This document shows, one piece after another, positions 1-64,000 of a DNA stretch of 64,000 nucleotides. The stretch lies in NCBI RefSeq assembly GCF_008520305.1, contig NZ_ML703253.1, positions 237,501-301,500 on the forward strand. Reading direction: 5' to 3'. The stretch is from Mesorhizobium sp. SARCC-RB16n. Lineage in GTDB: Bacteria > Pseudomonadota > Alphaproteobacteria > Rhizobiales > Rhizobiaceae. Every line of letters starts with the position of its first letter. The first letter of the stretch is position 1. Position numbers and translations under genes: made by a program. Below the pieces are notes generated by a model. It worked only from the letters and a program-made list of their open reading frames with translations. It was not told the origin of the DNA and searched no databases.

Positions 1-2
1 CA

Positions 3-3000
3 ATGCGCGCGGCTCGTGGTCTGTCGATCCTCATCCTTCTCTTCTTCGCCTGGGCCAACGCCTTAGCCTGGAACGGGGTCGCGCTAGCGGCCGAGGCCCG
101 GCGAATCGCAACGACCGACAATTCCGACTATTTCGGTTTCGACCTCAGGTCGGACCAGAACGTCACGCTCGACCAGTGCAAGACGACATGTCTCGGCGAT
201 CCGGCCTGCCGCGCCTTCACCTACAACACCAAGGCCAAATGGTGCTTTCTCAAATCCGACTATAACCAGTTGAAATCCTTCAACGGCGCGATCGCCGGCA
301 AGGTCGTCAATATCGACGGCGATCCCGATATCGGTGCGCCGCCGGAACTCGCCTTCTTCCCCAACTGGATGGCCGACCAAGCCCAGCAATACCGCAACAA
401 GCTGCTCGGCCCGGCCTTTGACAAGCCGACCGAGGGCATCGCGGCGCTGATCAACTCGGCCGAACAAGCGGTACAGACTGGCGACCATCGCTCCGCCATG
501 CAGAAATATGAAGCCGCGGTCTCGGTCATGCCGGATGACGGCCAGCTCTGGCTCAAGCTGGCGCGCGAAACGCTGGCCGTGCAGCCTGCCGCGAACACCT
601 CCGAAGCCTCGACTTTGCCGGCAAACGGCACCTCGGCCGCCTTTAACGCCTACAAGCTGCTTCGCACCACCAAGACGCGCGCCGAAGTGCTGGCGCTCCT
701 CGGCAATGGTCTCGACAAGCGCGATCTCTACCGGCCGGCGCTCCAGGCCTATGAGGCCAGCCTTGCGCTGGAAAGCTCGCCCGCGGTGCAAGCCGACTAT
801 GCCGATCTGAAGGCCCGCAAGGGTTTCCGTGTCATCGATCACTCTGTCGATGCCGACACCAGCGCGCCGCGCATCTGCGCCCAATTCTCCGAGGATCTGG
901 TCAAGACCGGCGTCGACTACGCGCAGTTCGTCACTGTCGACAACGCGCCGCCCAAGGGCGTCGAGGCCAAGGACAAGCAGATCTGCGTCGAGGGGCTCGA
1001 ACACGGCCAGCATTATGACGTCACCTTCCGCGCCGGCCTGCCGGCCGCGATCGGCGAAGTGACCGCGGGCCCCGTGGTGCTTTCGATCTACGTGCAGGAC
1101 CGCGCGCCGTCCGCCCGCTTCACCGGCGACAGCTTCGTGCTGCCCGCAGGCGCGCGCCGCGGCATACCGGTCGTCACCGTCAACATGAATGCCGCCGAAA
1201 TGAAGCTCTACCGCATCGGCGACCGTTCGCTGGCGCAGCTTCTGTCGGGCTACCAGTTCCTGCACCAGCTCGACGGCTATGACATTTCCAACATTTCCGA
1301 GCAGATGGGCGCGCCGGTCTGGCACGGCCAACTCGACATCGTCAACGACCTCAACAAGGAAGTCACCACCTCTTTCCCGGTCGACGAAGCGCTGCCGCAG
1401 CGCAAGCCCGGCGTCTATGTGCTGACCGCCAAGGCCGTCAACGACAAGAGCGACGACTACGGTTCGCTGGCCACCCAGTGGTTCGTCGTCTCCGACATCG
1501 GCCTGTCGACCTATACCGGCCAGGACGGGCTCAATGTCTTTGCCCGTTCGCTGGGCAGCGCCAAGCCGATTGCCGGTGCGGAGCTGACACTGGTTGCCCG
1601 TAACAACGAGGTCCTCGGAACCGCGACGTCGGATGCGAACGGCCATGCCGTCTTCAACCCCGGCCTGACGCGCGGTGACGGCGGCATGGTGCCGGCCGTT
1701 TTGATGGCCAAGCAGGGCGACAATGATTTCGTCTTCCTCGACATGGCCAAGGCCGGCTTCGACCTGTCCGACCGTGGCGTCACCGGACGCGCCGCACCGG
1801 GCGCGCTCGACGTCTATGCCTGGACCGAGCGCGGCATCTACCGCGCCGGCGAGGACGTCCATGTCGCAGCCCTTGCCCGCGACGGTGCGGCCAAGGCGGT
1901 CGAGAACCTGCCGCTGACCTTCATCTTCTCGCGTCCAGATGGCGTCGAGGACCGCCGCATCGTCAGCGACGGTGCATCCGCCGGCGGCCACGCCGTCGAC
2001 CTGCCGCTCGAACCCAATGCCATGCGCGGCACGTGGTCGGTGTCGATCCACACCGACCCCAAGCAGCCGGCGGTTGCTAGCCAGATGTTCCTGGTCGAGG
2101 ACTTCGTGCCGGATCGCATCGAATTCGACATGAAGGCCGACAAGCAGGGGATTGCTCGGGGCGAAACCGCCAACATCGACATTGACGGCCGCTTCCTCTA
2201 TGGCGCGCCGGCGGCGGGCCTGGCGCTGGAGGGTGAACTGACGCTGTCGACGTCGCGCGACTGGGACCGCTTCCCCAACTTTTCCTTCGGCCTCGCCGAC
2301 GAGCAGTCGGCGCAGCCCACGGTCACGCCGCTCACCGATCTGCCTGTGGTTGGCGATAACGGCAAGGCGACCTTCCCTGTTAGCGTCGACCAGTTGCCAT
2401 CGACCACCAAGCTGGTCAACGGCAAGGTGACGGTGCGCATGCGCGAAACCGGTGGCCGCGCCATCGAGCGCTCGCTCAACATCGGCATCCGCCCGCAAGG
2501 CCATATGATCGGCATCCGTCCGGATTTCGCCGACGGTGAAGTGCCGCAGGGGGGCACCGCCAAGTTCAGCCTGATCGCCGTCGATCCCGACGGCAAGCGC
2601 GAGGCGCTGAAAGGCGCGCAGTGGACGCTGGTCAAGGTCGAACGCAATTACCAGTGGTACCGCTCCAACAACTCCTGGAACTACGAGCCGGTCAGTTTCA
2701 CCAAATCGATCGCCAACGGTCAGGTCGACCTCGGCGCCGACGGCGATGCGACCGTCTCCGTACCGGTCGATTGGGGCCAGTACAGGCTCGAGGTCGAGAC
2801 ATCGGACCCCGAGGGGCCGGCGACCAGTTACGAGTTCGACGCCGGCTGGTATGTCGCTTCGACCACCACCGAAACGCCTGACGGTCTGGAGATTGCCCTC
2901 GACAAGGACAATTATGCCGCGGGCGAAGTGGCCAAGCTGAAAATCTCGCCGCATTTTGCCGGCGAACTTCTCATCAACATCGGCTCCGACAAGCTGCTGA

Positions 3001-5495
3001 AGACCATCACGGCGACCGTTCCGGCCGGCGGCAGCACCGTCGATATCCCGGTCGGCGACGATTGGGGCGCCGGCGCCTATGTGACGGCCACCCTGTTCCG
3101 GCCGGGCGATGCGCAGGAAACACGCATGCCCGCCCGTGCCATCGGCGTGAAATGGCTGACGGTCGATCCGGGCGCCAAGAAACTCGCCGTCACCCTGACG
3201 CCGCCGGACAAGACAATGCCGCGCCAGCAGCTGTCGATCCCGGTTTCCGTGGCCGGCGTGCAGCCAGGCATCAACGCCTATGTCATGGTAGCAGCCGTCG
3301 ATGTCGGCATCCTCAACCTGACCAACTACAAGGCGCCGGACCCGGAGAACTGGTTCTTCGGCCAGCGCATGCTGGGCATGGAGATCCGCGACATTTACGG
3401 CCGCCTGATCGATGGCTCGCTGGGAACCACCGGCAAGCTCAGGACCGGCGGTGACGGCGCCAACATGCAGGCGCAAGGCAGCCCGCCCATCGAAAAGCTG
3501 GTCGCCTTCTTCTCCGGCCCGGTTCAGCTCGATGCCGACGGCAAGGCGCGGATCGACTTCGACATCCCGCAGTTCAACGGCACCGTGCGCGTCATGGCTG
3601 TCGCCTGGACCAAGGAGGCTGTCGGCCATGCACAGACCGACGTCATCGTGCGCGATCCCGTCGTTATCACCGCGGGTCTACCGCGCTTCCTGGCGCCCGG
3701 CGACAACGCCGTCATGCGCCTTGATGTCGCCGATACCGACGGCCCTGCCGGCGACTATGCGCTGTCGATCGACACGACGGGGGATCTGTCGACGGGCGAA
3801 AAGCCCCTGCCCCAGAAGCTGACGCTCGCCCAGGGCAAGCGCCAGACCTTGACCGTGCCGCTGATCGCAAAGACGGCGGGCAACGCCTCGCTCACCATCA
3901 AGCTGGCGCATGCCGACGGCACCAAGGTCGAGCAGACGCTCTATGTACCGGTGCGCCCGGCGCAATTGCCGGTCACCACGCGTCTTGTAGTCGACCTCAA
4001 GGGCAATGGCGGCGCGCTGCGCGTCGACAAGGAACTGCTGGCCGCCAGCCTGCTTGAAGGCGCTTCGGTCAGCGTCGGCGTTTCGCAGGCGGCTGCCTTC
4101 GACGTGCCTTCGCTGCTGATGACGCTTGACCGCTACCCCTATGGCTGCGCCGAGCAGACCACCAGCCGTGCCATGCCGCTTCTCTACGTCAACGAGATGG
4201 CATCCGGCATCGGCATGGAAAGCGACCCTGACCTGCACGGCCGCATCCAGGATGCGATCTACAAGGTCCTGAGCTACCAGTCCTCGAGCGGCAGCTTCGG
4301 TCTGTGGGGTCCGGGCTCCGGCGATCTGTGGCTCGACGCCTATGTCAGCGAGTTCCTGACCAGGGCGCGGGAGCAGAAATACGACGTGCCGGCTCTCGCG
4401 ATGAACCAGGCCCTGAACAACCTTCAGAACTCGCTCGGCTACGATCAGAGCGTACAGGACCGCGGCAGCGAGATCGCCTACGCCCTGTACGTGCTGGCCC
4501 GCAACAAGAAGGCCTCGATCGGCGATCTGCGCTACTACGCCGACACCCAGCTCGAAGCCTTCTCGAGCCCGATGGCCGTTGCCCAGCTGGCCGCGAGCCT
4601 GGCGCTCTATGGCGATGCACAGCGGTCGGAGGCGACGTTCAAGACCGCGCTGCAGCTCGCCAAATCGAGCACCGACTACGACTGGTACCGCTCCGACTAC
4701 GGCTCGGCGTTGCGTGACGGCGCGGCGATGCTGTCGCTGGCGGCGGAATCGAAGCCGGTATCGACGATCGTGCCCGAGCTGATCAAACTGGTGACCAGGG
4801 AACGCGCCGAGGCCCGCTGGACCAGCACCCAGGACGATTCCTGGATGCTGCTGGCGGCCCGCGCGCTGAAGGAGGGCAATGATTCGATCGCGCTGACCGT
4901 CAATGGCGCGCCGCATTCCGGCGGCTATTCCAACCAGGTCAACGGCCGTGAACTGGTCGACAGCCCGCTCGAAATCGCCAACACCGGCAAGGCCCCGCTG
5001 CAAACCGTCGTCACCACCGTGGCTTCGCCAATCCAGCCCTTGCCGGCCGGCGGTGACGGCTTCACCATCGCTCGCACCTACTACAAGCTCGACGGCACCG
5101 AAGCCAATGTGACGGAGGCAACCCAGAACGAACGCTATGTCGTCGTGCTGAAGGTCACCGAGCAGAACAGTTGGCCTTCACGCCTGCTGGTCACCGACCT
5201 GTTGCCGGCCGGCTTCGAGATCGACAATCCAGGCCTGGTCTCCAGCGCCCAGCTGTCGAATTTCTCCTGGTTGGCCCAGACCGACGCAGCCCATCTCGAA
5301 TTCCGCGACGACCGGTTCGTCGCGGCATTCAATCCGGCCGACGGCGACCACGACCACAATCTGACGCTTGCCTATGTCGTGCGCGCGGTGACGCCGGGCA
5401 CGTACGCCCATCCGGCGGCAACGGTTGAGGACATGTACCGGCCGCAATATTCGGCCCGCACCGCCACCGGCATGATGGAGATCAAGGCGCCGTAA
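3..5495 (+). CDS. Alpha-2-macroglobulin family protein with N-terminal PAN/Apple domain
   Basis: Bacterial alpha-2-macroglobulin (YfhM-like), a very large periplasmic protease trap thought to act with penicillin-binding protein 1C. Seen: hydrophobic signal peptide over about residues 1-30; a cysteine-containing PAN/Apple-like segment at about 35-100 (CKTTCLGDPACRAF); a TPR-like stretch at about 150-270; many MG-type beta domains; and the thioester motif CAEQ at residues 1382-1385, which would covalently bind an attacking protease. At 1830 residues it is a little longer than the usual 1500-1700, which the PAN domain can explain. The ATG lies only two bases into the window, so the ribosome binding site and any longer start cannot be seen. 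The next gene is pbpC, the classical partner. No lipobox Cys is obvious, so a soluble periplasmic form is likely. Confidence 0.93.
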   Translation: MRAARGLSILILLFFAWANALAWNGVALAAEARRIATTDNSDYFGFDLRSDQNVTLDQCKTTCLGDPACRAFTYNTKAKWCFLKSDYNQLKSFNGAIAGKVVNIDGDPDIGAPPELAFFPNWMADQAQQYRNKLLGPAFDKPTEGIAALINSAEQAVQTGDHRSAMQKYEAAVSVMPDDGQLWLKLARETLAVQPAANTSEASTLPANGTSAAFNAYKLLRTTKTRAEVLALLGNGLDKRDLYRPALQAYEASLALESSPAVQADYADLKARKGFRVIDHSVDADTSAPRICAQFSEDLVKTGVDYAQFVTVDNAPPKGVEAKDKQICVEGLEHGQHYDVTFRAGLPAAIGEVTAGPVVLSIYVQDRAPSARFTGDSFVLPAGARRGIPVVTVNMNAAEMKLYRIGDRSLAQLLSGYQFLHQLDGYDISNISEQMGAPVWHGQLDIVNDLNKEVTTSFPVDEALPQRKPGVYVLTAKAVNDKSDDYGSLATQWFVVSDIGLSTYTGQDGLNVFARSLGSAKPIAGAELTLVARNNEVLGTATSDANGHAVFNPGLTRGDGGMVPAVLMAKQGDNDFVFLDMAKAGFDLSDRGVTGRAAPGALDVYAWTERGIYRAGEDVHVAALARDGAAKAVENLPLTFIFSRPDGVEDRRIVSDGASAGGHAVDLPLEPNAMRGTWSVSIHTDPKQPAVASQMFLVEDFVPDRIEFDMKADKQGIARGETANIDIDGRFLYGAPAAGLALEGELTLSTSRDWDRFPNFSFGLADEQSAQPTVTPLTDLPVVGDNGKATFPVSVDQLPSTTKLVNGKVTVRMRETGGRAIERSLNIGIRPQGHMIGIRPDFADGEVPQGGTAKFSLIAVDPDGKREALKGAQWTLVKVERNYQWYRSNNSWNYEPVSFTKSIANGQVDLGADGDATVSVPVDWGQYRLEVETSDPEGPATSYEFDAGWYVASTTTETPDGLEIALDKDNYAAGEVAKLKISPHFAGELLINIGSDKLLKTITATVPAGGSTVDIPVGDDWGAGAYVTATLFRPGDAQETRMPARAIGVKWLTVDPGAKKLAVTLTPPDKTMPRQQLSIPVSVAGVQPGINAYVMVAAVDVGILNLTNYKAPDPENWFFGQRMLGMEIRDIYGRLIDGSLGTTGKLRTGGDGANMQAQGSPPIEKLVAFFSGPVQLDADGKARIDFDIPQFNGTVRVMAVAWTKEAVGHAQTDVIVRDPVVITAGLPRFLAPGDNAVMRLDVADTDGPAGDYALSIDTTGDLSTGEKPLPQKLTLAQGKRQTLTVPLIAKTAGNASLTIKLAHADGTKVEQTLYVPVRPAQLPVTTRLVVDLKGNGGALRVDKELLAASLLEGASVSVGVSQAAAFDVPSLLMTLDRYPYGCAEQTTSRAMPLLYVNEMASGIGMESDPDLHGRIQDAIYKVLSYQSSSGSFGLWGPGSGDLWLDAYVSEFLTRAREQKYDVPALAMNQALNNLQNSLGYDQSVQDRGSEIAYALYVLARNKKASIGDLRYYADTQLEAFSSPMAVAQLAASLALYGDAQRSEATFKTALQLAKSSTDYDWYRSDYGSALRDGAAMLSLAAESKPVSTIVPELIKLVTRERAEARWTSTQDDSWMLLAARALKEGNDSIALTVNGAPHSGGYSNQVNGRELVDSPLEIANTGKAPLQTVVTTVASPIQPLPAGGDGFTIARTYYKLDGTEANVTEATQNERYVVVLKVTEQNSWPSRLLVTDLLPAGFEIDNPGLVSSAQLSNFSWLAQTDAAHLEFRDDRFVAAFNPADGDHDHNLTLAYVVRAVTPGTYAHPAATVEDMYRPQYSARTATGMMEIKAP

Positions 5496-5527
5496 GTGTT
5501 GATGGTCAAAATGAAAATGGCGATGGT

Positions 5528-5704
5528 GCTGCCCCTCATCCGCCTGCCGGCACCTTCTCCCCGTATAGAGACGGGGAGAAGGGAAGCATCGCGATCGCCG
5601 GCACCAGTTCTGCAACCTAGGAAATTGGCGAAAGCCTCTGCGCAGGCCTCTTTCTCCCCGTCTCTATACGGGGAGAAATGCCCGGCAGGGCAATGAGGGG
5701 CAGC
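5528..5704. repeat. MITE-like composite palindromic repeat (copy 1)
   Basis: A 177-bp element between the macroglobulin gene and pbpC. It begins GCTGCCCCTCAT (5528-5539) and ends with the exact inverse ATGAGGGGCAGC (5693-5704), giving 12-bp perfect terminal inverted repeats. Each end carries a CTCCCCGT...ACGGGGAG palindrome, and the two ends are inverted copies of each other for about 54 bp around a unique core of about 70 bp. A second composite copy lies at 50866-50993 and a half copy at 38177-38233. No ORF of its own. Its right end supplies AGGGG just before the probable start codon of pbpC. Confidence 0.8.
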
Positions 5705-5707
5705 GCC

Positions 5708-7798
5708 GTGCTCTCCAAGAAATTTCGTCGTCACACTGCCATCGCGATAGCTTCTATCGCTGGCCTCACGGCAATCGCCGTCGCCTCCCTCTGGGAACTC
5801 GACCGCGCCTTCCCGCCCCCGCTTCCTGAAAAGCTCACCGTCTCCACCGAAGTCCAGGACCGCGACGGCCAGCTGTTGCGCGCCTTCGCCACGCCCGACG
5901 GCTACTGGCGGCTCGAAACCCGGCTCGACCAGGTCGACAAGCAGTTCGTCGACATGCTGGTCACCTATGAAGACAAGCGCTTCTGGGATCATGAGGGCGT
6001 CGACGTGTTGGCGCTCGGCCGCGCCGCCGGCCAGTTCGCCGCCAGCGGCCATATCGTTTCGGGCGGCTCGACCCTGTCTATGCAGCTCGCCCGCCTGATC
6101 GAGCCGCGCGAAAGCCGCAGCCTCGGCTCCAAGATCAAGCAGATGCTGCGCGCCATCCAGATCGAGCGGCGACTGTCGAAGCGCGAGATCCTCGAACGCT
6201 ACCTGACGCTGGCGCCCTATGGCGGCAATCTGGAAGGCGTGCGCGCCGCCTCGCTCGCCTATTTCGGCAAGGAGCCGAGGCGGCTCACCGTTTCCGAGGC
6301 CGCGCTTCTGGTGGCCTTGCCGCAGCTGCCGGAGAAACGCCGCCCTGACCGCAACCTGCAGATTGCCCATGCCGCCCGCGACCGTGTGCTCAATCGCATG
6401 GTCTCGTCAGGCCTGATCGGCCAACGAGAGGCGGCACGCGCAGCACTCGACGATGTGTCGGGGCTGCGCCGCACCTTGCCGGCGCTGGCCGCGCATGCCT
6501 CCTATGCGATGCTTCCCAAGGCCGTTCCCGGCCAGCCGCTCAAGCTGACGATCCGCAAAAGCGTCCAGCAGGGACTGGAACAGGTGGCGCGCAATGCCGC
6601 GACAAAGCTCGGGCCGCGACTGTCCGTCGCCATGGTGCTGGCCGACGCCCGCACCGGCAACATTCTGGGCGAAGTCGGCTCGGCCAATTTCTTCGATTCC
6701 AGCCGTTCTGGCTGGATCGACATGACCAAGGTCGTGCGCTCGCCCGGCTCGACGCTGAAGCCGTTCATCTACGGCCTCGCCTTCGAGCAGGGACTGGTGG
6801 CGCAGGAGATGCTGATCGAGGACAGTCCGGTCGATTTCGGTGGCTATAGGCCGAAGAACTTCGACATGGGCTATCAGGGCGACGTCAGCATCCGCCAGGC
6901 GCTGCAACTGTCGCTCAACGTGCCGGCGATACGCGTACTCGGCGCGGTCGGCCCGGCGCGACTGACCGCGCGGTTCCGTCAGGCCGGCGTCAACCCGATC
7001 CTGCCGGTCAACGAAGCGCCGGGCCTGGCCATCGGCCTCGGCGGCGTCGGCGTCACGCTGCGCGACCTGGTCCAGCTCTACACAGGGCTCGCCAATGGCG
7101 GCAAGACGCACTCGCTGCATGATGGCACCGAGCCGGCCAACACGGTGAGTTCGACCACCACCATCCTCAACGATCAGGCCAACTGGCAGATCATCGACAT
7201 TTTGTCAGGTGTGAAGCCACCCGAAGGCGCCTTGCAACGCGGCATTGCCTACAAGACCGGCACTTCTTACGGCTACCGTGACGCCTGGTCGGTCGGCTTC
7301 GACGGCCGCTATGTGCTGGGTGTCTGGGTTGGCCGGCCCGACGCCGGCGCGGTGCCAGGTCTTTCCGGCTATGTCTCGGCCGCCCCGATCCTGTTCGAGG
7401 GCTTTGTCCGCTCGGGGCTGGTGACCGTACCGCTGCCGGGCAAGCCGCCAGGCGCCTTCACCCCCAAGCGGCAGGACCTACCAGTGACGCTCGCCCGCTT
7501 CGGCGCCGGCGCGGATGGCCTGGTGCAGGCGACGCCGACCGAACCGGCGCCGACCATCATCTTCCCGCCGGATGGCGCCCGCGTCGATCTGGCCACCAAT
7601 TCGGCCGACGCCTCGCCACTGGTGCTGAAGCTGCAAGGCGGCCGCGCGCCGTTCCGCTGGCTGGCCAATGGCAAGCCCCTCATCGGCCTCGACCGCCGCC
7701 GCACCGCCACCTGGCAGCCCGACGGCGCGGGTTACTCAACGCTGACCGTCATCGACGCGGCTGGACGGGCGGCGAGCGTGAAAGTGTTCGTTGAGTAG
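5708..7798 (+). CDS. pbpC: Penicillin-binding protein 1C (bifunctional transglycosylase/transpeptidase)
   Basis: Class A PBP that polymerises and cross-links peptidoglycan, anchored in the inner membrane by one N-terminal helix. Seen: glycosyltransferase-51 motifs EDKRFWDHEG and GGSTLSMQL, the transpeptidase triad SxxK (SPGSTLKPF), SxN (SLN) and KTG (YKTGTSYG), and a C-terminal beta domain typical of PBP1C. Start choice: an ATG at 5678 and another at 5693 are in frame but lie inside the palindromic repeat, whereas GTG 5708 begins just past the repeat, has AGGGG seven bases upstream and gives a protein starting M-LSKKFRRH followed by the membrane anchor. The 5678 start would add ten repeat-encoded residues. 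The pairing with the upstream alpha-2-macroglobulin matches the known yfhM-pbpC arrangement. Confidence 0.92.
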   Translation: MLSKKFRRHTAIAIASIAGLTAIAVASLWELDRAFPPPLPEKLTVSTEVQDRDGQLLRAFATPDGYWRLETRLDQVDKQFVDMLVTYEDKRFWDHEGVDVLALGRAAGQFAASGHIVSGGSTLSMQLARLIEPRESRSLGSKIKQMLRAIQIERRLSKREILERYLTLAPYGGNLEGVRAASLAYFGKEPRRLTVSEAALLVALPQLPEKRRPDRNLQIAHAARDRVLNRMVSSGLIGQREAARAALDDVSGLRRTLPALAAHASYAMLPKAVPGQPLKLTIRKSVQQGLEQVARNAATKLGPRLSVAMVLADARTGNILGEVGSANFFDSSRSGWIDMTKVVRSPGSTLKPFIYGLAFEQGLVAQEMLIEDSPVDFGGYRPKNFDMGYQGDVSIRQALQLSLNVPAIRVLGAVGPARLTARFRQAGVNPILPVNEAPGLAIGLGGVGVTLRDLVQLYTGLANGGKTHSLHDGTEPANTVSSTTTILNDQANWQIIDILSGVKPPEGALQRGIAYKTGTSYGYRDAWSVGFDGRYVLGVWVGRPDAGAVPGLSGYVSAAPILFEGFVRSGLVTVPLPGKPPGAFTPKRQDLPVTLARFGAGADGLVQATPTEPAPTIIFPPDGARVDLATNSADASPLVLKLQGGRAPFRWLANGKPLIGLDRRRTATWQPDGAGYSTLTVIDAAGRAASVKVFVE

Positions 7799-8155
7799 AC
7801 TGAACCAAGCGATTCATAGAACTAGCTTTCGAGAAGGTCAGCGGACAATCGGGATACTCTCCCCATGCCTGTTCCGAAGCACCCCCTCTGCCCTTTCGTT
7901 GCCTGCGCCGATCCTCCCCGGGTAGCGCTTCGATTTCACGGTCACCGCCGAGTAACCTGCCAACGCAGCCTTGCCCGGCAACCACGCAACCCTAGATTGG
8001 CCGATTGGCGGCGCGGAGCGGCTGCACGGAAAATATTTCCCATTGCCGCGACAGATCGCCAGAGGATTTTCTTCAGGAGGACAAAAAAGGCAAGATTCAA
8101 TGCATCTTAATTCTATCAATTTGGTAGATTGGGCGCGGGTTCAACGGAGGCAGAA
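7799..8155. other. Intergenic region upstream of the sulfate transport operon
   Basis: A 357-bp gap between pbpC and the sulfate-binding protein gene. I see no convincing gene. The right third turns AT-rich (about 8025-8130) and holds an imperfect palindrome at 8112-8128; promoter elements for the sulfate operon should lie here, but I cannot assign a start site. No riboswitch fold was recognised by eye. Confidence 0.6.
8112..8128. promoter_or_regulatory. Candidate operator upstream of sulfate operon
   Basis: Imperfect palindrome TCTATCAATTTGGTAGA whose outer arms TCTATC and GGTAGA match at five of six positions, 28 bp before the start codon of the sulfate-binding protein. Its AT-rich, short-arm form would suit an Rrf2-type dimer, and an Rrf2 gene lies at 14138-14587. 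No clear second copy was found before the second binding-protein gene, so this is weak. Confidence 0.3.
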
Positions 8156-9184
8156 ATGACCAAACCTCATTTCCGGAAACTGCTCGGCGCACTGGTCGCC
8201 ACATCTGTCCAGTTCGGAACGCTCGGTTTCGCGTTTGCCGACACCACCATTCTCAACGTGTCCTACGATCCGACGCGTGAGCTCTACAAGGCTTATGACG
8301 AGGCCTTCGCCGCGCATTGGAAGGCACAGACCGGCGAGACGGTCACCATCCAGCAGTCACATGGCGGATCGGGCGCCCAGGCCCGCGCCGTGATCGACGG
8401 CCTCGACGCCGATGTGGTGACGCTGGCGCTCGAAGGCGACATCAACGCCATCGTCTCCAAATCGAAAAAGATCAATCCCGACTGGCGCACGAAATTCGAA
8501 AACAATTCAGCGCCTTACACTTCGACGATCATCTTCCTTGTTCGCAAGGGCAATCCCAAAGGCATCCGTGACTGGAACGACCTCGTCAAGGACGGCGTCC
8601 AGGTGATCACGCCCAACCCCAAGACCTCGGGCGGTGCGCGCTGGAACTATCTTGCGGCCTGGGCCTATGCCAACGCCAATGATGGCGGCGACGAAGCCAA
8701 GACCAAGGAATTCATCGGCAAGCTCTACGCCAATGCGCCCGTGCTCGACACCGGCGCGCGCGGCTCGACGGTGACCTTCGCGCAAAAAGGCCTCGGCGAC
8801 GTGCTGATCGCCTGGGAAAACGACGCCTATCTGGCGCTCGACGAGTTTGGCGCCGACAATTTCGACGTCGTCCATCCGCCGACCTCGATCCTGGCCGAGC
8901 CGCCAGTGGCCGTGGTCGATGCCAATGTCGACGCCAGGGGCACGCGCAAGGTGGCCGAGGCCTATCTGGGCTACCTCTATTCCAAGGAAGGCCAGACCAT
9001 CATCGCCAAGAACCACTACCGGCCGTCCAAGCCCGAACTGGTTCCGCCGGAGGATCTCGCCAAGCTGCCGCCGATCAAGTTGATCACCATCGACGACCCG
9101 CTTTTCGGTGGCTGGAAGAAGGCACAGCCTTATCATTTTGGCGACGGTGGTATATTCGACCAGATATACAAGCCGGCCCAGTGA
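8156..9184 (+). CDS. Sulfate/thiosulfate ABC transporter, periplasmic binding protein (Sbp/CysP family)
   Basis: Periplasmic receptor that delivers sulfate (or thiosulfate) to CysTWA. Seen: Sec signal peptide over about residues 1-28, then family signatures [13 protein letters not shown] at the mature N-terminus, [12 protein letters not shown] and the [11 protein letters not shown] segment that lines the sulfate pocket. About 342 residues, the usual family length. ATG 8156 is chosen because GGAGG sits seven bases upstream and the signal peptide begins there; an upstream TTG (8129) would only add unrelated residues. First gene of a tight operon with cysT, cysW and cysA. A paralogue lies at 12901-13887. 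Confidence 0.94.
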
Positions 9185-9205
9185 GCTAATCCAGATCGGG
9201 ACGAC

Positions 9206-10057
9206 ATGACCACAGCACCCGCGCAGGCGGGGTGGCGGTTCAGGCAGCCGAGCGTCATTCCGGGTTTCGGATTGACGCTCGGCTTCTCGCTTGCCTACCT
9301 CACCCTTATCATCCTCATTCCGCTATCCGGGCTGATCTGGCGCTCGGCCGCCCTCGGTTGGACCGATTTCTGGGCCATCGCCACCGATCGCCGCACAGTC
9401 AACGCACTGCAAATCAGCTTCGGCACGGCGTTCGTCGCGGCTGCCGTCAATGTCGTTTTCGGCACGCTCGTCGCCTGGGTGCTGGTGCGCTACCGCTTTC
9501 CCGGCCGCCGCATCGTCGATGCCATGGTCGACCTGCCCTTCGCGCTGCCGACGGCTGTGGCCGGTATCGCGCTGACCACGCTCTATGCGCCGAATGGCTG
9601 GATCGGCAAGCTGCTGATGCCGCTCGGCATCAAGGTCGCCTACACGCCGCTTGGCATCGTCATCGCGCTGATCTTCATCGGCCTGCCCTTCGTCGTGCGC
9701 ACGGTGCAGCCGATCATGGAAGAGATCGACAAGGAAGTGGAGGAAGCCGCCGCCACGCTCGGCGCCAGCCGCTTCCAGATCATCACCCGCGTGCTGTTTC
9801 CGGGCTTGGCGCCGGCCATCATCACCGGCTTCTCGCTCGCCTTCGCGCGCGGCGTCGGTGAATACGGCTCGGTCATCTTTATCGCCGGCAATCTGCCCTA
9901 CAAATCCGAGATCGCGCCGCTTTTGATCGTCATCCGGCTCGAGGAATACAACTACCCGGCGGCGACCGCGATCGCGGCAATCATGCTGGCGTTGTCCTTC
10001 CTCATGCTGTTGATCGTCAATCTGGTGCAGACATGGAGCCGCAAGCGCTATGGCTGA
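9206..10057 (+). CDS. cysT: Sulfate ABC transporter permease CysT (CysU)
   Basis: One of two inner-membrane permeases that form the sulfate channel with CysW. 283 residues with about six hydrophobic segments. The conserved cytoplasmic EAA loop that contacts the ATPase is visible as [18 protein letters not shown] near residues 180-200, followed by a [14 protein letters not shown] segment that is typical of CysT/CysW proteins. It starts 21 bp after the binding-protein gene and overlaps cysW by 8 bp, so co-translation is likely. Confidence 0.94.
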
Positions 10058-10934
10058 CCCCGAGATCAAATCCTACGAACCGTTCCATGAAAGCCACTCG
10101 GCGGCGGTGACCGAAAGCCGGCCGGCACGGGCCGTGCTGATGGCCATCGTCTTCGTCTTTCTCGTCGTCTTCCTGTTGCTGCCGCTGATCATCGTTTTCA
10201 AGGAAGCCCTCGCCAAGGGCGTTGGCACCTATCTGGAATCGCTGAGCGATGCGGACACCCGTTCGGCGATCCGCCTGACCTTGCTGGTGGCGGCGATCTC
10301 GGTGCCGCTCAACATCATCTTCGGCATCTCGGCAGCCTGGGCGATCGCGAAGTTCGAGTTCAAGGGCAAGGCCTTCCTGACCACGCTGATCGACCTGCCC
10401 TTCTCGGTCTCTCCAGTCATTTCGGGTCTGGTCTACGTGCTTCTGTTCGGTGCCCAGGGGTTGCTCGGCGCATGGCTGAAGACACACGGCATCGTCATCC
10501 TGTTCGCCGTGCCGGGCATTGTGCTCGCCACCGTCTTCGTCACCTTCCCCTTCGTCGCGCGCGAGCTTATCCCGCTGATGCAGGAACAGGGTAATGGCGA
10601 CGAGGAGGCCGCCCTTTCGCTTGGCGCCAATGGCTGGCAGACCTTCTGGTACGTGACCTTGCCCAACGTCAAATGGGGCCTGCTCTACGGCGTTCTTTTG
10701 TGCAATGCGCGCGCCATGGGCGAGTTCGGCGCGGTTTCGGTGGTGTCGGGCCACATACGCGGCCTGACCAATACCATGCCGCTGCATGTCGAAATCCTCT
10801 ACAACGAATACAATGCCGTCGGCGCCTTCGCCGTCGCCTCGTTGCTTGCCGGGCTGGCGCTCGTCACGCTGGTCTTGAAAACGTTGCTCGAGATGCGCTA
10901 CGGCGCCGAGCTCGCCGCAACGCGCGGGCACTGA
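10050..10934 (+). CDS. cysW: Sulfate ABC transporter permease CysW
   Basis: Second membrane subunit of the sulfate importer, 294 residues. Hydrophilic N-terminus of about 30 residues, then about six membrane spans. The EAA motif appears as [16 protein letters not shown], and [14 protein letters not shown] near the C-terminal third is the family signature. Its ATG lies inside the end of cysT (8-bp overlap) and the gene ends 12 bp before cysA, consistent with one polycistronic unit. Confidence 0.94.
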
Positions 10935-10946
10935 AGAGGGAACAGT

Positions 10947-11987
10947 ATGGAAGTTCGCGTTGCCAATGTGCGCAAGGAGTTCGAGCGGTTTCCGGCGCTT
11001 CACGACGTGTCGCTCGACATCAAGTCGGGCGAACTGATTGCGTTGCTGGGGCCGTCCGGCTCCGGCAAGACGACCTTGCTCAGGCTGATCGCCGGGCTGG
11101 AGCGGCCGACACGCGGAAAGATCTTCTTCGGTGACGAGGACGCTTCGCAGAAATCGATCCAGGAGCGCAATGTCGGCTTCGTCTTCCAGCACTACGCCCT
11201 GTTCCGCCACATGACGGTGGCCGACAATATCGGCTTCGGCCTCAAGGTGCGGCACGGGCCGACGCGGCCGCCGGCAGCGGAAATCCGCCGCCGTGCGTCC
11301 GAGCTTATCGATCTCGTCCAGCTTTCAGGGCTGGAGAAGCGCTATCCGGCGCAGCTTTCGGGCGGCCAGCGCCAGCGCGTGGCGCTGGCGCGTGCTATGG
11401 CCATCGAACCCAAGGTGCTGCTGCTCGACGAGCCGTTCGGCGCGCTCGACGCGCAGGTGCGCAGGGAATTGCGCCGCTGGCTTCGCGAAATCCATGACCG
11501 CACCGGCCACACCACCGTCTTCGTCACCCACGACCAGGAAGAGGCGCTGGAACTGGCCGACCGTGTCGTGGTGATGAGCCAGGGCCGCATCGAGCAGGTT
11601 GGCACCGCCGACGACATCTACGACACGCCGAACTCCCCCTTCGTCTACGGCTTCATCGGCGAATCGAGCTCCCTTCCGGTCAAGGTCGAGAATGGCGAGA
11701 TCTGGCTCGCCGACCGTCCGATCGGATTGCAGGCGCCGCACGCGTCCGAGGGCGATGCGACGCTCTACTTCCGCCCGCACGATGTCGAACTTCTGGACGG
11801 CTGCAGCGGCTGCATCGCCGGCACCGTGGTCGCCAGCCGCCGGGTCGCCGGCACACGGCGCGTCGAGCTTGAGATCGGCGGCGAACGCCAGCGGGTCGAG
11901 ATAGAGTTGCCGGTCGATCATCCGGCGGCGCAAAAGAGCCGCGTGGCGTTCCGGCCAGGGCGCTGGAAGCTGTTTCCGCCCGCTTGA
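10947..11987 (+). CDS. cysA: Sulfate/thiosulfate ABC transporter ATP-binding protein CysA
   Basis: ATPase that powers CysTW. Seen: Walker [10 protein letters not shown] at residues 35-43, a Q-loop in VFQHYALF, signature [14 protein letters not shown] near 135-148, Walker [13 protein letters not shown] and the switch His in VTHDQEEAL. Beyond residue about 235 there is the short C-terminal TOBE-like regulatory region usual for CysA (346 residues in all). An AGAGGGAAC stretch precedes the ATG. Last gene of the sulfate operon; it converges with the vapC gene. Confidence 0.95.
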
Positions 11988-12004
11988 TTCCAGGCTCGAG
12001 CGCG

Positions 12005-12403
12005 CTACTCCAGCCAGTTCTCGACCTTAAGGTTCCGTATCCAGGTGAACTCTCCTCTATTGGCGGTCACCAGAGTCGTTCCCAGTGCGCAAGCGTGGGC
12101 TGCAATGAAAAGGTCATTGTGGCCAATCGTCTGGCCCGCGCCTTCCAACTCGGCGCGAAGTTCGCCGTACTTGGCATCCGCGGGCACATCGAGCGGCAAG
12201 ACAGGAATCTCTGCCAGCAGTTCCTCGACCTTCTTGAGCAGCTTGGCTGATCCCTTCTTGGCGCAGCCATATCGCAATTCCCCAGCGACGACGATGCTGG
12301 TGCACACAGCGGCGTCACCTTCGCGCGCCACGGCACTGGCAGCTTTGCCGGCCGGATTTCGGATCATGTCGCTGATTATGTTCGTGTCCAGCATGAACCG
12401 CAT
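12005..12403 (-). CDS. vapC: VapC-type PIN-domain toxin (ribonuclease)
   Basis: Toxin of a type II toxin-antitoxin pair; PIN-domain RNases cleave tRNA or rRNA when freed from their antitoxin. Seen in 132 residues: the acidic triad D6 (LDTNIISDM), E42 (VAGELRYG) and D97 (HNDLFIAAHA), plus the C-terminal VTANRGEF segment with N115. Start ATG 12403 shares its A with the antitoxin TGA stop (TGATG), so translation is coupled. A longer reading frame upstream only reads through the antitoxin gene. The pair sits between the sulfate operon and a second sulfate-binding protein gene, with no obvious tie to either. Confidence 0.9.
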   Translation of the reverse strand: MRFMLDTNIISDMIRNPAGKAASAVAREGDAAVCTSIVVAGELRYGCAKKGSAKLLKKVEELLAEIPVLPLDVPADAKYGELRAELEGAGQTIGHNDLFIAAHACALGTTLVTANRGEFTWIRNLKVENWLE

Positions 12404-12672
12404 CAAAAAATGTCCTCGGATTCGACAGGGGCATCGTTGATCTCGGGGAAACCGTCTTCGGGGCCAAGCTGCGGCTCTTTCGCCCACTGGGCCAGCAGTG
12501 CGGCGAGGCCGGGTTTTCGGACCGGCTCGATGATCAGGCGGTCGCCTTCACGGCTGATCAGGACCCTGTCACCCGAAAGTTTGAACTCGACGGGAATGCG
12601 CACCGCCTGGCTGCGGTTGTTGCGGAAGAGCTTCGCCTCCTTCGGCGACGTTGTTGATTGGCGCTGGGGCAT
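12403..12672 (-). CDS. vapB: VapB-type antitoxin (AbrB/SpoVT-like DNA-binding fold)
   Basis: Antitoxin and probable autorepressor of the pair. Seen: the AbrB-like swapped-hairpin sequence LFRNNRSQAVRIP followed by GDRVLISREGDRLII, and an acidic C-terminal tail (PEINDAPVESEDIF) expected to wrap around VapC. ATG 12672 is preferred to GTG 12678 because GAAGG lies at the right distance upstream. The gene reads out of a promoter region that carries two exact 10-bp direct repeats. 89 residues. Confidence 0.88.
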   Translation of the reverse strand: MPQRQSTTSPKEAKLFRNNRSQAVRIPVEFKLSGDRVLISREGDRLIIEPVRKPGLAALLAQWAKEPQLGPEDGFPEINDAPVESEDIF

Positions 12673-12682
12673 AGTCACCTTC

Positions 12683-12707
12683 TATGTATATGCCACATGT
12701 ATATGCC
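12683..12707. promoter_or_regulatory. Probable vapBC operator (direct repeats)
   Basis: Two exact copies of TGTATATGCC at 12685-12694 and 12698-12707, separated by ACA, so the repeat period is 13 bp. The block starts 13 bp upstream of the vapB ATG on the minus strand, where VapBC complexes commonly bind to repress their own promoter. On the minus strand it also contains TATACAT, which could serve as a -10 element. Confidence 0.55.
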
Positions 12708-12900
12708 CAGAGATGCAACATTGCAAGTTGAGGAACAATCCGGAGGCAACAAGGCGCTGGCTGGAACAGAATTCTAATGACAGGCATTTGTGACGACGTC
12801 TTTTCTCACGACGACAAGGCACAACTGTTGCGCGTACCTCGCCGCTCCTCCGCGCCCCGGCTATGGTCCGGTAATAGAGCATGACATCCGGAGCCTTTTC

Positions 12901-13887
12901 ATGAAGCGATTTTTCATCGGCGTTGCCGTCGCCGCCGGCCTCCTCCTCGCATCCTCCCAAGCCTGGTCGGCCGACAAGCTGCTCAACGCTTCCTATGATG
13001 TCGGCCGCGAACTGTTCGTCCAGCTCAACAAGGCCTTCATCGCCAAGAACCCGGGAGTGAGCATCGACCAGTCGCATGCCGGCACCTCGGCTCAGGCGCG
13101 CGCCATCGCCGAAGGTCTCGGTGCCGATGTCGTCACCTTCAACCAGGTCACCGACGTCGACTTCCTGGTCAAGAAGGGCCTCGTTTCCGCCGATTGGCAG
13201 AAGGATTTCCCTGACAACGCCTCGCCCTTCTATTCGCTGCCGTCGTTTCTTGTCCGCGCGGGCAACCCTAAGCACATCAAGGACTGGAACGATCTCGTGC
13301 GCGACGACGTGCAAGTGATCTTCCCCAACCCGAAAACGTCGGGCAATGCGCGCTACACCTATCTGGCCGCCACGGCTTACGCCAAGGAAGCCTTCAAGGG
13401 CGACGACGCCAAGGTGAAGGAATTCATCACCAAGCTGTTCAACAACGTGCCGATCTTCGACACTGGCGGGCGCGCCGCGACCACCACCTTTGTGCAGCGA
13501 GAGATCGGCGACGTGCTGATCACTTTCGAATCCGAGACACGCGGCATCCGCAAGGAATATGGCGACGACAAATTCGAGCAGGTCACGCCCTCGGTCAGCC
13601 TGCTGGCGGAATTCCCGGTGGCGATTGTCGACAAGGTCGCCGACGAGCACGGCACGCGTGATCTGGCCAAGAGCTATCTCGACTTCCTGTATACGCCCGA
13701 GGGCCAGGGCATCGCCGCCGACAATGGCTTGCGCGCACGCGACGCGGCTGTCGCGGCCAGATACAAGGCCGATTTTCCGGACGTTCGCCTGCTGACGGTG
13801 GAAGACGTCTTCGGCGGTTGGGACAAGGTCCAAAAAGAACATTTCGCCGCCGGTGGTCTGCTCGACCAGGCTTATGGCAGCCGGTAA
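12901..13887 (+). CDS. Second sulfate/thiosulfate periplasmic binding protein (Sbp family)
   Basis: Paralogue of the protein at 8156-9184, with the same signatures (LLNASYDVGRELF, SHAGTSAQARAI, PNPKTSGNARYTY) but clear divergence elsewhere, so the two may differ in affinity or in the choice of sulfate versus thiosulfate. Signal peptide over about residues 1-22 (cleavage near AWSADK). ATG 12901 is chosen because GGAG lies eight bases upstream; a longer frame from 12790 lacks a signal peptide. It stands alone, with a terminator directly behind it, and presumably feeds the CysTWA channel encoded upstream. Confidence 0.93.
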   Translation: MKRFFIGVAVAAGLLLASSQAWSADKLLNASYDVGRELFVQLNKAFIAKNPGVSIDQSHAGTSAQARAIAEGLGADVVTFNQVTDVDFLVKKGLVSADWQKDFPDNASPFYSLPSFLVRAGNPKHIKDWNDLVRDDVQVIFPNPKTSGNARYTYLAATAYAKEAFKGDDAKVKEFITKLFNNVPIFDTGGRAATTTFVQREIGDVLITFESETRGIRKEYGDDKFEQVTPSVSLLAEFPVAIVDKVADEHGTRDLAKSYLDFLYTPEGQGIAADNGLRARDAAVAARYKADFPDVRLLTVEDVFGGWDKVQKEHFAAGGLLDQAYGSR

Positions 13888-13911
13888 GTCTCCGCGGCCC
13901 GATCGAAAATC

Positions 13912-13945
13912 AGGAAAGCCGGCCCCGGGGTCGGCTTTCCTTGCT
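13912..13945 (+). terminator. Intrinsic-type terminator after second sbp gene
   Basis: Perfect 10-bp stem, AGGAAAGCCG (13912-13921) against CGGCTTTCCT (13932-13941), with a GC-rich loop, followed by TGCTT. The T-tract is short, so efficiency is uncertain. It lies 25 bp after the stop codon. Confidence 0.65.
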
Positions 13946-14137
13946 TATGCAGCCGATCGGGTAAATTCGGCGCGCTTCGCGCAAAACGTTACAAAGAATC
14001 AACGCGTTTGGCCCTAACATGCCCTCCCATGGCTTTGTTTTCGCGAGACGGCAGCGTGCGGAAGCAATGTTGTCATCATTTGCACACAAACAACCGCCAG
14101 ATGCGGGGTGGTTGGGGCTTCAACGGGTTATCAGGGC

Positions 14138-14587
14138 ATGCTGACGAAAAAAGGCAAATACGGCCTCAAGGCCCTCGTGCATCTTTCCAATCTTCCGGTT
14201 GGTCAACTGGCCTTCGTCAACGACATCGCCGTCGCCAACAACATCCCGAAGAAATTCCTTGATGCCATCCTGGGCGAATTGCGCAACGCAGGCTTCGTCC
14301 AAAGCCGCAAGGGCAAGGAAGGCGGCTATCGTCTCGCCCGCCCTGCTTCGGAGATCAAGATCGGCCATGTCGTGCGCGTGCTCGACGGGCCGCTGGCGCC
14401 GATACCTTGCGCCAGCCGCACGCAGTATCAGCGCTGCGAGGATTGCGACGAGGCGACCTGCCAGGTCCGGCACATGATGCTCGAAGTGCGGCAGGCGATC
14501 GCCGAGGTGCTGGACAACCGTAGCCTCGCCGCCATGCGCGATGCCGACAACGACGATTTTCCAGTCGAGTTGACATCCCAGATCTAG
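14138..14587 (+). CDS. Rrf2 family transcriptional regulator with Cys-rich loop
   Basis: Dimeric winged-helix regulator of the Rrf2/IscR/CymR group. Seen in 149 residues: N-terminal MLTKKGKYGLKAL helix typical of the family, recognition helix region IPKKFLDAILGEL, the wing SRKGKEGGYRLAR, and four cysteines at 91, 100, 103 and 108 that could hold an iron-sulfur cluster or act as a thiol sensor. Its spacing differs from RirA or classical IscR. Next to two sulfate-binding protein genes, a role in sulfur or Fe-S homeostasis is a reasonable inference. ATG 14138 is preferred to the GTG at 14108 because conserved sequence begins there. Confidence 0.85.
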   Translation: MLTKKGKYGLKALVHLSNLPVGQLAFVNDIAVANNIPKKFLDAILGELRNAGFVQSRKGKEGGYRLARPASEIKIGHVVRVLDGPLAPIPCASRTQYQRCEDCDEATCQVRHMMLEVRQAIAEVLDNRSLAAMRDADNDDFPVELTSQI

Positions 14588-14597
14588 AGCCGGGTGG

Positions 14598-15749
14598 ATG
14601 AGGCTGTCGAGGTTTACGAAATCCCGAAAAGCCGCCCGCAAGCAGCCATCGGCAGCGAGCTTTCGCACCGAGATCATCGCCGACGTCCTTGTCCCCGAAT
14701 ATGCCGAGGACGTGCGCTTTTTCAGCCGCAAGGTAGCTGATCCCGGCAGGCTCCGCCGCTTCTCCACCAGGGATCTTCGCGAAAGCCTGGTTATCCTCTT
14801 CTACCTCGCGGTCGCGACAGCGCTGCCGGTGCGCTGGTGGTCGCCGATCTGCGATTGGGCGTCCAGGTTGCGCCTGAAGCGCCATATGCGCAAAGATTTC
14901 CGCGGCTACGCCGCCGCAACGCGCGCGGTGCTCGGCGACGGTATCGATGCGCAAAAGCTGTTCGAGGCATTGCTCGCGGCGCGCCACCGCCGCCGCATGC
15001 AACTTGCCGCGCATCTGGTCGCCCGTCGCTGGACGCCGACGATCCGGCTGGAGGGGCTCCAGGGCTTGCAGGCCGCCTTGCAACGCGGCCACGGCGCGAT
15101 CCTCTGGTGCGATCAGTTCACCGCCCAGACGATGATCGGCAAGCGCGCTATATACGAGGCCGGCATCGAAGCGCATCAGGTCAGCGTCAACACGCATGGC
15201 GTTTCCGAGACGGCATTCGGCCAGCGCTTCCTCAACCCGACAATGGTTCATGTCGAAAACCGGTTCCTGAAAAGCCGGATCGTCTTCGGCCGTGACGACG
15301 CCTATCAGGTCACCATCCGCATTCAGAAGATGCTGAAGCAGAACGGCGTCGTGCTGATGACCAACACCATCCACGCCGGCTCGACCTTCACCGAAACCAC
15401 TTTGGGCGAAAGCGGCTGGACGCACCTTGCCTCGGCACCGGCGAATTTCGCCGCCCGAGGCAAGACGGCCCTGTTTGCCATGTCGACTTTCGAGGTGGTA
15501 CCCTTCAGGGAATACCGCGCCGTCTTGAGCCCCGAACTGGTGCCGGCGGCACCGGCGCTCCTGGCAGTGGACACAACCAGGGCCGGAGCCAAGAACATGG
15601 CCCTGCAGGCACACTACATCCTTCTGAAACGCGACTGCCTGCTGCAGGCGCTGAAGCAGTGCCCCGAGCAGATGATATCCTGGTCGCGCCATGAGCGGTT
15701 GACGGAAGCCCAGGACGGCGTCGGCATCGGCGCTGAAGAAGGTTCATGA
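14598..15749 (+). CDS. LpxL/HtrB-like lysophospholipid acyltransferase superfamily protein (tentative)
   Basis: Hydrophobic helix near residues 60-80 followed by a basic, soluble domain. The segment GHGAILWCDQF (about 164-174) aligns with the GxGVIxxxxHFGNWE block of lipid A acyltransferases, but the catalytic His is replaced by Gln 173 and the following Glu is absent. The later RIQKMLKQNGVVLMTNT resembles the second conserved block. I infer a membrane-associated protein of that superfamily, possibly not catalytic, or a surface polysaccharide/lipid transferase of another kind. Starts 10 bp after the Rrf2 gene, so may be co-transcribed with it. Its end overlaps the convergent gluconokinase gene by 6 bp. 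Confidence 0.5.
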   Translation: MRLSRFTKSRKAARKQPSAASFRTEIIADVLVPEYAEDVRFFSRKVADPGRLRRFSTRDLRESLVILFYLAVATALPVRWWSPICDWASRLRLKRHMRKDFRGYAAATRAVLGDGIDAQKLFEALLAARHRRRMQLAAHLVARRWTPTIRLEGLQGLQAALQRGHGAILWCDQFTAQTMIGKRAIYEAGIEAHQVSVNTHGVSETAFGQRFLNPTMVHVENRFLKSRIVFGRDDAYQVTIRIQKMLKQNGVVLMTNTIHAGSTFTETTLGESGWTHLASAPANFAARGKTALFAMSTFEVVPFREYRAVLSPELVPAAPALLAVDTTRAGAKNMALQAHYILLKRDCLLQALKQCPEQMISWSRHERLTEAQDGVGIGAEEGS

Positions 15750-16292
15750 CCGGCGCATCGAGCGCATTGCCTGGGCGATGAGTTCGTCGATCGGTCGCGT
15801 CGCGTCGAGCGTCAATGCCCGCTCATCGGCATTTGGCGGCTCCAGGATTGCGAACTGGCTGTCGACCAGGCTTGCCGGCATGAAATGGCCCTTGCGATTG
15901 CCAACGCGCCGCCGCGCGGTAGCGGGATCGATCTCCAGATAGAGGAAGACGATGTCAGAGCAGAAGCCGCGCAGGCGCTCGCGATAGCCGCGCTTCAGCG
16001 CCGAGCAGGCGGCGACCACACCTTGCTCCTTGCCGATCGACGCCTCGATGTGCTCGCCGATCGCGTCGAGCCAGCCTTCGCGCATCTGGTCGGTGAGCGG
16101 TTCGCCACGTGCCATACGGGCAACGTTTTCGGGCGGATGCAGCCTGTCGCCCTCGATGAAGACGGCACCCAGCGCGGCGGCCAGCGCGATCCCGACGGCT
16201 GACTTGCCGCAGCCGGCGACGCCCATCACCACAATGGCTGGAGGCACCGAGCCGAGGGCGCCCGTCGGCGCCTGCGCTGCGTTTTCGTCCAC
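15744..16292 (-). CDS. gntK: Gluconokinase
   Basis: Phosphorylates D-gluconate to 6-phosphogluconate for the pentose phosphate or Entner-Doudoroff routes. Seen: P-loop GVAGCGKSAVG, the GDRLHPPENVARMARGEPL segment characteristic of GntK, CSALKRGYRERLR and the C-terminal half with GHFMPASLVDSQFAILE. About 182 residues, standard for the family. GTG 16292 is chosen because conserved sequence begins about 20 residues later and the stop codon of the upstream permease lies at 16295-16297; the frame upstream only shadows that permease. Last gene of the ABC operon, which points to gluconate or a precursor of it as the imported substrate. Confidence 0.92.
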   Translation of the reverse strand: MDENAAQAPTGALGSVPPAIVVMGVAGCGKSAVGIALAAALGAVFIEGDRLHPPENVARMARGEPLTDQMREGWLDAIGEHIEASIGKEQGVVAACSALKRGYRERLRGFCSDIVFLYLEIDPATARRRVGNRKGHFMPASLVDSQFAILEPPNADERALTLDATRPIDELIAQAMRSMRRS

Positions 16293-16294
16293 TG

Positions 16295-17281
16295 TCAGCG
16301 GCTCGCCGGCGCGCGGCCATAGAGCAGGAGCATGGCGACGATGACGACGCCATAGATGATCTGCCGCCCCGCCTCCGGCATCTGCATGACCGACAGGATG
16401 GATTGCAGCAGCGTGATCAGGATCACGCCCGCGACCGTGCCCAGATAGGAGCCGCGCCCGCCGAGGATCGAGGTGCCGCCGAGCACCACCGCCGCGATCG
16501 ACGGCAGCAGATAGGCGTCCCCCATCGACTGCGCCGCCTTGGAGGCGTAGCCGGCCAGCAGCACGCCGCCGAAAGCCGAGAGCCCTCCGGAGACGGCGAA
16601 GGCGATCATCACCACACGTCTTGTGTCGACGCCGGAGAGATAGGCGGCGCGCTCGCGGTTGCCGATGCCGTAGACCGCGCGGCCAAAGCCGGTGCGGGTC
16701 AGCACGAACACCATCACGGCCCCGATCAGCGCCCAGATGATGACCGCGTTGGGGACGCCCGGAATGGTGAAGCCGGTGGCCAGGTAGCGCATGGCGCCGG
16801 TCGCCGAATCCTGCGGCGAGAAACCGCCGGTGTAGACCACCATCAGCCCTTGCGAGACGGCGTTGGTGGCCAGCGTGATGATCATCGAGGGGATGCGCAT
16901 ATAGGCGACGCCGATGCCATTGACGATGCCGATCAGCACGCCGCAGAAGATGCCGAACGTGATCGCTAGCGCCACGCCGGCCGGACCGTAGGCGGCCGCC
17001 GCGCAGGCCATCATCGCGCCCGCCGCCACCGACCACGGCACCGACAGGTCGATCTGGCCGAGCAGGATGACCAGCATCATGCCGGTGGCGATAACGCCGA
17101 GGAACGAGGCCACCTTGAGCTGCTGCAAGAGATATTCAGGCGACAGGAAGCTGCGTGAATAGACGCTGCCGACCAACAGCAGCACCACGATGCAGGCAAA
17201 GGCCGTCAGCACCGCCGGATCGGCGCGGCGGATGAATTTCGGCATACGGCCGGCAATGCCGCCCAAGGTCGTCTCGCTCAC
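16295..17281 (-). CDS. Ribose-class sugar ABC transporter permease (second subunit)
   Basis: RbsC/XylH-type inner-membrane permease with about ten hydrophobic segments in 328 residues. Family signatures: GMMLVILLGQIDLSV near residue 70 and VVLGGTSILGGRGSYLGTV near 265. GTG 17281 overlaps the stop of the first permease (GTGA). The reading frame continues upstream for another 1 kb on paper, but that extension is only the shadow of the first permease gene. Together with the adjacent permease it would form a heterodimeric channel, unlike the homodimer of RbsC. Confidence 0.9.
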   Translation of the reverse strand: MSETTLGGIAGRMPKFIRRADPAVLTAFACIVVLLLVGSVYSRSFLSPEYLLQQLKVASFLGVIATGMMLVILLGQIDLSVPWSVAAGAMMACAAAAYGPAGVALAITFGIFCGVLIGIVNGIGVAYMRIPSMIITLATNAVSQGLMVVYTGGFSPQDSATGAMRYLATGFTIPGVPNAVIIWALIGAVMVFVLTRTGFGRAVYGIGNRERAAYLSGVDTRRVVMIAFAVSGGLSAFGGVLLAGYASKAAQSMGDAYLLPSIAAVVLGGTSILGGRGSYLGTVAGVILITLLQSILSVMQMPEAGRQIIYGVVIVAMLLLYGRAPASR

Positions 17282-18258
17282 AGGAACCACTCCAGCCGGT
17301 TGCGGACCCGAAACAGGGCGAAGGCGCCGAGGCTGACGGCGACCAGCAGGATAACGCCCTGGAACAGCGGCTGCCAGAGCGGATCGAAATCGAAGACGAA
17401 CAACAGGTCGCCGATGGTGCGAAATGCGAGTGCGCCGAAGATGGCGCCGATGGCGCTGCCCTTGCCGCCGAACAAGGAGACGCCACCCAGCACCACGGCG
17501 GCGATCGAGAACAGCGTATAGGCATTGCCGCTCGCATAGGCCGCCTCGCCCGTATAGGTGAAGAAAGTAAGGAACAGCCCGCCAATCGCCGCCAGCAGCC
17601 CAGCCAGCGTGTAGGCGGCGAACTTGCCGCGCCGGATCGGCACGCCGGACATATAGGCCGCCGTTTCCGAAGAGCCGGCCGCGTAGGCCGCGCGGCCGAG
17701 CACGGAACGGCTGAACGGCACCCAGATCAGCAGCACGACCGCCAGCAGCACGACCAGGCTTGCCGGCACCAGATCGAACAAACGACCTGTCAGGGCATCG
17801 GCCAGATCCTCGTTGACCGAGCCACCCGGGAACGGCCGCAGCAAAAGGCCGATACCGTAGTAGACCGCGCCGGTGGCAATGGTCGCGACGATCGGCTGCA
17901 GCCGCCCATAGATCACGATGGCGCCGTTGATGGCGCCGCACAGAAGGCCCGCCGCCAGCACGGCGATCACGCCGAGCGTCGTCTGGATGGGGGTGCCCAC
18001 GACCAACCAGGAGGCCAGGCAATTGGTGAGCAGGAAGATCATGCCGACGGACAGGTCGATGCCGGAGGTGATCACGACCAGCGTCTGCGCCATGGCGACG
18101 AAGGCGAGCAGCACGCCCTTGTTCGCCGCCGTCTGCACGACATTGGCGGTGAAGCCAGCCGGATGGTTCGAGGTGTAGATGACGAACATGACGATGAAGA
18201 TGCCGAGCGCCAGCAGCGTTCCGCGCTGCTCGGCCAGCCAGTAGCGCCAATCCTTCAC
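17278..18258 (-). CDS. Ribose-class sugar ABC transporter permease (first subunit)
   Basis: RbsC-type permease, 326 residues. Seen: MAQTLVVITSGIDLSVG near residue 70 and the C-terminal VVLGGVSLFGGKGSAIGAI, both hallmarks of the group. Its ATG overlaps the TGA of the ATPase gene by four bases, and its TGA overlaps the GTG of the second permease, so the three are translationally coupled. Confidence 0.92.
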   Translation of the reverse strand: MKDWRYWLAEQRGTLLALGIFIVMFVIYTSNHPAGFTANVVQTAANKGVLLAFVAMAQTLVVITSGIDLSVGMIFLLTNCLASWLVVGTPIQTTLGVIAVLAAGLLCGAINGAIVIYGRLQPIVATIATGAVYYGIGLLLRPFPGGSVNEDLADALTGRLFDLVPASLVVLLAVVLLIWVPFSRSVLGRAAYAAGSSETAAYMSGVPIRRGKFAAYTLAGLLAAIGGLFLTFFTYTGEAAYASGNAYTLFSIAAVVLGGVSLFGGKGSAIGAIFGALAFRTIGDLLFVFDFDPLWQPLFQGVILLVAVSLGAFALFRVRNRLEWFL

Positions 18259-19802
18259 GCTTCCGCTCCCAGGCCCACCGGGCTCTCCTCGCCATGGATG
18301 TTGAGCGCGCTCGATATCAGCGCCCGCTCGGTGATCTCGGAGCCGACCAGTTCGCGCTTGACTGCCCCGTCATAGAGCACCAGCACCCGGTCGCAGCAGC
18401 CGATCAGCTCGTCATAGTCGGTCGAATAGAACAGGATCGCCGCGCCGGCGTCCGCCAGCTTGCGCATCAGCTGATAGATTTCCTGCTTGGTGCCGACATC
18501 GATGCCGCGCGTCGGATCGTTGAGCAGGATGATGCGCGGCTGGCGCATCAGCCATTTGGCGATCACCACCTTCTGCTGGTTGCCACCCGATAGCGCGCCG
18601 ACCGGGATGTCGAGACCCGCCGTCTTGATCGCCAGCAGGCCGACCATGTCGTCGATCAGCCGCTGTTCGGCGGCGCGATCGATGATGCCGCCTTTCGACA
18701 GCCGGTCGAGCGCGGCAAAGGACAGGTTTTCGCGCACTGTCATCGGCAGCATCAGTCCTTCGGTCTTACGGTCTTCCGGGATGAGCGCCATGCCGATGCC
18801 ATCCTCGCGGGCCGCCGCCGGGCTGGTGATCGTCACCGGCTTGCCGTCGATCAGCACCTCGCCCGAGAGGCCGCGCAGCACACCGAAGAAAGCAAGCAGC
18901 AGTTCACGCTGGCCCTGGCCGTCGAGTCCACCGAGGCCGACCACCTCGCCTGCCCTGACCGTCAACGAGATATTATCCAGCCGGTCGACCCAGGACAGCT
19001 TGCGCGCCTCAAGCCTAGGGGCGGCGCTTGCAGCTGCCACTGCCGGTTTGGGCGGGAAGATATGGCTGTATTCGCGGCCGATCATCAGCTCGACCACCTC
19101 ATTGTCGCTCTTCGAGCCGGCCTTGTAGCTTGCGACGTTGCGGCCGTTGCGGAACACCGTGCACTGGTCGGCGAGTTCGGCGATCTCGTTCATGCGATGC
19201 GAGATGTAGAGCAGCGCCAACCCTTCCGAGCGCAGCCGCTTCAAGACGCTGAAAATCTTCGAGACGTCCGCTGCCGTCAGCGCCGAGGTCGCTTCGTCGA
19301 GGATGAGGATACGTGGCTTGCGAGCCAAGGCCTTGGCGATCTCCACCATCTGGCGCCGCGACAGCGGCAGGTCCTTGACCAGCGCCAGCGGATGGATGTC
19401 ACCGGCACCCGCCCGCGCCAGCGCGTCCTCGGCGATGCGCCGCTGCGCCTTGCGGTCGATCATGCCGAAGCGTTTGGGTGGATCGGAAATGACAATATTG
19501 TCGGCGACACTGAGTTCGGGGATCAGCGACAGTTCCTGGAAGATGCATACGATGCCCGCCTTGTTCGCCGCACCCGGCGAGGCGAAGGTCACCTCGCGCC
19601 CATCCAGCGTCATGCGGCCTTCGTCGGGCGCCACGACACCGGCCATGACCTTGATCAATGTCGACTTGCCGGCGCCGTTTTCACCAAGGATGGCATGGAT
19701 ACTGCCGGTGGAAACCGACAGATCAGCCTTCTCCAGCGCCCGTACGCCTCCATAGCGCTTGGATATGCCTTCCACGCGCAAGAGCGGAACCGCGCCGTCC
19801 AT
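18255..19802 (-). CDS. Sugar ABC transporter ATP-binding protein, tandem-domain (RbsA/MglA class)
   Basis: Energises the two permeases. Two ABC domains in 515 residues: Walker A GENGAGKST at 40-48, signature LPLSRRQMVEIAKALA in the N-terminal half; in the C-terminal half the Walker A is degenerate (GLDGQGQRELL) as is usual for this class, with signature LSGGNQQKVVIAKWL and Walker B ILLNDPTRGIDVG. ATG 19802 is chosen because GGGGAGGGC lies just upstream; an in-frame ATG six codons earlier has no such site. It follows the binding-protein gene across a gap with a strong hairpin. Confidence 0.93.
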   Translation of the reverse strand: MDGAVPLLRVEGISKRYGGVRALEKADLSVSTGSIHAILGENGAGKSTLIKVMAGVVAPDEGRMTLDGREVTFASPGAANKAGIVCIFQELSLIPELSVADNIVISDPPKRFGMIDRKAQRRIAEDALARAGAGDIHPLALVKDLPLSRRQMVEIAKALARKPRILILDEATSALTAADVSKIFSVLKRLRSEGLALLYISHRMNEIAELADQCTVFRNGRNVASYKAGSKSDNEVVELMIGREYSHIFPPKPAVAAASAAPRLEARKLSWVDRLDNISLTVRAGEVVGLGGLDGQGQRELLLAFFGVLRGLSGEVLIDGKPVTITSPAAAREDGIGMALIPEDRKTEGLMLPMTVRENLSFAALDRLSKGGIIDRAAEQRLIDDMVGLLAIKTAGLDIPVGALSGGNQQKVVIAKWLMRQPRIILLNDPTRGIDVGTKQEIYQLMRKLADAGAAILFYSTDYDELIGCCDRVLVLYDGAVKRELVGSEITERALISSALNIHGEESPVGLGAEA

Positions 19803-19845
19803 CAGCCCTCCCCAAGCCATTTGCCGCTGGCAGAAGCGGGCCGAC

Positions 19846-19867
19846 GGCGCGGGGTTCTCCCCGCGCC
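19846..19867 (-). terminator. Intra-operon hairpin downstream of binding-protein gene
   Basis: Perfect 9-bp stem GGCGCGGGG/CCCCGCGCC with a TTCT loop and no T-run, in the gap between the binding-protein gene and the ATPase gene. Such hairpins commonly stabilise the upstream mRNA or partly attenuate, which would give more binding protein than channel. Confidence 0.5.
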
Positions 19868-19881
19868 ACCGGCCGGTCAGA

Positions 19882-21009
19882 CTATTTGTTTTCCTTGGTT
19901 TGGCCCATAATCTCCTGGGCTGTGAAATTGATGCCGCAGGTCGGGAAGGAATTGCCGACGAAGAAATTGTCGGATTGGTCGGGGAAGAAATCCTGGCCTG
20001 GCTTGAAGTTAGGATCCTCTACGATCGCCAACGGCAGCTTGACCGATTGCGGCACGACATTGCCTTCGAGGGCTGCTATGGCCGTCTTGATGGCAACCGC
20101 CACCTGGGCTGGTCCGGTTCCGGCTGACGAGCATTTTAGCCCATCCGCCGCATGCGCCGCACAGAACTTGCGGAAGCCATTCTCCGTCTCGCCGCCAAAA
20201 GGCACGAATGGATGCTTGGCATCCATCATCGCCTGGACGATGCCGGTGTCGCCCCCCTGGCCGGTGATGCCGTCGAACGGGCCGTTGGTGGCAATCGCGT
20301 CGGCTGTCGCCTTCTGAGCCACGCCATCGTCCCATTTGCCAACAACCTCGGTGACGGCCCATTTCTTGCCCGAGCCGTCGAGCACCTCGTGGATGCCGGC
20401 ATGACGGTCCGTATCCACGGAGGTGCCGGCGACGCCACGCACTTCGAGCACCTTTCCGCCGTTCGGAACATGCGAAACCAGCCACTTGCCCCACAACTGG
20501 CCAAGGCCCTTCTGGTCGACATTGACGTTGATGGCATCTTTGGTGTCGAGGATGTTGTCGAAGGCGACCAACACGACCCCCGCTTCCTTGGCGCGCTTGA
20601 TAACCGGCCCGAAAGCGGTCGGATTCTGCGCATTGACGACGATCGCGTCAAAGCCGGAGTCGATGAAATTGTTGATCGCGGAGATCTGCGCCGGAACGTC
20701 CTCACCGGTCGACACAACCTTGAATTCCTTCAACTTCTTGGCGACATCCGGCTGTGCGGCATATGCCTTGGCGGTCTGCACCATCTGGATACGCCAGGTG
20801 TTGGCGATATAGCCGTTGGCGAGCGCAATACGGTATGGGCCGGCCTTCTTGGGGAACTTGAAGAATTGCGTATCGGCTGCCCATGGGGCAAAGCAGTCCG
20901 GCTCGGCTGCCGGTCCCTTGACGATTTCCGGGCCTGCGGCCATCGCCGCTGAGCTCAACATGACAAATGCAGTGGCGGCAACGATGCCACCAACGAGTGA
21001 CTTGATCAT
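19882..21009 (-). CDS. Sugar ABC transporter periplasmic binding protein
   Basis: Type I (ribose-class) periplasmic receptor, 375 residues, the first gene of the five-gene transport/gluconokinase operon. Signal peptide over about residues 1-24 (cleavage after MAA or AAMAAG). Core features of the fold: KAGPYRIALANGYIANTWRIQM, AQISAINNFIDSGFDAIVVNAQNP and VVLVAFDN, with two late Cys (in KFCAAHAADGLKC) that may form a disulfide. A GGGAGGAATAT site precedes the ATG. Ligand not deducible from sequence; linkage to GntK suggests gluconate, a gluconoside or an aldose oxidised to gluconate. Confidence 0.9.
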   Translation of the reverse strand: MIKSLVGGIVAATAFVMLSSAAMAAGPEIVKGPAAEPDCFAPWAADTQFFKFPKKAGPYRIALANGYIANTWRIQMVQTAKAYAAQPDVAKKLKEFKVVSTGEDVPAQISAINNFIDSGFDAIVVNAQNPTAFGPVIKRAKEAGVVLVAFDNILDTKDAINVNVDQKGLGQLWGKWLVSHVPNGGKVLEVRGVAGTSVDTDRHAGIHEVLDGSGKKWAVTEVVGKWDDGVAQKATADAIATNGPFDGITGQGGDTGIVQAMMDAKHPFVPFGGETENGFRKFCAAHAADGLKCSSAGTGPAQVAVAIKTAIAALEGNVVPQSVKLPLAIVEDPNFKPGQDFFPDQSDNFFVGNSFPTCGINFTAQEIMGQTKENK

Positions 21010-21202
21010 CGATATTCCTCCCAGTTGCAGTTCTGACTTGTTTGTTTAGCTGCAGTACAATGACGTCCGCCCAGGCACCTCCAGCCCTAGCCCGCCATGC
21101 ATGTCAGGTGGACAGCGCCGATCTGATCCTCCTTGTTGCTTCCTTAAGCGGCAGCGAAAGTATCATATTATCAATAATAAACAAGGAAAATTCTGTCGCT
21201 TA

Positions 21203-21230
21203 TGTATAATAAACAGCGCAGAGACTTCAC
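21203..21230 (-). promoter_or_regulatory. Candidate promoter of the ABC/gntK operon
   Basis: On the minus strand, GTGAAG (21225-21230) and TATACA (21203-21208) are spaced by 16 bp just inside the AT-rich block, with the LacI-type palindrome immediately upstream (21243-21256). Assignment is by eye and weak; alternative hexamers exist in the same AT-rich block. Confidence 0.3.
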
Positions 21231-21242
21231 GCTGATGGCGAA

Positions 21243-21256
21243 TGGTAGCGCTACCA
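21243..21256. promoter_or_regulatory. LacI-family operator
   Basis: Perfect 14-bp palindrome TGGTAGCGCTACCA centred on GCGC, the expected form for a LacI/GalR dimer site with its central CG step. It lies between the LacI gene and the transport operon, so it is the obvious target of the adjacent regulator. Confidence 0.7.
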
Positions 21257-21288
21257 ATGGCGGCTGTAAAGTCTCACTTTAGCATCCT

Positions 21289-22326
21289 CTAAATACTCCA
21301 GCGTCCCGTGCTCTCGCGCTGCTTCAGTTCGAAACCGAGGTCTACGACCCGCTGCTCCGGCCTGTTGCCGCCAATTGCCGCCAGCGCCATGGCCACCGCG
21401 CGCCTGCCGATTTCGTAGCGATGGGTGCGGATGCTGGTGATCGAGGGAAAGGCCACCTGCATCATGTCGAGATCGTTGAAGCCGACAATGCCGATAGTCT
21501 TCGGCACGTCGATCGAAGCGCGATGGCATTCGAACAGCACGCCGAGCGCGATGTCGTCGTTGTTGCAGAACACGCCGTCGAGCGTCGGCATCTTGGCAAG
21601 GGCATCGCGGAATAGTTCGCGGCCAAGCGACACGCTGGAAAGCACCGGCGTGGTGGTGATCAGGCGCGGGTCCAGCAGGCCGGCCTTTTCCATCGCCACC
21701 CGGTAACCAGCGAGACGCCGCTGCGAGCGCGGGTCCATGCGTGCACCGATGAAGCCGATCCGGCGGTAGCCCATCTCGATGAGATGCTCGGTCGCCGTCC
21801 TGCCGCCGTCGAGATGCGAGAAGCCGACCATCATGTCCACGGGATCGGGTCCGGTCTCCATCACCTGAACCACCGGGCAACCGGCATTCTCCAACAGCTT
21901 TCGCGAGGTGGGTGTCTGGTCAATGCCGGCAACGATCAGCGCTGCCGGCCGCTGGGAGCCAAACACCTGCAGCAGCCGCTCCTCCTCCAGTCCGGAATAG
22001 TGCGTGTTGCCGAGCTGGACGCGGAACGGGCCGTCCGACAGGCTGTCATAGATGCCGCGCACCACCTCCGCGAAGACGTTGTTGGTCAGCGAAGGCACCA
22101 GCACGCCAAACACCTCCGCCCGCGCCGAGGCCAACGCGCGCGCATTGGGATCCGGCACATAGCCAAGCTCGTCGACGGCGGCCAGGATCTGGCGGCGCAG
22201 TTCCTCGGAAACGCGTTCCGGCTCGCGCAGCGCGCGCGAAACGGTGATAGCACCGACGCCGGCCTTGCGGGCCACATCCGCTATGGTCGGGCGGCCACCG
22301 CCCCGGCGCGAGCGCGGCTTGGTCAA
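21289..22326 (-). CDS. LacI family transcriptional regulator (GntR-like)
   Basis: Sugar-responsive repressor. Seen: N-terminal helix-turn-helix RPTIADVARKAGVGAITVSRALR (residues 12-34), hinge-region helix VPDPNARALASARAEVFGVLVPSL, and a periplasmic-binding-protein-like effector domain to residue 345. Best inferred role is control of the adjacent ABC/gluconokinase operon, making it functionally comparable to E. coli GntR. The start is uncertain: TTG 22326 gives the full N-terminus with GGGGCAAGG upstream, and no in-frame ATG lies before the HTH. Confidence 0.9.
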   Translation of the reverse strand: MTKPRSRRGGGRPTIADVARKAGVGAITVSRALREPERVSEELRRQILAAVDELGYVPDPNARALASARAEVFGVLVPSLTNNVFAEVVRGIYDSLSDGPFRVQLGNTHYSGLEEERLLQVFGSQRPAALIVAGIDQTPTSRKLLENAGCPVVQVMETGPDPVDMMVGFSHLDGGRTATEHLIEMGYRRIGFIGARMDPRSQRRLAGYRVAMEKAGLLDPRLITTTPVLSSVSLGRELFRDALAKMPTLDGVFCNNDDIALGVLFECHRASIDVPKTIGIVGFNDLDMMQVAFPSITSIRTHRYEIGRRAVAMALAAIGGNRPEQRVVDLGFELKQRESTGRWSI

Positions 22327-22487
22327 GGCCTTGCCCCATGCGCACGGCCATCCAAGCGCGCGCCCAATGCGATCTTTCCAGCTGTCGCCATCTCACCGGC
22401 CTGTTGCCGCATCCACCGGCCCCTGGCGTCGCGCAGTGCCTGCCTGTTGTCAAGCCGAGCCCCTGAGTGGGTATGCCTGGCCCTTCC

Positions 22488-23717
22488 TCAGGCGGCTACG
22501 GCAGCTCTGTGCCTCGCCTTCCAGATGAACAGTCCGATCGCCAGAATATTCAGCAAATTCCAGGCGATGCCGTTGAGGAATGCGGCGGCGTAGGAACCGG
22601 TCAGGTCGTAGATCCAGCCGGACATCCAGCCGCCGATCGCCATGCCGAAGATCGTCGCCATCATGACGATGCCGATACGCTGGCCGGCCTCCTTGGCCGG
22701 CAGGTATTCGCGCACGATGATCGCATAGCAAGGCACGATACCGCCCTGCGACAGGCCGAACACCAGCGACACGACATAGAGCGAGGCGAGCCCGTCGAAC
22801 GGGATATAGAACAGCAATGACAGGCATTGCAGCACCGAGCCGATAAGCAAGGTTTTGACGCCGCCGATGCGGTCGGCGACAAAGCCCGAGGCAAGCCGGC
22901 TGACGACGCCCGCGGCCATCATGATGGACAGCATGTCGGCGCCGTGCGCCATGCCGTAGCCTAGATCCATGCAATAGGCGACGATATGCACTTGCGGCAT
23001 CGACATCGCCACGCAGCAGCCCAGTCCCGCGACGACCAGTAGGACCTGCATTGCCGCCGGCGACATTGGCATCGGCTGCACAGGCCGGCTTCCGGGCGAG
23101 CCGGCGGCTGCCGCTTCCGGAGCGCCGCGCCGCAGCATCAGCACTAGCGGCACCATGGTAACCAGGCAGAACACACCGATGGCGGCATAGGTGAAGCGCC
23201 AGCCTTCCGCCTTGATCAGCGTCGGCATGATGGTGGGCCAGATCGCTCCGGCAAGGTAGTTGCCGGCGGCGGCCGCCGTGACGGCGACGCCGCGGCGGCG
23301 GTTGAACCAGTGCGAGATATCGGCGATCAACGGCCCAAAGATCACCGACGTGCCGACACCGATCAGCACGCCCTGGGCAAGGGTGAATTGCAGGATCGAG
23401 GTCGACAGCGCCGCGAGCAGGAGACCGGCGGAGAGCGCGATCGAGGAGAACAGTGCCGGGATCCAGTAGCCCATCCGGTCGATGGCGCGGCCGACCAGCA
23501 CATTGCCGGCGGCGAAGCCCACCATGGTCGCGGTGTAAGGCATGGATGCCGCGGCACGATCGACGCCGAACTCGGCCTGTACCGCCGGCAGCACCACGAC
23601 GACGGCCCACATGCCGACCGCACCGATCGTGGCCAGCAGCATCGAGATGGCCAGGCGCATCCAGGCGTAGGAACTGTCGATACCGGGACTGGGCCGGCTG
23701 AAGTCGGTTCGCGTCAA
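22488..23717 (-). CDS. MFS transporter (oxalate/formate antiporter-like group)
   Basis: Twelve predicted membrane spans in 409 residues. Motif A-like loop between helices 2 and 3 reads GRAIDRMGYWIPALF and its counterpart in the second half reads ADRIGGVKTLLIG. The pattern WFNRRRGVAVTAAAAGNYLAG after helix 4 is typical of the monocarboxylate/OFA-type major facilitators. Substrate unknown; a small organic acid is plausible. Transcribed on the minus strand ahead of the LacI gene, 161 bp away, so it may be separate. A terminating context was not seen. Confidence 0.82.
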   Translation of the reverse strand: MTRTDFSRPSPGIDSSYAWMRLAISMLLATIGAVGMWAVVVVLPAVQAEFGVDRAAASMPYTATMVGFAAGNVLVGRAIDRMGYWIPALFSSIALSAGLLLAALSTSILQFTLAQGVLIGVGTSVIFGPLIADISHWFNRRRGVAVTAAAAGNYLAGAIWPTIMPTLIKAEGWRFTYAAIGVFCLVTMVPLVLMLRRGAPEAAAAGSPGSRPVQPMPMSPAAMQVLLVVAGLGCCVAMSMPQVHIVAYCMDLGYGMAHGADMLSIMMAAGVVSRLASGFVADRIGGVKTLLIGSVLQCLSLLFYIPFDGLASLYVVSLVFGLSQGGIVPCYAIIVREYLPAKEAGQRIGIVMMATIFGMAIGGWMSGWIYDLTGSYAAAFLNGIAWNLLNILAIGLFIWKARHRAAVAA

Positions 23718-23889
23718 AGGCGTTTCCTGTCGGCGGTCTCAACCGCTGCTGTTTTGACCACTATCGACGCATTCCCGGCGCACAGCAGCACCACAGCGGG
23801 CAAATCCGTGGCTCCAGGCCGATACGCATGCGGGAACCGACGCCGATATTTGGAGTTTCCGATCAGCAACCCCGCAAAGGAGTCCAGCG

Positions 23890-24180
23890 ATGACCGCCAC
23901 CAAGCACAAATGGTCGGCCGAGGTGACCGAGCACAGCGACGCGATGGATCTCGAGGACCACGTCTTCGAATCCGACGATGCCAAGAAGATCGCCGCCTCG
24001 CTCAAGCGTTCGGCCGAACACAGCCACCGCCGCAAGGCCGAACCCTTCCAGTCCGCCATGTCGATGCTGAATTTCTACATCAACAGGGCGGGAAAAAACC
24101 TGCCTGCGGCGCGCAAGAAAATCCTCGAGGACGCCAAGGACGAACTGCGCGAAGCATTCGGGCGTCCAAAGGAGGATTAG
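23890..24180 (+). CDS. DUF3175 domain-containing protein
   Basis: Small, highly charged cytosolic protein of 96 residues. The sequence KWSAEVTEHSDAMDLEDHVF, RSAEHSHRRKAEPFQSAMSM and FYINRAGKNLPAARKK match the DUF3175 family as I remember it. Function unknown; the basic, helical composition would suit nucleic-acid binding. A strong AAAGGAG site lies eight bases before the ATG. Single gene, convergent with the AHSA1-like gene, with hairpins between them. Confidence 0.82.
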   Translation: MTATKHKWSAEVTEHSDAMDLEDHVFESDDAKKIAASLKRSAEHSHRRKAEPFQSAMSMLNFYINRAGKNLPAARKKILEDAKDELREAFGRPKED

Positions 24181-24209
24181 CCCTCGACCGCCAATGGTTC
24201 CTCAAGCTT

Positions 24210-24240
24210 GTTCCTCACCCATCAAAACGAGGTGAGGAAC
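24210..24240. terminator. Hairpin between convergent genes
   Basis: Perfect 10-bp stem GTTCCTCACC (24210-24219) with GGTGAGGAAC (24231-24240), loop of 11 bases, between the stops of two convergent genes. A second stem ACCGGCT/AGCCGGT follows at 24250-24267. No clear T-run; a bidirectional terminator role is inferred from position. Confidence 0.5.
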
Positions 24241-24274
24241 CCATTTCGTACCGGCTGCCCAGCCGGTCGGCGCG

Positions 24275-24718
24275 CTATTGCTTGATCTCGGGTTCGACGA
24301 GCTTGGCCAGGTTCCGCAGCGATTCCTGCCAGCCGAGATAGCAGGCTTCGGCGGGAATGACGTCCGGGATGCCGGCCTGGGTGATGTTCAGTTCGGTGCC
24401 CATGGACACTTTCTTCAACGTCACGGTCACCTCGATCTGGCCGGGCAGGTTGGGATCGTCGAACCTGTCGGTGTAGCGCAGGAGTTCGCCCGCAACGAGT
24501 TCGACATATTCACCGCCAAACGAATGGCTGTCGCCGGTGGTGAAGTTGCGGAACGACATCTTGAACGTGCCGCCGACCTTGCCCTCGAAGTGATGGACCG
24601 TGCAGGTGAAGCCATTCGGCGGAAGCCATTTGGCAAGCGCATCGGCCTCGAGGAACGCGCGGTAGACCTTCTCCGGGCTGGCGGTCAGGACGCGGTGCAG
24701 ACGGACGGTGCTGGGCAT
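24275..24718 (-). CDS. SRPBCC/AHSA1 (activator of Hsp90 ATPase-like) family protein
   Basis: START-fold protein of 147 residues with the typical opening TVRLHRVLTASPEKVYRAFLEADALAKW and a C-terminal helix with GWQESLRNLAKLVEP. Such proteins bind small hydrophobic ligands or act in stress responses; no specific role can be read. ATG 24718 has AAAGGAAAT upstream and starts exactly where family similarity begins; a longer frame to 24835 is not supported. Confidence 0.85.
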   Translation of the reverse strand: MPSTVRLHRVLTASPEKVYRAFLEADALAKWLPPNGFTCTVHHFEGKVGGTFKMSFRNFTTGDSHSFGGEYVELVAGELLRYTDRFDDPNLPGQIEVTVTLKKVSMGTELNITQAGIPDVIPAEACYLGWQESLRNLAKLVEPEIKQ

Positions 24719-24876
24719 GTCGATTTCCTTTCGGCTCCTGTTCGATACTCCAAGGACGGATACCACACAGCCGATCCGACACAGGCTCTCGAATTTTTTG
24801 GCGGCGCCGGCCTGAATTTTTCCGAGAGCCCGCAAGGCGGAAGCACACCTGCGCCGAATGGCCGTGTCGCGGAAAT

Positions 24877-25653
24877 CTATCGCGAACGGATGACGTTGTC
24901 GGTATTGGCCAGCAGCTTGCGCACGGCATTGCGCGCCGCATCCGGCCGCTGCAGGCGGATATTCCTCTCGATTGCCTCGTGCATCTTCTGGGCGAGCTGC
25001 AAATCGTCGAGTTCGCGGGTCGTGTAGGCAAACAGGTGATCGAAGGCGGATTCGATCAGCACGCCGAGCGGGACCAGCAGATCATTGCCCGAGGCACGCA
25101 GGATTGCGAGGTGGAAGCGGGTGTCGGCGCGGGTCCGTTCCTGCAAGCTCTTCGCCTCGCCCATCTCCCGGCAGGCCTGGCTGATCTCGGCCATCTGCTC
25201 GTCGGTGCGCCGCATGGCGGCAAACGCGGTCGCTTCCGGCTCGATGATGTGGCGGAATTCCTGCACCGTCCGCAGGAACACCTCACGGTCGGGCGACGTC
25301 GCGTACCAGGCAAGCACATCGCGGTCGAGCAGGTTCCAGCGTTCCTTCGGTTCGACCCAACTGCCGATCTTGGGGCGCGATGCCAGCAGGCTCTTGGCCA
25401 TCAGCATCTTGATCGCCTCGCGCACCGCCGACCGGCTGACGCTGAAGGTCTCCGACCATTTGGCTTCATTGGGCAGGATGGTGCCGGGCGGATAGTCGCC
25501 GCGCACGATCCTGAGCCCGATTTCGCTGGCCAGCGACGTATGCACGCTGGAGCCCGGAATGCGCGCCGCGTCGGGCCGGCGAACACCGGCCGGGCGCTCG
25601 GCGGCTACAGCCTTTTTGGGCGATTTTTCCTTGCTCGGCTTCGCGTCCCGCAT
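24877..25653 (-). CDS. FadR-type (GntR/FCD) transcriptional regulator, copy 1
   Basis: Winged helix at about residues 40-100 (RGDYPPGTILPNEAKWSETF, SRSAVREAIKML) followed by an all-helical FCD effector domain with the metal-binding type segment ADTRFHLAILRASGN. 258 residues from ATG 25653; a TTG at 25713 would add 20 residues. Nearly identical through most of its length to the regulator at 27724-28506, so one arose by duplication. It flanks the epimerase gene and likely controls the dehydrogenase pair and the nearby transporter, with organic acid or sugar acid as the probable effector. Confidence 0.9.
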   Translation of the reverse strand: MRDAKPSKEKSPKKAVAAERPAGVRRPDAARIPGSSVHTSLASEIGLRIVRGDYPPGTILPNEAKWSETFSVSRSAVREAIKMLMAKSLLASRPKIGSWVEPKERWNLLDRDVLAWYATSPDREVFLRTVQEFRHIIEPEATAFAAMRRTDEQMAEISQACREMGEAKSLQERTRADTRFHLAILRASGNDLLVPLGVLIESAFDHLFAYTTRELDDLQLAQKMHEAIERNIRLQRPDAARNAVRKLLANTDNVIRSR

Positions 25654-25754
25654 GAATTCCAGAAAGGCCGGTTTAGGGAAGCTGTCAAGCGCGGTGCGGC
25701 CGTTGGGCCGCAAAGCCGGCTTCTATGCACAACCAAGCCGCGGCGCGACCATAC

Positions 25755-26651
25755 TCAGGCGGTCTTGACGTATTTGCGCCAGCTATGCTCCGGCCGGAAG
25801 CCGAGCATGTCGCGCGCCTTGCGGTTCGACAGCAGCGTCTCGTATTCGCCGAGTTCGCCCTTGACCGGCACGCCGGGATAGAAGCGCTTCAGGAGTTCGG
25901 CGGTCGGCAGATCGGACGAGGTATCGTCGTTGGCGGCGTTGAACACCTGGTAGCCCAGCCCGTCCTTCTCGACGGCGCGCAGCGTGATCTGGCCAAGGTC
26001 GCGCGCGTCGATGTAGCTCCAGGCGATACGTTTGCGAAAGCCCGGATCGGCAAACCATTTCGGAAACAGCGAATACTCATGCGGCTCGATGACGTTGCCG
26101 ATGCGCAAGGCATAGATGTCCGTGCCATTGCGCTGCGCGAAGGCACGCGCTGTCTTCTCATTGACGACCTTGGACAGCGCATAGCTGTCCATCGGATCGA
26201 CGTCATAGTCCTCGTCGAGCGGGAAATGCGTGGGGTCGCGCGGCTCGTTGGCGAACACCAGGCCATAGGTCGTCTCGCTGGAGGCGATGATCACCTTGCG
26301 GATACCGAGCTTCACCGCCGCCTCGATGACGTTGTAGGTGCCCATCGCATTGATGCGGAACACCTCGTTGTCGGGCGTGATCATGATGCGTGGAATGGCG
26401 GCGAAATGCACCACGGCATCGACCGGTTGCGGGCGCAGCGAGGGGTCGAATTCGTGCAGTCCCATATAGCTCGACAGCGCGTTGAACACCTGGCCGCTGT
26501 CGGTGATGTCGGTGATCAGCGTGCGCACCTTGGGATTGTCGAGCGGCCTGGTGTCGATGTTGAGCACCTGGCAGCCCTGCTCCACCAGATACTGCACGAC
26601 GTGGCGCCCAGCCTTGCCGCTGCCGCCGGTGAACATGATCCGCTTCGTCAT
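25755..26651 (-). CDS. NAD(P)-dependent epimerase/dehydratase (extended SDR)
   Basis: Extended short-chain dehydrogenase of 298 residues. Seen: nucleotide-binding FTGGSGKAGRHVV at the N-terminus, HFAAIPR after strand 4, catalytic Ser in ASSETTYG and YxxxK in YALSK. ATG 26651 begins the Rossmann strand directly. Divergently transcribed from a 3-hydroxyisobutyrate-dehydrogenase-like gene with a shared control region, so both probably belong to one pathway that oxidises a sugar or sugar acid; uronate or erythronate dehydrogenase-like activity is possible but not proven. Confidence 0.85.
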   Translation of the reverse strand: MTKRIMFTGGSGKAGRHVVQYLVEQGCQVLNIDTRPLDNPKVRTLITDITDSGQVFNALSSYMGLHEFDPSLRPQPVDAVVHFAAIPRIMITPDNEVFRINAMGTYNVIEAAVKLGIRKVIIASSETTYGLVFANEPRDPTHFPLDEDYDVDPMDSYALSKVVNEKTARAFAQRNGTDIYALRIGNVIEPHEYSLFPKWFADPGFRKRIAWSYIDARDLGQITLRAVEKDGLGYQVFNAANDDTSSDLPTAELLKRFYPGVPVKGELGEYETLLSNRKARDMLGFRPEHSWRKYVKTA

Positions 26652-26684
26652 TGTGGTCTCCACGAAAGTCCTGGGATTTACCTG

Positions 26685-26699
26685 TATTGTCAGACAATA
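26685..26699. promoter_or_regulatory. FadR-type operator in divergent promoter region
   Basis: Perfect 15-bp palindrome TATTGTCAGACAATA. Its core TTGTCAGACAA fits the TNGTNNNACNA pattern of FadR-subfamily GntR regulators and recurs in variant form three times at 29934-30014. It lies 34 bp before the epimerase ATG. Confidence 0.65.
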
Positions 26700-26738
26700 T
26701 TGCTTTCCGCAACCGTCTGTGGCTAAAACAGCGTCGAC

Positions 26739-26750
26739 ATTATCGATAAT
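26739..26750. promoter_or_regulatory. 12-bp palindrome upstream of the HIBADH-like gene
   Basis: Perfect palindrome ATTATCGATAAT, 19 bp before the start codon. AT-rich against its background; may be part of the promoter or a second regulator site. Function unknown. Confidence 0.35.
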
Positions 26751-26769
26751 CCAGAACAGGACAGACAGC

Positions 26770-27705
26770 ATGAACACGACCGCCAGCGAGAAGATCGGCT
26801 TTGTCGGCCTTGGCCTGATGGGTCACGGCATCGCCAAGAACATCGTCGACAAGGGATATTCCCTGACCTTTCTCGGCCGCAAGAACCGCAAACCGGCGGA
26901 GGATCTTCTCGGCCGAGGCGCTCATGAGGCATCGACCTCCCGCGACGTGGCGGCGGCGTCCGATATCGTCTTCATCTGCGTCACCGGCTCGCGCGAGGTG
27001 GAGGTCATCATTCGCGGTCCCGGCGGCCTCAAGGAGGGCTTGAAGAAGGGTTCGGTCGTCGTCGACTGCTCGACCTCCGATCCGGTCTCGACGGTGGCGC
27101 TCGCGGCCGAACTCAAGGCCCTCGGCGTCGACTATGTCGACGCGCCGCTCAGCCGTACGCCTAAGGAAGCCTGGGAAGGCACGCTCGACGCCATGGTCGG
27201 CGCGCCCGACGCCGTCTTCGCCAGGGTCAAGCCGGTGATCGACACCTGGGCTGGCCGCATCGTCCATATCGGCGACACCGGCGACGGCCACCGCATGAAG
27301 CTGCTCAACAATTTCATCTCGCTGGGTTATGCCGCGATCTATTCCGAGGCATTGGCCCTGGCCGAGAAGGTCGGCATCTCGCCGCCGCGTTTCGACAGCG
27401 TCATCCGCAATGGCCGCATGGATTGCGGTTTCTACCAGACCTTCATGCGCTGGACGCTGGAAGGCGACCGCGACGCTCACAAATTCACCATCGCCAACGC
27501 CTTCAAGGATCTGACCTATCTGGAATCGATGGCGGGTGCGGCCGGCATCGCCAACCCGCTCGGCAACGCCACCAAGAACTCCTTCGCCGGCGCTCACGCA
27601 ACCGGCCCAGCCGAGCAGTTCGTGCCGATGCTGGTGACCCATATCGCCAAAGTGAATGGTATCGACCTGATGCCGATGAAGGATGGAAAGAAGCAGACGA
27701 TCTGA
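26770..27705 (+). CDS. NAD(P)-dependent oxidoreductase of the 3-hydroxyisobutyrate dehydrogenase family
   Basis: Beta-hydroxyacid dehydrogenase of 311 residues. Seen: KIGFVGLGLMGHGIAKN (dinucleotide-binding glycines), the substrate loop VDCSTSDPVSTV and VDAPLSRTPKEAWEGTL, and the catalytic lysine in GDGHRMKLLNNF. Such enzymes oxidise or reduce beta-hydroxyacids such as tartronate semialdehyde, L-threonate or hydroxyisobutyrate; the substrate cannot be chosen here. Its ATG lies 118 bp from the divergent epimerase gene, with an operator-like palindrome between them. The FadR copy 2 gene converges on its 3' end. Confidence 0.9.
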   Translation: MNTTASEKIGFVGLGLMGHGIAKNIVDKGYSLTFLGRKNRKPAEDLLGRGAHEASTSRDVAAASDIVFICVTGSREVEVIIRGPGGLKEGLKKGSVVVDCSTSDPVSTVALAAELKALGVDYVDAPLSRTPKEAWEGTLDAMVGAPDAVFARVKPVIDTWAGRIVHIGDTGDGHRMKLLNNFISLGYAAIYSEALALAEKVGISPPRFDSVIRNGRMDCGFYQTFMRWTLEGDRDAHKFTIANAFKDLTYLESMAGAAGIANPLGNATKNSFAGAHATGPAEQFVPMLVTHIAKVNGIDLMPMKDGKKQTI

Positions 27706-27723
27706 GGATCCGGACGGCTGGCC

Positions 27724-28506
27724 TTACCGCCGGTCCCTTCCGATTCCCTCATCGGTGTCGGCGAGCAGCTTGTGCACGGCGTTGCGCGCCGCGGCCGGCC
27801 GCTGCAGGCGGATGCTCTTCTCGATCGCCTCGTGCAGTTTCTGCGCCCGCCGCTGATCGCCGACCTGGCGCGTGGTGAAGGCGAAGAGATGGTCGAGCGC
27901 CGACTCGATCAGCACGCCGAGCGGCACCAGAAGATCATTGCCCGACGCCCGCAGGATGGCGAGATGGAAGCGCGTATCGGCACGGATGCGCTCGGCCAGG
28001 TTGGCCGCCTCGCCCATCTCGCGGCAGGCCAGGCTGATCTCGGCCATCTGCTCGTCGCTTCGCCGTATCGCGGCGAAGGCGGACGCCTCCGGTTCGATGA
28101 TGTGGCGGAACTCCTGCACGGTGCGCAGGAACGCCTCGCGATCCGGTGCGGTCGCGTACCAGGCAAGCACGTCGCGGTCGAGCAGGTTCCAGCGCTCCTT
28201 CGGCTCGACCCAACTGCCGATCTTGGGGCGCGATGCCAGAAGGCTCTTGGCCATCAGCATCTTGATCGCCTCGCGCACCGCCGAACGGCTGACATTGAAG
28301 GTTTCGGCCCATTTGGCCTCATTGGGCAGGATGCTGCCGGGCGGATAGTCGCCGCGCACGATCCGCAGACCGATTTCGCCGGCCAGCGAGGCGTGGACAC
28401 TGGCGCCGGGAAAGTGCGCCGCGTCGGCCCGGCGCACCACGGCCTCCCGGCGGCCGGCCTGTGGCTTGGCCCGCTTGGCTCGGCTGTTTGACGTCTCGTC
28501 CGGCAT
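27724..28506 (-). CDS. FadR-type (GntR/FCD) transcriptional regulator, copy 2
   Basis: Paralogue of the regulator at 24877-25653; the DNA-binding helix region (NVSRSAVREAIKMLMAKSL) and the start of the FCD domain differ by only a few residues, so the two are expected to read nearly the same operator. The C-terminal 40 residues diverge more (TTRQVGDQRRAQKLHEAIEK), which may reflect a different effector. ATG 28506 gives 260 residues; sequence further upstream in frame is not conserved. Lies between the dehydrogenase gene and the divergent Frc-like transporter. Confidence 0.9.
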   Translation of the reverse strand: MPDETSNSRAKRAKPQAGRREAVVRRADAAHFPGASVHASLAGEIGLRIVRGDYPPGSILPNEAKWAETFNVSRSAVREAIKMLMAKSLLASRPKIGSWVEPKERWNLLDRDVLAWYATAPDREAFLRTVQEFRHIIEPEASAFAAIRRSDEQMAEISLACREMGEAANLAERIRADTRFHLAILRASGNDLLVPLGVLIESALDHLFAFTTRQVGDQRRAQKLHEAIEKSIRLQRPAAARNAVHKLLADTDEGIGRDRR

Positions 28507-28659
28507 CCACGTTCCAATACGTCGGCCGTATCTTGTCCCGGGCACATTCCGCAACTGTCGGGTCCGCCAAATCCGTTGTAGAAAAATCCGAACCATGGGC
28601 GCGACAATGCCGGAGCCGTCGGCCCCTGAAATGTCTGCCCAATCATCCGCCGAGGTGGA

Positions 28660-28681
28660 GGGCGCCCGCTGGCGGGCGCCC
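28660..28681 (-). terminator. Hairpin after the binding-protein gene
   Basis: Perfect 10-bp GC-rich stem GGGCGCCCGC/GCGGGCGCCC starting 14 bp after the stop of the minus-strand binding-protein gene. No T-run, so it may act as an mRNA 3' stabiliser as much as a terminator. Confidence 0.5.
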
Positions 28682-28694
28682 CGGATCGAAAATC

Positions 28695-29684
28695 CTACTT
28701 CTGGATGCAGGTGTCGACCGTGTCCTTGGTGCATTCGTCGAGACCGGTGAACACCGGATCGTCGACCTTCTTGCCCTTGACGAGATCGATCATCACCGAT
28801 GGCGCCTTGTAGCCCATTTCGAAGGGCCGCTGGCCGACCAGCGCGGTGACAAGACCATCCTTGGCGATCGCCACCTCGTCGCCGATCGTATCGGCGGCGC
28901 CAATGACGAAGTCGTTCTTGGCCAGCCGGTCCTTCAACGGTCCGATCAGGTCGCGATAGGGCTGCGGCGCGCCGAACAGCGGCCAGCCGCCCATGATGCC
29001 GAACGCATCGAGCTTGGGATTGGCGGCGAGGATGTCGGTCATCGCCTGGACGCCCTTGGCGCCGTCGTCATTGGTGAACACCGGGCAGCCGGCGACTTCG
29101 GTCCAGCCGCCTTCGCCGGCAAGGGCCTTGAGGCCTTCCTTGCCAGTCAGCGCGTCGCGCATGCCTTGCGCGCGGCGCAGGATGTTGTCCGCCGCGGGAT
29201 TGCCCTCGATGGTGCAGATCGTGCCACCATTCGGCTTGGCCTTCTTGATATACTCGCCGATCTTCTTGCCCATTAGATAGTTGTCGGTGCCGAGATAGGT
29301 CTTGCGCAGTGCCGCGTCTTCCTTGGCAAGGTCTGCGTCGACGGTCATGATCGGGATAGACGGATTGGCGCTCTTGATCGTCTGCGCGATCAGCGGTGCG
29401 TTGGACGGCGAGATCGCCATCGCCACCGTGTCGGCCTTGCTCAGCATGTCCTGCACGATCTGCGCCTCGCCGGCCTCGTCGGAAGTCGATGCCGGGCCGG
29501 TGTAGAAGCATTGATATTCCGAGCTGGCGTTTTCCTTGTTCCACTTTTCGCAACCCTGGTGGATGGCTTCGAAGAACGGATTGTCCAGACCTTTCACCAC
29601 GATGACGAGCTGCTTCTTGGCCAAAGCCGGCCCGGCGCCCAATGCCATGGCGGCGACGGCGGCGAGCAAAACTGTTTTCCTCAT
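28695..29684 (-). CDS. Sugar ABC transporter periplasmic binding protein (ribose/fructose class)
   Basis: Signal peptide MRKTVLLAAVAAMALGAGPALA, then a type I binding-protein fold (QLVIVVKGLDNPFFEAIHQGC, IPIMTVDADLAK, GTDNYLMGKKIGEY). 329 residues. Four Cys pairs are spread through the mature protein (C near 47, 61, and the CIQK end), suggesting disulfides. ATG 29684 is chosen for the signal peptide. It is transcribed away from its ATPase and permease genes (30134-31928), an arrangement that allows separate, higher expression of the receptor. Three operator-like sites lie in the shared 449-bp control region. Confidence 0.9.
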   Translation of the reverse strand: MRKTVLLAAVAAMALGAGPALAKKQLVIVVKGLDNPFFEAIHQGCEKWNKENASSEYQCFYTGPASTSDEAGEAQIVQDMLSKADTVAMAISPSNAPLIAQTIKSANPSIPIMTVDADLAKEDAALRKTYLGTDNYLMGKKIGEYIKKAKPNGGTICTIEGNPAADNILRRAQGMRDALTGKEGLKALAGEGGWTEVAGCPVFTNDDGAKGVQAMTDILAANPKLDAFGIMGGWPLFGAPQPYRDLIGPLKDRLAKNDFVIGAADTIGDEVAIAKDGLVTALVGQRPFEMGYKAPSVMIDLVKGKKVDDPVFTGLDECTKDTVDTCIQK

Positions 29685-29933
29685 GTCAGTCCTCCCTTGG
29701 AAACAGACGGACACGGCGTGTCCGCCACACAAACCAGCCTGGATGCGAGATGGCAAGGCGAACGCTTGAGCCGTCAGGCAAGGCCGATAAGCATTTTCAG
29801 ATGCGACCGCACCGGCACGCGCCGGGACGATCGATGATCTCTCGCTGGTCCGGCCATCGATAACGGCTTGGGGACCGGCAAATCTTCCTCCGACGATCAG
29901 CTAATAACGACGAGCCGCCAACGTCAATTGCTA

Positions 29934-29946
29934 TTTGTCCTACAAA
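29934..29946. promoter_or_regulatory. FadR-type operator site 1
   Basis: TTTGTCCTACAAA, arms TTTGT and ACAAA perfectly inverted, matching the TNGTNNNACNA form of FadR-subfamily operators and the site at 26685-26699. Confidence 0.6.
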
Positions 29947-29973
29947 ACGGATTTTTCGGAGCCGCGTCCAACT

Positions 29974-29988
29974 ATTCGTCGGACAAAT
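29974..29988. promoter_or_regulatory. FadR-type operator site 2
   Basis: ATTCGTCGGACAAAT, core TCGTCGGACAA; one mismatch between arms. Centre is 41 bp from site 1, close to four helical turns, so the sites lie on the same face of the DNA. Confidence 0.5.
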
Positions 29989-30000
29989 ACCTCGTTCCCG

Positions 30001-30014
30001 TTCATCCGACAATT
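30001..30014. promoter_or_regulatory. FadR-type operator site 3 (weaker)
   Basis: TTCATCCGACAATT, core TCATCCGACAA. The left arm deviates from consensus; the right arm matches sites 1 and 2. Confidence 0.4.
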
Positions 30015-30024
30015 GACGCCCGTG

Positions 30025-30046
30025 GGGGCATTTGCGTAAATGCCCC
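30025..30046 (+). terminator. Hairpin in the leader of the ATPase-permease operon
   Basis: Perfect 9-bp stem GGGGCATTT/AAATGCCCC with a GCGT loop, followed seven bases later by GTTGTTTT. It lies about 88 bp upstream of the ATPase start codon and downstream of the operator cluster. It could be a leader attenuator, a terminator of an upstream transcript or an mRNA-stabilising stem; no leader peptide was recognised. Confidence 0.4.
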
Positions 30047-30133
30047 GTCATCGTTGTTTTCCGGGAGGAGCCGGGACCGCGATGCAAGAGCTGTGCCCTG
30101 GCGGGTGCGGCCAGGCATGGGAGGCAAAGGCTG

Positions 30134-30877
30134 GTGGCGGTTCTCGAACTCACCAACATCTCGAAGCATTTCGGCGCCATCCAGGCTGTCAACGACGTGT
30201 CGCTGTCGATCGAGCCAGGTCAGGTGGTCGGCCTGATGGGCGACAATGGCGCCGGCAAGTCGACGCTGGTCAAGATGATCGCCGGCAATTTCCGTCCGAG
30301 CCACGGCACGATGCGGATGGACGACAAGGAACTGATCCTGCACAAGCCGGTCGAGGCGCGCCAGCACGGCATCGAGATCGTTCACCAAGACCTGGCGCTC
30401 TGCAACAACCTGACGGCGGCGGCCAATGTCTATCTCGGCCGCGAACTGCGCCGTGGCGTCGGCCCGTTCCGCATCCTGGACTATGCGGCCATGTACAAGC
30501 GCGCCGGCCAGATCTTCGCCGAGCTGAAATCCGAGACCCGCCCGCGCGACCTCGTCAAGCAGATGTCGGGCGGCCAGCGCCAGGCGGTGGCAATCGCCCG
30601 CACCATGCTGTCCCAGGCCAAGATCGTGCTGATGGACGAGCCGACGGCGGCGATCTCGGTCAGGCAGGTCGCCGAAGTGCTGAACCTAATCCGCCATCTG
30701 CGTGACCAGGGCATCGCGGTCGTGCTGATCAGCCACCGTATGCCCGACGTCTTCGACGTCGCCGACCGCGTCATCGTCATGCGGCGCGGCAGGAAGGTCG
30801 CCGACAAGGCGATCGCGTCCAGTTCGCCCGAGGAAGTCACCGGGCTGATCACCGGCGCAATCGAGCAGGTGGCATGA
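30134..30877 (+). CDS. Sugar ABC transporter ATP-binding protein, single domain (FrcA-like)
   Basis: Single ABC domain of 247 residues, as in FrcA of the rhizobial fructose system, rather than the tandem form of RbsA. Seen: Walker A GDNGAGKSTLVKM, Q-loop in VHQDLALCNNL, signature MSGGQRQAVAIARTM, Walker B VLMDEPTAAISVR (Ala replaces the usual Leu-Gly segment) and switch His in ISHRMPDVF. GTG 30134 is chosen because GGGAGG lies nine bases upstream and family similarity starts at once; there is no better ATG. Operon with the permease 52 bp downstream. Confidence 0.9.
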   Translation: MAVLELTNISKHFGAIQAVNDVSLSIEPGQVVGLMGDNGAGKSTLVKMIAGNFRPSHGTMRMDDKELILHKPVEARQHGIEIVHQDLALCNNLTAAANVYLGRELRRGVGPFRILDYAAMYKRAGQIFAELKSETRPRDLVKQMSGGQRQAVAIARTMLSQAKIVLMDEPTAAISVRQVAEVLNLIRHLRDQGIAVVLISHRMPDVFDVADRVIVMRRGRKVADKAIASSSPEEVTGLITGAIEQVA

Positions 30878-30929
30878 GAATGGCGAAGCCGGATTTCACC
30901 GCGCATCGGCAGCGCAGGAAAGGTCGATA

Positions 30930-31928
30930 ATGGCAGTCACCCTTGACCAGACGATCGCGCAGAAGCAGCACACCTTCCTGTCGCGCCTGTTCTCCAGCCA
31001 GACTTTCTGGGTGGTGATCGCCGTCATCCTGGCCTGTATTTTCCTGTCCTTCGCCACCGACGCCTTCGCCACGTCGAAGAACCTCTACAACATCACCCGC
31101 AACATCACCTTCGTCGCCATCGTCGCGCTCGGCATGACCTTCGTCATCATCACCGGCGGCATCGACCTGTCGGTCGGCTCGGTGCTGTGCCTGTGCTCGA
31201 TGGTGCTGGCCGTGACCATGCATGCCGGCTATTCGATCGAGATCGGCATTCTGGCCACGATCGCCACCGCGCTCGTCATCGGCGCCTTCAACGGCATCCT
31301 GATCGCCTATCTCGGTTTCCCGCCCTTCGTGGTGACGCTGGGCATGCTGTCGATCGCGCGCAGCCTCGCCATGGTCGCTTCCAACAACACCGTCGTCTTC
31401 CAGTTCGGCCCGGACCACAACAAGCTGCTGGCGCTCGGCGGCGGCGCCTGGCTGTTCGGCATTGCCAATCCGGTGCTCTACATGATCATCCTGGCGCTGA
31501 TCACCGGCTTCATCCTGCGCTGGACCAAGTTCGGCCGGCATATCTTCGCCATCGGCGGCAACGAGCACGCCGCGACCCTGACCGGCGTGCCAGTGCGCCA
31601 GATCAAGGTCGCCGTCTACATGATCTCGGCGCTGTCGGCCGGTATTGCCGGCATCATCGAAACCGGCTGGCTCGGCGCAGTCACCACCAATCTCGGCAAC
31701 GGCATGGAGTTGCAAGTGATCGCCGCCACCGTCATCGGCGGCGCCAACCTCGCCGGCGGGGTCGGCACCGCCTTTGGCGCCATCGTCGGTGCGGCGTTGA
31801 TCGAGGTCATCCGAAACAGCCTCGGCCTGCTTGGCATCAACGCCTTCTGGCAAGGCACCTTTATCGGCGGCGCCATCCTGCTGGCGGTTCTGTTCGACCG
31901 CATTCGCAATTTCAGGCGCAGCGACTGA
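30930..31928 (+). CDS. Sugar ABC transporter permease (RbsC/FrcC class)
   Basis: Inner-membrane permease of 332 residues with about ten hydrophobic segments. Signatures: GMTFVIITGGIDLSVGSVL near residue 75 and VIGGANLAGGVGTAFGAIVG near 265. Likely works as a homodimer with two copies of the single-domain ATPase. AAAGG lies eight bases before the ATG. Substrate not readable; the linked dehydrogenases suggest a sugar or polyol. Confidence 0.92.
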   Translation: MAVTLDQTIAQKQHTFLSRLFSSQTFWVVIAVILACIFLSFATDAFATSKNLYNITRNITFVAIVALGMTFVIITGGIDLSVGSVLCLCSMVLAVTMHAGYSIEIGILATIATALVIGAFNGILIAYLGFPPFVVTLGMLSIARSLAMVASNNTVVFQFGPDHNKLLALGGGAWLFGIANPVLYMIILALITGFILRWTKFGRHIFAIGGNEHAATLTGVPVRQIKVAVYMISALSAGIAGIIETGWLGAVTTNLGNGMELQVIAATVIGGANLAGGVGTAFGAIVGAALIEVIRNSLGLLGINAFWQGTFIGGAILLAVLFDRIRNFRRSD

Positions 31929-32106
31929 GAGCACTTCGTCGTCGAAGCGTTATTCGTTCGGGTTCCTATCGCTCAGTCTGAAAATCGGCTGAGGCCGACC
32001 TGCATTGGTACCCACCAACAGCCGCTACCTTGACGGATACCGAAAACCGGCCGCACAATCCCCCGGCAGGCGAAGGGAGGCCAGTCGCTTGCGGGAGGAT
32101 ATACCC

Positions 32107-32934
32107 ATGACGGAAGCGATCAGGCTCTACTGGGGCCGGTTCGGACATGTTTCTGTCTTGAATGTCGCGAGCGACTTCGTCACCCATGCCCATGTCGAGG
32201 CACATCTGATCATCTGGCTCGAAGGCACCGCCGGCGAGATGACCATCGGCCGTGAGACGGTCCGCCTCGGCCCAGGCACCGCCGCCGGCATCAACTCGCT
32301 GCAGCCGCATAGCCACGTCCTGTCGCATGACGGCAGGCCGGGCCTGTTCCTGGCCTTCTACATCGATCCGGACTGGGCGCACCGTCGTCGTGACCTGCCA
32401 TCCAGCGCGCCGCTGTTCTCACAGGCGGCAATCGCGCTCGAGCCGTGGCTGCACCAGGCCGCCGCCAGCCTGCTTGACCATCTCACCGACAATGAAAGCG
32501 TCGATGATATCGCCAATTACGAGATCGAGCGCTTCATCGATTCAGTGCTCGATGCCGCCGACGCCTCGGCGCCGCAGGAGCCGCGCGGCCGCATAAACAC
32601 CATGCAGGACTTCCGCGTCCGCAAGGCGATCCAGTTGATGAAGGCCAATGTCTGCGAGCGCATCTCCTTCGACGACGTCGCCCGTGCCGTTGGCCTGTCC
32701 AGGCCGCACTTCTTCGCCTTGTTCAAGGAACAGACCAATCTGACGCCCAACGTCTACTGGAATACGCTGCGCATGGAGGAAGCGGTGCGGCAGTTGCAGT
32801 GGTCGCAAGAGCCGCTGATCTCGGTCGCCTGCAATCTCGGCTTCACCACGCAAGGCAATTTCTCGCGCTTCTTCCGCGACCATGTCGGCGTGCCGCCGAC
32901 GCTCTACCGCGAGGCCGCACGGGCAACCGCCTGA
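32107..32934 (+). CDS. AraC family transcriptional regulator
   Basis: Activator-type regulator of 275 residues. N-terminal cupin-like sensing domain (VTHAHVEAHLIIWLEG, GPGTAAGINSLQPHSHVLS) and C-terminal double helix-turn-helix (RISFDDVARAVGLSRPHFFALFKEQ, then PLISVACNLGFTTQGNFSRFFRDHVGVPPTLYR). GGGAGG precedes ATG 32107. Stands directly upstream of the SRPBCC and Mo-hydroxylase genes on the same strand and is the natural candidate to control them. Confidence 0.92.
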   Translation: MTEAIRLYWGRFGHVSVLNVASDFVTHAHVEAHLIIWLEGTAGEMTIGRETVRLGPGTAAGINSLQPHSHVLSHDGRPGLFLAFYIDPDWAHRRRDLPSSAPLFSQAAIALEPWLHQAAASLLDHLTDNESVDDIANYEIERFIDSVLDAADASAPQEPRGRINTMQDFRVRKAIQLMKANVCERISFDDVARAVGLSRPHFFALFKEQTNLTPNVYWNTLRMEEAVRQLQWSQEPLISVACNLGFTTQGNFSRFFRDHVGVPPTLYREAARATA

Positions 32935-33049
32935 GCCGCAGCCATCTGTTTTTTCAGACTGGTTGATACGCGCTCAAGACGCATTGATAAGTGCCGCCCG
33001 ATCTAGCGTCCTACCCTTGCCGCAACGAAAATTCGCAAGGGAACGTCAT

Positions 33050-33493
33050 ATGCCCAAAGTCACCATCTCCAGCGTCATCGACGCGCCGGTCGAAAAGGTC
33101 TGGGCGCGCATCCGTGACTTCAACGGCCTGCCGGGGTGGCATCCGCGCATGGTCGAAAGCCATATCGAGGACGGCAAGGACGCGACCACGATCGGCTGCG
33201 TCCGCAACTTCCAATTGGCCAGCGGCGCACGTCTGCGCGAAAAACTGGTCGACTTCTCCGATGACGATTTCCTGGTCAGCTATTCCATCCTGGAAACGCC
33301 GCAGCCGCTCACCAACCACAAGGCGACGCTGCAGCTCAGGCGCGTCACCGACGGTGACCGCACCTATGCCGAATGGACCGCCAGCTTCGACGCCGCCCCC
33401 GAGGAAGCCGATAAGCTGGCCGAAGGCATGGGCGCCAATGTCTTCCAGGGCGGCTTCAATGCCCTCAAGAGCCATTTCGCCGGCCAGAGCTGA
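33050..33493 (+). CDS. SRPBCC family protein (polyketide cyclase/CoxG-like)
   Basis: START-fold protein of 147 residues: ISSVIDAPVEKVWARIRDFNGLPGWHP is the typical opening of MxaD/CoxG-like members. It lies 11 bp before the FAD subunit gene of the Mo-hydroxylase, as CoxG-type proteins do in cox clusters, where they are thought to help assembly or membrane attachment. No C-terminal membrane helix as in true CoxG. AAGGGAACGT precedes the ATG. Confidence 0.85.
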   Translation: MPKVTISSVIDAPVEKVWARIRDFNGLPGWHPRMVESHIEDGKDATTIGCVRNFQLASGARLREKLVDFSDDDFLVSYSILETPQPLTNHKATLQLRRVTDGDRTYAEWTASFDAAPEEADKLAEGMGANVFQGGFNALKSHFAGQS

Positions 33494-33504
33494 AGGAGCG
33501 GACC

Positions 33505-34293
33505 ATGGCGCTGGCGCTGCAGACTTTTGCAACGGTAAAGGACGCGAATGCCGCGCTGAAGTCCGCCGGCACCCGCTATCTCGGCGGGGGTACACTTGTT
33601 GTCCGTGCCGCCAATGAAGGCGACGTCTCGGTGTCAAGCCCTGTCAGGTCGACCGACCCGGCCCTGTCGGCCATCGAGGTCGGCGGCGGCAAGGTTCGCA
33701 TCGGCGCCTCCGTGACCATGGCGGAAATCGCCCGCCATCCGGAACTCGGCCCCCTTGCCAAGGCCGCCCGCGCCGTCGGCGGTCCGGCGATCCGCAACAT
33801 GGCGACCGTCGGCGGCAATCTGTTCGCGCCAGCGCCCTATGGCGATTTTGCCGTCGCCCTGCTGGCGCTCGACGCAGCGGTCGGCACCGATAACGGCGAG
33901 ATGCCCATCGAGACCTTCCTGGTCGGGCGGGACGACAGCCGCGCCATCGTCACATCGGTCAGTTTCACGAAGCCCGACAACTTCCGCTTCCTCAAAGTGT
34001 CGCGGGTCAAGCCCAAGGGTGTCTCTGTGCTGAGCATCGCCGTCGTTCTGGAACAGGCTGGAGACGGGACCGTGTCCTCGGCGAGGATCGCGCTCGGCTG
34101 CATGGCAGATCGACCGATGCGCGCCAAGGCGGCCGAAAAGGCGCTGCTCGGCAGAACGCTTGACCCGGACGGCATCGCACCGGCGCTGGCCGCCGCGAGC
34201 GAAGGCACTGCGCCGATCACCGATCCAATCGCCAGCGCCTGGTATCGCGCCGAAGTCCTGCCGGTCCATCTCGGCCGGCTGCTGCTCGGCTAA
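33505..34293 (+). CDS. Molybdenum hydroxylase, FAD-binding medium subunit (CoxM/XdhB-like)
   Basis: Takes electrons from the 2Fe-2S subunit and passes them to the acceptor. Seen in 262 residues: GGGTLVVRA for the FAD pyrophosphate and the signature TVGGN (101-105) followed by PYGD (111-114). The C-terminal CO-dehydrogenase flavoprotein domain is present. Lacks the 4Fe-4S insertion of 4-hydroxybenzoyl-CoA reductase. First structural gene of a hydroxylase operon with the small and large subunits downstream. Confidence 0.92.
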   Translation: MALALQTFATVKDANAALKSAGTRYLGGGTLVVRAANEGDVSVSSPVRSTDPALSAIEVGGGKVRIGASVTMAEIARHPELGPLAKAARAVGGPAIRNMATVGGNLFAPAPYGDFAVALLALDAAVGTDNGEMPIETFLVGRDDSRAIVTSVSFTKPDNFRFLKVSRVKPKGVSVLSIAVVLEQAGDGTVSSARIALGCMADRPMRAKAAEKALLGRTLDPDGIAPALAAASEGTAPITDPIASAWYRAEVLPVHLGRLLLG

Positions 34294-34340
34294 TGCTTGT
34301 CGCCCAAAAGTGTGAAGCGGTTTTGGGAGAACGACAAGCA
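34294..34340. repeat. RIME-like short palindromic repeat
   Basis: Imperfect palindrome: TGCTTGTCG (34294-34302) pairs with CGACAAGCA (34332-34340) and CCCAAAA (34303-34309) with TTTTGGG (34321-34327) around GTGTGAAGCGG. I recall this type (CCCAAAAGTGTG-GCGG-TTTTGGG) as one of the most abundant intergenic repeats in Mesorhizobium and relatives. It sits inside the hydroxylase operon between the medium and small subunit genes. Confidence 0.75.
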
Positions 34341-34363
34341 CAAAAATGAACAGGTCGGGGGGC

Positions 34364-34391
34364 GCGCGCTTGCCCTGCGGGGCAGGCGCGC
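34364..34391 (+). other. Hairpin directly upstream of the small-subunit ribosome binding site
   Basis: Twelve-pair stem GCGCGCTTGCCC/GGGCAGGCGCGC with one G-T pair and a TGCG loop, ending one base before the AAGGAGGAA site of the next gene. It may stabilise the processed downstream mRNA or tune translation. Confidence 0.45.
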
Positions 34392-34402
34392 AAGGAGGAA
34401 GA

Positions 34403-34885
34403 ATGACAAAGGTCCCGGTTCAATTCACGCTCAATGGGTCTGAAAAGGCCGAATTCATCGACAGCGGCACGACGCTGCTCAATGCCTTGCGCGACAAGAT
34501 CGGCGACACTTCGCCGAAGGGCGGCTGCCACCAGGGCACATGCGGCGCCTGCTCGGTCATCATCGACGGCGAGTTGAGGCTCTCCTGCCTGACGCTGGCC
34601 GAGACCTGCAACGGCGCAACGATCACCACCACATCGGGCCTTGCCGAAGGCGGCGTGCTGCACCCGCTGCAACGCGCCTTTCTCGACACATTCGCCACGC
34701 AATGCGGCTTCTGCACGCCGGGCATGATCATGGCCGCCAAGGTGCTGCTCGACCATACGCCTAATCCCAGCCGCGAGGACGTCGTCGAGGCGCTGTCCGG
34801 CAACATCTGCCGCTGCACCGGTTACGAGCCGATCATCCAGGCGGTGCTCAGCGCCGCCCGCGCCAACTCGCAGAACGCGGCCTGA
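34403..34885 (+). CDS. Molybdenum hydroxylase, 2Fe-2S small subunit (CoxS/XdhC-type)
   Basis: Carries two 2Fe-2S clusters between the Mo centre and FAD. All eight ligands are present in 160 residues: plant-type cluster C42, C47, C50, C62 and the alpha-helical cluster C101, C104, C136, C138 (CGFCTPG and CRCTGY). ATG 34403 has a strong AAGGAGG site; an earlier in-frame ATG (34346) would read through a hairpin region. Large-subunit gene begins 12 bp downstream. Confidence 0.95.
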   Translation: MTKVPVQFTLNGSEKAEFIDSGTTLLNALRDKIGDTSPKGGCHQGTCGACSVIIDGELRLSCLTLAETCNGATITTTSGLAEGGVLHPLQRAFLDTFATQCGFCTPGMIMAAKVLLDHTPNPSREDVVEALSGNICRCTGYEPIIQAVLSAARANSQNAA

Positions 34886-34897
34886 GGGACCAAAAGA

Positions 34898-36265
34898 ATG
34901 GAACTGCGCAAGAACTACTTCGCCGATGTGCGCAAGGACGACCTGCACGAGATCGGCCAGCCCCGGCCACGCTCGGATTCGCCCGGCCACGTCACCGGCA
35001 AGACAGCCTATTTCGCCGACCGAAATTTCCCCGGGATGCTGCACCTCAAGATGGTGCGCAGCCCGCACCACCATGCCCGCATCCGCTCGATCGACACCTC
35101 CGAGGCTGAGAAGCATCCGGGCGTGGTCAAGGTGCTGACGGCCAAGGACGTGCCGCACAATGTCTACACCATCCTGATCCTGATCCAGGTCGGACCGGAG
35201 GACGAGACGGTGCTCGCCGACGGCAAGGTGCGCTGGAAAGGCGAGGCCGTGGTGGCGGTGCTGGCCGAGACCGAACGCGCCGCCCAGGAAGCCGCCGCCA
35301 AGGTCAAGGTCGACTATGAGGTGCTGCCCGCCGTCTTCGACATGGAGGAAGCACTGAAGCCCGGCGCGCCCTTGGTCAACGAATATCACGGGCAGAACTA
35401 TTACCTCTATGACAGCGGAGAATGCCGCAAGGTGCGCTTCGGCGATGTCGAGGCGGGCTTTGCCGAGGCCGATCACGTGCTGGAGCAAAGCTACCAGTCC
35501 TCGCCCATCGAGCACGCGCCGACCGAGACCACAGGCTGCGTGGTGGTGCCCGAAGGCAATGACCGCTTCACCTGCTATACCAACACACAGGCGATGTTCT
35601 TCACCCTCGACAACACATCGATCATCCTGCAGATGCCGGGCTCGAAGCTGCATTTCGTCGGCGGCACCGTCGGCGGCGGTTTTGGCGGCAAGGTCGATGT
35701 CATCGTCGAGCCGATCGCCATCCTCGGCGCAAAATTAACCGGGCGACCGGTCTGTTTTATCTACAGCCGCGAGGAGGAGATGCAGATCTCCTCGCCTCGC
35801 GCGGCCGAAAAAGTCATCATCAAGGACGGCGTCATGAAGGACGGCCGCATCATCGCTCGGAAAGTCACCGGCTACACCGACGCCGGCGCCTACTCCCGCC
35901 ATTCGCCCTATGGCGCGCAGAAGGGCGCCGGGCATTATCCCGGCCCCTACACCATCCCCAATGTCTGGATCGACACCTACTGTGTCTACACCAATCGCAC
36001 GCCGTCGTCGGCCATGCGTGGCTTCGGCGTCACCATCGGCGACTTCGCGCTGGAGGTGCAGATGGACAAGCTGGCTCGGCTGATCGGCATGGACCCGCTC
36101 GAATTCCGCTTCATCAACGCCTATCGCGACGGCGACATGAAGGCGCATCGCCAGCCGACAGAGGGTGCGGCACTGATCGAATGCATGCAGGAAGCCTCGC
36201 GCGTCGCCAACTGGCCGGTGGCGGAAAAATACATGGCGATGTCCTCCTACAAGAACGGAGCTTGA
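34898..36265 (+). CDS. Molybdenum hydroxylase large subunit, N-terminal part
   Basis: First half of the Mo-cytosine-dinucleotide-binding subunit of a xanthine-dehydrogenase-family enzyme. Seen in 455 residues: N-terminal a/b hammerhead domain (HVTGKTAYFADRNFPGMLH), the glycine-rich cofactor loop GGGFGGK near 259-265 and the AMRGFG motif. The AMRGFG form, rather than AYxCSFR, argues against CO dehydrogenase. The protein stops at a TGA after the first cofactor-binding domain; the rest is encoded by the next gene, which starts one base later (TGAGATG). Both parts add up to about 788 residues, the usual length of an intact subunit. Confidence 0.9.
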   Translation: MELRKNYFADVRKDDLHEIGQPRPRSDSPGHVTGKTAYFADRNFPGMLHLKMVRSPHHHARIRSIDTSEAEKHPGVVKVLTAKDVPHNVYTILILIQVGPEDETVLADGKVRWKGEAVVAVLAETERAAQEAAAKVKVDYEVLPAVFDMEEALKPGAPLVNEYHGQNYYLYDSGECRKVRFGDVEAGFAEADHVLEQSYQSSPIEHAPTETTGCVVVPEGNDRFTCYTNTQAMFFTLDNTSIILQMPGSKLHFVGGTVGGGFGGKVDVIVEPIAILGAKLTGRPVCFIYSREEEMQISSPRAAEKVIIKDGVMKDGRIIARKVTGYTDAGAYSRHSPYGAQKGAGHYPGPYTIPNVWIDTYCVYTNRTPSSAMRGFGVTIGDFALEVQMDKLARLIGMDPLEFRFINAYRDGDMKAHRQPTEGAALIECMQEASRVANWPVAEKYMAMSSYKNGA

Positions 36266-36266
36266 G

Positions 36267-37268
36267 ATGGCGATCAGGCGCGGACGCGGCGTCGCCGCGA
36301 TCAACTATCCCACGGGCATGAACCTCGGCGGCGATCCGACACAGGCGCTGGTGCATTCGACCCCGACCGGCAATTTCATGGTCACGCTGTCATCGGTCGA
36401 TCTCGGCCAGGGCATGAAGCAGATCATGGCGCAGATCTGCGCCGAGACGATTGGCGTGCCGACCGATCGCGTCGTCGTCGACACCGCCGACACCGACACC
36501 GGCCCGCACTGCATGGGCACCTTCGCCTCGCGCGGCACCCACCGCGCCGGCAACGCCGTCATCCAGGCCGCCAAGGAAGCCCGCCAGGTGATGCTGGAAG
36601 TGGCCGCCGAAGAGCTCGAGGTGAATGCCTCGGACCTCGAAACCGATGGCCAGGGCAACATATTGGTCAAGGGCGCGCCGCAAAAGTCGATCTCGATCTT
36701 CGATGTCGCGCTGTCGGCGCATTTCAAGCGCGGCCGCTCGATCTCCGGCCGCGGCATGTTTTTGATCCCCCGCTCCCACCCGGAGAAGGAAACCGGCGCG
36801 ATGAAGCCGTCGACCTGCTACGCGCATGCCTGCACGGTCGCGGAAGTCGAGGTCGACGACGAGACCGGCGAGGTGACCGTGCTGACTGTGAAGAACGTCT
36901 TCGAGATCGGCCGCGCGCTGAACCCGAAAATGGTCGAGCAGCAACTGGTCGGCGGCTCGTGGATGGGCATCAGCCATGCGCTCTACGAGACGACCGAGCC
37001 CTATTATCCCAACCGTGACCATGGCGGCACCGACTTCAACCAGTATCTGATGCCCGGCCCAGGCGACCTCGCCGAGACCGAAATCATCGTGCTGGAGCGG
37101 CCGTCGGCCGACGGACCGTATGGCGCCAAGGGGCCGGGCGAAATGTGCGCCAACCCGCAAATACCAGCGGTCGCCAATGCCGTCTTCGACGCCGTCGGCG
37201 TGCGCATCGACACGCTACCGATCACGCCCGAGCGCATTCTGCGCGCGCTGAAAGCGCAAGCGAACTGA
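36267..37268 (+). CDS. Molybdenum hydroxylase large subunit, C-terminal part
   Basis: Second half of the split large subunit, 333 residues. Contains LGQGMKQIMAQICAE, TFASRGTHRAGNAV for the cofactor and the catalytic glutamate in GPGEMC (Glu 292). GGAG sits ten bases upstream of its ATG inside the end of the preceding gene, so it can be translated by reinitiation. Neither half shows other stops or frame breaks, and codon use looks normal, so a working two-chain subunit is more likely than a decayed gene. Followed 8 bp later by moxR. Confidence 0.9.
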   Translation: MAIRRGRGVAAINYPTGMNLGGDPTQALVHSTPTGNFMVTLSSVDLGQGMKQIMAQICAETIGVPTDRVVVDTADTDTGPHCMGTFASRGTHRAGNAVIQAAKEARQVMLEVAAEELEVNASDLETDGQGNILVKGAPQKSISIFDVALSAHFKRGRSISGRGMFLIPRSHPEKETGAMKPSTCYAHACTVAEVEVDDETGEVTVLTVKNVFEIGRALNPKMVEQQLVGGSWMGISHALYETTEPYYPNRDHGGTDFNQYLMPGPGDLAETEIIVLERPSADGPYGAKGPGEMCANPQIPAVANAVFDAVGVRIDTLPITPERILRALKAQAN

Positions 37269-37276
37269 GTGCCGAA

Positions 37277-38158
37277 ATGCCCGAGGTGAACACCGAGACT
37301 GTCGCGACCTCGCCGGAGGCGGTGGCACAGCATCTCGCCGCCTCGCGCTATCTCGCCGATGACAGCCTGGCCACCGCCATCTTTCTTGCCATCCGGCTCG
37401 GCAAGCCGCTGCTGCTCGAAGGCGCGCCAGGCGTCGGCAAGACCGAGGCGGCCAAGGCGGTCGCAGAGCTGCTCGGCCGCGATCTGGTGAGGTTGCAATG
37501 CTACGAAGGCATCGACGCCGCGCATGCGCTCTACGAATGGAACTATCAGCGCCAACTGCTCGCCATCCGCCATGCCGGCGAGCACGAGATCGATATCTAT
37601 GACGACCGTTTCCTGATCGCCCGGCCGCTGCTGCAGGTGCTGAAGGCGCCGCAGCAACGCGTGCTGTTGGTCGATGAGATCGACCGCTCGGACCATGAAT
37701 TCGAAGCGCTGCTGCTGGAATTCCTCTCCGACTTCCAGATCAGCATTCCCGAGCGCGGCACCATCCGTGCCGAGGCACAGCCAATCGTCATTCTGACCTC
37801 CAACCGCACCCGCGAACTTGCCGAGGCGCTGCGCCGCCGCTGCGTCTATCACTGGATCGGCTATCCCGACGCCGAACGAGAAGCCGCTATCATCATGCTG
37901 CGCGCAGGCGACGTCGCGCAGGCCACCGCACGCGCCGTGGCGGCGGCCGTGCAGAGCATTCGTGCCCGGCCACTGGCCAAGCCGCCCGGCATCGCCGAAG
38001 CCGTCGAATGGGCCAATGCGGCAACCATTCTGGAAAAAGGCGGCAGCCCGTGGCCGGAAGCCTTCCGCCGCGCCATCGGGGTGCTGATCAAGGACGAGGA
38101 AGACCTCTCCTACATCGCGCCGGAACTCGGCCGCATCGTCGAGGAGGCGCTGGCGTGA
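37277..38158 (+). CDS. MoxR-family AAA+ ATPase (CoxD-like)
   Basis: AAA+ chaperone-type ATPase of 293 residues: Walker A GAPGVGKTE (49-57), Walker B VLLVDEIDRSD, sensor 1 ILTSNRTREL and an arginine-rich sensor region AEALRRRC. CoxD-type MoxR proteins work with VWA proteins to mature the metal centre of Mo hydroxylases. Placement between the large subunit and a VWA gene supports that role. ATG 37277 lies 8 bp after the large-subunit stop. Confidence 0.9.
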   Translation: MPEVNTETVATSPEAVAQHLAASRYLADDSLATAIFLAIRLGKPLLLEGAPGVGKTEAAKAVAELLGRDLVRLQCYEGIDAAHALYEWNYQRQLLAIRHAGEHEIDIYDDRFLIARPLLQVLKAPQQRVLLVDEIDRSDHEFEALLLEFLSDFQISIPERGTIRAEAQPIVILTSNRTRELAEALRRRCVYHWIGYPDAEREAAIIMLRAGDVAQATARAVAAAVQSIRARPLAKPPGIAEAVEWANAATILEKGGSPWPEAFRRAIGVLIKDEEDLSYIAPELGRIVEEALA

Positions 38159-38176
38159 GCCGCGACCTCGACAATC

Positions 38177-38233
38177 CCTTCTCCCCGTTCACGGGGAGAA
38201 GGTGCCCCGAAGGGGCGGATGAGGGGCGGCGCC
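38177..38233. repeat. Half copy of the MITE-like palindromic repeat
   Basis: Contains CTCCCCGT-TC-ACGGGGAG and the tail GGATGAGGGGCGGCGCC, matching the right half of the elements at 5528-5704 and 50866-50993. It lies between the moxR stop and the probable start of the VWA gene, or inside the VWA reading frame if translation begins at GTG 38155. Confidence 0.7.
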
Positions 38234-38250
38234 AACGGAGAGAGAATAGC

Positions 38251-39369
38251 TTGCCCCATGCCGCCGCACCCCTTCTCGGCTTCGGCCGGCTGCTGCGCCG
38301 CTACGGCTTTGCCATCGCCCCCGAACAAGTCTCCAGCTTCATGCAGGCGGCAACCTTGCTTGGGCCCCGCTCGATGGCCGATATCCGCGAAGCAGCGCTC
38401 GCCACGCTGGCGCCGCCGCCGGATCGCCGCGACGAATTCGAGGTGCATTTCCAGAGCCATTTCTACGGCAACACGTCAGCCGTGGTCGAAGGCGACGCCG
38501 GCGAAGAAACTCGTATCAACGATGATGGCGGCGCCGACGACGAGCGGATCGAGGCCGAGCAGCGACAGGAAGGCGGTGAGCTTTCCTCGGCGCTGGAGCA
38601 GTTGAGCAGCCGCGACTTCCAGCGCGACGACGACAGGCTGACCGCCTTTCGCCGCCGATTGTCGAGCGCCTTGCCGGCCCGCCGCTCCTTCCGCACGGTG
38701 CGCACCCCTTCGCGCGGCAAGCTCGACCTGCGCCGCTCGCTCAGGGAAATCGTCAGTGCCGACGGCGATGTCCCCTCGCCGCTGCTGCGCCGCCGCCAGA
38801 CCGTGCCGCGCAAGCTGCTGATCCTGATCGACGTATCGGGGTCGATGAAACTCCACACGGCTGACTACCTCAAGCTGGCGCATGCAGTCGTGCAAGGCGC
38901 GGACCGGGCAGAGATATTCACCTTCGGCACGCGTCTGACCCGGATCACCACGGCGTTGCACGTCCGCGGCCGCGAGCAGGCGCTGGCGCGCGCGGCCGCC
39001 CAAGTCGATGACTGGGACGGCGGCACCCGCATGGGACCGACGCTGCTTGCCTTCCTCTCCGTGCCGCGCTTCTCATCTTTTGCGCGTGGCGCGGCAGTGA
39101 TCATCCTCTCCGACGCGCTGGAGCGCGGCGACCATGCCGAGATGGAGACGGCTATCCGCCGGCTGAGCGCCCGCGCCTTTAGGCTGTCGCTGGCAACCCC
39201 TTTGGCCGGCGACCCGCGCTTCCAGCCGGCAACGACGGCACTGCGCGCCATCCTGCCAGTGCTTGACGATCTGGTCGACGGCTCGTCGGTGAACAGCCTC
39301 ACCGATTTCATCCTGTCGCTCGCCCACCCTGCCCCGCGAGCGGTGACAATCTGGAAAAGGGTATCGTGA
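38251..39369 (+). CDS. VWA domain-containing protein (CoxE-like)
   Basis: Partner of the MoxR ATPase in metal-centre maturation. C-terminal von Willebrand A domain with a complete MIDAS: DVSGSM (194-199 here), Thr in GGTRMG and Asp in LSDALERGD. N-terminal helical region GRLLRRYGFAIAPEQV as in CoxE. Start is ambiguous. GTG 38155 overlaps the moxR stop (GTGA) but would translate the palindromic repeat (NPFSPFTGRRCPEG). TTG 38251 lies behind GGAGAGAG at 38237-38244 and begins at the conserved helix. I prefer TTG 38251; the longer form remains possible. Its TGA overlaps the next ATG. Confidence 0.85.
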   Translation: MPHAAAPLLGFGRLLRRYGFAIAPEQVSSFMQAATLLGPRSMADIREAALATLAPPPDRRDEFEVHFQSHFYGNTSAVVEGDAGEETRINDDGGADDERIEAEQRQEGGELSSALEQLSSRDFQRDDDRLTAFRRRLSSALPARRSFRTVRTPSRGKLDLRRSLREIVSADGDVPSPLLRRRQTVPRKLLILIDVSGSMKLHTADYLKLAHAVVQGADRAEIFTFGTRLTRITTALHVRGREQALARAAAQVDDWDGGTRMGPTLLAFLSVPRFSSFARGAAVIILSDALERGDHAEMETAIRRLSARAFRLSLATPLAGDPRFQPATTALRAILPVLDDLVDGSSVNSLTDFILSLAHPAPRAVTIWKRVS

Positions 39370-40256
39370 TGCAGAAAGCCATCGACGCGCATTTCCACAT
39401 CTGGCGCCAGCAGGACCAGCCCTGGCTGGTCGGCCCAATGGTGCCGCGCATCTTCGGCCCTTACGAGCCGATCCGCCGCGACTATCCGATCGAGGAGTTT
39501 CTCGCCGACCAGCAAGGTTCGGGCGTCGAGAAGGCTGTCTACGTCCAGACCAACTGGGCGAAAGAGGATTTCGAAAAGGAAGTCGCCTTCCTGCAGAAAA
39601 CGGCTGACGAGACCGGCTGGCCGCACGCCATCGTCGGCTACACCGACATGACGGTGGACGATGCCAGACCCCAGATCGACCGCTTGAAAAAATATCCGCT
39701 GCTGCGCGGCGTGCGCATGCAACTGCATTGGCACGAGACGCCGGCCTTCCGGTTCGCCACTGGCCCCGATCAGGTCATCGACCCGAAAGTACGCGCCAAT
39801 GTGGCGCGGCTGAAGGACTATGGCCTGTCCTTCGACCTGCAGCTCTTCCCTGCCCAGATGAAGGACGGATTGACGCTGGTCGGGGAAAATCCCGAAATCA
39901 ATTTCATTCTCACCCATGCCGGCATGCTGACCGGCATGGATCAGGAAACCACCGAAGCCTGGAAGGCTGGCCTGCGCACGCTGTCGGCAGCGCCGAATTT
40001 CTACGCCAAGCTGTCCGGCCTCGGCACCTTCGTCCATCGCAACGACCCGGCACTGATCGTCTATATCGTCGACAACGCGATCGAAATATTGGGCGCGGAT
40101 CGCCTGATGTTCGGCTCAAACTTCCCGATCGAGAAGTTGTGGACCAGCCACGCCGAACTGATCAGGGCGCACCGGGATGCGGTGGCGAAGCACGGTCCAG
40201 TTGCCGAGGCGGATATCTTCTGGAATTCGGCGGAGAAGATCTATCGACCAGCTTGA
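39369..40256 (+). CDS. Amidohydrolase 2 family metal-dependent hydrolase (lactonase-like, COG3618 type)
   Basis: TIM-barrel hydrolase of 295 residues. Seen: N-terminal HxH metal motif (H8, H10 in IDAHFHIW), VQTNWAKEDFEKE, the LTHAGM segment with the third His and the late FGSNFPIEKLW, where the Asp of classical amidohydrolases is replaced by Asn. Relatives include L-fuconolactonase and 2-pyrone-4,6-dicarboxylate lactonase. ATG 39369 shares a base with the VWA stop codon, so it belongs to the hydroxylase operon and likely hydrolyses the product of that enzyme; a lactone is a reasonable guess. Confidence 0.87.
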   Translation: MQKAIDAHFHIWRQQDQPWLVGPMVPRIFGPYEPIRRDYPIEEFLADQQGSGVEKAVYVQTNWAKEDFEKEVAFLQKTADETGWPHAIVGYTDMTVDDARPQIDRLKKYPLLRGVRMQLHWHETPAFRFATGPDQVIDPKVRANVARLKDYGLSFDLQLFPAQMKDGLTLVGENPEINFILTHAGMLTGMDQETTEAWKAGLRTLSAAPNFYAKLSGLGTFVHRNDPALIVYIVDNAIEILGADRLMFGSNFPIEKLWTSHAELIRAHRDAVAKHGPVAEADIFWNSAEKIYRPA

Positions 40257-40266
40257 CCGCCCGGCG

Positions 40267-40289
40267 TCGCCGCGCCACTGGCGCGGCGA
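40267..40289. terminator. Hairpin between convergent operons
   Basis: Perfect 10-bp stem TCGCCGCGCC/GGCGCGGCGA with a 3-base loop, between the amidohydrolase stop and the stop of the minus-strand binding-protein gene. No T-run; bidirectional termination is inferred from position. Confidence 0.5.
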
Positions 40290-40304
40290 TGCTCCGGCAG
40301 GCCC

Positions 40305-41570
40305 TTACTGCGTCGGCAGCATGCCTTCGACGTCGTTTGCCGCATCAGCGAGCGCTTCCTTCGGCTGTGCCGACTGGTCGACGATCCGCGACAGATTGTC
40401 GACGATGGTCTGCGTCACCTTCACACCGTTGGTGCCGGGGAAGGCATACCACGGAATCATCCGCGGCATCTGGCTGAGGCCGGCCTGGAACAGCGGATTC
40501 TTCTTGTAGAAATCGCCAAGATATTCCGGCGATTTCGCCGCGAGCTCATTGTTGGGGACATAGCCCGTGCCGGGCACTACGACCGACGCGCCATAAGGGC
40601 CAGCCGCGAATTTCGCGAACTTCCAGGCGGCGTCCTGCTTGGCGGCATCCTTGGTCAGGATGACCACGGCATTGCCGCCGGTCGGCAGATGGCCGTTGAT
40701 CGGATCGATCAGCGGGATCTTGGCCGTGCGCAAAGTGAACTTGTCGCCGACATTCTTGATCGTGTTGACCAAGGCGCCGGTGGTCTGGAATTCGAAGCCG
40801 ACCTTGCCGGCCGCGAAAGCCTGCTCGCCAGCCGGCTTGGTGAAGACCGGCATGCCGCCCTCCTTCACCATCCGCTGCAGGATCTCGACCGCCTTCTCGC
40901 CTTCTGGCCCGTTGAACGCGACCTTGCTTTCGTCCTCGTTCAGCATCTTGCCGCCGGCGCCGAACAGAAGCGCCGAGAACATCCAGTCGTCGCCCTGCCA
41001 GCGGAAGTCGATGCCGTCGACGCCGTTGCCGAGCGCCTTGATCTTGCCGCCGAGCGCGATGACCTCGTCCCAGGTCTTGGGCGGATTGTCCGGGTCGCCG
41101 CCGGCGGCCTTCACCAGGTCGGCATTATAATACATGATCGGGTTCGAGGTGGCGAAGGCCAGCCCAACCTGCTTGCCGTTGACCTGCGCCAGCTTCAGGA
41201 TTGTGTCGGAGAAGCCGAGCTCCGCCATGTTGCCTTCCTTCTTGACCAGCGGGCCAAGATCGACGGCAACGTCGCGCTCGTTGAGCATGCGCAGACGGTT
41301 GAGACCGATGAAGGTGATGTCGGGCATTTCGTCGGTGCCGGCTTGGCGAAGGATGGTCTGGATGCCTTCCTCGTAGGTGGCGGACGGGCTGGCGAACTGT
41401 ATCTTGATATCGGGATTTTCTTCCATGAACTTCTTCGAGATCGTGTCCATCACGTTCTTGAAGAAGCCGGGCATCGGATAATGGACCGTCAGCGTCGTGT
41501 CGGCATAGGCCGGAAGGGCGAAGGTCAGCGAGACCGCCGCCGCTGCAAGAATCCTGGGAAGTTGCTTCAT
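40305..41570 (-). CDS. Extracellular solute-binding protein, family 1 (Ugp/Mal class)
   Basis: Periplasmic receptor of 421 residues. Signal peptide over about residues 1-23 (cleavage after AYA), then LTVHYPMPGFFKNVMDTISKKF, TFIGLNRLRML and the family signature IPLIDPINGHLPTGGNAVVILTKDA. Resembles UgpB-type receptors for glycerol phosphates or glycosides. ATG 41570 is preceded by CAGGAGC; a much longer frame upstream is only the shadow of the permease gene. It is the last gene of its operon, 26 bp after the permease, an unusual place for the receptor. Confidence 0.9.
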   Translation of the reverse strand: MKQLPRILAAAAVSLTFALPAYADTTLTVHYPMPGFFKNVMDTISKKFMEENPDIKIQFASPSATYEEGIQTILRQAGTDEMPDITFIGLNRLRMLNERDVAVDLGPLVKKEGNMAELGFSDTILKLAQVNGKQVGLAFATSNPIMYYNADLVKAAGGDPDNPPKTWDEVIALGGKIKALGNGVDGIDFRWQGDDWMFSALLFGAGGKMLNEDESKVAFNGPEGEKAVEILQRMVKEGGMPVFTKPAGEQAFAAGKVGFEFQTTGALVNTIKNVGDKFTLRTAKIPLIDPINGHLPTGGNAVVILTKDAAKQDAAWKFAKFAAGPYGASVVVPGTGYVPNNELAAKSPEYLGDFYKKNPLFQAGLSQMPRMIPWYAFPGTNGVKVTQTIVDNLSRIVDQSAQPKEALADAANDVEGMLPTQ

Positions 41571-41596
41571 TTGCTCGTGCTCCTGGTTCGACCCGG

Positions 41597-42427
41597 TCAG
41601 CCTTTCAGACCGGTCATGGTGATGCCTTCGACGAAGCGCTTCTGTGCGAACAGGAAGGCGACGACGAGTGGAAGGGTGATGATCAGCGTGGCGGCCATGA
41701 GCGCGCCGTAGTCGTCGCCCGCCTCGGCGGCGCGGAAATACATCAGGCCGAGCGGCGGCGTGGCGTAGGCCTGCTTGCTGACGACGATCAGCGGCCAATA
41801 GAGATCGTTCCAGTGGGCGACCACTGAGAAGATCGCGAAGGCGGTTACCGCCGGCCAGGCGTTGGGAACGATGACGCGGGCCACGATGCCGAGCTCGGAC
41901 ATGCCATCGAGCCGCGCCGCGTGGATGAGATCGTCGGGCATGGCGCGGAAGAACTGCAGGAACATGAAGATCGCGAACACCGAAATGGTGAAAGGCGCCA
42001 CCAGCGAGGTATAGCTGTTCAACAGCGACATCCTGTCGAAGGCGACATAGAGCGGCAGCGCCGTCGCGTGGATCGGCACCAGCAGGCCGAGCATGACCAG
42101 CACCATCATCAGCCGGGCGGCGCGGAACTTCAGCTTGGCCATGGCGTAGGCGCAAGGAATGGCAACCAGCACCTGGAAGAAGAAGATCATGCCGCACACA
42201 AGGACGCCGTTCCACAGCAGTGTTGCCATCGGCACCTTGCTTAGCGCCTTGGCGAAATTCTCGGCGAAGTAGAAATGCTCGGGGATGAGCGACAGTGACG
42301 AGGTGAAGATGTCGCTCTGCGTCTTGCCAGCGGTCGAGATCATGAAAATGTAGGGCGCAAGGATCATCAGCGCGCCGAGCGAAAGCAGCGCGAAGCGGAT
42401 GATGCGGCCGGCCGGGATGCTGGTCAT
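41597..42427 (-). CDS. Carbohydrate ABC transporter permease (MalG/UgpE class)
   Basis: Six-span permease of 276 residues with the EAA loop DLIHAARLDGMSELGIVARVIVPNAWP near residue 175. ATG overlaps the stop of the MalF-like permease by four bases. Forms the channel with that protein. Confidence 0.92.
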   Translation of the reverse strand: MTSIPAGRIIRFALLSLGALMILAPYIFMISTAGKTQSDIFTSSLSLIPEHFYFAENFAKALSKVPMATLLWNGVLVCGMIFFFQVLVAIPCAYAMAKLKFRAARLMMVLVMLGLLVPIHATALPLYVAFDRMSLLNSYTSLVAPFTISVFAIFMFLQFFRAMPDDLIHAARLDGMSELGIVARVIVPNAWPAVTAFAIFSVVAHWNDLYWPLIVVSKQAYATPPLGLMYFRAAEAGDDYGALMAATLIITLPLVVAFLFAQKRFVEGITMTGLKG

Positions 42428-43347
42428 GTGTAGTGCACCCGCCGGTCCAGCACGCGGTATTGGAGAAGCATCAGGACGACGAGGATCGCCAAGAAGACCA
42501 CCGTCATCGCCGAGGCATAGCCGACGCGCAGGTAGACGAACCCTTCCTGGTAGATGGTGAATAGCAGCACTTCAGAGGCCTTGTTAGGCCCGCCATCGGT
42601 CAGCATCTTCACCGTCTCGAAAACCTTCACCGCATTGGTGATGCTGATGGTGACGACGAACAGCGTCGTCGGCCCGAGCATCGGCCAGGTGACCAGGAAG
42701 AACCGGTCGAGCGCCGATTTCGCGCCGTCGACGTGAGCAGCGGCGTAGAGTTCACGCGGGATAGCCGTCAGGCCCGCCAGGAACAGCACCATGTTGAACC
42801 CCACCGACTGCCAGATGCCGATGATCGACAGGCTGTAGAGCACGGTGTTCGAGGCGCCGAGCCAGTTCGGGCCAGGAATGCCAACCAGCGCAAGCAGCGC
42901 GTTGAGTGGCCCGATCGTCGGATGGAAGAGATATTGCCAGACGGTCGCCATGGCGACGATCAGCGATGCCACCGGCAAGAAATAAACGGTACGGAAGAAA
43001 CCACGTGCGCGCGGTTCGCCTTCGATCAGCAAGGCGACGCCGAGGCCAAGCACGATCGAGACCGGAGCGACGATCGCCGTGTAGACCGACGTGTTCCACA
43101 GCGATCTGCGGAAGGTGCGGTCGGTCAGGAGATGCGCGTAGTTCTCGAAGCCGACCAGGCGGAATTTGCCATAGCCGAGCTCGAAATCGGTGAAGCCGAG
43201 AAAGATGACGGCAACCACGGGCAGCAGCACGAACAGCAGCAGTAGCACGATCGCCGGGGCCGCCAGCAGCCAGGCGATGCGGTCCTCGCTGCGCCGATGA
43301 AGGGCGGCGGCGCTCCGGACATTGCCCGCCACCGCGACGCTAGACAT
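42424..43347 (-). CDS. Carbohydrate ABC transporter permease (MalF/UgpA class)
   Basis: Six-span permease of 307 residues with the EAA loop ELYAAAHVDGAKSALDRFFLVTWPML near residue 205. ATG 43347 lies inside the end of the ATPase gene (8-bp overlap), starts shortly before the first membrane span and avoids a longer, poorly supported N-terminus. Confidence 0.92.
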   Translation of the reverse strand: MSSVAVAGNVRSAAALHRRSEDRIAWLLAAPAIVLLLLFVLLPVVAVIFLGFTDFELGYGKFRLVGFENYAHLLTDRTFRRSLWNTSVYTAIVAPVSIVLGLGVALLIEGEPRARGFFRTVYFLPVASLIVAMATVWQYLFHPTIGPLNALLALVGIPGPNWLGASNTVLYSLSIIGIWQSVGFNMVLFLAGLTAIPRELYAAAHVDGAKSALDRFFLVTWPMLGPTTLFVVTISITNAVKVFETVKMLTDGGPNKASEVLLFTIYQEGFVYLRVGYASAMTVVFLAILVVLMLLQYRVLDRRVHYT

Positions 43348-44497
43348 AGGCCGGCTCCTGGCGTGCGGGCGCGGCACTCGCCGTGCGCAACCGCCTTCCC
43401 TCCGGCCCGAAGACCATGGCCCGTTCGGGCAGAAGAAGGACACCCACCGGCATTCCAGCAATCAGATCCCTTGCTTCGTGCGGCGCCAGCTTGGCGATGA
43501 CGATGTCGCCGGTCGCGTCTAGCCGGCAATGGGCGACGACCTCCGACCCGAGAAATTCGAGACGATCGATCCGCCCGCCAAGGCCGCTCCGCCCGCTGGG
43601 CGAAAGTTTGACGAATTCGGGCCGGATGCCGAGGCTGACCTGGCCATTGGCCACCTTCTCCAGCAGGGCCAGCCGGATGCCCTCGAAACTCACCCGACCG
43701 TCTTCGGCGAGCGCCGGTATGATGTTGATCCTCGGCTGACCGACGAAACGGGCGACCTCGATATGAGCCGGATCGTTGTAGATCGCTTCGGGCGGGGCGA
43801 GCTGCAGCAGATTGCCGCCGATCATCACCGCCACGCGGTCGGCCATCGATAGCGCCTCGGCCTGGTCATGCGTCACATAGAGCGTCGGCACGCCGGCGCG
43901 GCGGTGCAGTTCGACGATTTCGCCACGGGCATGGACGCGCAGATTGGCGTCGAGGTTGGATAGAGGTTCGTCCATCAGGAAAATGCTGGGATGGCGCACC
44001 ATGGCACGCGCAAGGGCCACGCGCTGCCGCTGCCCGCCCGACATCTGACCAGGCTTCCGGTCGAGCAGATGATCGATCTTCAGCACAGTCGCCATCTCGC
44101 GGACATCGCGCAAAATGCCGGTGCGGATCTCTTTCTGGCCGGGCAGGATGGAGCCGACCAACGGCAGCCGCTGCGTCCGGCTCAACCGCTTCATTGCGAG
44201 CGGAACCGCGATGTTCTGGCCGGCCGTCAGATGCGGGTAGAGCGCGTAGGACTGGAACACCATCGCGATATTGCGGTCGGCCGCGGCAACCGCCGACATG
44301 TCCCTGCCGCCGACGAATATCTCGCCGCTGTCGGCATGATCAAGCCCGGCAAGAATGCGCAGCAAGGTGCTCTTGCCGCAACCCGAGGGACCGACCAAAG
44401 CGATGAACTCGCCTGCTTCGACATCAAGGCTGACGCCGTTCAGGACGGCATTGCCGCCAAAGGACTTGTTCAGACCGCGAAGCGAGAGAGCACTCAT
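43340..44497 (-). CDS. Carbohydrate ABC transporter ATP-binding protein (UgpC/MalK class)
   Basis: ATPase of 385 residues: Walker [11 protein letters not shown]-loop [11 protein letters not shown], an extended helical segment, signature [15 protein letters not shown], Walker [13 protein letters not shown] and switch His VTHDQAEAL, followed by a C-terminal TOBE domain. There is an insert of about 20 residues ([17 protein letters not shown]) between the Q-loop and signature that is longer than in typical UgpC. Overlaps the phosphoesterase stop by four bases. Confidence 0.92.
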
Positions 44498-45330
44498 GAG
44501 GCGACCCTCTTTCGAACCTTGTGCGCTTCGTGCGGATAAACCTCCTCGACCACGTCGTCGAGGACATGGACGGTCATGCCGGGGATCGCGGCGATTTCAC
44601 TGGTGACTGCGTCACCGAATTCATGCACGACCGCGCCAAGCAGCCGCTCGCCCGGCATGTCGCGCTCCATGTCGCCGACGACGAAGGCGGCCGACGGACC
44701 CCATACCAGCGCGGTGTTTTCGTATTTGCCTTGCCATGCCCGGTGCAGGTGACCGCTGGCGAACAGCGCCACATCATGGGCACCGATAAGATCGTAGAGA
44801 CGCTGCCGCTGTGTCGGGCGGATGCTCCAGTAACCGGTATCGCCCTCGTCAGGTTCATCGATGAACAGCGGCTTGTGGGCGAAGACCGCGACGCGCCGAC
44901 CGCCACGGCTTTCCAGGGCCGTACGCAGCCATTCGAACTGGCTCTCTTCCTCGGCATCATCAAAGCCCATCAGCAGGCTGTCGAGGCCGATAAATCGCCA
45001 ATTTCCGGCGTCCTCCGTCCAATAATCAGGGCCAACCAACCGGCGCCAGCGTTCCAGCCGCCCGGCATTGACCGGCTGCAGGGAGCCGGGCAGATGGCCG
45101 ACATCGTGATTGCCGGGTACAAGCAGCATCGGGGCCGAGATTTCCCGCATCAGCTCCATGCAGAAGCTGATGTCGGCATCCTTGTCGGCACCGTCGACGC
45201 TGAGATCGCCGGTATGGATGACGAGATCGGCGCCGCTCTGCTCGATCCAGGCGGCCAGCGGCTCCCAATTGCCGTTGAAATGCGGCTTGGTCGGGCTGAA
45301 ATGCGTGTCGGTGATCTGGATTATTTTCAT
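44494..45330 (-). CDS. Metallophosphoesterase (CpdA/GpdQ-like phosphodiesterase)
   Basis: Binuclear metal phosphodiesterase of 278 residues with a full ligand set: D8 and H10 (ITDTHF), D42 (GDLS), GNHD (73-76), His in VFAHKPLF and GHLH. No signal peptide, so cytoplasmic. First gene of a five-gene operon with a Ugp-class importer, which suggests it cleaves an imported phosphodiester such as a glycerophosphodiester; cyclic-nucleotide hydrolysis is the other option for this family. GGAG sits eight bases before the ATG. Confidence 0.88.
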
Positions 45331-45422
45331 GCCGGCTCCACTGCGAGAGCCGGCTGCCGGAGAACCACCGGCGCGACTTCGCGTGGGTCTCCTTAGTGCC
45401 GTTACATGTCACTTCCTTAACA

Positions 45423-45446
45423 GGCAGGGGACAAATGTTCCCTGCC
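45423..45446 (-). terminator. Hairpin after the AhpD-like gene
   Basis: Stem GGCAGGGGAC (45423-45432) with GTTCCCTGCC (45437-45446), one G-T pair, AAAT loop, 23 bp after the stop of the minus-strand AhpD-like gene and 92 bp before the phosphoesterase start. Only a short T-stretch follows. Confidence 0.5.
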
Positions 45447-45468
45447 ACGCCGATGAGCTGGCTGGCCG

Positions 45469-45879
45469 CTAGCTTTTCACCTCGAATTGCGGATCGACCG
45501 GGATCTGCATGGCCGTGACCAGATGATTGGTCTGGCCGGCGAGCCCGATGATCGACACCAGTTCGCCGTGCTGCGCATCGGTCATGCCTTTGGCGCGCGC
45601 GGCCGCCGTGTGCGAGTGGACGCAGTAGGAACAGCCATTGGCCGTAGATACCGCGATATAGATCATTTCCTTGGTCAAGGGGTCGATGGCGCTGTCGGCG
45701 ACCATCACCACCTTCAACTGCTCCCATATCCGCTTCAGCGCCGCCGGATCATTGGCGAGCCCGCGCCAGAAATTGTTGACGAAATCTGATTTGCGTGTCG
45801 CACGGATATCGTCGAACACCGCTTTCACCGCCGGGATCTTCTCCATTTCGGCATCGCTGAGAAGTCTTATGGTGGCCAT
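45469..45879 (-). CDS. Carboxymuconolactone decarboxylase/AhpD-like protein
   Basis: All-helical protein of 136 residues with the AhpD-type redox centre C83-SY-C86 and H90 (ANGCSYCVHSH). Members with this CxxC act as alkylhydroperoxidases or in thiol redox relays; true carboxymuconolactone decarboxylases lack it. Monocistronic on the minus strand, separated from the phosphoesterase operon by a hairpin. Confidence 0.88.
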   Translation of the reverse strand: MATIRLLSDAEMEKIPAVKAVFDDIRATRKSDFVNNFWRGLANDPAALKRIWEQLKVVMVADSAIDPLTKEMIYIAVSTANGCSYCVHSHTAAARAKGMTDAQHGELVSIIGLAGQTNHLVTAMQIPVDPQFEVKS

Positions 45880-45984
45880 GGTCTGGTCCTTCGTTTGTTG
45901 CTTGAATCGGGTGACGAATAATCACCGCCAATCCATTCACTTGACTTACATTTTCGCCTTCCGCCGTAGTTCGACGGACGGGGC

Positions 45985-46130
45985 TAGGGTGTGTCGAGAT
46001 TCAGGTCAGGCCGAGTCGAAAACGACGGGTTCCGAGAACCGGAGCGGAGCGTACTTTTCGTACGTGAGCACCGGAAGCGCAGGAAGCCGCCGTTTGCAGG
46101 CCGGCCTCACCTGAATACCGAGACACCCTA
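45985..46130. repeat. 146-bp imperfect inverted repeat (Mesorhizobium-type intergenic palindrome)
   Basis: Left end TAGGGTGTGTCGAGATTCAG is matched in reverse by the right end CTGAATACCGAGACACCCTA, and the arms stay similar up to a central CGTAC-TTTTC-GTACG near 46056. I recall this element as common in Mesorhizobium genomes. Its right-most CTA is the complement of the TAG stop codon of the minus-strand ATPase gene, so the element abuts and supplies that stop. On RNA it would form a long stem and may act as terminator. Confidence 0.75.
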
Positions 46131-47624
46131 ATGAACCGCCGCGTACATGATCCTCTCCTCCGTCGCCTCGGCCGGCGAAAACTCCTCGACGATGCGCCCT
46201 TGCCGGCACACGAGAATGCGATCGGACAGGTTCATGATCTCCGGCAGGTAAGACGAGATCACCACCACCGCGAGCCCCTCATCGGCCAGCCGGTTGATGA
46301 TCTGGTGGATTTCGGCAATCGCACCGACATCGACGCCGCGTGTCGGTTCGTCGAAGATGACGATGCGCGGCTGCTGCACCAGACCCTTGCCGATCACCAC
46401 CTTCTGCTGGTTGCCGCCGGACAGTTCTACCACGCGAGCATTGTCGTTGATCGCCTTGATGTTCAGCGTCTTGGTCCATTCCGCCGAAAGCTGGCGCATC
46501 TCCTGCTGGTTGATCACCCAGGCCTGTTCGCGGCCCGCCGCCAGCAGCCCGCCAAAGAGGTTCTCGGCAATGCCCATCGTCTCGAAGATGCCTTCGCTCT
46601 TGCGGTCCTCGGTGACATAGACGATGCCGTCCGCCACCGCTTCGCTCGGCACGAGATAGCGCACCGGTCTGTCGTCGAGTTCGATCGTGCCGCCGCGCAG
46701 GAAATCACGCTTGTAGATGCCCGACACGATCTTGAAGGTCTCGGTGCGGCCTGAACCGATCAGCCCGAACACGCCGGTGATCTGGCCTTCGAAGATCGAG
46801 AAGGAATTGTTGCGCACGACATTGCCCATCGAAATGTCCTGCACCGAGAGCACCTTCTTGCCGGCCTTGCGCAGCTTGGCCTCATCGCGCTGGCGGTAGA
46901 TCTGTCCCGACAGCGTGCGCCCGACCATCGCGGCAACGATCTTGTCGCGGTCGAAGGCCGAGGTGTCGTCGGTGACGACCAGCTCGCCGTCGCGCAGTAT
47001 TGTGATGCGGTCGGCAATCATCAATGCTTCTTCCAGCGCGTGGCTGATGAAGACGATCGACACACCGTTCGCCTTCAGCCGCCGGATCAGCGCGAAGAAA
47101 TGCCGCTTCTCCTCCGGCGTCAGCGTCGCTGTCGGCTCGTCGAAGATGATGATCTCGGCATTGTGGTGGACGGCGCGCGCGATCTCGACCATCTGCCGCT
47201 TGGCGGCACCCAGTGTTGCCACCATGGCGTTCGGGTCGACGGGAAAATTCAGCGACTGCAGGAACTGCTGTGCTGAAATATACGTGCCGCGCAGCCTGTT
47301 GAGGAATTTTTCAGTACCGAGATAAAGGTTCTGCGCCACCGTCATCGACGGCACCAGGCTGGTCTCCTGGAACACCATGGCGATACCCGCCTCGAGCGCG
47401 GCATGCGGCGAGGCGTAGGCGATCTCCCGGCCTTTGTGGAACATCTTGCCTGATGTGGCATCGACCACGCCGGCGATGATCTTGGTCAGTGTCGACTTGC
47501 CGGCACCATTCTCGCCGAGCAGCGCATGGATTTCCCCCTTGCGCAGTTCGAAGCTGACGTTCTTCACCGCGGGCACGCCACGGTAAGTCTTGGTGACATT
47601 CTCGAGGCGAACGATCGGTTCCAT
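46128..47624 (-). CDS. Sugar ABC transporter ATP-binding protein, tandem-domain (RbsA/XylG class)
   Basis: Two ABC domains in 498 residues: Walker A GENGAGKST near 37-45, Walker B IIIFDEPTATLTPEE, then the degenerate second site (GLIGSGRTETFKIV) with signature LSGGNQQKVVIGKGL and Walker B IVIFDEPTRGVDVG. ATG 47624 shares a base with the stop of the upstream propeller gene. Last gene of a five-gene operon, its stop codon formed by the end of the inverted repeat at 45985-46130. Confidence 0.93.
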   Translation of the reverse strand: MEPIVRLENVTKTYRGVPAVKNVSFELRKGEIHALLGENGAGKSTLTKIIAGVVDATSGKMFHKGREIAYASPHAALEAGIAMVFQETSLVPSMTVAQNLYLGTEKFLNRLRGTYISAQQFLQSLNFPVDPNAMVATLGAAKRQMVEIARAVHHNAEIIIFDEPTATLTPEEKRHFFALIRRLKANGVSIVFISHALEEALMIADRITILRDGELVVTDDTSAFDRDKIVAAMVGRTLSGQIYRQRDEAKLRKAGKKVLSVQDISMGNVVRNNSFSIFEGQITGVFGLIGSGRTETFKIVSGIYKRDFLRGGTIELDDRPVRYLVPSEAVADGIVYVTEDRKSEGIFETMGIAENLFGGLLAAGREQAWVINQQEMRQLSAEWTKTLNIKAINDNARVVELSGGNQQKVVIGKGLVQQPRIVIFDEPTRGVDVGAIAEIHQIINRLADEGLAVVVISSYLPEIMNLSDRILVCRQGRIVEEFSPAEATEERIMYAAVH

Positions 47625-48679
47625 CAGAAACCTCCCGAGGCGAGGTCGACGGCCAGCACGCAATCGCCACCCCTGGAAGCGATGTACAGTTCGCCGCCCT
47701 TCTCCGCCACGCTGCAGATGCCATGGCGCGTACCGTTGGCGCGGCTGTGCAGGCTGAATTGCGGCTGCATGTTCTGATCGAGCCTGACCACCAGCCCGTA
47801 GGAGCGGCTGGGCGACCACGGCTTATGGATGCCCATCGTGCGGATGCCGCCGCATTGCAGTGGTTCGAGGAAGCTGCGGTTGGAGGCCAGCGCCGGCGCG
47901 ATCCAATAGGCCGGCGGCACCTGGTCGATCATGTCCTGGCGGTAGTGCGTCTCCTGCAGCACAAATTCGATCAGCCGGTTGCGCGGGGCGAACAGGGTCA
48001 GCCACGCCCCGCCATCGCCGGCGGGCGACAGCCGCGCGGGATAGCCTGGCAGATGCGTCAGCGCGGTTGAGCGGCTGCCGGTCGCGGCATCGAAACGGAC
48101 AAGCTGATGGCGCCAGCTTTCGCTGACCAGCACATCCCTGCCAAGGATGTGAAGCCCGTAGGGAAAGGCGATGTCGCCGGCCACCTTGCGGAACTCGCCA
48201 CCCGCCGCGTCCCGTTTCCAAAGCGAACCGGACGCGCCTTTTTTCATCAGATCGGCAGCCCATTGCGACGGCGCGAATTCGGCCGAACCATTGGCCAGCC
48301 ACAGCGTGCCGTCTTCTGCATAGGCAAGCGCGGTGATGCAGTGGATCCCCGCCGCCAAAAACACCTCCCTGCCCGCGATCAACAGCTTGCCGCTCTCCAG
48401 CCCCACCGTCAGTTCGCCTGAAGGCGACAGCGCCAGCGCCGTGACGGGAGACGGAAAGGCCTCGACCACGACAGGTTCCACGCCAACAGCAATCGCGTAG
48501 ATGGCGTTGCCGCTGGAGGCCAGCACCCGGCCATCGGCAACCAGCAGATTGTCCGGCTCGGTCAATTCGGCGAAAGCCGGCGCGTCATCGAGCCGCGTGT
48601 TGGGACGGAAGGCGCCGTCGAGCGGCGGGATGGTCACCGCCTTGCCGCGAAACATATCCAGGATCGGGTCGAGGATCAT
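47624..48679 (-). CDS. SMP-30/gluconolactonase-like beta-propeller protein (stand-alone)
   Basis: Propeller protein of 351 residues with repeated strands of the form DGTLWLANGS, GRDVLVSESWRHQLVRFD and GGAWLTLFAPRNRLIEF, typical of the SMP-30/strictosidine-synthase group. No signal peptide. It overlaps the fused permease-propeller gene by four bases and the ATPase gene by one, so all three are coupled. It is only distantly like the propeller half of the fusion, and some expected metal ligands are hard to place, so it could be a non-catalytic or altered-specificity member. Confidence 0.8.
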   Translation of the reverse strand: MILDPILDMFRGKAVTIPPLDGAFRPNTRLDDAPAFAELTEPDNLLVADGRVLASSGNAIYAIAVGVEPVVVEAFPSPVTALALSPSGELTVGLESGKLLIAGREVFLAAGIHCITALAYAEDGTLWLANGSAEFAPSQWAADLMKKGASGSLWKRDAAGGEFRKVAGDIAFPYGLHILGRDVLVSESWRHQLVRFDAATGSRSTALTHLPGYPARLSPAGDGGAWLTLFAPRNRLIEFVLQETHYRQDMIDQVPPAYWIAPALASNRSFLEPLQCGGIRTMGIHKPWSPSRSYGLVVRLDQNMQPQFSLHSRANGTRHGICSVAEKGGELYIASRGGDCVLAVDLASGGF

Positions 48680-50799
48680 GGTTTTGCTCCCCAATAGGAA
48701 GCGGGGCTGGTCCAGTTCGGGTCGGCGCCCGAAATCTTGTAGCGGCCGATGCGGTTGTTGAGGATGCCGCCAACGAACAGGAAACCCTTGTGTTCGCGCA
48801 TCGAGGTGACCATCGGATGCGCGCCGCCCGTCAAGTCGCCCATCGCCTCGACGATGCCGCCCTTCTCGTTGAATTTCACCACGCCGCCGGTGTTGATGTT
48901 GGGGAACAGCCACTCGTCCTGCGGCAGCCGGCGCGTCATGCGCTTGCGCATGTCGGGGTGGCGCAGCGAGAGGTCGAAGCTCGGCGTGCGCATGCCCAGC
49001 CACGCCATCCAGTAATTGCCGTCCGAGGCGCGGTTGATGTTGTCGGGATAACCCGGCATGTCGCGGATGACGCATTCGGCGGTGCCGGCCTTCGGCCCTT
49101 CCAGCCAATAGCGATGCACGCGGCAGGCCCAGCTTTCGGCGAAGAACAGCGACTTGCCGTCATGCGCAATGCAGACACCATTGGTGTAGCGGTAGCCGTC
49201 GAGCAGCGTCTTCGTCGAGCCATCCCTGGGATCGTAGACCAGCAGCCGGCCGGTGGCACGGTTCTCGATCGAGTCCAGCGCCCAGTCATGGGCGTCGTAT
49301 CGCTTCGTCGAATCCGTGAAATAGATGCGGCCGTCGGGCGCGATGTCGCAATCATTGGGGTCGCGCAGCCGAGCATCGTCGACGATCGAGGTCCAGGAGC
49401 GTGATGTCTCCGCCGACAGGCGTTTCACCTCGCGGTCCGGCGAAACCGAATATAGTCCCATGGCGCCGACGCAGCTGATCAGATTGCCCGATCTGTCGAA
49501 GGCCAAGCCCAGTGGAAAACCGCCAATATGGGCGAATACTTCCGACCTGACATAATCCGGCGCGAAGAAGCGGACGATCTCGCCATGGCGCGTGCCGCAA
49601 TAGAGATGGTCGTCGCGGTCGAGGATGACGTCCTCCGGCCCTTCCAGTTCGCCGAGCCCGATATGGTCCGCCGCAGACAGCCGGTTGTCGAGCGCGTAAG
49701 GCGTGCCGGAGCCCGGCACCGCGGACTGTGTTTCGCCCATCTTGAGATAGACCGGCGCGACATAGACTTCGTTCAGCACCTTGTGGCGGTTCTTCAGCCA
49801 GCGGATGTCGATGGTCACCGCCACCGCCAGCATGATGCCGAGCACCATCTGGTTGGTGCCGGTGCCGTAGCCCAGCCGGATCAGCCCGTTGGTCATGGTC
49901 AGCACGATGATGGCGCCCATCAGGCCCTTGATCACCGAGCCGCGCCCACCGCCGAGGCTGACGCCGCCGACCACCGCCGCGGTCAGCGCCATGATCTCCA
50001 GGTTCAGGCCCGTACCCGGCCCTGCCCCGCTCAGCCGGCAGGCGATGAGAAAGCCGCCGATCGAGGCGCAGAAGCCGGAAAAGACATAGGTCATGAACAC
50101 GGTGCGGCGCACGCGGATGCCGGCATTATGCGCCGAGCGCCTGGAACCGCCCACCGCCAGCACGTGCCAACCGGGCCGCGATCGTGTCAACGCGATATGG
50201 GTGACGATGGCCAGAATGATCGCCAGCCACACCGAGACGGAGAGGCCCCAGAAGGTGCTGTCGCCGATGAAATCCAGCACCTTCGACGTCGCGGTGGAAA
50301 GTTGCACGTCGGCTGCATAGCTGGTGACCAGGATGTCGAACAGCGCCCGGCCGAAGATGAAGGTGACCAGCGTGGTGAGGAAGGCGCGCAGCCTGAGATA
50401 GCCGACAAGGTAGCCATTGATCGCCCCGAACACCAGGCCGGTGGCCAGCGAGGCTGCCAGCGCCAGCCAGATCGACTGTTCGAGGATGAAGAAGACATAG
50501 ACGGCGGAGAAGCAGGACAGCGCGAAGATCGAGCCGACCGAGAGATCGATGCCGCCGCCCAGCATCACCACGGTCATGCCGGTGACCACCATCGAGAATT
50601 CACCGAGCTGGCGGGTCGATTCCTGCAGCGAAGTCAGCTTGAAGAAGCCCGGAATGATCGAGCCGAAGGTCGCCAATGTCACCACCAGCGCCAGGAACGG
50701 AATGGCGTTGTCGGTCCAGCGCTTGGTCAGGATCTCGCCGACCAGATGGTCGGGCACGAGATTGTAGCGCCAGGACTGGAGGCGTTCGCGAAAGCTCAT
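48676..50799 (-). CDS. Fusion protein: ribose-class ABC permease joined to SMP-30/strictosidine-synthase-like lactonase
   Basis: One uninterrupted frame of 707 residues. Residues 1 to about 338 are an RbsC-type permease with GMTVVMLGGGIDLSVGSIF and VVGGVSLGGGRGSVIKGL. After a short linker (APVYLKMGETQSAVPG), residues about 371-707 form a six-bladed propeller with candidate metal ligands in LEGPEDVIL (Glu), DPNDCDIAPDG (Asn) and PDNINRASDG (Asp). Permeases of this class end in the cytoplasm, so the enzyme half would face the channel exit. ATG 50799 is chosen as the start of the conserved permease; ATG 50841 is possible. No stop, frame break or change in composition at the joint. Confidence 0.88.
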   Translation of the reverse strand: MSFRERLQSWRYNLVPDHLVGEILTKRWTDNAIPFLALVVTLATFGSIIPGFFKLTSLQESTRQLGEFSMVVTGMTVVMLGGGIDLSVGSIFALSCFSAVYVFFILEQSIWLALAASLATGLVFGAINGYLVGYLRLRAFLTTLVTFIFGRALFDILVTSYAADVQLSTATSKVLDFIGDSTFWGLSVSVWLAIILAIVTHIALTRSRPGWHVLAVGGSRRSAHNAGIRVRRTVFMTYVFSGFCASIGGFLIACRLSGAGPGTGLNLEIMALTAAVVGGVSLGGGRGSVIKGLMGAIIVLTMTNGLIRLGYGTGTNQMVLGIMLAVAVTIDIRWLKNRHKVLNEVYVAPVYLKMGETQSAVPGSGTPYALDNRLSAADHIGLGELEGPEDVILDRDDHLYCGTRHGEIVRFFAPDYVRSEVFAHIGGFPLGLAFDRSGNLISCVGAMGLYSVSPDREVKRLSAETSRSWTSIVDDARLRDPNDCDIAPDGRIYFTDSTKRYDAHDWALDSIENRATGRLLVYDPRDGSTKTLLDGYRYTNGVCIAHDGKSLFFAESWACRVHRYWLEGPKAGTAECVIRDMPGYPDNINRASDGNYWMAWLGMRTPSFDLSLRHPDMRKRMTRRLPQDEWLFPNINTGGVVKFNEKGGIVEAMGDLTGGAHPMVTSMREHKGFLFVGGILNNRIGRYKISGADPNWTSPASYWGAKP

Positions 50800-50865
50800 C
50801 AGGTCACTGCTGCAAGAGATGGAGAAAGATGTGGTCGGCATCCGAGGGGCAATCGGTCAAGGTTT

Positions 50866-50993
50866 GCGCTGCCCCTCACCCTTACCCTCTCCCCGCGAAG
50901 GACGGGGAGAGGGGGTCGTCAACGTTGCGTCTAGTCCCTTCTCCCCGTCACTATACGGGGAGAAGGTGCCGGCAGGCGGATGAGGGGCAGCGC
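50866..50993. repeat. MITE-like composite palindromic repeat (copy 2)
   Basis: 128-bp element with perfect 13-bp terminal inverted repeats, GCGCTGCCCCTCA (50866-50878) and TGAGGGGCAGCGC (50981-50993), and two internal CTCCCCG...CGGGGAG palindromes. Same family as 5528-5704. It lies inside an operon, between the binding-protein gene and the permease-lactonase fusion, where it may reduce read-through or stabilise the binding-protein mRNA. Confidence 0.8.
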
Positions 50994-51013
50994 CCAACTC
51001 AGGAAAGCCGGCC

Positions 51014-52039
51014 CTACTTCGCCGCCGCTTCGGCCTGCAGCGCCTTCAGGTCCCAGCAGCTGTCGGGCTTGAGGTCGGCCTTGGTCGTCGCCTTCTCCAG
51101 CGTGTAGATGTAGGTGTGCGAGGTGCCGGCCGGCTGGCCGCTCTGCAGCAGGTATTTGATGATGGCGTTCATGTCGCCCGACTGCCGGGCAAGTTCTGTC
51201 ATGACGACAGCACCGTAAGTACCGTCCTGCAGCTTGTCGCAATCGGCCGCCTTTTCGCCGCCGCCGGTGGTGACCAAAAACACCTTGCCGTCGAGCTTGG
51301 CGTCGCGGATCGCGGCGGATGCGCCAGTGGCGTCACCATCCCAGAAATCGATGATCGAGCAGATGTCCGGGTTCTGTTGCAGCATGGTCGTCGTCACGTT
51401 GCGCGACGTCGTCGCATCCCAGTTGGAGTCGGGCTTGGCCACGACCTTGAACTCGGGGTGCTTGTCGAGCACTTTCATAATGCCGGCATATTGATAAAGG
51501 CTGGACGAGTTGGCCTGGTCGCCCTGCACCAGCCCGATCTTCTTGGACGAATTCTCGCCGCAGCCCTTGATCGCGGCTTCGGCTTCGAGCTGGCCGAGCC
51601 GGTCCCAGTCGCTGCCGACGAAGGCGTCGGCGGGGAAATTCGCCGGGTTGTCCACGAGGATCACATAGGTGCCGGCGGCCTGCGCCTTCTTCATCAGCTT
51701 GGAGTAGGAGTTGAGGTCCGGCGCATGGATGATCAGCACATCAGGCCTGGTGTCCGACGAGATCGCATCGGTGATCGCCTGCGCGCCGGCATCGACCACC
51801 CAGTTCGGATCGCGCGTCTCGAACGTGCCGCCCCAGGCCTCGACCTCCTTCTTCAGGTAGTGCGCCCAGCCTTGCGCCAGGTCGAAACCCATCGCCAGCG
51901 GCACCAGCATGACGCGCTTGCCTTTCAGCGCTTGTGCATAGGCAGCAGGCCCCGGATCGTCAGCGGCGAAAGTCGGCGCCACGAAGGCGGTGACGGCAAG
52001 GGCCGTGGCCGCCGCCATGAGTGTTCTGATCAGTTTCAT
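51014..52039 (-). CDS. Sugar ABC transporter periplasmic binding protein (ribose class)
   Basis: Signal peptide over about residues 1-25 (cleavage after TFA), mature type I receptor with RVMLVPLAMGFDLAQGWAHYLKK, VLIIHAPDLNSYSKLMKKAQ, YVILVDNPANF and GLVQGDQANSSS. 341 residues, with several Cys (CGENSSKK, DICSII, CDKL, SCWD) that may form disulfides. Sits between the stand-alone permease gene and the fusion gene of the same operon. Ligand unknown; two propeller lactonases in the operon point to an aldonolactone or similar. Confidence 0.9.
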   Translation of the reverse strand: MKLIRTLMAAATALAVTAFVAPTFAADDPGPAAYAQALKGKRVMLVPLAMGFDLAQGWAHYLKKEVEAWGGTFETRDPNWVVDAGAQAITDAISSDTRPDVLIIHAPDLNSYSKLMKKAQAAGTYVILVDNPANFPADAFVGSDWDRLGQLEAEAAIKGCGENSSKKIGLVQGDQANSSSLYQYAGIMKVLDKHPEFKVVAKPDSNWDATTSRNVTTTMLQQNPDICSIIDFWDGDATGASAAIRDAKLDGKVFLVTTGGGEKAADCDKLQDGTYGAVVMTELARQSGDMNAIIKYLLQSGQPAGTSHTYIYTLEKATTKADLKPDSCWDLKALQAEAAAK

Positions 52040-52126
52040 GTCTCATCCTCTGGTTCGGTTTTCACTGCCGGAAGATCGTCCCGATCCCACCGGGTACCCC
52101 GAGCAAGATGGGCTAGCCCATCTGCT

Positions 52127-53113
52127 CTAAATGTCACCCTGCTGCGCGGTCTGTTCGTCGCGCGGATTGATGATGCCGTCGACGATGATGGCGCCGAGCA
52201 GGATCGCCGCCTTGATCAGGTTCTGGTAGAGCAGCGGAATGTCGATGATGGTCATGGCGTTGAGCAGGATGCCGATCAGAGCTGCCCCGACCAGCACGTT
52301 GCGCACCCCGCCTCGTCCGCCCGACAGGCCGATGCCGCCGATCACTGCCACCAGCACGATGTCGTAGAGCAGCGTCGAATTGACGACCCGGGTGTTGATC
52401 GAATGCAGGCTGGCCGCCGTCAGCAGGCCGGCGATCAGTGCCACGCAAGCGGACAGCACATAGCGCAGCACCAGCATTGGCCGCACCGGAATGCCGATGT
52501 TGCGCGCCGCAACCGGATTGTCACCGGCGAAATAGATGTAGCGGCCCCATTTGGTGTAGCGCAGGAACAGGAAGAACAGGAAGGCGAGCCCCGCGAAGAC
52601 GAACACCTCGATCGGAACGTCGAGGAAGCGCAGACCGCCGAGCAGTTCCACCCAATGGCCCTGCGGCACCGGCACCGCGTCTTGCGTGATCAGTTGCGAG
52701 CGGACATAGCCGAAGACGAAGGAGCCGGTCGCCAGCGTCACGAAGATCGCCGGCACATCGGCGTAGGCGACGAGAAAGCCGTTGAGCAGGCCGATGGCGA
52801 GCACGCCGGCCAGCACGTAGGCGAAGGCCAGCCCATCCGGCGTTCCGGTGTTGAGCAGTTGCAGATACCAGGCGACCGACATCGCCATGATCGCCACCGC
52901 CGACAGGTCGATGCCGCGGCCGATGATGACGACCGCCATGCCCAGCGCCAGAATACCCAGCACCGAGACCGAGCGGACGATGGCGACGAGATTGTTGGGA
53001 TCGATGAAGCCAGGCAGGGCTATAGCCGCGGCAACGAACAGCACCACCGCTATGGCGAAGACAATGCCTTCCTGATTCAGGCTCCTGAAGTTCAGCCAGC
53101 CGGCCATGTTCAT
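52127..53113 (-). CDS. Sugar ABC transporter permease (ribose class)
   Basis: Permease of 328 residues with GMAVVIIGRGIDLSAVAIM and VIGGIGLSGGRGGVRNVLVG. First gene of the five-gene operon. Together with the permease half of the fusion protein it would form a heterodimeric channel carrying one tethered lactonase. Start ATG 53113 lies just behind a perfect 18-bp palindrome; a second ATG is two codons later. Confidence 0.9.
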   Translation of the reverse strand: MNMAGWLNFRSLNQEGIVFAIAVVLFVAAAIALPGFIDPNNLVAIVRSVSVLGILALGMAVVIIGRGIDLSAVAIMAMSVAWYLQLLNTGTPDGLAFAYVLAGVLAIGLLNGFLVAYADVPAIFVTLATGSFVFGYVRSQLITQDAVPVPQGHWVELLGGLRFLDVPIEVFVFAGLAFLFFLFLRYTKWGRYIYFAGDNPVAARNIGIPVRPMLVLRYVLSACVALIAGLLTAASLHSINTRVVNSTLLYDIVLVAVIGGIGLSGGRGGVRNVLVGAALIGILLNAMTIIDIPLLYQNLIKAAILLGAIIVDGIINPRDEQTAQQGDI

Positions 53114-53129
53114 TGTCTGCTTTCACCCC

Positions 53130-53147
53130 GGTGGCAGCGCTGCCACC
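53130..53147. promoter_or_regulatory. Perfect 18-bp palindrome, LacI-type operator candidate
   Basis: GGTGGCAGCGCTGCCACC, 17 bp before the start of the operon's first gene. The core GGCAGCGCTGCC has the same AGCGCT centre as the LacI-type site at 21243-21256. Bound protein would cover the leader and block transcription; as RNA it could also form a stem next to the ribosome binding site. No LacI gene is next to it in this window. Confidence 0.5.
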
Positions 53148-53385
53148 CCTGGGGGAGAAAGCTAATCGGCTCAGCGCCGTTTCGTCAAATGAATCCGCGT
53201 TCAAAACGCGGGCCCGCGACGGGATTCGCAAAGTGGACGCATTGATTGCCGAATCTGGCGCAATGCATGGAAACTTCAACGTTTTTGGTAATTGGTTGCG
53301 CCATCGCGGCGCTTGGCGAAAGCACAGCACCAAGGCGAAAGGCGAAGACGGAATTTAACCCTGCGATCGGCGGGGAAATTCGATT

Positions 53386-54819
53386 TCAGTTCCCGGCCAT
53401 GTGGCCGGAAACCTCGGCGCCGGCGGTCCTCGGCAACACCAGGAAACGGAACGACGCCACCAGCCCGATGACGCCGATCACCAGGAAGGCTGCTCGAAAA
53501 TCGACGAGATCGAGCGCCGTCCGGTCCCTGGCGATCTGCGACAGATTGAGGATCGCCGCCGCCACGGCGACGCCGAACAACATTGAGATCTGCTGGAGCA
53601 TTGAGGACAACGTCGCCGCGGAGCTGCGCTGCCCGGCGGCGATATCGGCAAAGGCCAGCGTGTTGAGCGCGGTGAACTGCATCGAGCGCGACAGGCCAGC
53701 GATCAGCATCAGCGCCACCACCAGCGCTTGTGGCGTCTGCGGTGAGATCGCGGCGCAAGCCATGATCGATGCGGACGCGATGATGCCGTTGACGACCATC
53801 ACCGAGCGGAAGCCGAAGCGGCGCAGCGTCGGCGTCGTCACCGTCTTCATGCCGAGATTACCGAGGAAATAGGCCAGGATCATCATGCCGGCATCGACGG
53901 GCGAGAGACCGAAGCCGACCTGGAACAACAGCGGCAAAAGGAACGGCGTGGCGTTGATCGCGACGCGGAAGATGGTGCCGGCGGCGAGCGTCGAGATGGC
54001 GAAGGTCAGCACCTTGAAGGACGACAGGTCGAGCAGCGGATGCGGCGCGCGACGGAGATGGCGCACCGCCAGCCAGCCGATGACAATCCCCGCCGCGATC
54101 AGCCCTATAGTCGGCCAGGCGCCATCCTCCGGATGCGCGATGCGCTCGAGCCCGTAGAGCAGGCAGGCGAGCCCCAGCGACGTCAGGAAGAAACCCGGCC
54201 AGTCGAGCGGCTTGGGATCGGCTTCACGGTCGCCCGGGATGAAGCGGGCGACCAGCGCCAGCCCGATCATGCCGAGCGGAATGTTGATGAAGAAATTCCA
54301 GTGCCAGGACAGATAGGTGGTGATGAAGCCACCAAGCACCGGCCCGACCACGGGCGCGAACAGCGCCGGCCAGGTGATCAGCGCCGTGGCGTTGAGCAAT
54401 TCGGATTTGGATGCGTTGCGCAGCACCAGGATACGGCCGACCGGCGTCATCAGTGCGCTGCCCAGACCCTGCACGGCGCGGGCAACGACGAATTCAGTCA
54501 GGTTCTGCGAGAGACCGCAGGCGAGCGAAGCCAGAGTGAACAGAGCGATGGCCGCGAGAAAAATGTTGCGTGCGCCAAAGCGGTCGGCGAGCCAGCCCGA
54601 CAGTGGCACGAACACCGCCATGGTCAGCATGTAGACGGTGATGCCGGTGCTCATCGCCACCGCCGGCACACCGAAAGAGGCGCCCATCTGCGGCAGCGAG
54701 GTCGAGATGATCGTCGAATCCAGCAGTTGCATGAAGAAGGCGATGGCGACGATCAGCGCCACACGCCGCGAATTCCCGGTTGGGTCGGCTGAAGCTTCGG
54801 TCTCGGAAATGGCAGTCAT
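53386..54819 (-). CDS. MFS multidrug efflux transporter, DHA2 (EmrB/QacA) family
   Basis: Fourteen-span drug:proton antiporter of 477 residues. Seen: QLLDSTIISTSLPQMG at helix 1 (D and T of the family motif), motif A GWLADRFGARNIFL, motif C-like region VVGPVLGGFITTYLSWHWNFFINIP. ATG 54819 is chosen as the first Met before the first span; the frame extends 18 codons further without support. Divergent from the OCD-like gene with a 114-bp shared control region, so it may export a product of, or an inhibitor related to, that pathway. Confidence 0.9.
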   Translation of the reverse strand: MTAISETEASADPTGNSRRVALIVAIAFFMQLLDSTIISTSLPQMGASFGVPAVAMSTGITVYMLTMAVFVPLSGWLADRFGARNIFLAAIALFTLASLACGLSQNLTEFVVARAVQGLGSALMTPVGRILVLRNASKSELLNATALITWPALFAPVVGPVLGGFITTYLSWHWNFFINIPLGMIGLALVARFIPGDREADPKPLDWPGFFLTSLGLACLLYGLERIAHPEDGAWPTIGLIAAGIVIGWLAVRHLRRAPHPLLDLSSFKVLTFAISTLAAGTIFRVAINATPFLLPLLFQVGFGLSPVDAGMMILAYFLGNLGMKTVTTPTLRRFGFRSVMVVNGIIASASIMACAAISPQTPQALVVALMLIAGLSRSMQFTALNTLAFADIAAGQRSSAATLSSMLQQISMLFGVAVAAAILNLSQIARDRTALDLVDFRAAFLVIGVIGLVASFRFLVLPRTAGAEVSGHMAGN

Positions 54820-54933
54820 GACGGACCGCTTTGAACAGCATTTGGCCGACTCCGTCCAGACAAGAGCCAACAAACTTTCGTGTGGCGTCGCGGCCTGTTA
54901 TGGATGAGCGGGGTTGCTGAGGAACGCAGACGC

Positions 54934-55935
54934 ATGAAGCCCATCTACATCGACTACCTCAACGCCCTCGACATCGAAGCCCTTGCCATGACCGATGCAG
55001 AAATCATCGGCGCGGTCGAGGCCGGGCTCGTTGCGCAAGGCAAGGGCCAGACAGTGATCGAGCCGCGTGTCCATCTCGAACCCGACCCATCCTTTCACGG
55101 CCATTTCAATGTCTTGCGCGGCTATGTTGCGCCGCTCGATACGGCCGGAGTGAAGATCGTCGGCGACTATGTCGACAATTACCTGCACGGCCTGCCCTCG
55201 GAATTCGGCATCCTCAATTTGTTCGATCCACGCACCGGCGCGCCGCGCGCCATTCTCGACGCCACGGTCATCACCGACATGCGCACCGGAGCCGTCACAG
55301 CCATCGGTGCCAAACACCTGGCGCGCAAGAGTTCGAAAGTGCTGGCCCATATCGGCGCGCGTGGCACCGCCTATTGGAACGTGCGCCTGCTCGACCATCT
55401 CTTCGATTTCGACGAAATCCGCGTCCATTCGCGCCGGCCGGAAAGCCGCGACGGCTTTGCCGCAAAACTCTCCGCCGACCTTGGCAAGCCCGTCAGAGCG
55501 ATGGCCGACTGGGAAAGCTGCGTCAAGGGTGCCGACATCGTCGTCGAGGCCTCGCGCCTGCCCGAGCCGCAGCCGCTGCTCAAGACCGAATGGATCAAGC
55601 CGGGCGCGCTGGTGGTGCCCTATGGCACGATGAGTGCCGTGGAGCTGTCGCTGACCGACATCATGCAGAAGATGGTCGTCGACGACTGGGGCCAGTGCAA
55701 GGGCGGCAAGTTCGGCTCGCTGCGCGAGCATGTCGAGACAGGGCGGCTGAGCGAAAAGACGCTGCATGCCGAGCTCGGCCAGATCGCCGCCGGCCTCAAG
55801 GTTGGTCGTGAACGCGACGACGAAACAATCCTGTTCTGGCATCGCGGCCTGTCATTGTCCGACATCGCGTTGGGCAAGGCGATGCTGGCCAAGGCGCAGG
55901 CGCAAGGCATCGGCCAGAGGTTGCGTTTCGCATGA
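54934..55935 (+). CDS. Ornithine cyclodeaminase/mu-crystallin family protein
   Basis: NAD(P)-dependent enzyme of 333 residues. Seen: FNVLRGYVAPLDTAGVKIVGDYVDN, GAPRAILDATVITDMRTGAVTAIGAKHLAR (substrate-binding segment) and the nucleotide loop HIGARGTAYWNV in place of the usual GxGxQA. Family members include ornithine cyclodeaminase, L-lysine cyclodeaminase and delta-1-pyrroline-2-carboxylate or imine reductases. The ATG of the ammonia-lyase-like gene overlaps its stop (ATGA), so the two act together. GAGGAACG precedes ATG 54934. Substrate not assignable. Confidence 0.88.
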   Translation: MKPIYIDYLNALDIEALAMTDAEIIGAVEAGLVAQGKGQTVIEPRVHLEPDPSFHGHFNVLRGYVAPLDTAGVKIVGDYVDNYLHGLPSEFGILNLFDPRTGAPRAILDATVITDMRTGAVTAIGAKHLARKSSKVLAHIGARGTAYWNVRLLDHLFDFDEIRVHSRRPESRDGFAAKLSADLGKPVRAMADWESCVKGADIVVEASRLPEPQPLLKTEWIKPGALVVPYGTMSAVELSLTDIMQKMVVDDWGQCKGGKFGSLREHVETGRLSEKTLHAELGQIAAGLKVGRERDDETILFWHRGLSLSDIALGKAMLAKAQAQGIGQRLRFA

Positions 55936-57425
55936 GCGCGCTCGTCCTCACCGGGGCTGGCGTCAGTGTCGGCGATGTCGCCGCCGTCGCCCGCGAGGCA
56001 CGCAAGGTGGAGATCGGAACCGATGTCATCGGCAGGCTGGAGAAGGCGCGAAAAATGCTCGACCAGGCCGCCGCCGCCGGCCAACAGATTTACGGCCTGA
56101 ACACCGGCCTCGGCGCCAATCTCGGCACATCGGTCGAGGGTGATGCGAGCGCCTTCCAGCGCCAGTTGCTGGAAGGCCGCAGCGGTGCGGTCGGCGAGGC
56201 CCTGCCGATCGAGGCCGTGCGTGCCACCATGCTTGCCCGCCTGACAATGCTGTCGGCCGGCGGGTCCGGCCTTTCGCCGCCGGTCTTTGTCGCTTTGGTC
56301 GATGTCCTCAATGCCGGCGTCCATCCGGTTATGCCGTCGCTGGGCTCGATCGGCGCCGGCGACCTTGTGCTGATGACCGCGCTCGCCCGCCTGCTGATCG
56401 GCGAAGGCGAAGCCGATTATCAGGGAAGGCGCATGCCGGCAGTCAAGGCGCTGATGATGGCCCGCCTCGGCCCGATTGGGCTGGCGCCCAAGGACGGGTT
56501 GTCGCTGATCAACGCATCCGCCGTATCCGCCGGCAGCGGCGCGCTTGTGGTCACGGATGCGCTGTCGGCCCTTGCCCAGCAGCAGCAGGCCGGCGCGCTG
56601 ACCATGGAAGGTTTTGGCGCCAACCGCACCATCCTCGATCCGCGCCTGCACATGGCACGGCCGGCCGCCGGCCAGCAGGAAGCCGCCAAGGCGCTGCACG
56701 ATCTTCTCGCCCGCGACGAAGCGCCGGCGCCCACCGCCATACAGGACCCGCTGTCGATCCGCTGCATGCCCTCGATCCACGGCGCGCTGATCGAGGCGAT
56801 CAACCAGGCAAGACGAGCCGTCGAGATCGAACTGAATGCCGCCGCCGACAACCCGCTGGTTCTGGGCGACGATGAGCTTGTGCTGTCGACCGGCAACTTC
56901 CACACGGCGGCGTTGGCGCTCGCCTTCGAGACGCTCAGCCTGGCAATCGCTCAATGTGCCGCCGCCAGTGTAGCCCGCTTCATCCAGCTCACCGGCTCGG
57001 GCCGCAACGGCTTGCCGAAATATCTGTCGCCGATCGGTGGCGCCTCGGCCGGTTTCGTGCCGTTGCAGAAGACGGCGACATCGATCCTGGCCGCCATCCG
57101 CCACAAGGCCAATCCGGTAATGCTCGATTTTCTCCCGGTTTCGGAAGGTGTCGAGGATCACGCCACCCAGTCACCCCTCGCCGTTTCGAAATGCGCCGGG
57201 ATGATCGCGCTGTGGCGGCGGCTGATCGCCTTCGAACTGATGGCCGCCGCCCAGGCCGTCGACCTGCGCGATGGGCTGACGCTGGCACCGCAAACCACGC
57301 ACGTTCAGACAGCCGTGCGCGGGCTCGTCCCAATCCTGAAGGAAGACAGGCCGCTCGGCATCGATGCCGAAGCACTCTGCGCCGCGCTCACAGGCGGCAC
57401 ATGGCAGGCCCTATGCCGTTTATGA
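55932..57425 (+). CDS. Aromatic amino acid ammonia-lyase (HAL/PAL) family protein lacking the MIO triad
   Basis: Member of the histidine/phenylalanine ammonia-lyase fold, 497 residues. Conserved: YGLNTGLGANLG (the Tyr-loop), GNFHTAALALAFE, and VEDHATQ near the C-terminus. However, where HAL has G-S-V-G-A-S-G-D-L, this protein reads G-S-I-G-A-G-D-L (138-145): the serine that builds the MIO group is missing and the loop is one residue shorter. The QDPYSLR motif reads QDPLSIR (271-277), so the active-site Tyr is Leu. Ammonia-lyase activity by the MIO route is therefore doubtful. Coupled to the OCD-like gene. Confidence 0.85.
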   Translation: MSALVLTGAGVSVGDVAAVAREARKVEIGTDVIGRLEKARKMLDQAAAAGQQIYGLNTGLGANLGTSVEGDASAFQRQLLEGRSGAVGEALPIEAVRATMLARLTMLSAGGSGLSPPVFVALVDVLNAGVHPVMPSLGSIGAGDLVLMTALARLLIGEGEADYQGRRMPAVKALMMARLGPIGLAPKDGLSLINASAVSAGSGALVVTDALSALAQQQQAGALTMEGFGANRTILDPRLHMARPAAGQQEAAKALHDLLARDEAPAPTAIQDPLSIRCMPSIHGALIEAINQARRAVEIELNAAADNPLVLGDDELVLSTGNFHTAALALAFETLSLAIAQCAAASVARFIQLTGSGRNGLPKYLSPIGGASAGFVPLQKTATSILAAIRHKANPVMLDFLPVSEGVEDHATQSPLAVSKCAGMIALWRRLIAFELMAAAQAVDLRDGLTLAPQTTHVQTAVRGLVPILKEDRPLGIDAEALCAALTGGTWQALCRL

Positions 57426-57432
57426 CGTGCCA

Positions 57433-57732
57433 TCAATATGCCGACGTAGGGTCATCAGAAAATCTTTTATTCGGATAGAGACGCTTCTTCTGCCGCCTCA
57501 GCTCATAGAAAAGCGTACCGTGTATTCCGTTTACTTCAGATTTCTTTTGCAAGCCTTTATTTAAAGAATACACAACCTGTCCGGCCCTCTTACGCCCAAC
57601 ACGCTTGATGAAATCTTCAATGAACTCTATGTCCTGACCATTCGGAAAAATCAATTCAAAATCCTCATCCGACACTGCATAGATATTGTAGGCGGTGTTG
57701 ATGGCTCCATCGATCAACTGAACATTTTTCAT
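57433..57732 (-). CDS. Hypothetical protein, AT-rich
   Basis: A 99-residue frame on the minus strand starting MKNVQLIDGAINTAYNIYAV, with an acidic middle (DEDFELIFPNGQDIEFIEDF) and a basic C-terminus (ELRRQKKRLYPNKRF). Not recognised. Base composition is clearly richer in A and T than the neighbours and codon use includes AAA, AAT and TTT, which suggests recent transfer. GGGAG lies 17 bases before the ATG. Lies between two converging/parallel operons with no close partner. Confidence 0.6.
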   Translation of the reverse strand: MKNVQLIDGAINTAYNIYAVSDEDFELIFPNGQDIEFIEDFIKRVGRKRAGQVVYSLNKGLQKKSEVNGIHGTLFYELRRQKKRLYPNKRFSDDPTSAY

Positions 57733-57789
57733 TGACGCATTGCTCCCGAAAAGTCGTTTGGCCCATGCACCGGAAACCAGCAACCGACC

Positions 57790-58590
57790 TTAAGACTGGC
57801 CGACCTTGTCGAGGAACAGCTTTAGCTCGGCCGGGTCCATGTGCACGATGTGCCTGTCCTCGGGATAGGTGCCGCTGTTGACGTCGGCGACATACTCCGA
57901 GAACGCCGCCACTCGCTCCGCCTGCAGCCGGTCATACTCGGCGGCGAAGTTGCGATAGACCTTGGAGTGGCGCGGCATGTGGCCCCGGTTCTGGCCGAGG
58001 ATGTCGTCAGCGAACAGATATTGCGCGTCGCAGCCTGTGCCCGCCCCCATCGACAGCATGATCAGCGAGGTGCGCTCCGAGATCGCCTTGGCGACCTCGA
58101 CCGGCACGACCTCGATCTCGGCGCCGATGGCGCCGGCCGCCTCCAATTGCTTCACCGCCTCGAACACCTGCATGGCCGTATCGGCGGACTTGCCGACCGC
58201 CTTGAAACCGCCGGTCCAGGTCGCGCGGGAGGGAATGAGGCCGACATGGCCGATGACGGGGATAGCATCGTCCGCCATCCGCTTGATGGTTGCGTAGCCG
58301 GCGCTGCAATAGACCGCGTCGGCGCCTGCCTTGTAGAGCCGGAAGGCCCAACGCAGAAAATCGTCCGATGTGCCGATTTCGTAGAAATTGTCCCCCGGCA
58401 TGGTGAACAGGCTGGGTGCCGCATCGCGGTATTGCGGATTGAGCACCAGCTCGGGCGGCACCGAGACGATGTCGACCCCTGCCCGCTCGGCGGCTTCCGC
58501 CTCGTCCAGGGTCAGCACGCGCAGCATGGTCAGCTGACGCTTGCCTTTCATGGCGCGCAGGTCGGCGACGGTCGGTCTCTTTCGGCTCAT
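57790..58590 (-). CDS. Ketopantoate hydroxymethyltransferase (PanB)-like protein, divergent
   Basis: TIM-barrel protein of 266 residues with a C-terminal half close to PanB (IPVIGHVGLIPSRATWTGG, catalytic-type Glu 160 in EIEVVPVEVAKAI, GHMPRHSKVY). The N-terminal half lacks the PanB metal motif GDSLGM; the equivalent stretch reads VDIVSVPPELV, and the KIEGG segment is absent. It is therefore probably not the pantothenate enzyme but a relative with another C-C bond reaction. Last gene of a moc-like operon. AAGGAAAG precedes ATG 58590. Confidence 0.8.
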   Translation of the reverse strand: MSRKRPTVADLRAMKGKRQLTMLRVLTLDEAEAAERAGVDIVSVPPELVLNPQYRDAAPSLFTMPGDNFYEIGTSDDFLRWAFRLYKAGADAVYCSAGYATIKRMADDAIPVIGHVGLIPSRATWTGGFKAVGKSADTAMQVFEAVKQLEAAGAIGAEIEVVPVEVAKAISERTSLIMLSMGAGTGCDAQYLFADDILGQNRGHMPRHSKVYRNFAAEYDRLQAERVAAFSEYVADVNSGTYPEDRHIVHMDPAELKLFLDKVGQS

Positions 58591-58624
58591 GGAACTCTTT
58601 CCTTGATTTGCTGGTGCCGGCTCT

Positions 58625-58939
58625 TCAGCCGATCTCGATCATCACCTTGCCAGCTTCAATCCGGACTGGGTAGGTCTTGAGGTTGACGCAGACCGGTGCG
58701 CCCTTGGCCTGGCCGGTCTTGTAGTTGAAGCGGCCATTGTGCTTGGGGCATTCGATGATGTCGTCCATGACAAGCCCGTCGGCCAGATGCGCCTTTTCAT
58801 GTGTGCAAAAACCATCTGTGGCGAAGAATTCGTCGTCCGGCGAGCGGTAGATCGCGAAGGTGCGGCCGCCATGGTCGAAGCGGATGACATCCTCTTCCTC
58901 GATGTCGTCCACCGCGCACGCTTCAACCCAATCCGCCAT
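58625..58939 (-). CDS. Rieske 2Fe-2S ferredoxin (MocE-like)
   Basis: Soluble Rieske protein of 104 residues with both ligand pairs, C45-x-H47 (CTHEKAHLADG) and C64-xx-H67 (CPKHNGRF). Matches the MocE type that hands electrons to MocD in rhizopine catabolism. Directly follows the desaturase-type oxygenase gene (28 bp). AGGAG precedes ATG 58939. The reductase that would feed it (MocF type) is not in this window. Confidence 0.9.
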   Translation of the reverse strand: MADWVEACAVDDIEEEDVIRFDHGGRTFAIYRSPDDEFFATDGFCTHEKAHLADGLVMDDIIECPKHNGRFNYKTGQAKGAPVCVNLKTYPVRIEAGKVMIEIG

Positions 58940-58967
58940 TTCAATCTCCTGCAACCACTCGCGACCG

Positions 58968-60050
58968 CTATTCGGCCGCCGCCGACATATCGACCTCGTG
59001 GAACTCGCCGCGATACGGCCTGGCCGTCGGCGGCAATTCGCGCTTGAGGTAATAGTCCTCGTATTTCAGCTGCCTGAGCAGGACCGGCCAAACCTCGCGG
59101 TAGGCATGCCACATCGACGGATTGGGCTCCGGCAGATCATGCTTGATCAGTTCGTGCAGCCTGGGCAGCGCGTGATACGGCACCATCGGGAACATGTGGT
59201 GCTCCACGTGGTAATTCATGTTCCAGTAGATGAACCGGCTGATCGGGTTCATGTGGACGGTGCGCGTGTTCAGCCGGTGGTCGACGACATTGTCGGCCAA
59301 GCCGATATGCTGCAGCAAGCCGGTCGTCACCATGTGCCAGGTGCCGTAGAGGCGCGGCAGGCCGATCAGCACCAGCGGTATCCACGACCTCAGCGCGATC
59401 GCGAGGGCGATCGTCGCGACATAGATCGCAACGTGCCAGCGAGCCGCGACCACGGCCTTATGCTGCTCCATCTCGGGGATATAGCTCTTCTCTTCGTCGG
59501 ACAGTGTGCCTGATGCCTGGCGCACCAGCGTCGGCAGCGAATAGCGGAAATCGAGAATGCCGGTGAGGGCAAGCGCCGCCTTCAACAGGTCCGGCGGGCG
59601 CATGACGGCGATCTCGGCATCGCGGCCGACGATGATGGTGTCGGTGTGATGGCGGGCATGGCTCCAGCGCCATTGCACGGGATTGCGCATCAGCATGAAG
59701 GAGGCGATGTGGTAGACGACATCGTTCATCCAGCGCGTGCGAAAGGCCGTGCCATGGCCGCACTCGTGCCAGCGCGAGTCGCTCGACGAGCCGTAGAGCA
59801 CGCCGTAGACGAACAGGAACGGCACCACCCACCACGAACCCCAGAACCAGACGATGCCGGCGGCCGAACCCAGTATCGCGACAATCCAGATGATGGTGTC
59901 GCGGATCGCCGGGCCGTCGGAACGCTGCATCAGTTCCTTCATCGCCTTGCGTGGCACGTCCGTGTGGTACCACTCAGCCGAGGCAAGCCCGGTCTCGATC
60001 GCCGTCCTGGTGCTTTCGCCGACTAGGCTGTAGTCGCGCTTTTTCGCCAT
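58968..60050 (-). CDS. Fatty acid desaturase-type di-iron oxygenase (MocD-like)
   Basis: Integral-membrane di-iron enzyme of 360 residues with three histidine boxes: HECGH (95-99), HARHH (131-135) and HVEHH (281-285), and about four membrane spans between them. With the adjacent Rieske ferredoxin it resembles MocD/MocE, which is linked to removal of an O-methyl group from the rhizopine 3-O-methyl-scyllo-inosamine. The C-terminus is about 75 residues beyond the third box. GGGAGAAG precedes ATG 60050. True desaturation or hydroxylation of another substrate cannot be excluded. Confidence 0.88.
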   Translation of the reverse strand: MAKKRDYSLVGESTRTAIETGLASAEWYHTDVPRKAMKELMQRSDGPAIRDTIIWIVAILGSAAGIVWFWGSWWVVPFLFVYGVLYGSSSDSRWHECGHGTAFRTRWMNDVVYHIASFMLMRNPVQWRWSHARHHTDTIIVGRDAEIAVMRPPDLLKAALALTGILDFRYSLPTLVRQASGTLSDEEKSYIPEMEQHKAVVAARWHVAIYVATIALAIALRSWIPLVLIGLPRLYGTWHMVTTGLLQHIGLADNVVDHRLNTRTVHMNPISRFIYWNMNYHVEHHMFPMVPYHALPRLHELIKHDLPEPNPSMWHAYREVWPVLLRQLKYEDYYLKRELPPTARPYRGEFHEVDMSAAAE

Positions 60051-60068
60051 CGTCTTCTCCCGCTGGCC

Positions 60069-60983
60069 TCAAAGGCCGTTGGCGCGGAATTTCCCATCCA
60101 GAAATGTTTTGGCGCGCGGCACGTCGTCCTCGGTCAAGTGCTCAATGATGACCGGGATGTTCGGGTGCTTCTCGCTGAGCCGCTTGAGATAGAGATCATA
60201 GTTCAGCGAGCCGAGACCAGGTGCGGGCAGTTCGATCTCGCCGACGCCACGGAATGTCAGCCCCTCATGCGCGTTCTCGTCGCCGATGTCGGCATGTTTT
60301 TCCGACTTGTCGCCACCCGAACGCTTGACGTCCTTGGCGTGCGCGATCCTGATCTTGTCGGTCAGCGTGTCGAACACCTGGTTCAGCACCTGGTCCATGC
60401 GATCGATGTTGTGCGCCTCGAAATAATTGGTCGGATCCATCAAGAGGCCGAGCCCGGGGTGATCGACCTGCGCGAACATTTTCACCGTCTCTTCGACCGA
60501 GCCGACGACGTTATTGACATAGGTTTCGAGCAGGAAGACCGCGCCGTGGTCATAGGCCGTCTGGGCAAGGTCGGAGATGACCTTGCGGCATTCCTCGAAC
60601 CCCTCTTCGGTCTTGTTCCTGGGATGATGCACCCAGTCGGATTCGGTATTGTAGGTGCCGGTTTCGGAGATCACATAGGGCGAGCCGAAATCGCGCGCGT
60701 TGCGGATGATCTCCTTGAGATAGCCGACGCGCCTGTCGCGCTCGGTTTTGTCAGGATGGATGATGTTGGTGTAGCCCGACACGCAGCAGACCGGCAGATT
60801 GTGGTCGCGGAAGACGTCGCGCACCTTCCTGGCCTTGTCCTTGGTGATCTGCCCGGCCGACAGGTCAATATCCCTGAAATGCAGGTCGAGTTGCACCGTG
60901 TTGAAACCGAGCGCGCGGATGCGCCTGGCGGCTTCCTCCAATTCATAGGGGAAATAGCCGGTGAAAATTCCTGCCTGCATCAT
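60069..60983 (-). CDS. Sugar phosphate isomerase/epimerase family TIM-barrel protein
   Basis: AP endonuclease-2-like TIM barrel of 304 residues (IolE/IolI/MocC superfamily). Seen: MQAGIFTGYFPYELEEAARRI at strand 1, FNTVQLDLHF, FLLETYVNNVVGSVEE, LLMDPTNYFE with the metal-binding residues, and HAKDVKRSGGDKSEKHAD. Such enzymes isomerise or dehydrate inososes and ketoses. Second gene in the operon behind the MocA-like dehydrogenase. Two adjacent ATGs exist; 60983 is taken since GGGAGG lies nine bases upstream. Confidence 0.88.
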   Translation of the reverse strand: MMQAGIFTGYFPYELEEAARRIRALGFNTVQLDLHFRDIDLSAGQITKDKARKVRDVFRDHNLPVCCVSGYTNIIHPDKTERDRRVGYLKEIIRNARDFGSPYVISETGTYNTESDWVHHPRNKTEEGFEECRKVISDLAQTAYDHGAVFLLETYVNNVVGSVEETVKMFAQVDHPGLGLLMDPTNYFEAHNIDRMDQVLNQVFDTLTDKIRIAHAKDVKRSGGDKSEKHADIGDENAHEGLTFRGVGEIELPAPGLGSLNYDLYLKRLSEKHPNIPVIIEHLTEDDVPRAKTFLDGKFRANGL

Positions 60984-61038
60984 GGGTGAAGTCCTCCCGG
61001 TAAGCGATTTAGACGCCATGCTGTTAGGCGACAGACAT

Positions 61039-62127
61039 TCAGTTGGTAGCGATCTCGGAAAGCCTGACCGTGCGACCTTCACCCATCGAGCGGTAGCCGG
61101 CTTCGACCAGCGCCATGGTCTTGACGTTGTCGGCAATCGACAAAGCCGGCGGCGTGCCCGTCTTCACCGCATACTGAAGCTGCTCCATGACGCCGATGAA
61201 AGCATGTGGGAACCACATCGTCTCCCAGCTTGGTCTGACCCATTCTCCACCGGTCGTTTCGGTGGAGGCATAGGTCAAGGTCGATGCAACGCCCGTCGGC
61301 CAGCCGATCGTGCCCTTGGCGACGCCCTTGGTGCCGTCGACACGCCAGTTGATGTGCTGGTCGTCCTTGTAGCCCTCCTGGCGCGGACCGGACCAGACAT
61401 CCTCGAGCGACACGGCAAGCACGCCGGTGGGGAAACGCAAGGTCGAGACGGTGATGCCGTCCGAATGGTCGAACGTCGTGCGCGGATCCTTGCGCGCCAG
61501 CGTGGTGATCTCGTCGGGATCGCCGAACAGGAAGCGCAGCACGTCGAGGTGATGCACGCTCATATTGGCGAGCGTCAGCCGGTCGTAGCCCTGAAGGAAG
61601 GTCTGCCAGTGCGGGATGGCATGCATGTCGATCTGCGCGAAGACGATGTCGCCCAACGCGCCGCTGTCGATGATCTGCTTCAACACGCGCATCGACTGGT
61701 CGTAGCGCATGTTCTGGTTGACCGAGAGGATCTTGCCGGCCTTCGCCGCCTCGTCGCGCAGCTTGACGGCTTCCTCGACCGACAGCGCCAAAGGCTTCTG
61801 CGCCAGGATCGCCTTGATGTGCTTCTGCTTCAGCGCATGGCGGATCAACGCCGGCTGCTGGTCGGGAGGAAAGGCAAGGTCCACGATCTCGACATTGCCA
61901 TCTTCGATCAGCTGCTCCGGCGTGTCGTGCACGGCGGGAATTGCCCAGCGCCTCGCCACCTTCTCCGCGCTGGCCTTCGTGCGCGACGCGATCGCCACCA
62001 CTGGAAATTCGGCCTGCGCATAGGCAGCCAGGTGGCACTCGGCCATGATCATGCCGGCGCCGACGCAGCCGATCCGGTATTCCCTGACGCGCACCTCGAC
62101 GTCCGGTTTGAAATCCGTGCTCGCCAT
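61039..62127 (-). CDS. Gfo/Idh/MocA family oxidoreductase
   Basis: NAD(P)-dependent sugar/inositol-type dehydrogenase of 362 residues. Seen: Rossmann motif IGCVGAGMIMAECHLAAY near residue 20, the QKPLAL motif (usually EKPLA) with the catalytic-region Lys, and SVNQNMRYDQSMRVLKQ. First gene of the operon with TIM-barrel, MocD-like, MocE-like and PanB-like genes. AGGAGGACTGG precedes ATG 62127. Its substrate would be a cyclitol, sugar or aminocyclitol. Confidence 0.9.
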   Translation of the reverse strand: MASTDFKPDVEVRVREYRIGCVGAGMIMAECHLAAYAQAEFPVVAIASRTKASAEKVARRWAIPAVHDTPEQLIEDGNVEIVDLAFPPDQQPALIRHALKQKHIKAILAQKPLALSVEEAVKLRDEAAKAGKILSVNQNMRYDQSMRVLKQIIDSGALGDIVFAQIDMHAIPHWQTFLQGYDRLTLANMSVHHLDVLRFLFGDPDEITTLARKDPRTTFDHSDGITVSTLRFPTGVLAVSLEDVWSGPRQEGYKDDQHINWRVDGTKGVAKGTIGWPTGVASTLTYASTETTGGEWVRPSWETMWFPHAFIGVMEQLQYAVKTGTPPALSIADNVKTMALVEAGYRSMGEGRTVRLSEIATN

Positions 62128-62234
62128 CCAGTCCTCCTAGAGAACAGGATATAACGTCAAGGACCCGGCGTCGGCCAAGGCCTGCACCATCATTTCCCAT
62201 CAGGACGGTGCAGGTGACAGCTGCGGAATCCAAA

Positions 62235-62262
62235 GCAAGAAAAGCTGCGTCAGACCGCAGCT
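62235..62262 (-). terminator. Intrinsic terminator after aconitase X genes
   Basis: On the minus strand AGCTGCG-GTCTGA-CGCAGCT is followed by TTTCTTGCTTTG: a 7-bp perfect stem with a T-rich tail. The stem spans the stop codon of the small aconitase X subunit. It separates this unit from the MocA-like operon 108 bp further on. Confidence 0.7.
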
Positions 62263-62720
62263 CCCCCGGCGGTCGCCGCATCGACAAGGCTAACTATCGC
62301 CTCGCCATCCGCACCGACACCGACCGCAATACGCCCGCCGGAAGGCAGGCCCGCAATGTCACAGACCACCAGCGGCATGCTGATCGCATAAAGGAACTCC
62401 GCCACGATGGCTCCGACCGCCAGGATCGGGTCCGGCCGCTCGAGAAGGACGCCGGCCGGTGCCGTGCCCCTGCGGATTGCCTCGGCCAGCACTGAGGAAG
62501 AAGAAGACGATCCACGCCCGCCCGGCATGACCAGGATCTTGCCGGCGACATTCTGGCCAAGATCGGGATGGGAATGGTCGATGATATCGCCGGTCTCCAC
62601 GTCGATGCCGCCCCAGAAGCTGAGCGGCTGCGAAATCACCAAGGCCTGCCCTTCCGCGATGCCGGCCAGCTGGAATGTACCGGATCGCTCAGTAACTTCC
62701 AGTTCCACCGGCCGCGTCAT
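62250..62720 (-). CDS. Aconitase X swivel domain protein (DUF126), small subunit
   Basis: Swivel subunit of 156 residues that closes over the active site of the large subunit. Seen: SFWGGIDVETGDIIDHSHPDLGQ, the phosphate/carboxylate-binding loop GGRGSSSSSS (67-76) with the catalytic Ser, and LAVGAIVAEFLYAISMPLVV. ATG overlaps the stop of the large subunit (ATGA). Confidence 0.92.
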   Translation of the reverse strand: MTRPVELEVTERSGTFQLAGIAEGQALVISQPLSFWGGIDVETGDIIDHSHPDLGQNVAGKILVMPGGRGSSSSSSVLAEAIRRGTAPAGVLLERPDPILAVGAIVAEFLYAISMPLVVCDIAGLPSGGRIAVGVGADGEAIVSLVDAATAGGAAV

Positions 62721-63967
62721 AATGCACTCCGCACGACATGCCCGGCCGCGGCGGACTGGATGCAGTCCCTCATCTCGGCGAAGGCGACGGTCACGCCGAT
62801 ATTGCCCGGCGCATAATGCGCCCATTTGCCGGAATTGGTCATCACCACACCGTCGAGGCGTTCGAGGATCGAAGTGACGTAGGTACAGGTGTCGGCGACC
62901 GGAATCAGGCCGAACGCCTCCATCCCGTCGAGCGCGCCCTCCTCCTGCAGCCGCATCAGCGTCGCTCGGCCCGTGTTGACATAGATCGGGATGCCCCTGC
63001 CCGGCGCGACGGTGCGCAGCAGCGGTAAAAGGCGCATCCATTCTTCATGCGAGAAATGCGGCGTGCCCAGTGAGACGGCCGAAAGCGGCGCGCCATCGGG
63101 CACTCCAGACAGCCTGGAAAGCGCATGATCAATGTCGGCGCGACTGATGCGAAACATCTCTTCCGGGGCGTGACCGTGGAACGCCTCTTCGAGCGTCCCC
63201 GCCTCGGGCGTGATGCCAACCACATGGAACAATGCCACCGCGCCGGTCGTTGCCGCCGCCGCGCCCAGCGCCTTCAGCTGGTCCTCGTCGCGTGGTTGCG
63301 GCAGGCCTGATATGACCGGAATGCGATCGCCGCTCGCTTGCCCGATGATCAGCCCGACGCCGACGAACAGGCTGTCGCTTGGTTCCGGGTCGGCGATGTC
63401 CATTTCGAACAGGATGCGGCCGCGCCGGTTCTCGCTGAGATGCAAGCCCCAGGCCGGCGCGCGCCCAGTCATGGCGCAGCACAGATCGATAAAATCGCCA
63501 TAGCGGTTGGTGCGCGCACCGATCACCGAATTGGCGAAAACGATGGCGTTGGATTCGCCCCATGCGATCTGCTGGCCGAATTCAGGTCGGAACCGCGTCT
63601 GGTAGGGGGCACAGGTGAATGTGGCCTGGCAGCCAAGCTCCAGATGCGCCTTCATCAGCCGCCGCGCCGGCACTTCTTCCGCGACGGGCATCTTCACCAT
63701 GCCGGGATGGATGAGGTCGAACGAGCCGACATTGAGCGTCGTCGGCACACGCACACGGCCACCGCCCTCGACCAGCCGCTCGACGAAATCGAGCCCTGCC
63801 TTGCCGTGATAGAGGCAGCCATCAATATGGGCGCCGGTGATATCGAGCAGACTGCCCGCACCGATGGCTTTGGAAAAGGCGAGGAGGATTTTCATTGCGG
63901 CGGCAACCGAAGGACCTTGCTCACCGCCGAGCACGGATTTGTCCAGCGCACTCAGTTCCAAAGTCAT
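62717..63967 (-). CDS. Aconitase X catalytic subunit (DUF521)
   Basis: Dehydratase subunit of 416 residues. Seen: GGEQGPSVAAAMKIL at the N-terminus, ITGAHIDGCLYHG, CQATFTCAPYQ, IAWGESNAIVFANSVIGARTNRYGD, and possible iron ligands C113/C119, C163/C164 and the Cys in ADTCTY. In bacteria, characterised aconitase X enzymes dehydrate cis-3-hydroxy-L-proline to pyrroline-2-carboxylate; archaeal ones act on mevalonate 5-phosphate. The bacterial role is the better guess here. Start ATG 63967 lies 33 bp before the window end, so an upstream gene or regulator cannot be seen. Confidence 0.9.
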   Translation of the reverse strand: MTLELSALDKSVLGGEQGPSVAAAMKILLAFSKAIGAGSLLDITGAHIDGCLYHGKAGLDFVERLVEGGGRVRVPTTLNVGSFDLIHPGMVKMPVAEEVPARRLMKAHLELGCQATFTCAPYQTRFRPEFGQQIAWGESNAIVFANSVIGARTNRYGDFIDLCCAMTGRAPAWGLHLSENRRGRILFEMDIADPEPSDSLFVGVGLIIGQASGDRIPVISGLPQPRDEDQLKALGAAAATTGAVALFHVVGITPEAGTLEEAFHGHAPEEMFRISRADIDHALSRLSGVPDGAPLSAVSLGTPHFSHEEWMRLLPLLRTVAPGRGIPIYVNTGRATLMRLQEEGALDGMEAFGLIPVADTCTYVTSILERLDGVVMTNSGKWAHYAPGNIGVTVAFAEMRDCIQSAAAGHVVRSAL

Positions 63968-64000
63968 CGATGTGCTCCGGACTCTACTCGATCTTATGGC

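Follow-up and report, generated by a model that had tools for sequence, protein, structure and literature searches.

The window analysed here, 64,000 nucleotides of the soil bacterium Mesorhizobium sp. SARCC-RB16n, contains an RbsABC-type importer in which one of the two permeases is fused in frame to a six-bladed propeller of the SSL/DFPase/SMP-30 superfamily. The retention of such an importer-enzyme fusion in many related bacteria suggests that the imported molecule is opened during entry, and we put the probability at roughly one half that a lactone or ester is hydrolysed where it leaves the channel on the cytoplasmic side, which would trap the substrate inside the cell. The genes of this cassette and the parts of the fusion are listed in Table 1.

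Table 1. Features of the importer cassette, in window coordinates
Feature	Position	Strand	Details
perm1, unfused RbsC-type permease	52127..53113	minus	328 aa; Pfam BPD_transp_2 95.6 bits (cut-off 26.8)
Substrate-binding protein	51014..52039	minus	341 aa; Pfam Peripla_BP_4 132.6 bits
Fusion protein, RbsC-type permease and six-bladed propeller in one frame	48676..50799	minus	707 aa
Permease half of fusion	49801..50724	minus	Residues 26-333; BPD_transp_2 at 67-327
Linker	49702..49800	minus	Residues 334-366; motif of the type KNRHKxLxxVYVSP; mean column conservation 0.946
Propeller half of fusion	48679..49701	minus	Residues 367-707; metal-site E389, D390, N482, N540, D586, N587
prop2, free second propeller	47624..48679	minus	351 aa; overlaps fusion by 4 bases (ATGA)
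RbsA-type double ABC ATPase	46128..47624	minus	498 aa; ABC_tran in two stretches; start overlaps prop2 stop
AhpD/CMD-like protein	45469..45879	minus	Pfam CMD 64.9 bits; usual downstream gene in the window's clade

The first-pass annotation had the coordinates and the single 707-residue frame of the fusion right; it gave no strand. Translation from 50799 to 48676 yields no internal stop, and a second in-frame ATG lies upstream at 50841. When the start nearest the position aligned with 50799 was taken, 76 of the 80 near loci (the best 80 of 135 relatives) had a start codon at that position and a length of exactly 707 aa. The permease domain BPD_transp_2 scores 113.4 bits against a cut-off of 26.8, and the propeller half matches three Pfam families above their cut-offs, Str_synth (residues 482-568, 75 vs 25 bits), SGL (429-602, 60.7 vs 26.3) and SSL_N (367-411, 49.5 vs 18.9). 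The annotation had also reported neither a stop nor a compositional break at the joint, and this holds, with GC of 0.644, 0.616 and 0.632 and GC3 of 0.889, 0.848 and 0.821 for residues 1-333, 334-366 and 367-707, respectively.

The same cassette was found in other genomes. At the near loci, the best 80 of 135 relatives, the fusion is a single open frame in 80/80 (80-98% identity), prop2 and a match to the binding protein are each present in 80/80 (the latter truncated in some loci where the contig stops, and in L049 reduced to a reversed piece at the edge of the contig), perm1 in 77/80 and the AhpD/CMD-like gene in 74/80; perm1 is absent from L049, L063 and L065, where the stored sequence begins past its position, and the AhpD/CMD-like gene from L028, L035, L049, L062, L063 and L076, where it ends early. 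By tblastn, the fusion (40-74% identity), prop2, perm1 and the binding protein were each found in 47/47 distant loci, while gene calls there came from a custom caller based on codon scores, with the operon of the window as its training set, which called nothing in the lower-GC loci L143 and L159 and passed over, for example, most of L096 as well as prop2 and the reductase in L200. The gene order is fixed as permease, binding protein, fusion, second propeller and RbsA-type ATPase, with contig-end cuts as the only exceptions. Since the frame is open in every near locus, the fusion is not a product of chance, sequencing error or misannotation; the domain pair and its junction, proposed earlier as the feature to look for in other genomes, are conserved, and none of the 80 near and 47 distant loci encodes the two halves as separate proteins.

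The permease pair of the BPD_transp_2 family, the Peripla_BP_4 protein and the double ATPase in one chain place the system among RbsABC-type importers, with perm1 as the presumed partner of the fused permease. No named NCBIfam sugar-transporter equivalog reaches its cut-off for the fusion (ribose permease 145.3 vs 398), and among the 25 matches listed for the ATPase all are below cut-off, the best being the AraG, xylose and RbsA ATPases; with scores this far under the cut-offs, the system is not filed under any named sugar transporter. The most positive loop of the fused permease spans residues 205-234 (mean K+R 6.6), and the charge pattern predicts a cytoplasmic C-terminus, as the first-pass annotation had assumed for RbsC-type permeases. 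A sequence search at E-values up to 1 gave no solved-structure relative of the permease half, and the AlphaFold model of the full-length fusion (28 sequences, pLDDT 41.5) was too poor to place the propeller relative to the channel.

The propeller half alone is modelled as a six-bladed propeller with a pLDDT of 82.8, and its closest folds in the VIA-align table are TGW6 and strictosidine synthase, tied in first place, with DFPase and RPA3624 within about 2 Z units. Profiles above cut-off, the predicted six-bladed fold and the metal-ligand residues place it in the SSL/DFPase/SMP-30 superfamily; the earlier description as SMP-30/strictosidine-synthase-like thus stands as to the lactonase superfamily and the conserved metal site, although by sequence it is nearer to strictosidine-synthase-like proteins such as TGW6 than to classical SMP-30. 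E389 aligns with DFPase residue 21, provided that the matched stretch (23-222/17-223) starts ungapped, and D586 was matched by eye with DFPase D229; these residues we take to be metal ligands. After removal of duplicate entries, all six metal-site residues (N or D at position 482) are intact in 123/125 fusions, and the fused propeller is apparently an active enzyme tethered to the permease, the tethering itself being borne out by the sequence. The two exceptions, L166 and L167, which together with L172 are the long-branch rows excluded from the tree, have lost metal-site residues and retained the fusion.

The product of prop2, a gene overlooked in the first-pass annotation, has no Pfam or NCBIfam match and only weak PDB profile matches, 8kg3 and DFPase among them. 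In the non-redundant set all six metal-site residues are kept in 0/119 prop2 sequences and none of five in 109/119; prop2 is therefore apparently a conserved pseudoenzyme that has lost its active-site residues, its probable role being to support or regulate the fused propeller as a partner. Because this metal-less protein is universally kept in the examined loci, propellers can matter here without catalysis, which together with L166 and L167 lends some weight to the idea that the fused propeller is no enzyme but a cytoplasmic ligand sensor which throttles the transporter by trans-inhibition, with prop2 as its partner. We consider this unlikely, as conservation of six metal-site residues across fusions sharing 40-98% identity exceeds the usual demands of ligand binding, and hydrolases are among the nearest known folds.

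The joint, which had been put near 49750, corresponds to the linker of Table 1. Its mean column conservation is 0.946, compared with 0.90-0.94 for the other segments of the fusion (81 sequences), and its motif can be discerned in most of the distant paralogues shown. In 17 comparisons pN/pS was 0.143 for residues 334-384, 0.150 for the propeller and 0.248 for the permease; by this measure, purifying selection on the joint codons is equal in strength to that on the propeller. This bears on a second alternative, in which the propeller is a true hydrolase tethered for stoichiometry and location alone, and its substrate arrives via the cytosol without hand-over from the channel. A plasmid of R. 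tumorigenes (L082) carries an unfused SMP-30 gene beside an RbsC-type permease pair, so a link through expression is workable without fusion. However, the fusion is present in every examined cassette and its linker is under selection, which suggests that geometry matters, and we give this alternative about as little credence as the sensor.

It is much less probable that the propeller carries out non-hydrolytic chemistry, condensation or isomerisation, in the manner of strictosidine synthase. Although Str_synth is the top Pfam match of the propeller and strictosidine synthases are among its best fold matches, the tie with TGW6 and the proximity of DFPase and RPA3624 weaken this argument, and the fused propeller keeps its metal-site residues. 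Plant strictosidine synthase uses a catalytic glutamate and, to our knowledge, no catalytic metal. Finally, the chance that the two halves end up as separate proteins, through cleavage or an internal start of the propeller, is very slim: M354 in the linker is invariant across 28 near sequences and might serve as a start, but its position is mixed in the distant paralogues shown (L, M and others), which disfavours a conserved internal start, and the joint codons are under selection.

According to the preferred reading, uptake with hydrolysis at the exit, a small lactone or ester would be captured by the periplasmic binding protein and passed through a channel in which perm1 pairs with the fused permease, powered by the RbsA-type ATPase. 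The fused propeller would be held on the cytoplasmic side by the short conserved linker, where, using a divalent metal in its site, it could cleave the ring of the incoming molecule to give a hydroxy acid. The substrate channelling suggested in the first-pass annotation would further require direct transfer from channel to propeller, a step beyond the tethering that the sequence shows. The charged acid would be unable to leak back and might pass directly to acid-activating or oxidising enzymes, while prop2 would act as a companion without a metal site.

Gene context makes a sugar substrate, and with it the word 'sugar' in the earlier label, doubtful: acid and CoA genes lie beside distant fusion cassettes and sugar genes beside unfused RbsC transporters. 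The fusion neighbours are 87 proteins hand-picked from 171 neighbours of 48 loci, five from plasmid loci L099 and L102 and the remainder from L142-L177, excluding near-clade loci, other plasmid loci, L163, the near-duplicate operons L175/L176 and most already-labelled genes, and leaving the Shinella reductase of L084 outside; around unfused RbsC loci all 92 proteins from four genomes were kept. With one set hand-picked and the other from four genomes, the comparison is a contrast rather than a statistic. In Pfam tallies covering the top 25 families, short-chain and aldehyde dehydrogenases, at 8 and 4 of 87 beside fusions, are also present beside unfused transporters, at 2 and 2 of 92. Some distant cassettes lie beside a sugar-type kinase (FGGY, L146) or a mixed set (L083). 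For a Sulfitobacter-type operon (APH kinase, AMP-binding protein, acyl-CoA dehydrogenase), a relation to the levulinate (Lva) pathway was not retained, the small protein adjacent to the kinase having no family match.

In two related clades the cassette neighbours include HMG-CoA reductase, a CoA transferase, an enoyl-CoA hydratase and an HMG-CoA-lyase-like protein. The reductase lies within 8 kb of the cassette in 8 of the 12 genomes with both (0.07 expected), a limit chosen after the hits were seen and in genomes related to one another. Of 36 genomes with the reductase, 24 have no fusion, so the enzyme can be used where the cassette is absent; among 44 fusion genomes, 32 have no such reductase. 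This proximity points to mevalonolactone-type substrates in these two clades, although mevalonate itself could be the transported form. In G001, the genome of a 98%-identical relative, no HMG-CoA reductase was found at E<=1e-40, and the neighbours in the window's clade (AhpD/CMD, class-IV aminotransferase, quinone oxidoreductase and a glutamine-synthetase-like protein) point to no lactone. The import of a lactone or ester proposed in the first-pass annotation thus fits the two clades, whose neighbours suit a lactone-forming acid, whereas the window's own clade names none. A more specific scheme is possible and is offered tentatively: the catalytic propeller and its dead obligate sister would form a hydrolytic exit chamber that traps lactones as acids and would have been adapted clade by clade. 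In one clade mevalonolactone would be trapped as the acid on entry, and in the other anhydromevalonolactone would undergo hydrolysis, CoA transfer and hydration before HMG-CoA reductase and HMG-CoA lyase; both substrates are proposed for these two clades only, and sister clades, the window's included, would have turned this shared system towards different lactones or esters.

The cassette shares its permease, binding protein and ATPase families with RbsABC-type (CUT2-like) importers, and differs in the C-terminal propeller on one permease, the second propeller gene in the operon, scores below every named-sugar NCBIfam cut-off and the acid/CoA neighbours in distant clades. TGW6 (8kg3) is a free-standing rice protein, and DFPase, SMP-30 and bacterial propeller lactonases such as RPA3624 and Drp35 are free enzymes, whereas the domain in the window is part of a permease chain and its reaction is putative. 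L082 carries the same two components in one row, but as separate genes and with no prop2 annotated alongside, and its SMP-30 shares 27% identity over 223 residues with the fused propeller. LplT-Aas-type fusions and PTS group translocation also join or couple a transport protein to a solute-modifying enzyme, with a different transporter class and chemistry, and are not ABC importers. Modification of the substrate on entry is familiar from the PTS; we know of no description for ABC importers. Among the matches listed from open-licence PMC titles and the starts of abstracts, a set with most subscription papers outside it, none described a permease-propeller fusion. If the preferred reading is correct, this would be an ABC importer altering its substrate during entry on a PTS-like principle. 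Hydrolysis by an enzyme tethered where the channel opens could then be studied in it, and prop2 would exemplify a pseudoenzyme conserved as a partner within a transporter operon. It would also offer a way to name uptake systems for lactones of the mevalonolactone type now masked by annotation: of 15 plasmid records with a query coverage of 80% or more, an annotated gene is present at the site in 12, and in 10 of these the label is 'SMP-30/gluconolactonase/LRE family protein', which leaves the permease out of sight.

The first-pass annotation had described an RbsC-type permease continuing in one frame, and without a compositional break, into a propeller; this observation is confirmed, and is larger than first reported. 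The gene is part of a compact operon on the minus strand of the window, running from an unfused RbsC-type permease (perm1) to an AhpD/CMD-like gene. The fusion has a BPD_transp_2 match (residues 67-327) and matches to three propeller profiles within residues 367-602, each above the Pfam cut-off, and base composition is unchanged across the joint.

Positions of the operon genes in the window
Feature	Position	Strand	Remark
perm1, unfused RbsC-type permease	53113-52127	minus	
Peripla_BP_4 binding protein	52039-51014	minus	
Fusion, 707 residues	50799-48676	minus	
prop2, second propeller, 351 residues	48679-47624	minus	start within the end of the fusion (ATGA)
RbsA-type double ATPase	47624-46128	minus	start overlaps prop2 stop
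AhpD/CMD-like protein	45879-45469	minus	

Genome contigs from every species in the collection were scanned by short exact patterns, and the best 80 of the 135 relatives obtained were kept (near loci, 80-98% identity), the nearest to the window cassette being from Mesorhizobium (98% identity). Within these best 80, the fusion is always in one frame, has 707 residues from a start aligned with that of the window in 76/80, and shares an identical 4-base overlap with the next gene in 77/80. Conservation of the linker (residues 334-366) in the near loci is on a par with that of the domains, and purifying selection acts on codons 334-384 much as it does on the propeller. Wider samples taken at the class, phylum (Pseudomonadota) and family level contained fusions in 7/289 (E<=1e-100), 11/398 (E<=1e-70) and 44/247 (E<=1e-70) genomes, respectively, down to ~40% identity and, contig-end pieces aside, at full length; none of the matches listed has an internal stop. 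Fifteen plasmid records covered at least 80% of the query, Pantoea and Paraburkholderia among them. For 59 members, permease-half and propeller-half distances co-vary (r 0.859, 0/999 shuffles), as expected if the fusion is old and its halves were inherited together. No description of the fusion was among the papers listed in searches of an open-licence library.

The order perm1, binding protein, fusion, prop2 and ATPase is found in all 47 distant loci (40-74% identity). In the near loci, the fusion, prop2 and ATPase were matched in 80/80, as was the binding protein, although some of its matches are cut by a contig end. A perm1 match is present in 77/80; in the other three (L049, L063 and L065) the locus sequence begins past the place of perm1. 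In five genomes, just six matches span both halves, the many others being to the permease or propeller part alone; 20 of the permease-only matches, from four fusion-bearing genomes (G001-G004), proved to be permeases 295-357 residues long. Fusion to a propeller is thus a property of this cassette and not of the permease family in general. The whole system is an importer of the RbsABC type in which one permease carries an apparently active propeller of the lactonase type, accompanied throughout by an inactive partner. Mesorhizobium ciceri G001 has a second fusion cassette (53% identical, G001:C1:5568359-5570473; L093, L145) with aldehyde dehydrogenase and alpha/beta hydrolase genes upstream, and a Rhizobium tumorigenes plasmid (L082:5671-7551) carries the unfused counterpart, with RbsC-type permease and SMP-30 as separate adjoining genes. 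The long-branch fusions of L166 and L167 have lost metal-site residues but retain fusion and cassette, possibly reflecting a switch from enzyme to sensor.

An AhpD/CMD gene lies downstream of the cassette in 74/80 near loci. Near the 28 loci outside the Mesorhizobium-type set, we found genes for quinone oxidoreductase (18/28), class-IV aminotransferase (15/28), and isochorismatase-like (13/28) and glutamine-synthetase-like (12/28) proteins, each family name being checked on a single representative. In the window, the cassette is bordered (53386-57425) by a DHA2-type MFS gene and by two divergent genes for ornithine-cyclodeaminase-like and histidine-ammonia-lyase-like proteins; this arrangement is present in 41-43/80 near loci and in 0/28 outside the Mesorhizobium-type set. 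For the distant fusions, 87 hand-picked neighbouring proteins included short-chain dehydrogenases (8), AMP-binding proteins (6), enoyl-CoA hydratase (5), aldehyde dehydrogenase (4), CoA-transferase III (4), HMG-CoA reductase (2) and HMGL-like proteins (2). The 92 neighbours around 20 unfused RbsC loci included members of the DeoR, xylose-isomerase-like, FGGY, PfkB, ROK and MocA families, with two short-chain and two aldehyde dehydrogenases; AMP-binding, ECH, CoA-transferase III, HMG-CoA reductase and HMGL were absent from the 25 families listed. Counter-examples to the acid/CoA-type neighbours are distant cassette L146, which adjoins an FGGY kinase, and a Pantoea plasmid with sugar-type genes upstream of the cassette. 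Three cassettes are flanked by proteins of 885, 890 and 635 residues (L142:13530-16187, L154:13666-16338 and L151:4997-6904); the L142 protein combines an AMP-binding ligase and enoyl-CoA hydratase in a single chain, with which the L154 and L151 proteins align at 56% and 60% identity. One fusion clade has a repeated gene row upstream (L097:1519-6887 and L174-L176). In both L097 and L175 this row includes genes for an APH-type kinase, an acyl-CoA dehydrogenase and a small protein that matches no family, and in L097 those for a DUF7064 protein and an AMP-binding ligase as well; in L174 and L176 it was recognised from gene lengths only.

On a Shinella plasmid, a degradative HMG-CoA reductase lies directly upstream of the cassette (TIGR00532, 434 bits vs 259.95). 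Relatives of this reductase occur in 36/247 family genomes (E<=1e-40), of which 12 also hold fusions and 24 do not, while 32/44 fusion genomes are without such a reductase. Reductase and fusion are within 8 kb in 8/12 genomes (on opposite strands once, G719), vs 0.07 expected by random placement (P about 5e-16, with the genomes being related and the distance chosen post hoc). When 60 fusions are placed on a tree, the nine reductase-linked members (eight genomes plus the Shinella plasmid) form exactly two fully supported clades (clades I and II), linkage requiring two changes (0/500 shuffles). Loci L198, L199, L201 and L202, of which ten genes were checked by Pfam, have the order HMG-CoA reductase, CoA-transferase III, enoyl-CoA hydratase, perm1, binding protein, fusion, prop2 and ATPase. 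A gene for an HMGL-like lyase comes after that of the ATPase in both L199 and L198 (opposite strand in L198) and is beside the reductase in L201, with no such gene called in L202; L171, in clade I, has an HMGL-like gene after the ATPase.

Mevalonate, the substrate of degradative HMG-CoA reductase, readily forms a delta-lactone. The lactone opened by the propeller would be mevalonolactone in clade I and anhydromevalonolactone in clade II, where the resulting acid would then be loaded with CoA by the CoA-transferase, brought to the mevalonyl level through hydration by the hydratase, and passed on to reductase and lyase. Fungal siderophore synthesis includes mevalonyl-CoA ligase and hydratase steps, of which the clade II route would be the reverse. 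Lactone opening by the propeller would most simply explain why an importer with a lactonase-type domain occurs among acid-activating enzymes, the main rival being that the fused propeller is a sensor instead of an enzyme. In the lactonase reading, hydrolysis and metal binding by the propeller, its side of the membrane, the part played by prop2 and any hand-over are inferences. No reductase of this kind (E<=1e-40) was found in G001, the genome of a relative, and hence the mevalonolactone-type account does not name the substrate of the window's own clade.

The first-pass annotation had inferred that the propeller is tethered at the exit of the channel. Within the permease half, positive charge is highest in the loop at residues 205-234 (mean K+R 6.6, no D or E), which fits the cytoplasmic coupling region of such permeases; positive charge is also found past the last hydrophobic segment (K+R 3.2 over residues 336-345). 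Together these charges suggest a cytoplasmic propeller, a predicted placement in line with RbsC, the C-terminal side of which is cytoplasmic.

In prop2 (window 47627-48679) the N-terminal stretch, MI-DPILD-FRGKAVTIPP-DGAFRPN, is strongly conserved and may serve for docking to the membrane or to perm1. Finally, a palindromic intergenic repeat (CTTCTCCCCGT..), resembling rhizobial intergenic mosaic elements, is present in three copies (window 50937-50965, 5554-5582 and 5650-5678; none expected by chance), one of which sits between the binding-protein gene and the fusion.
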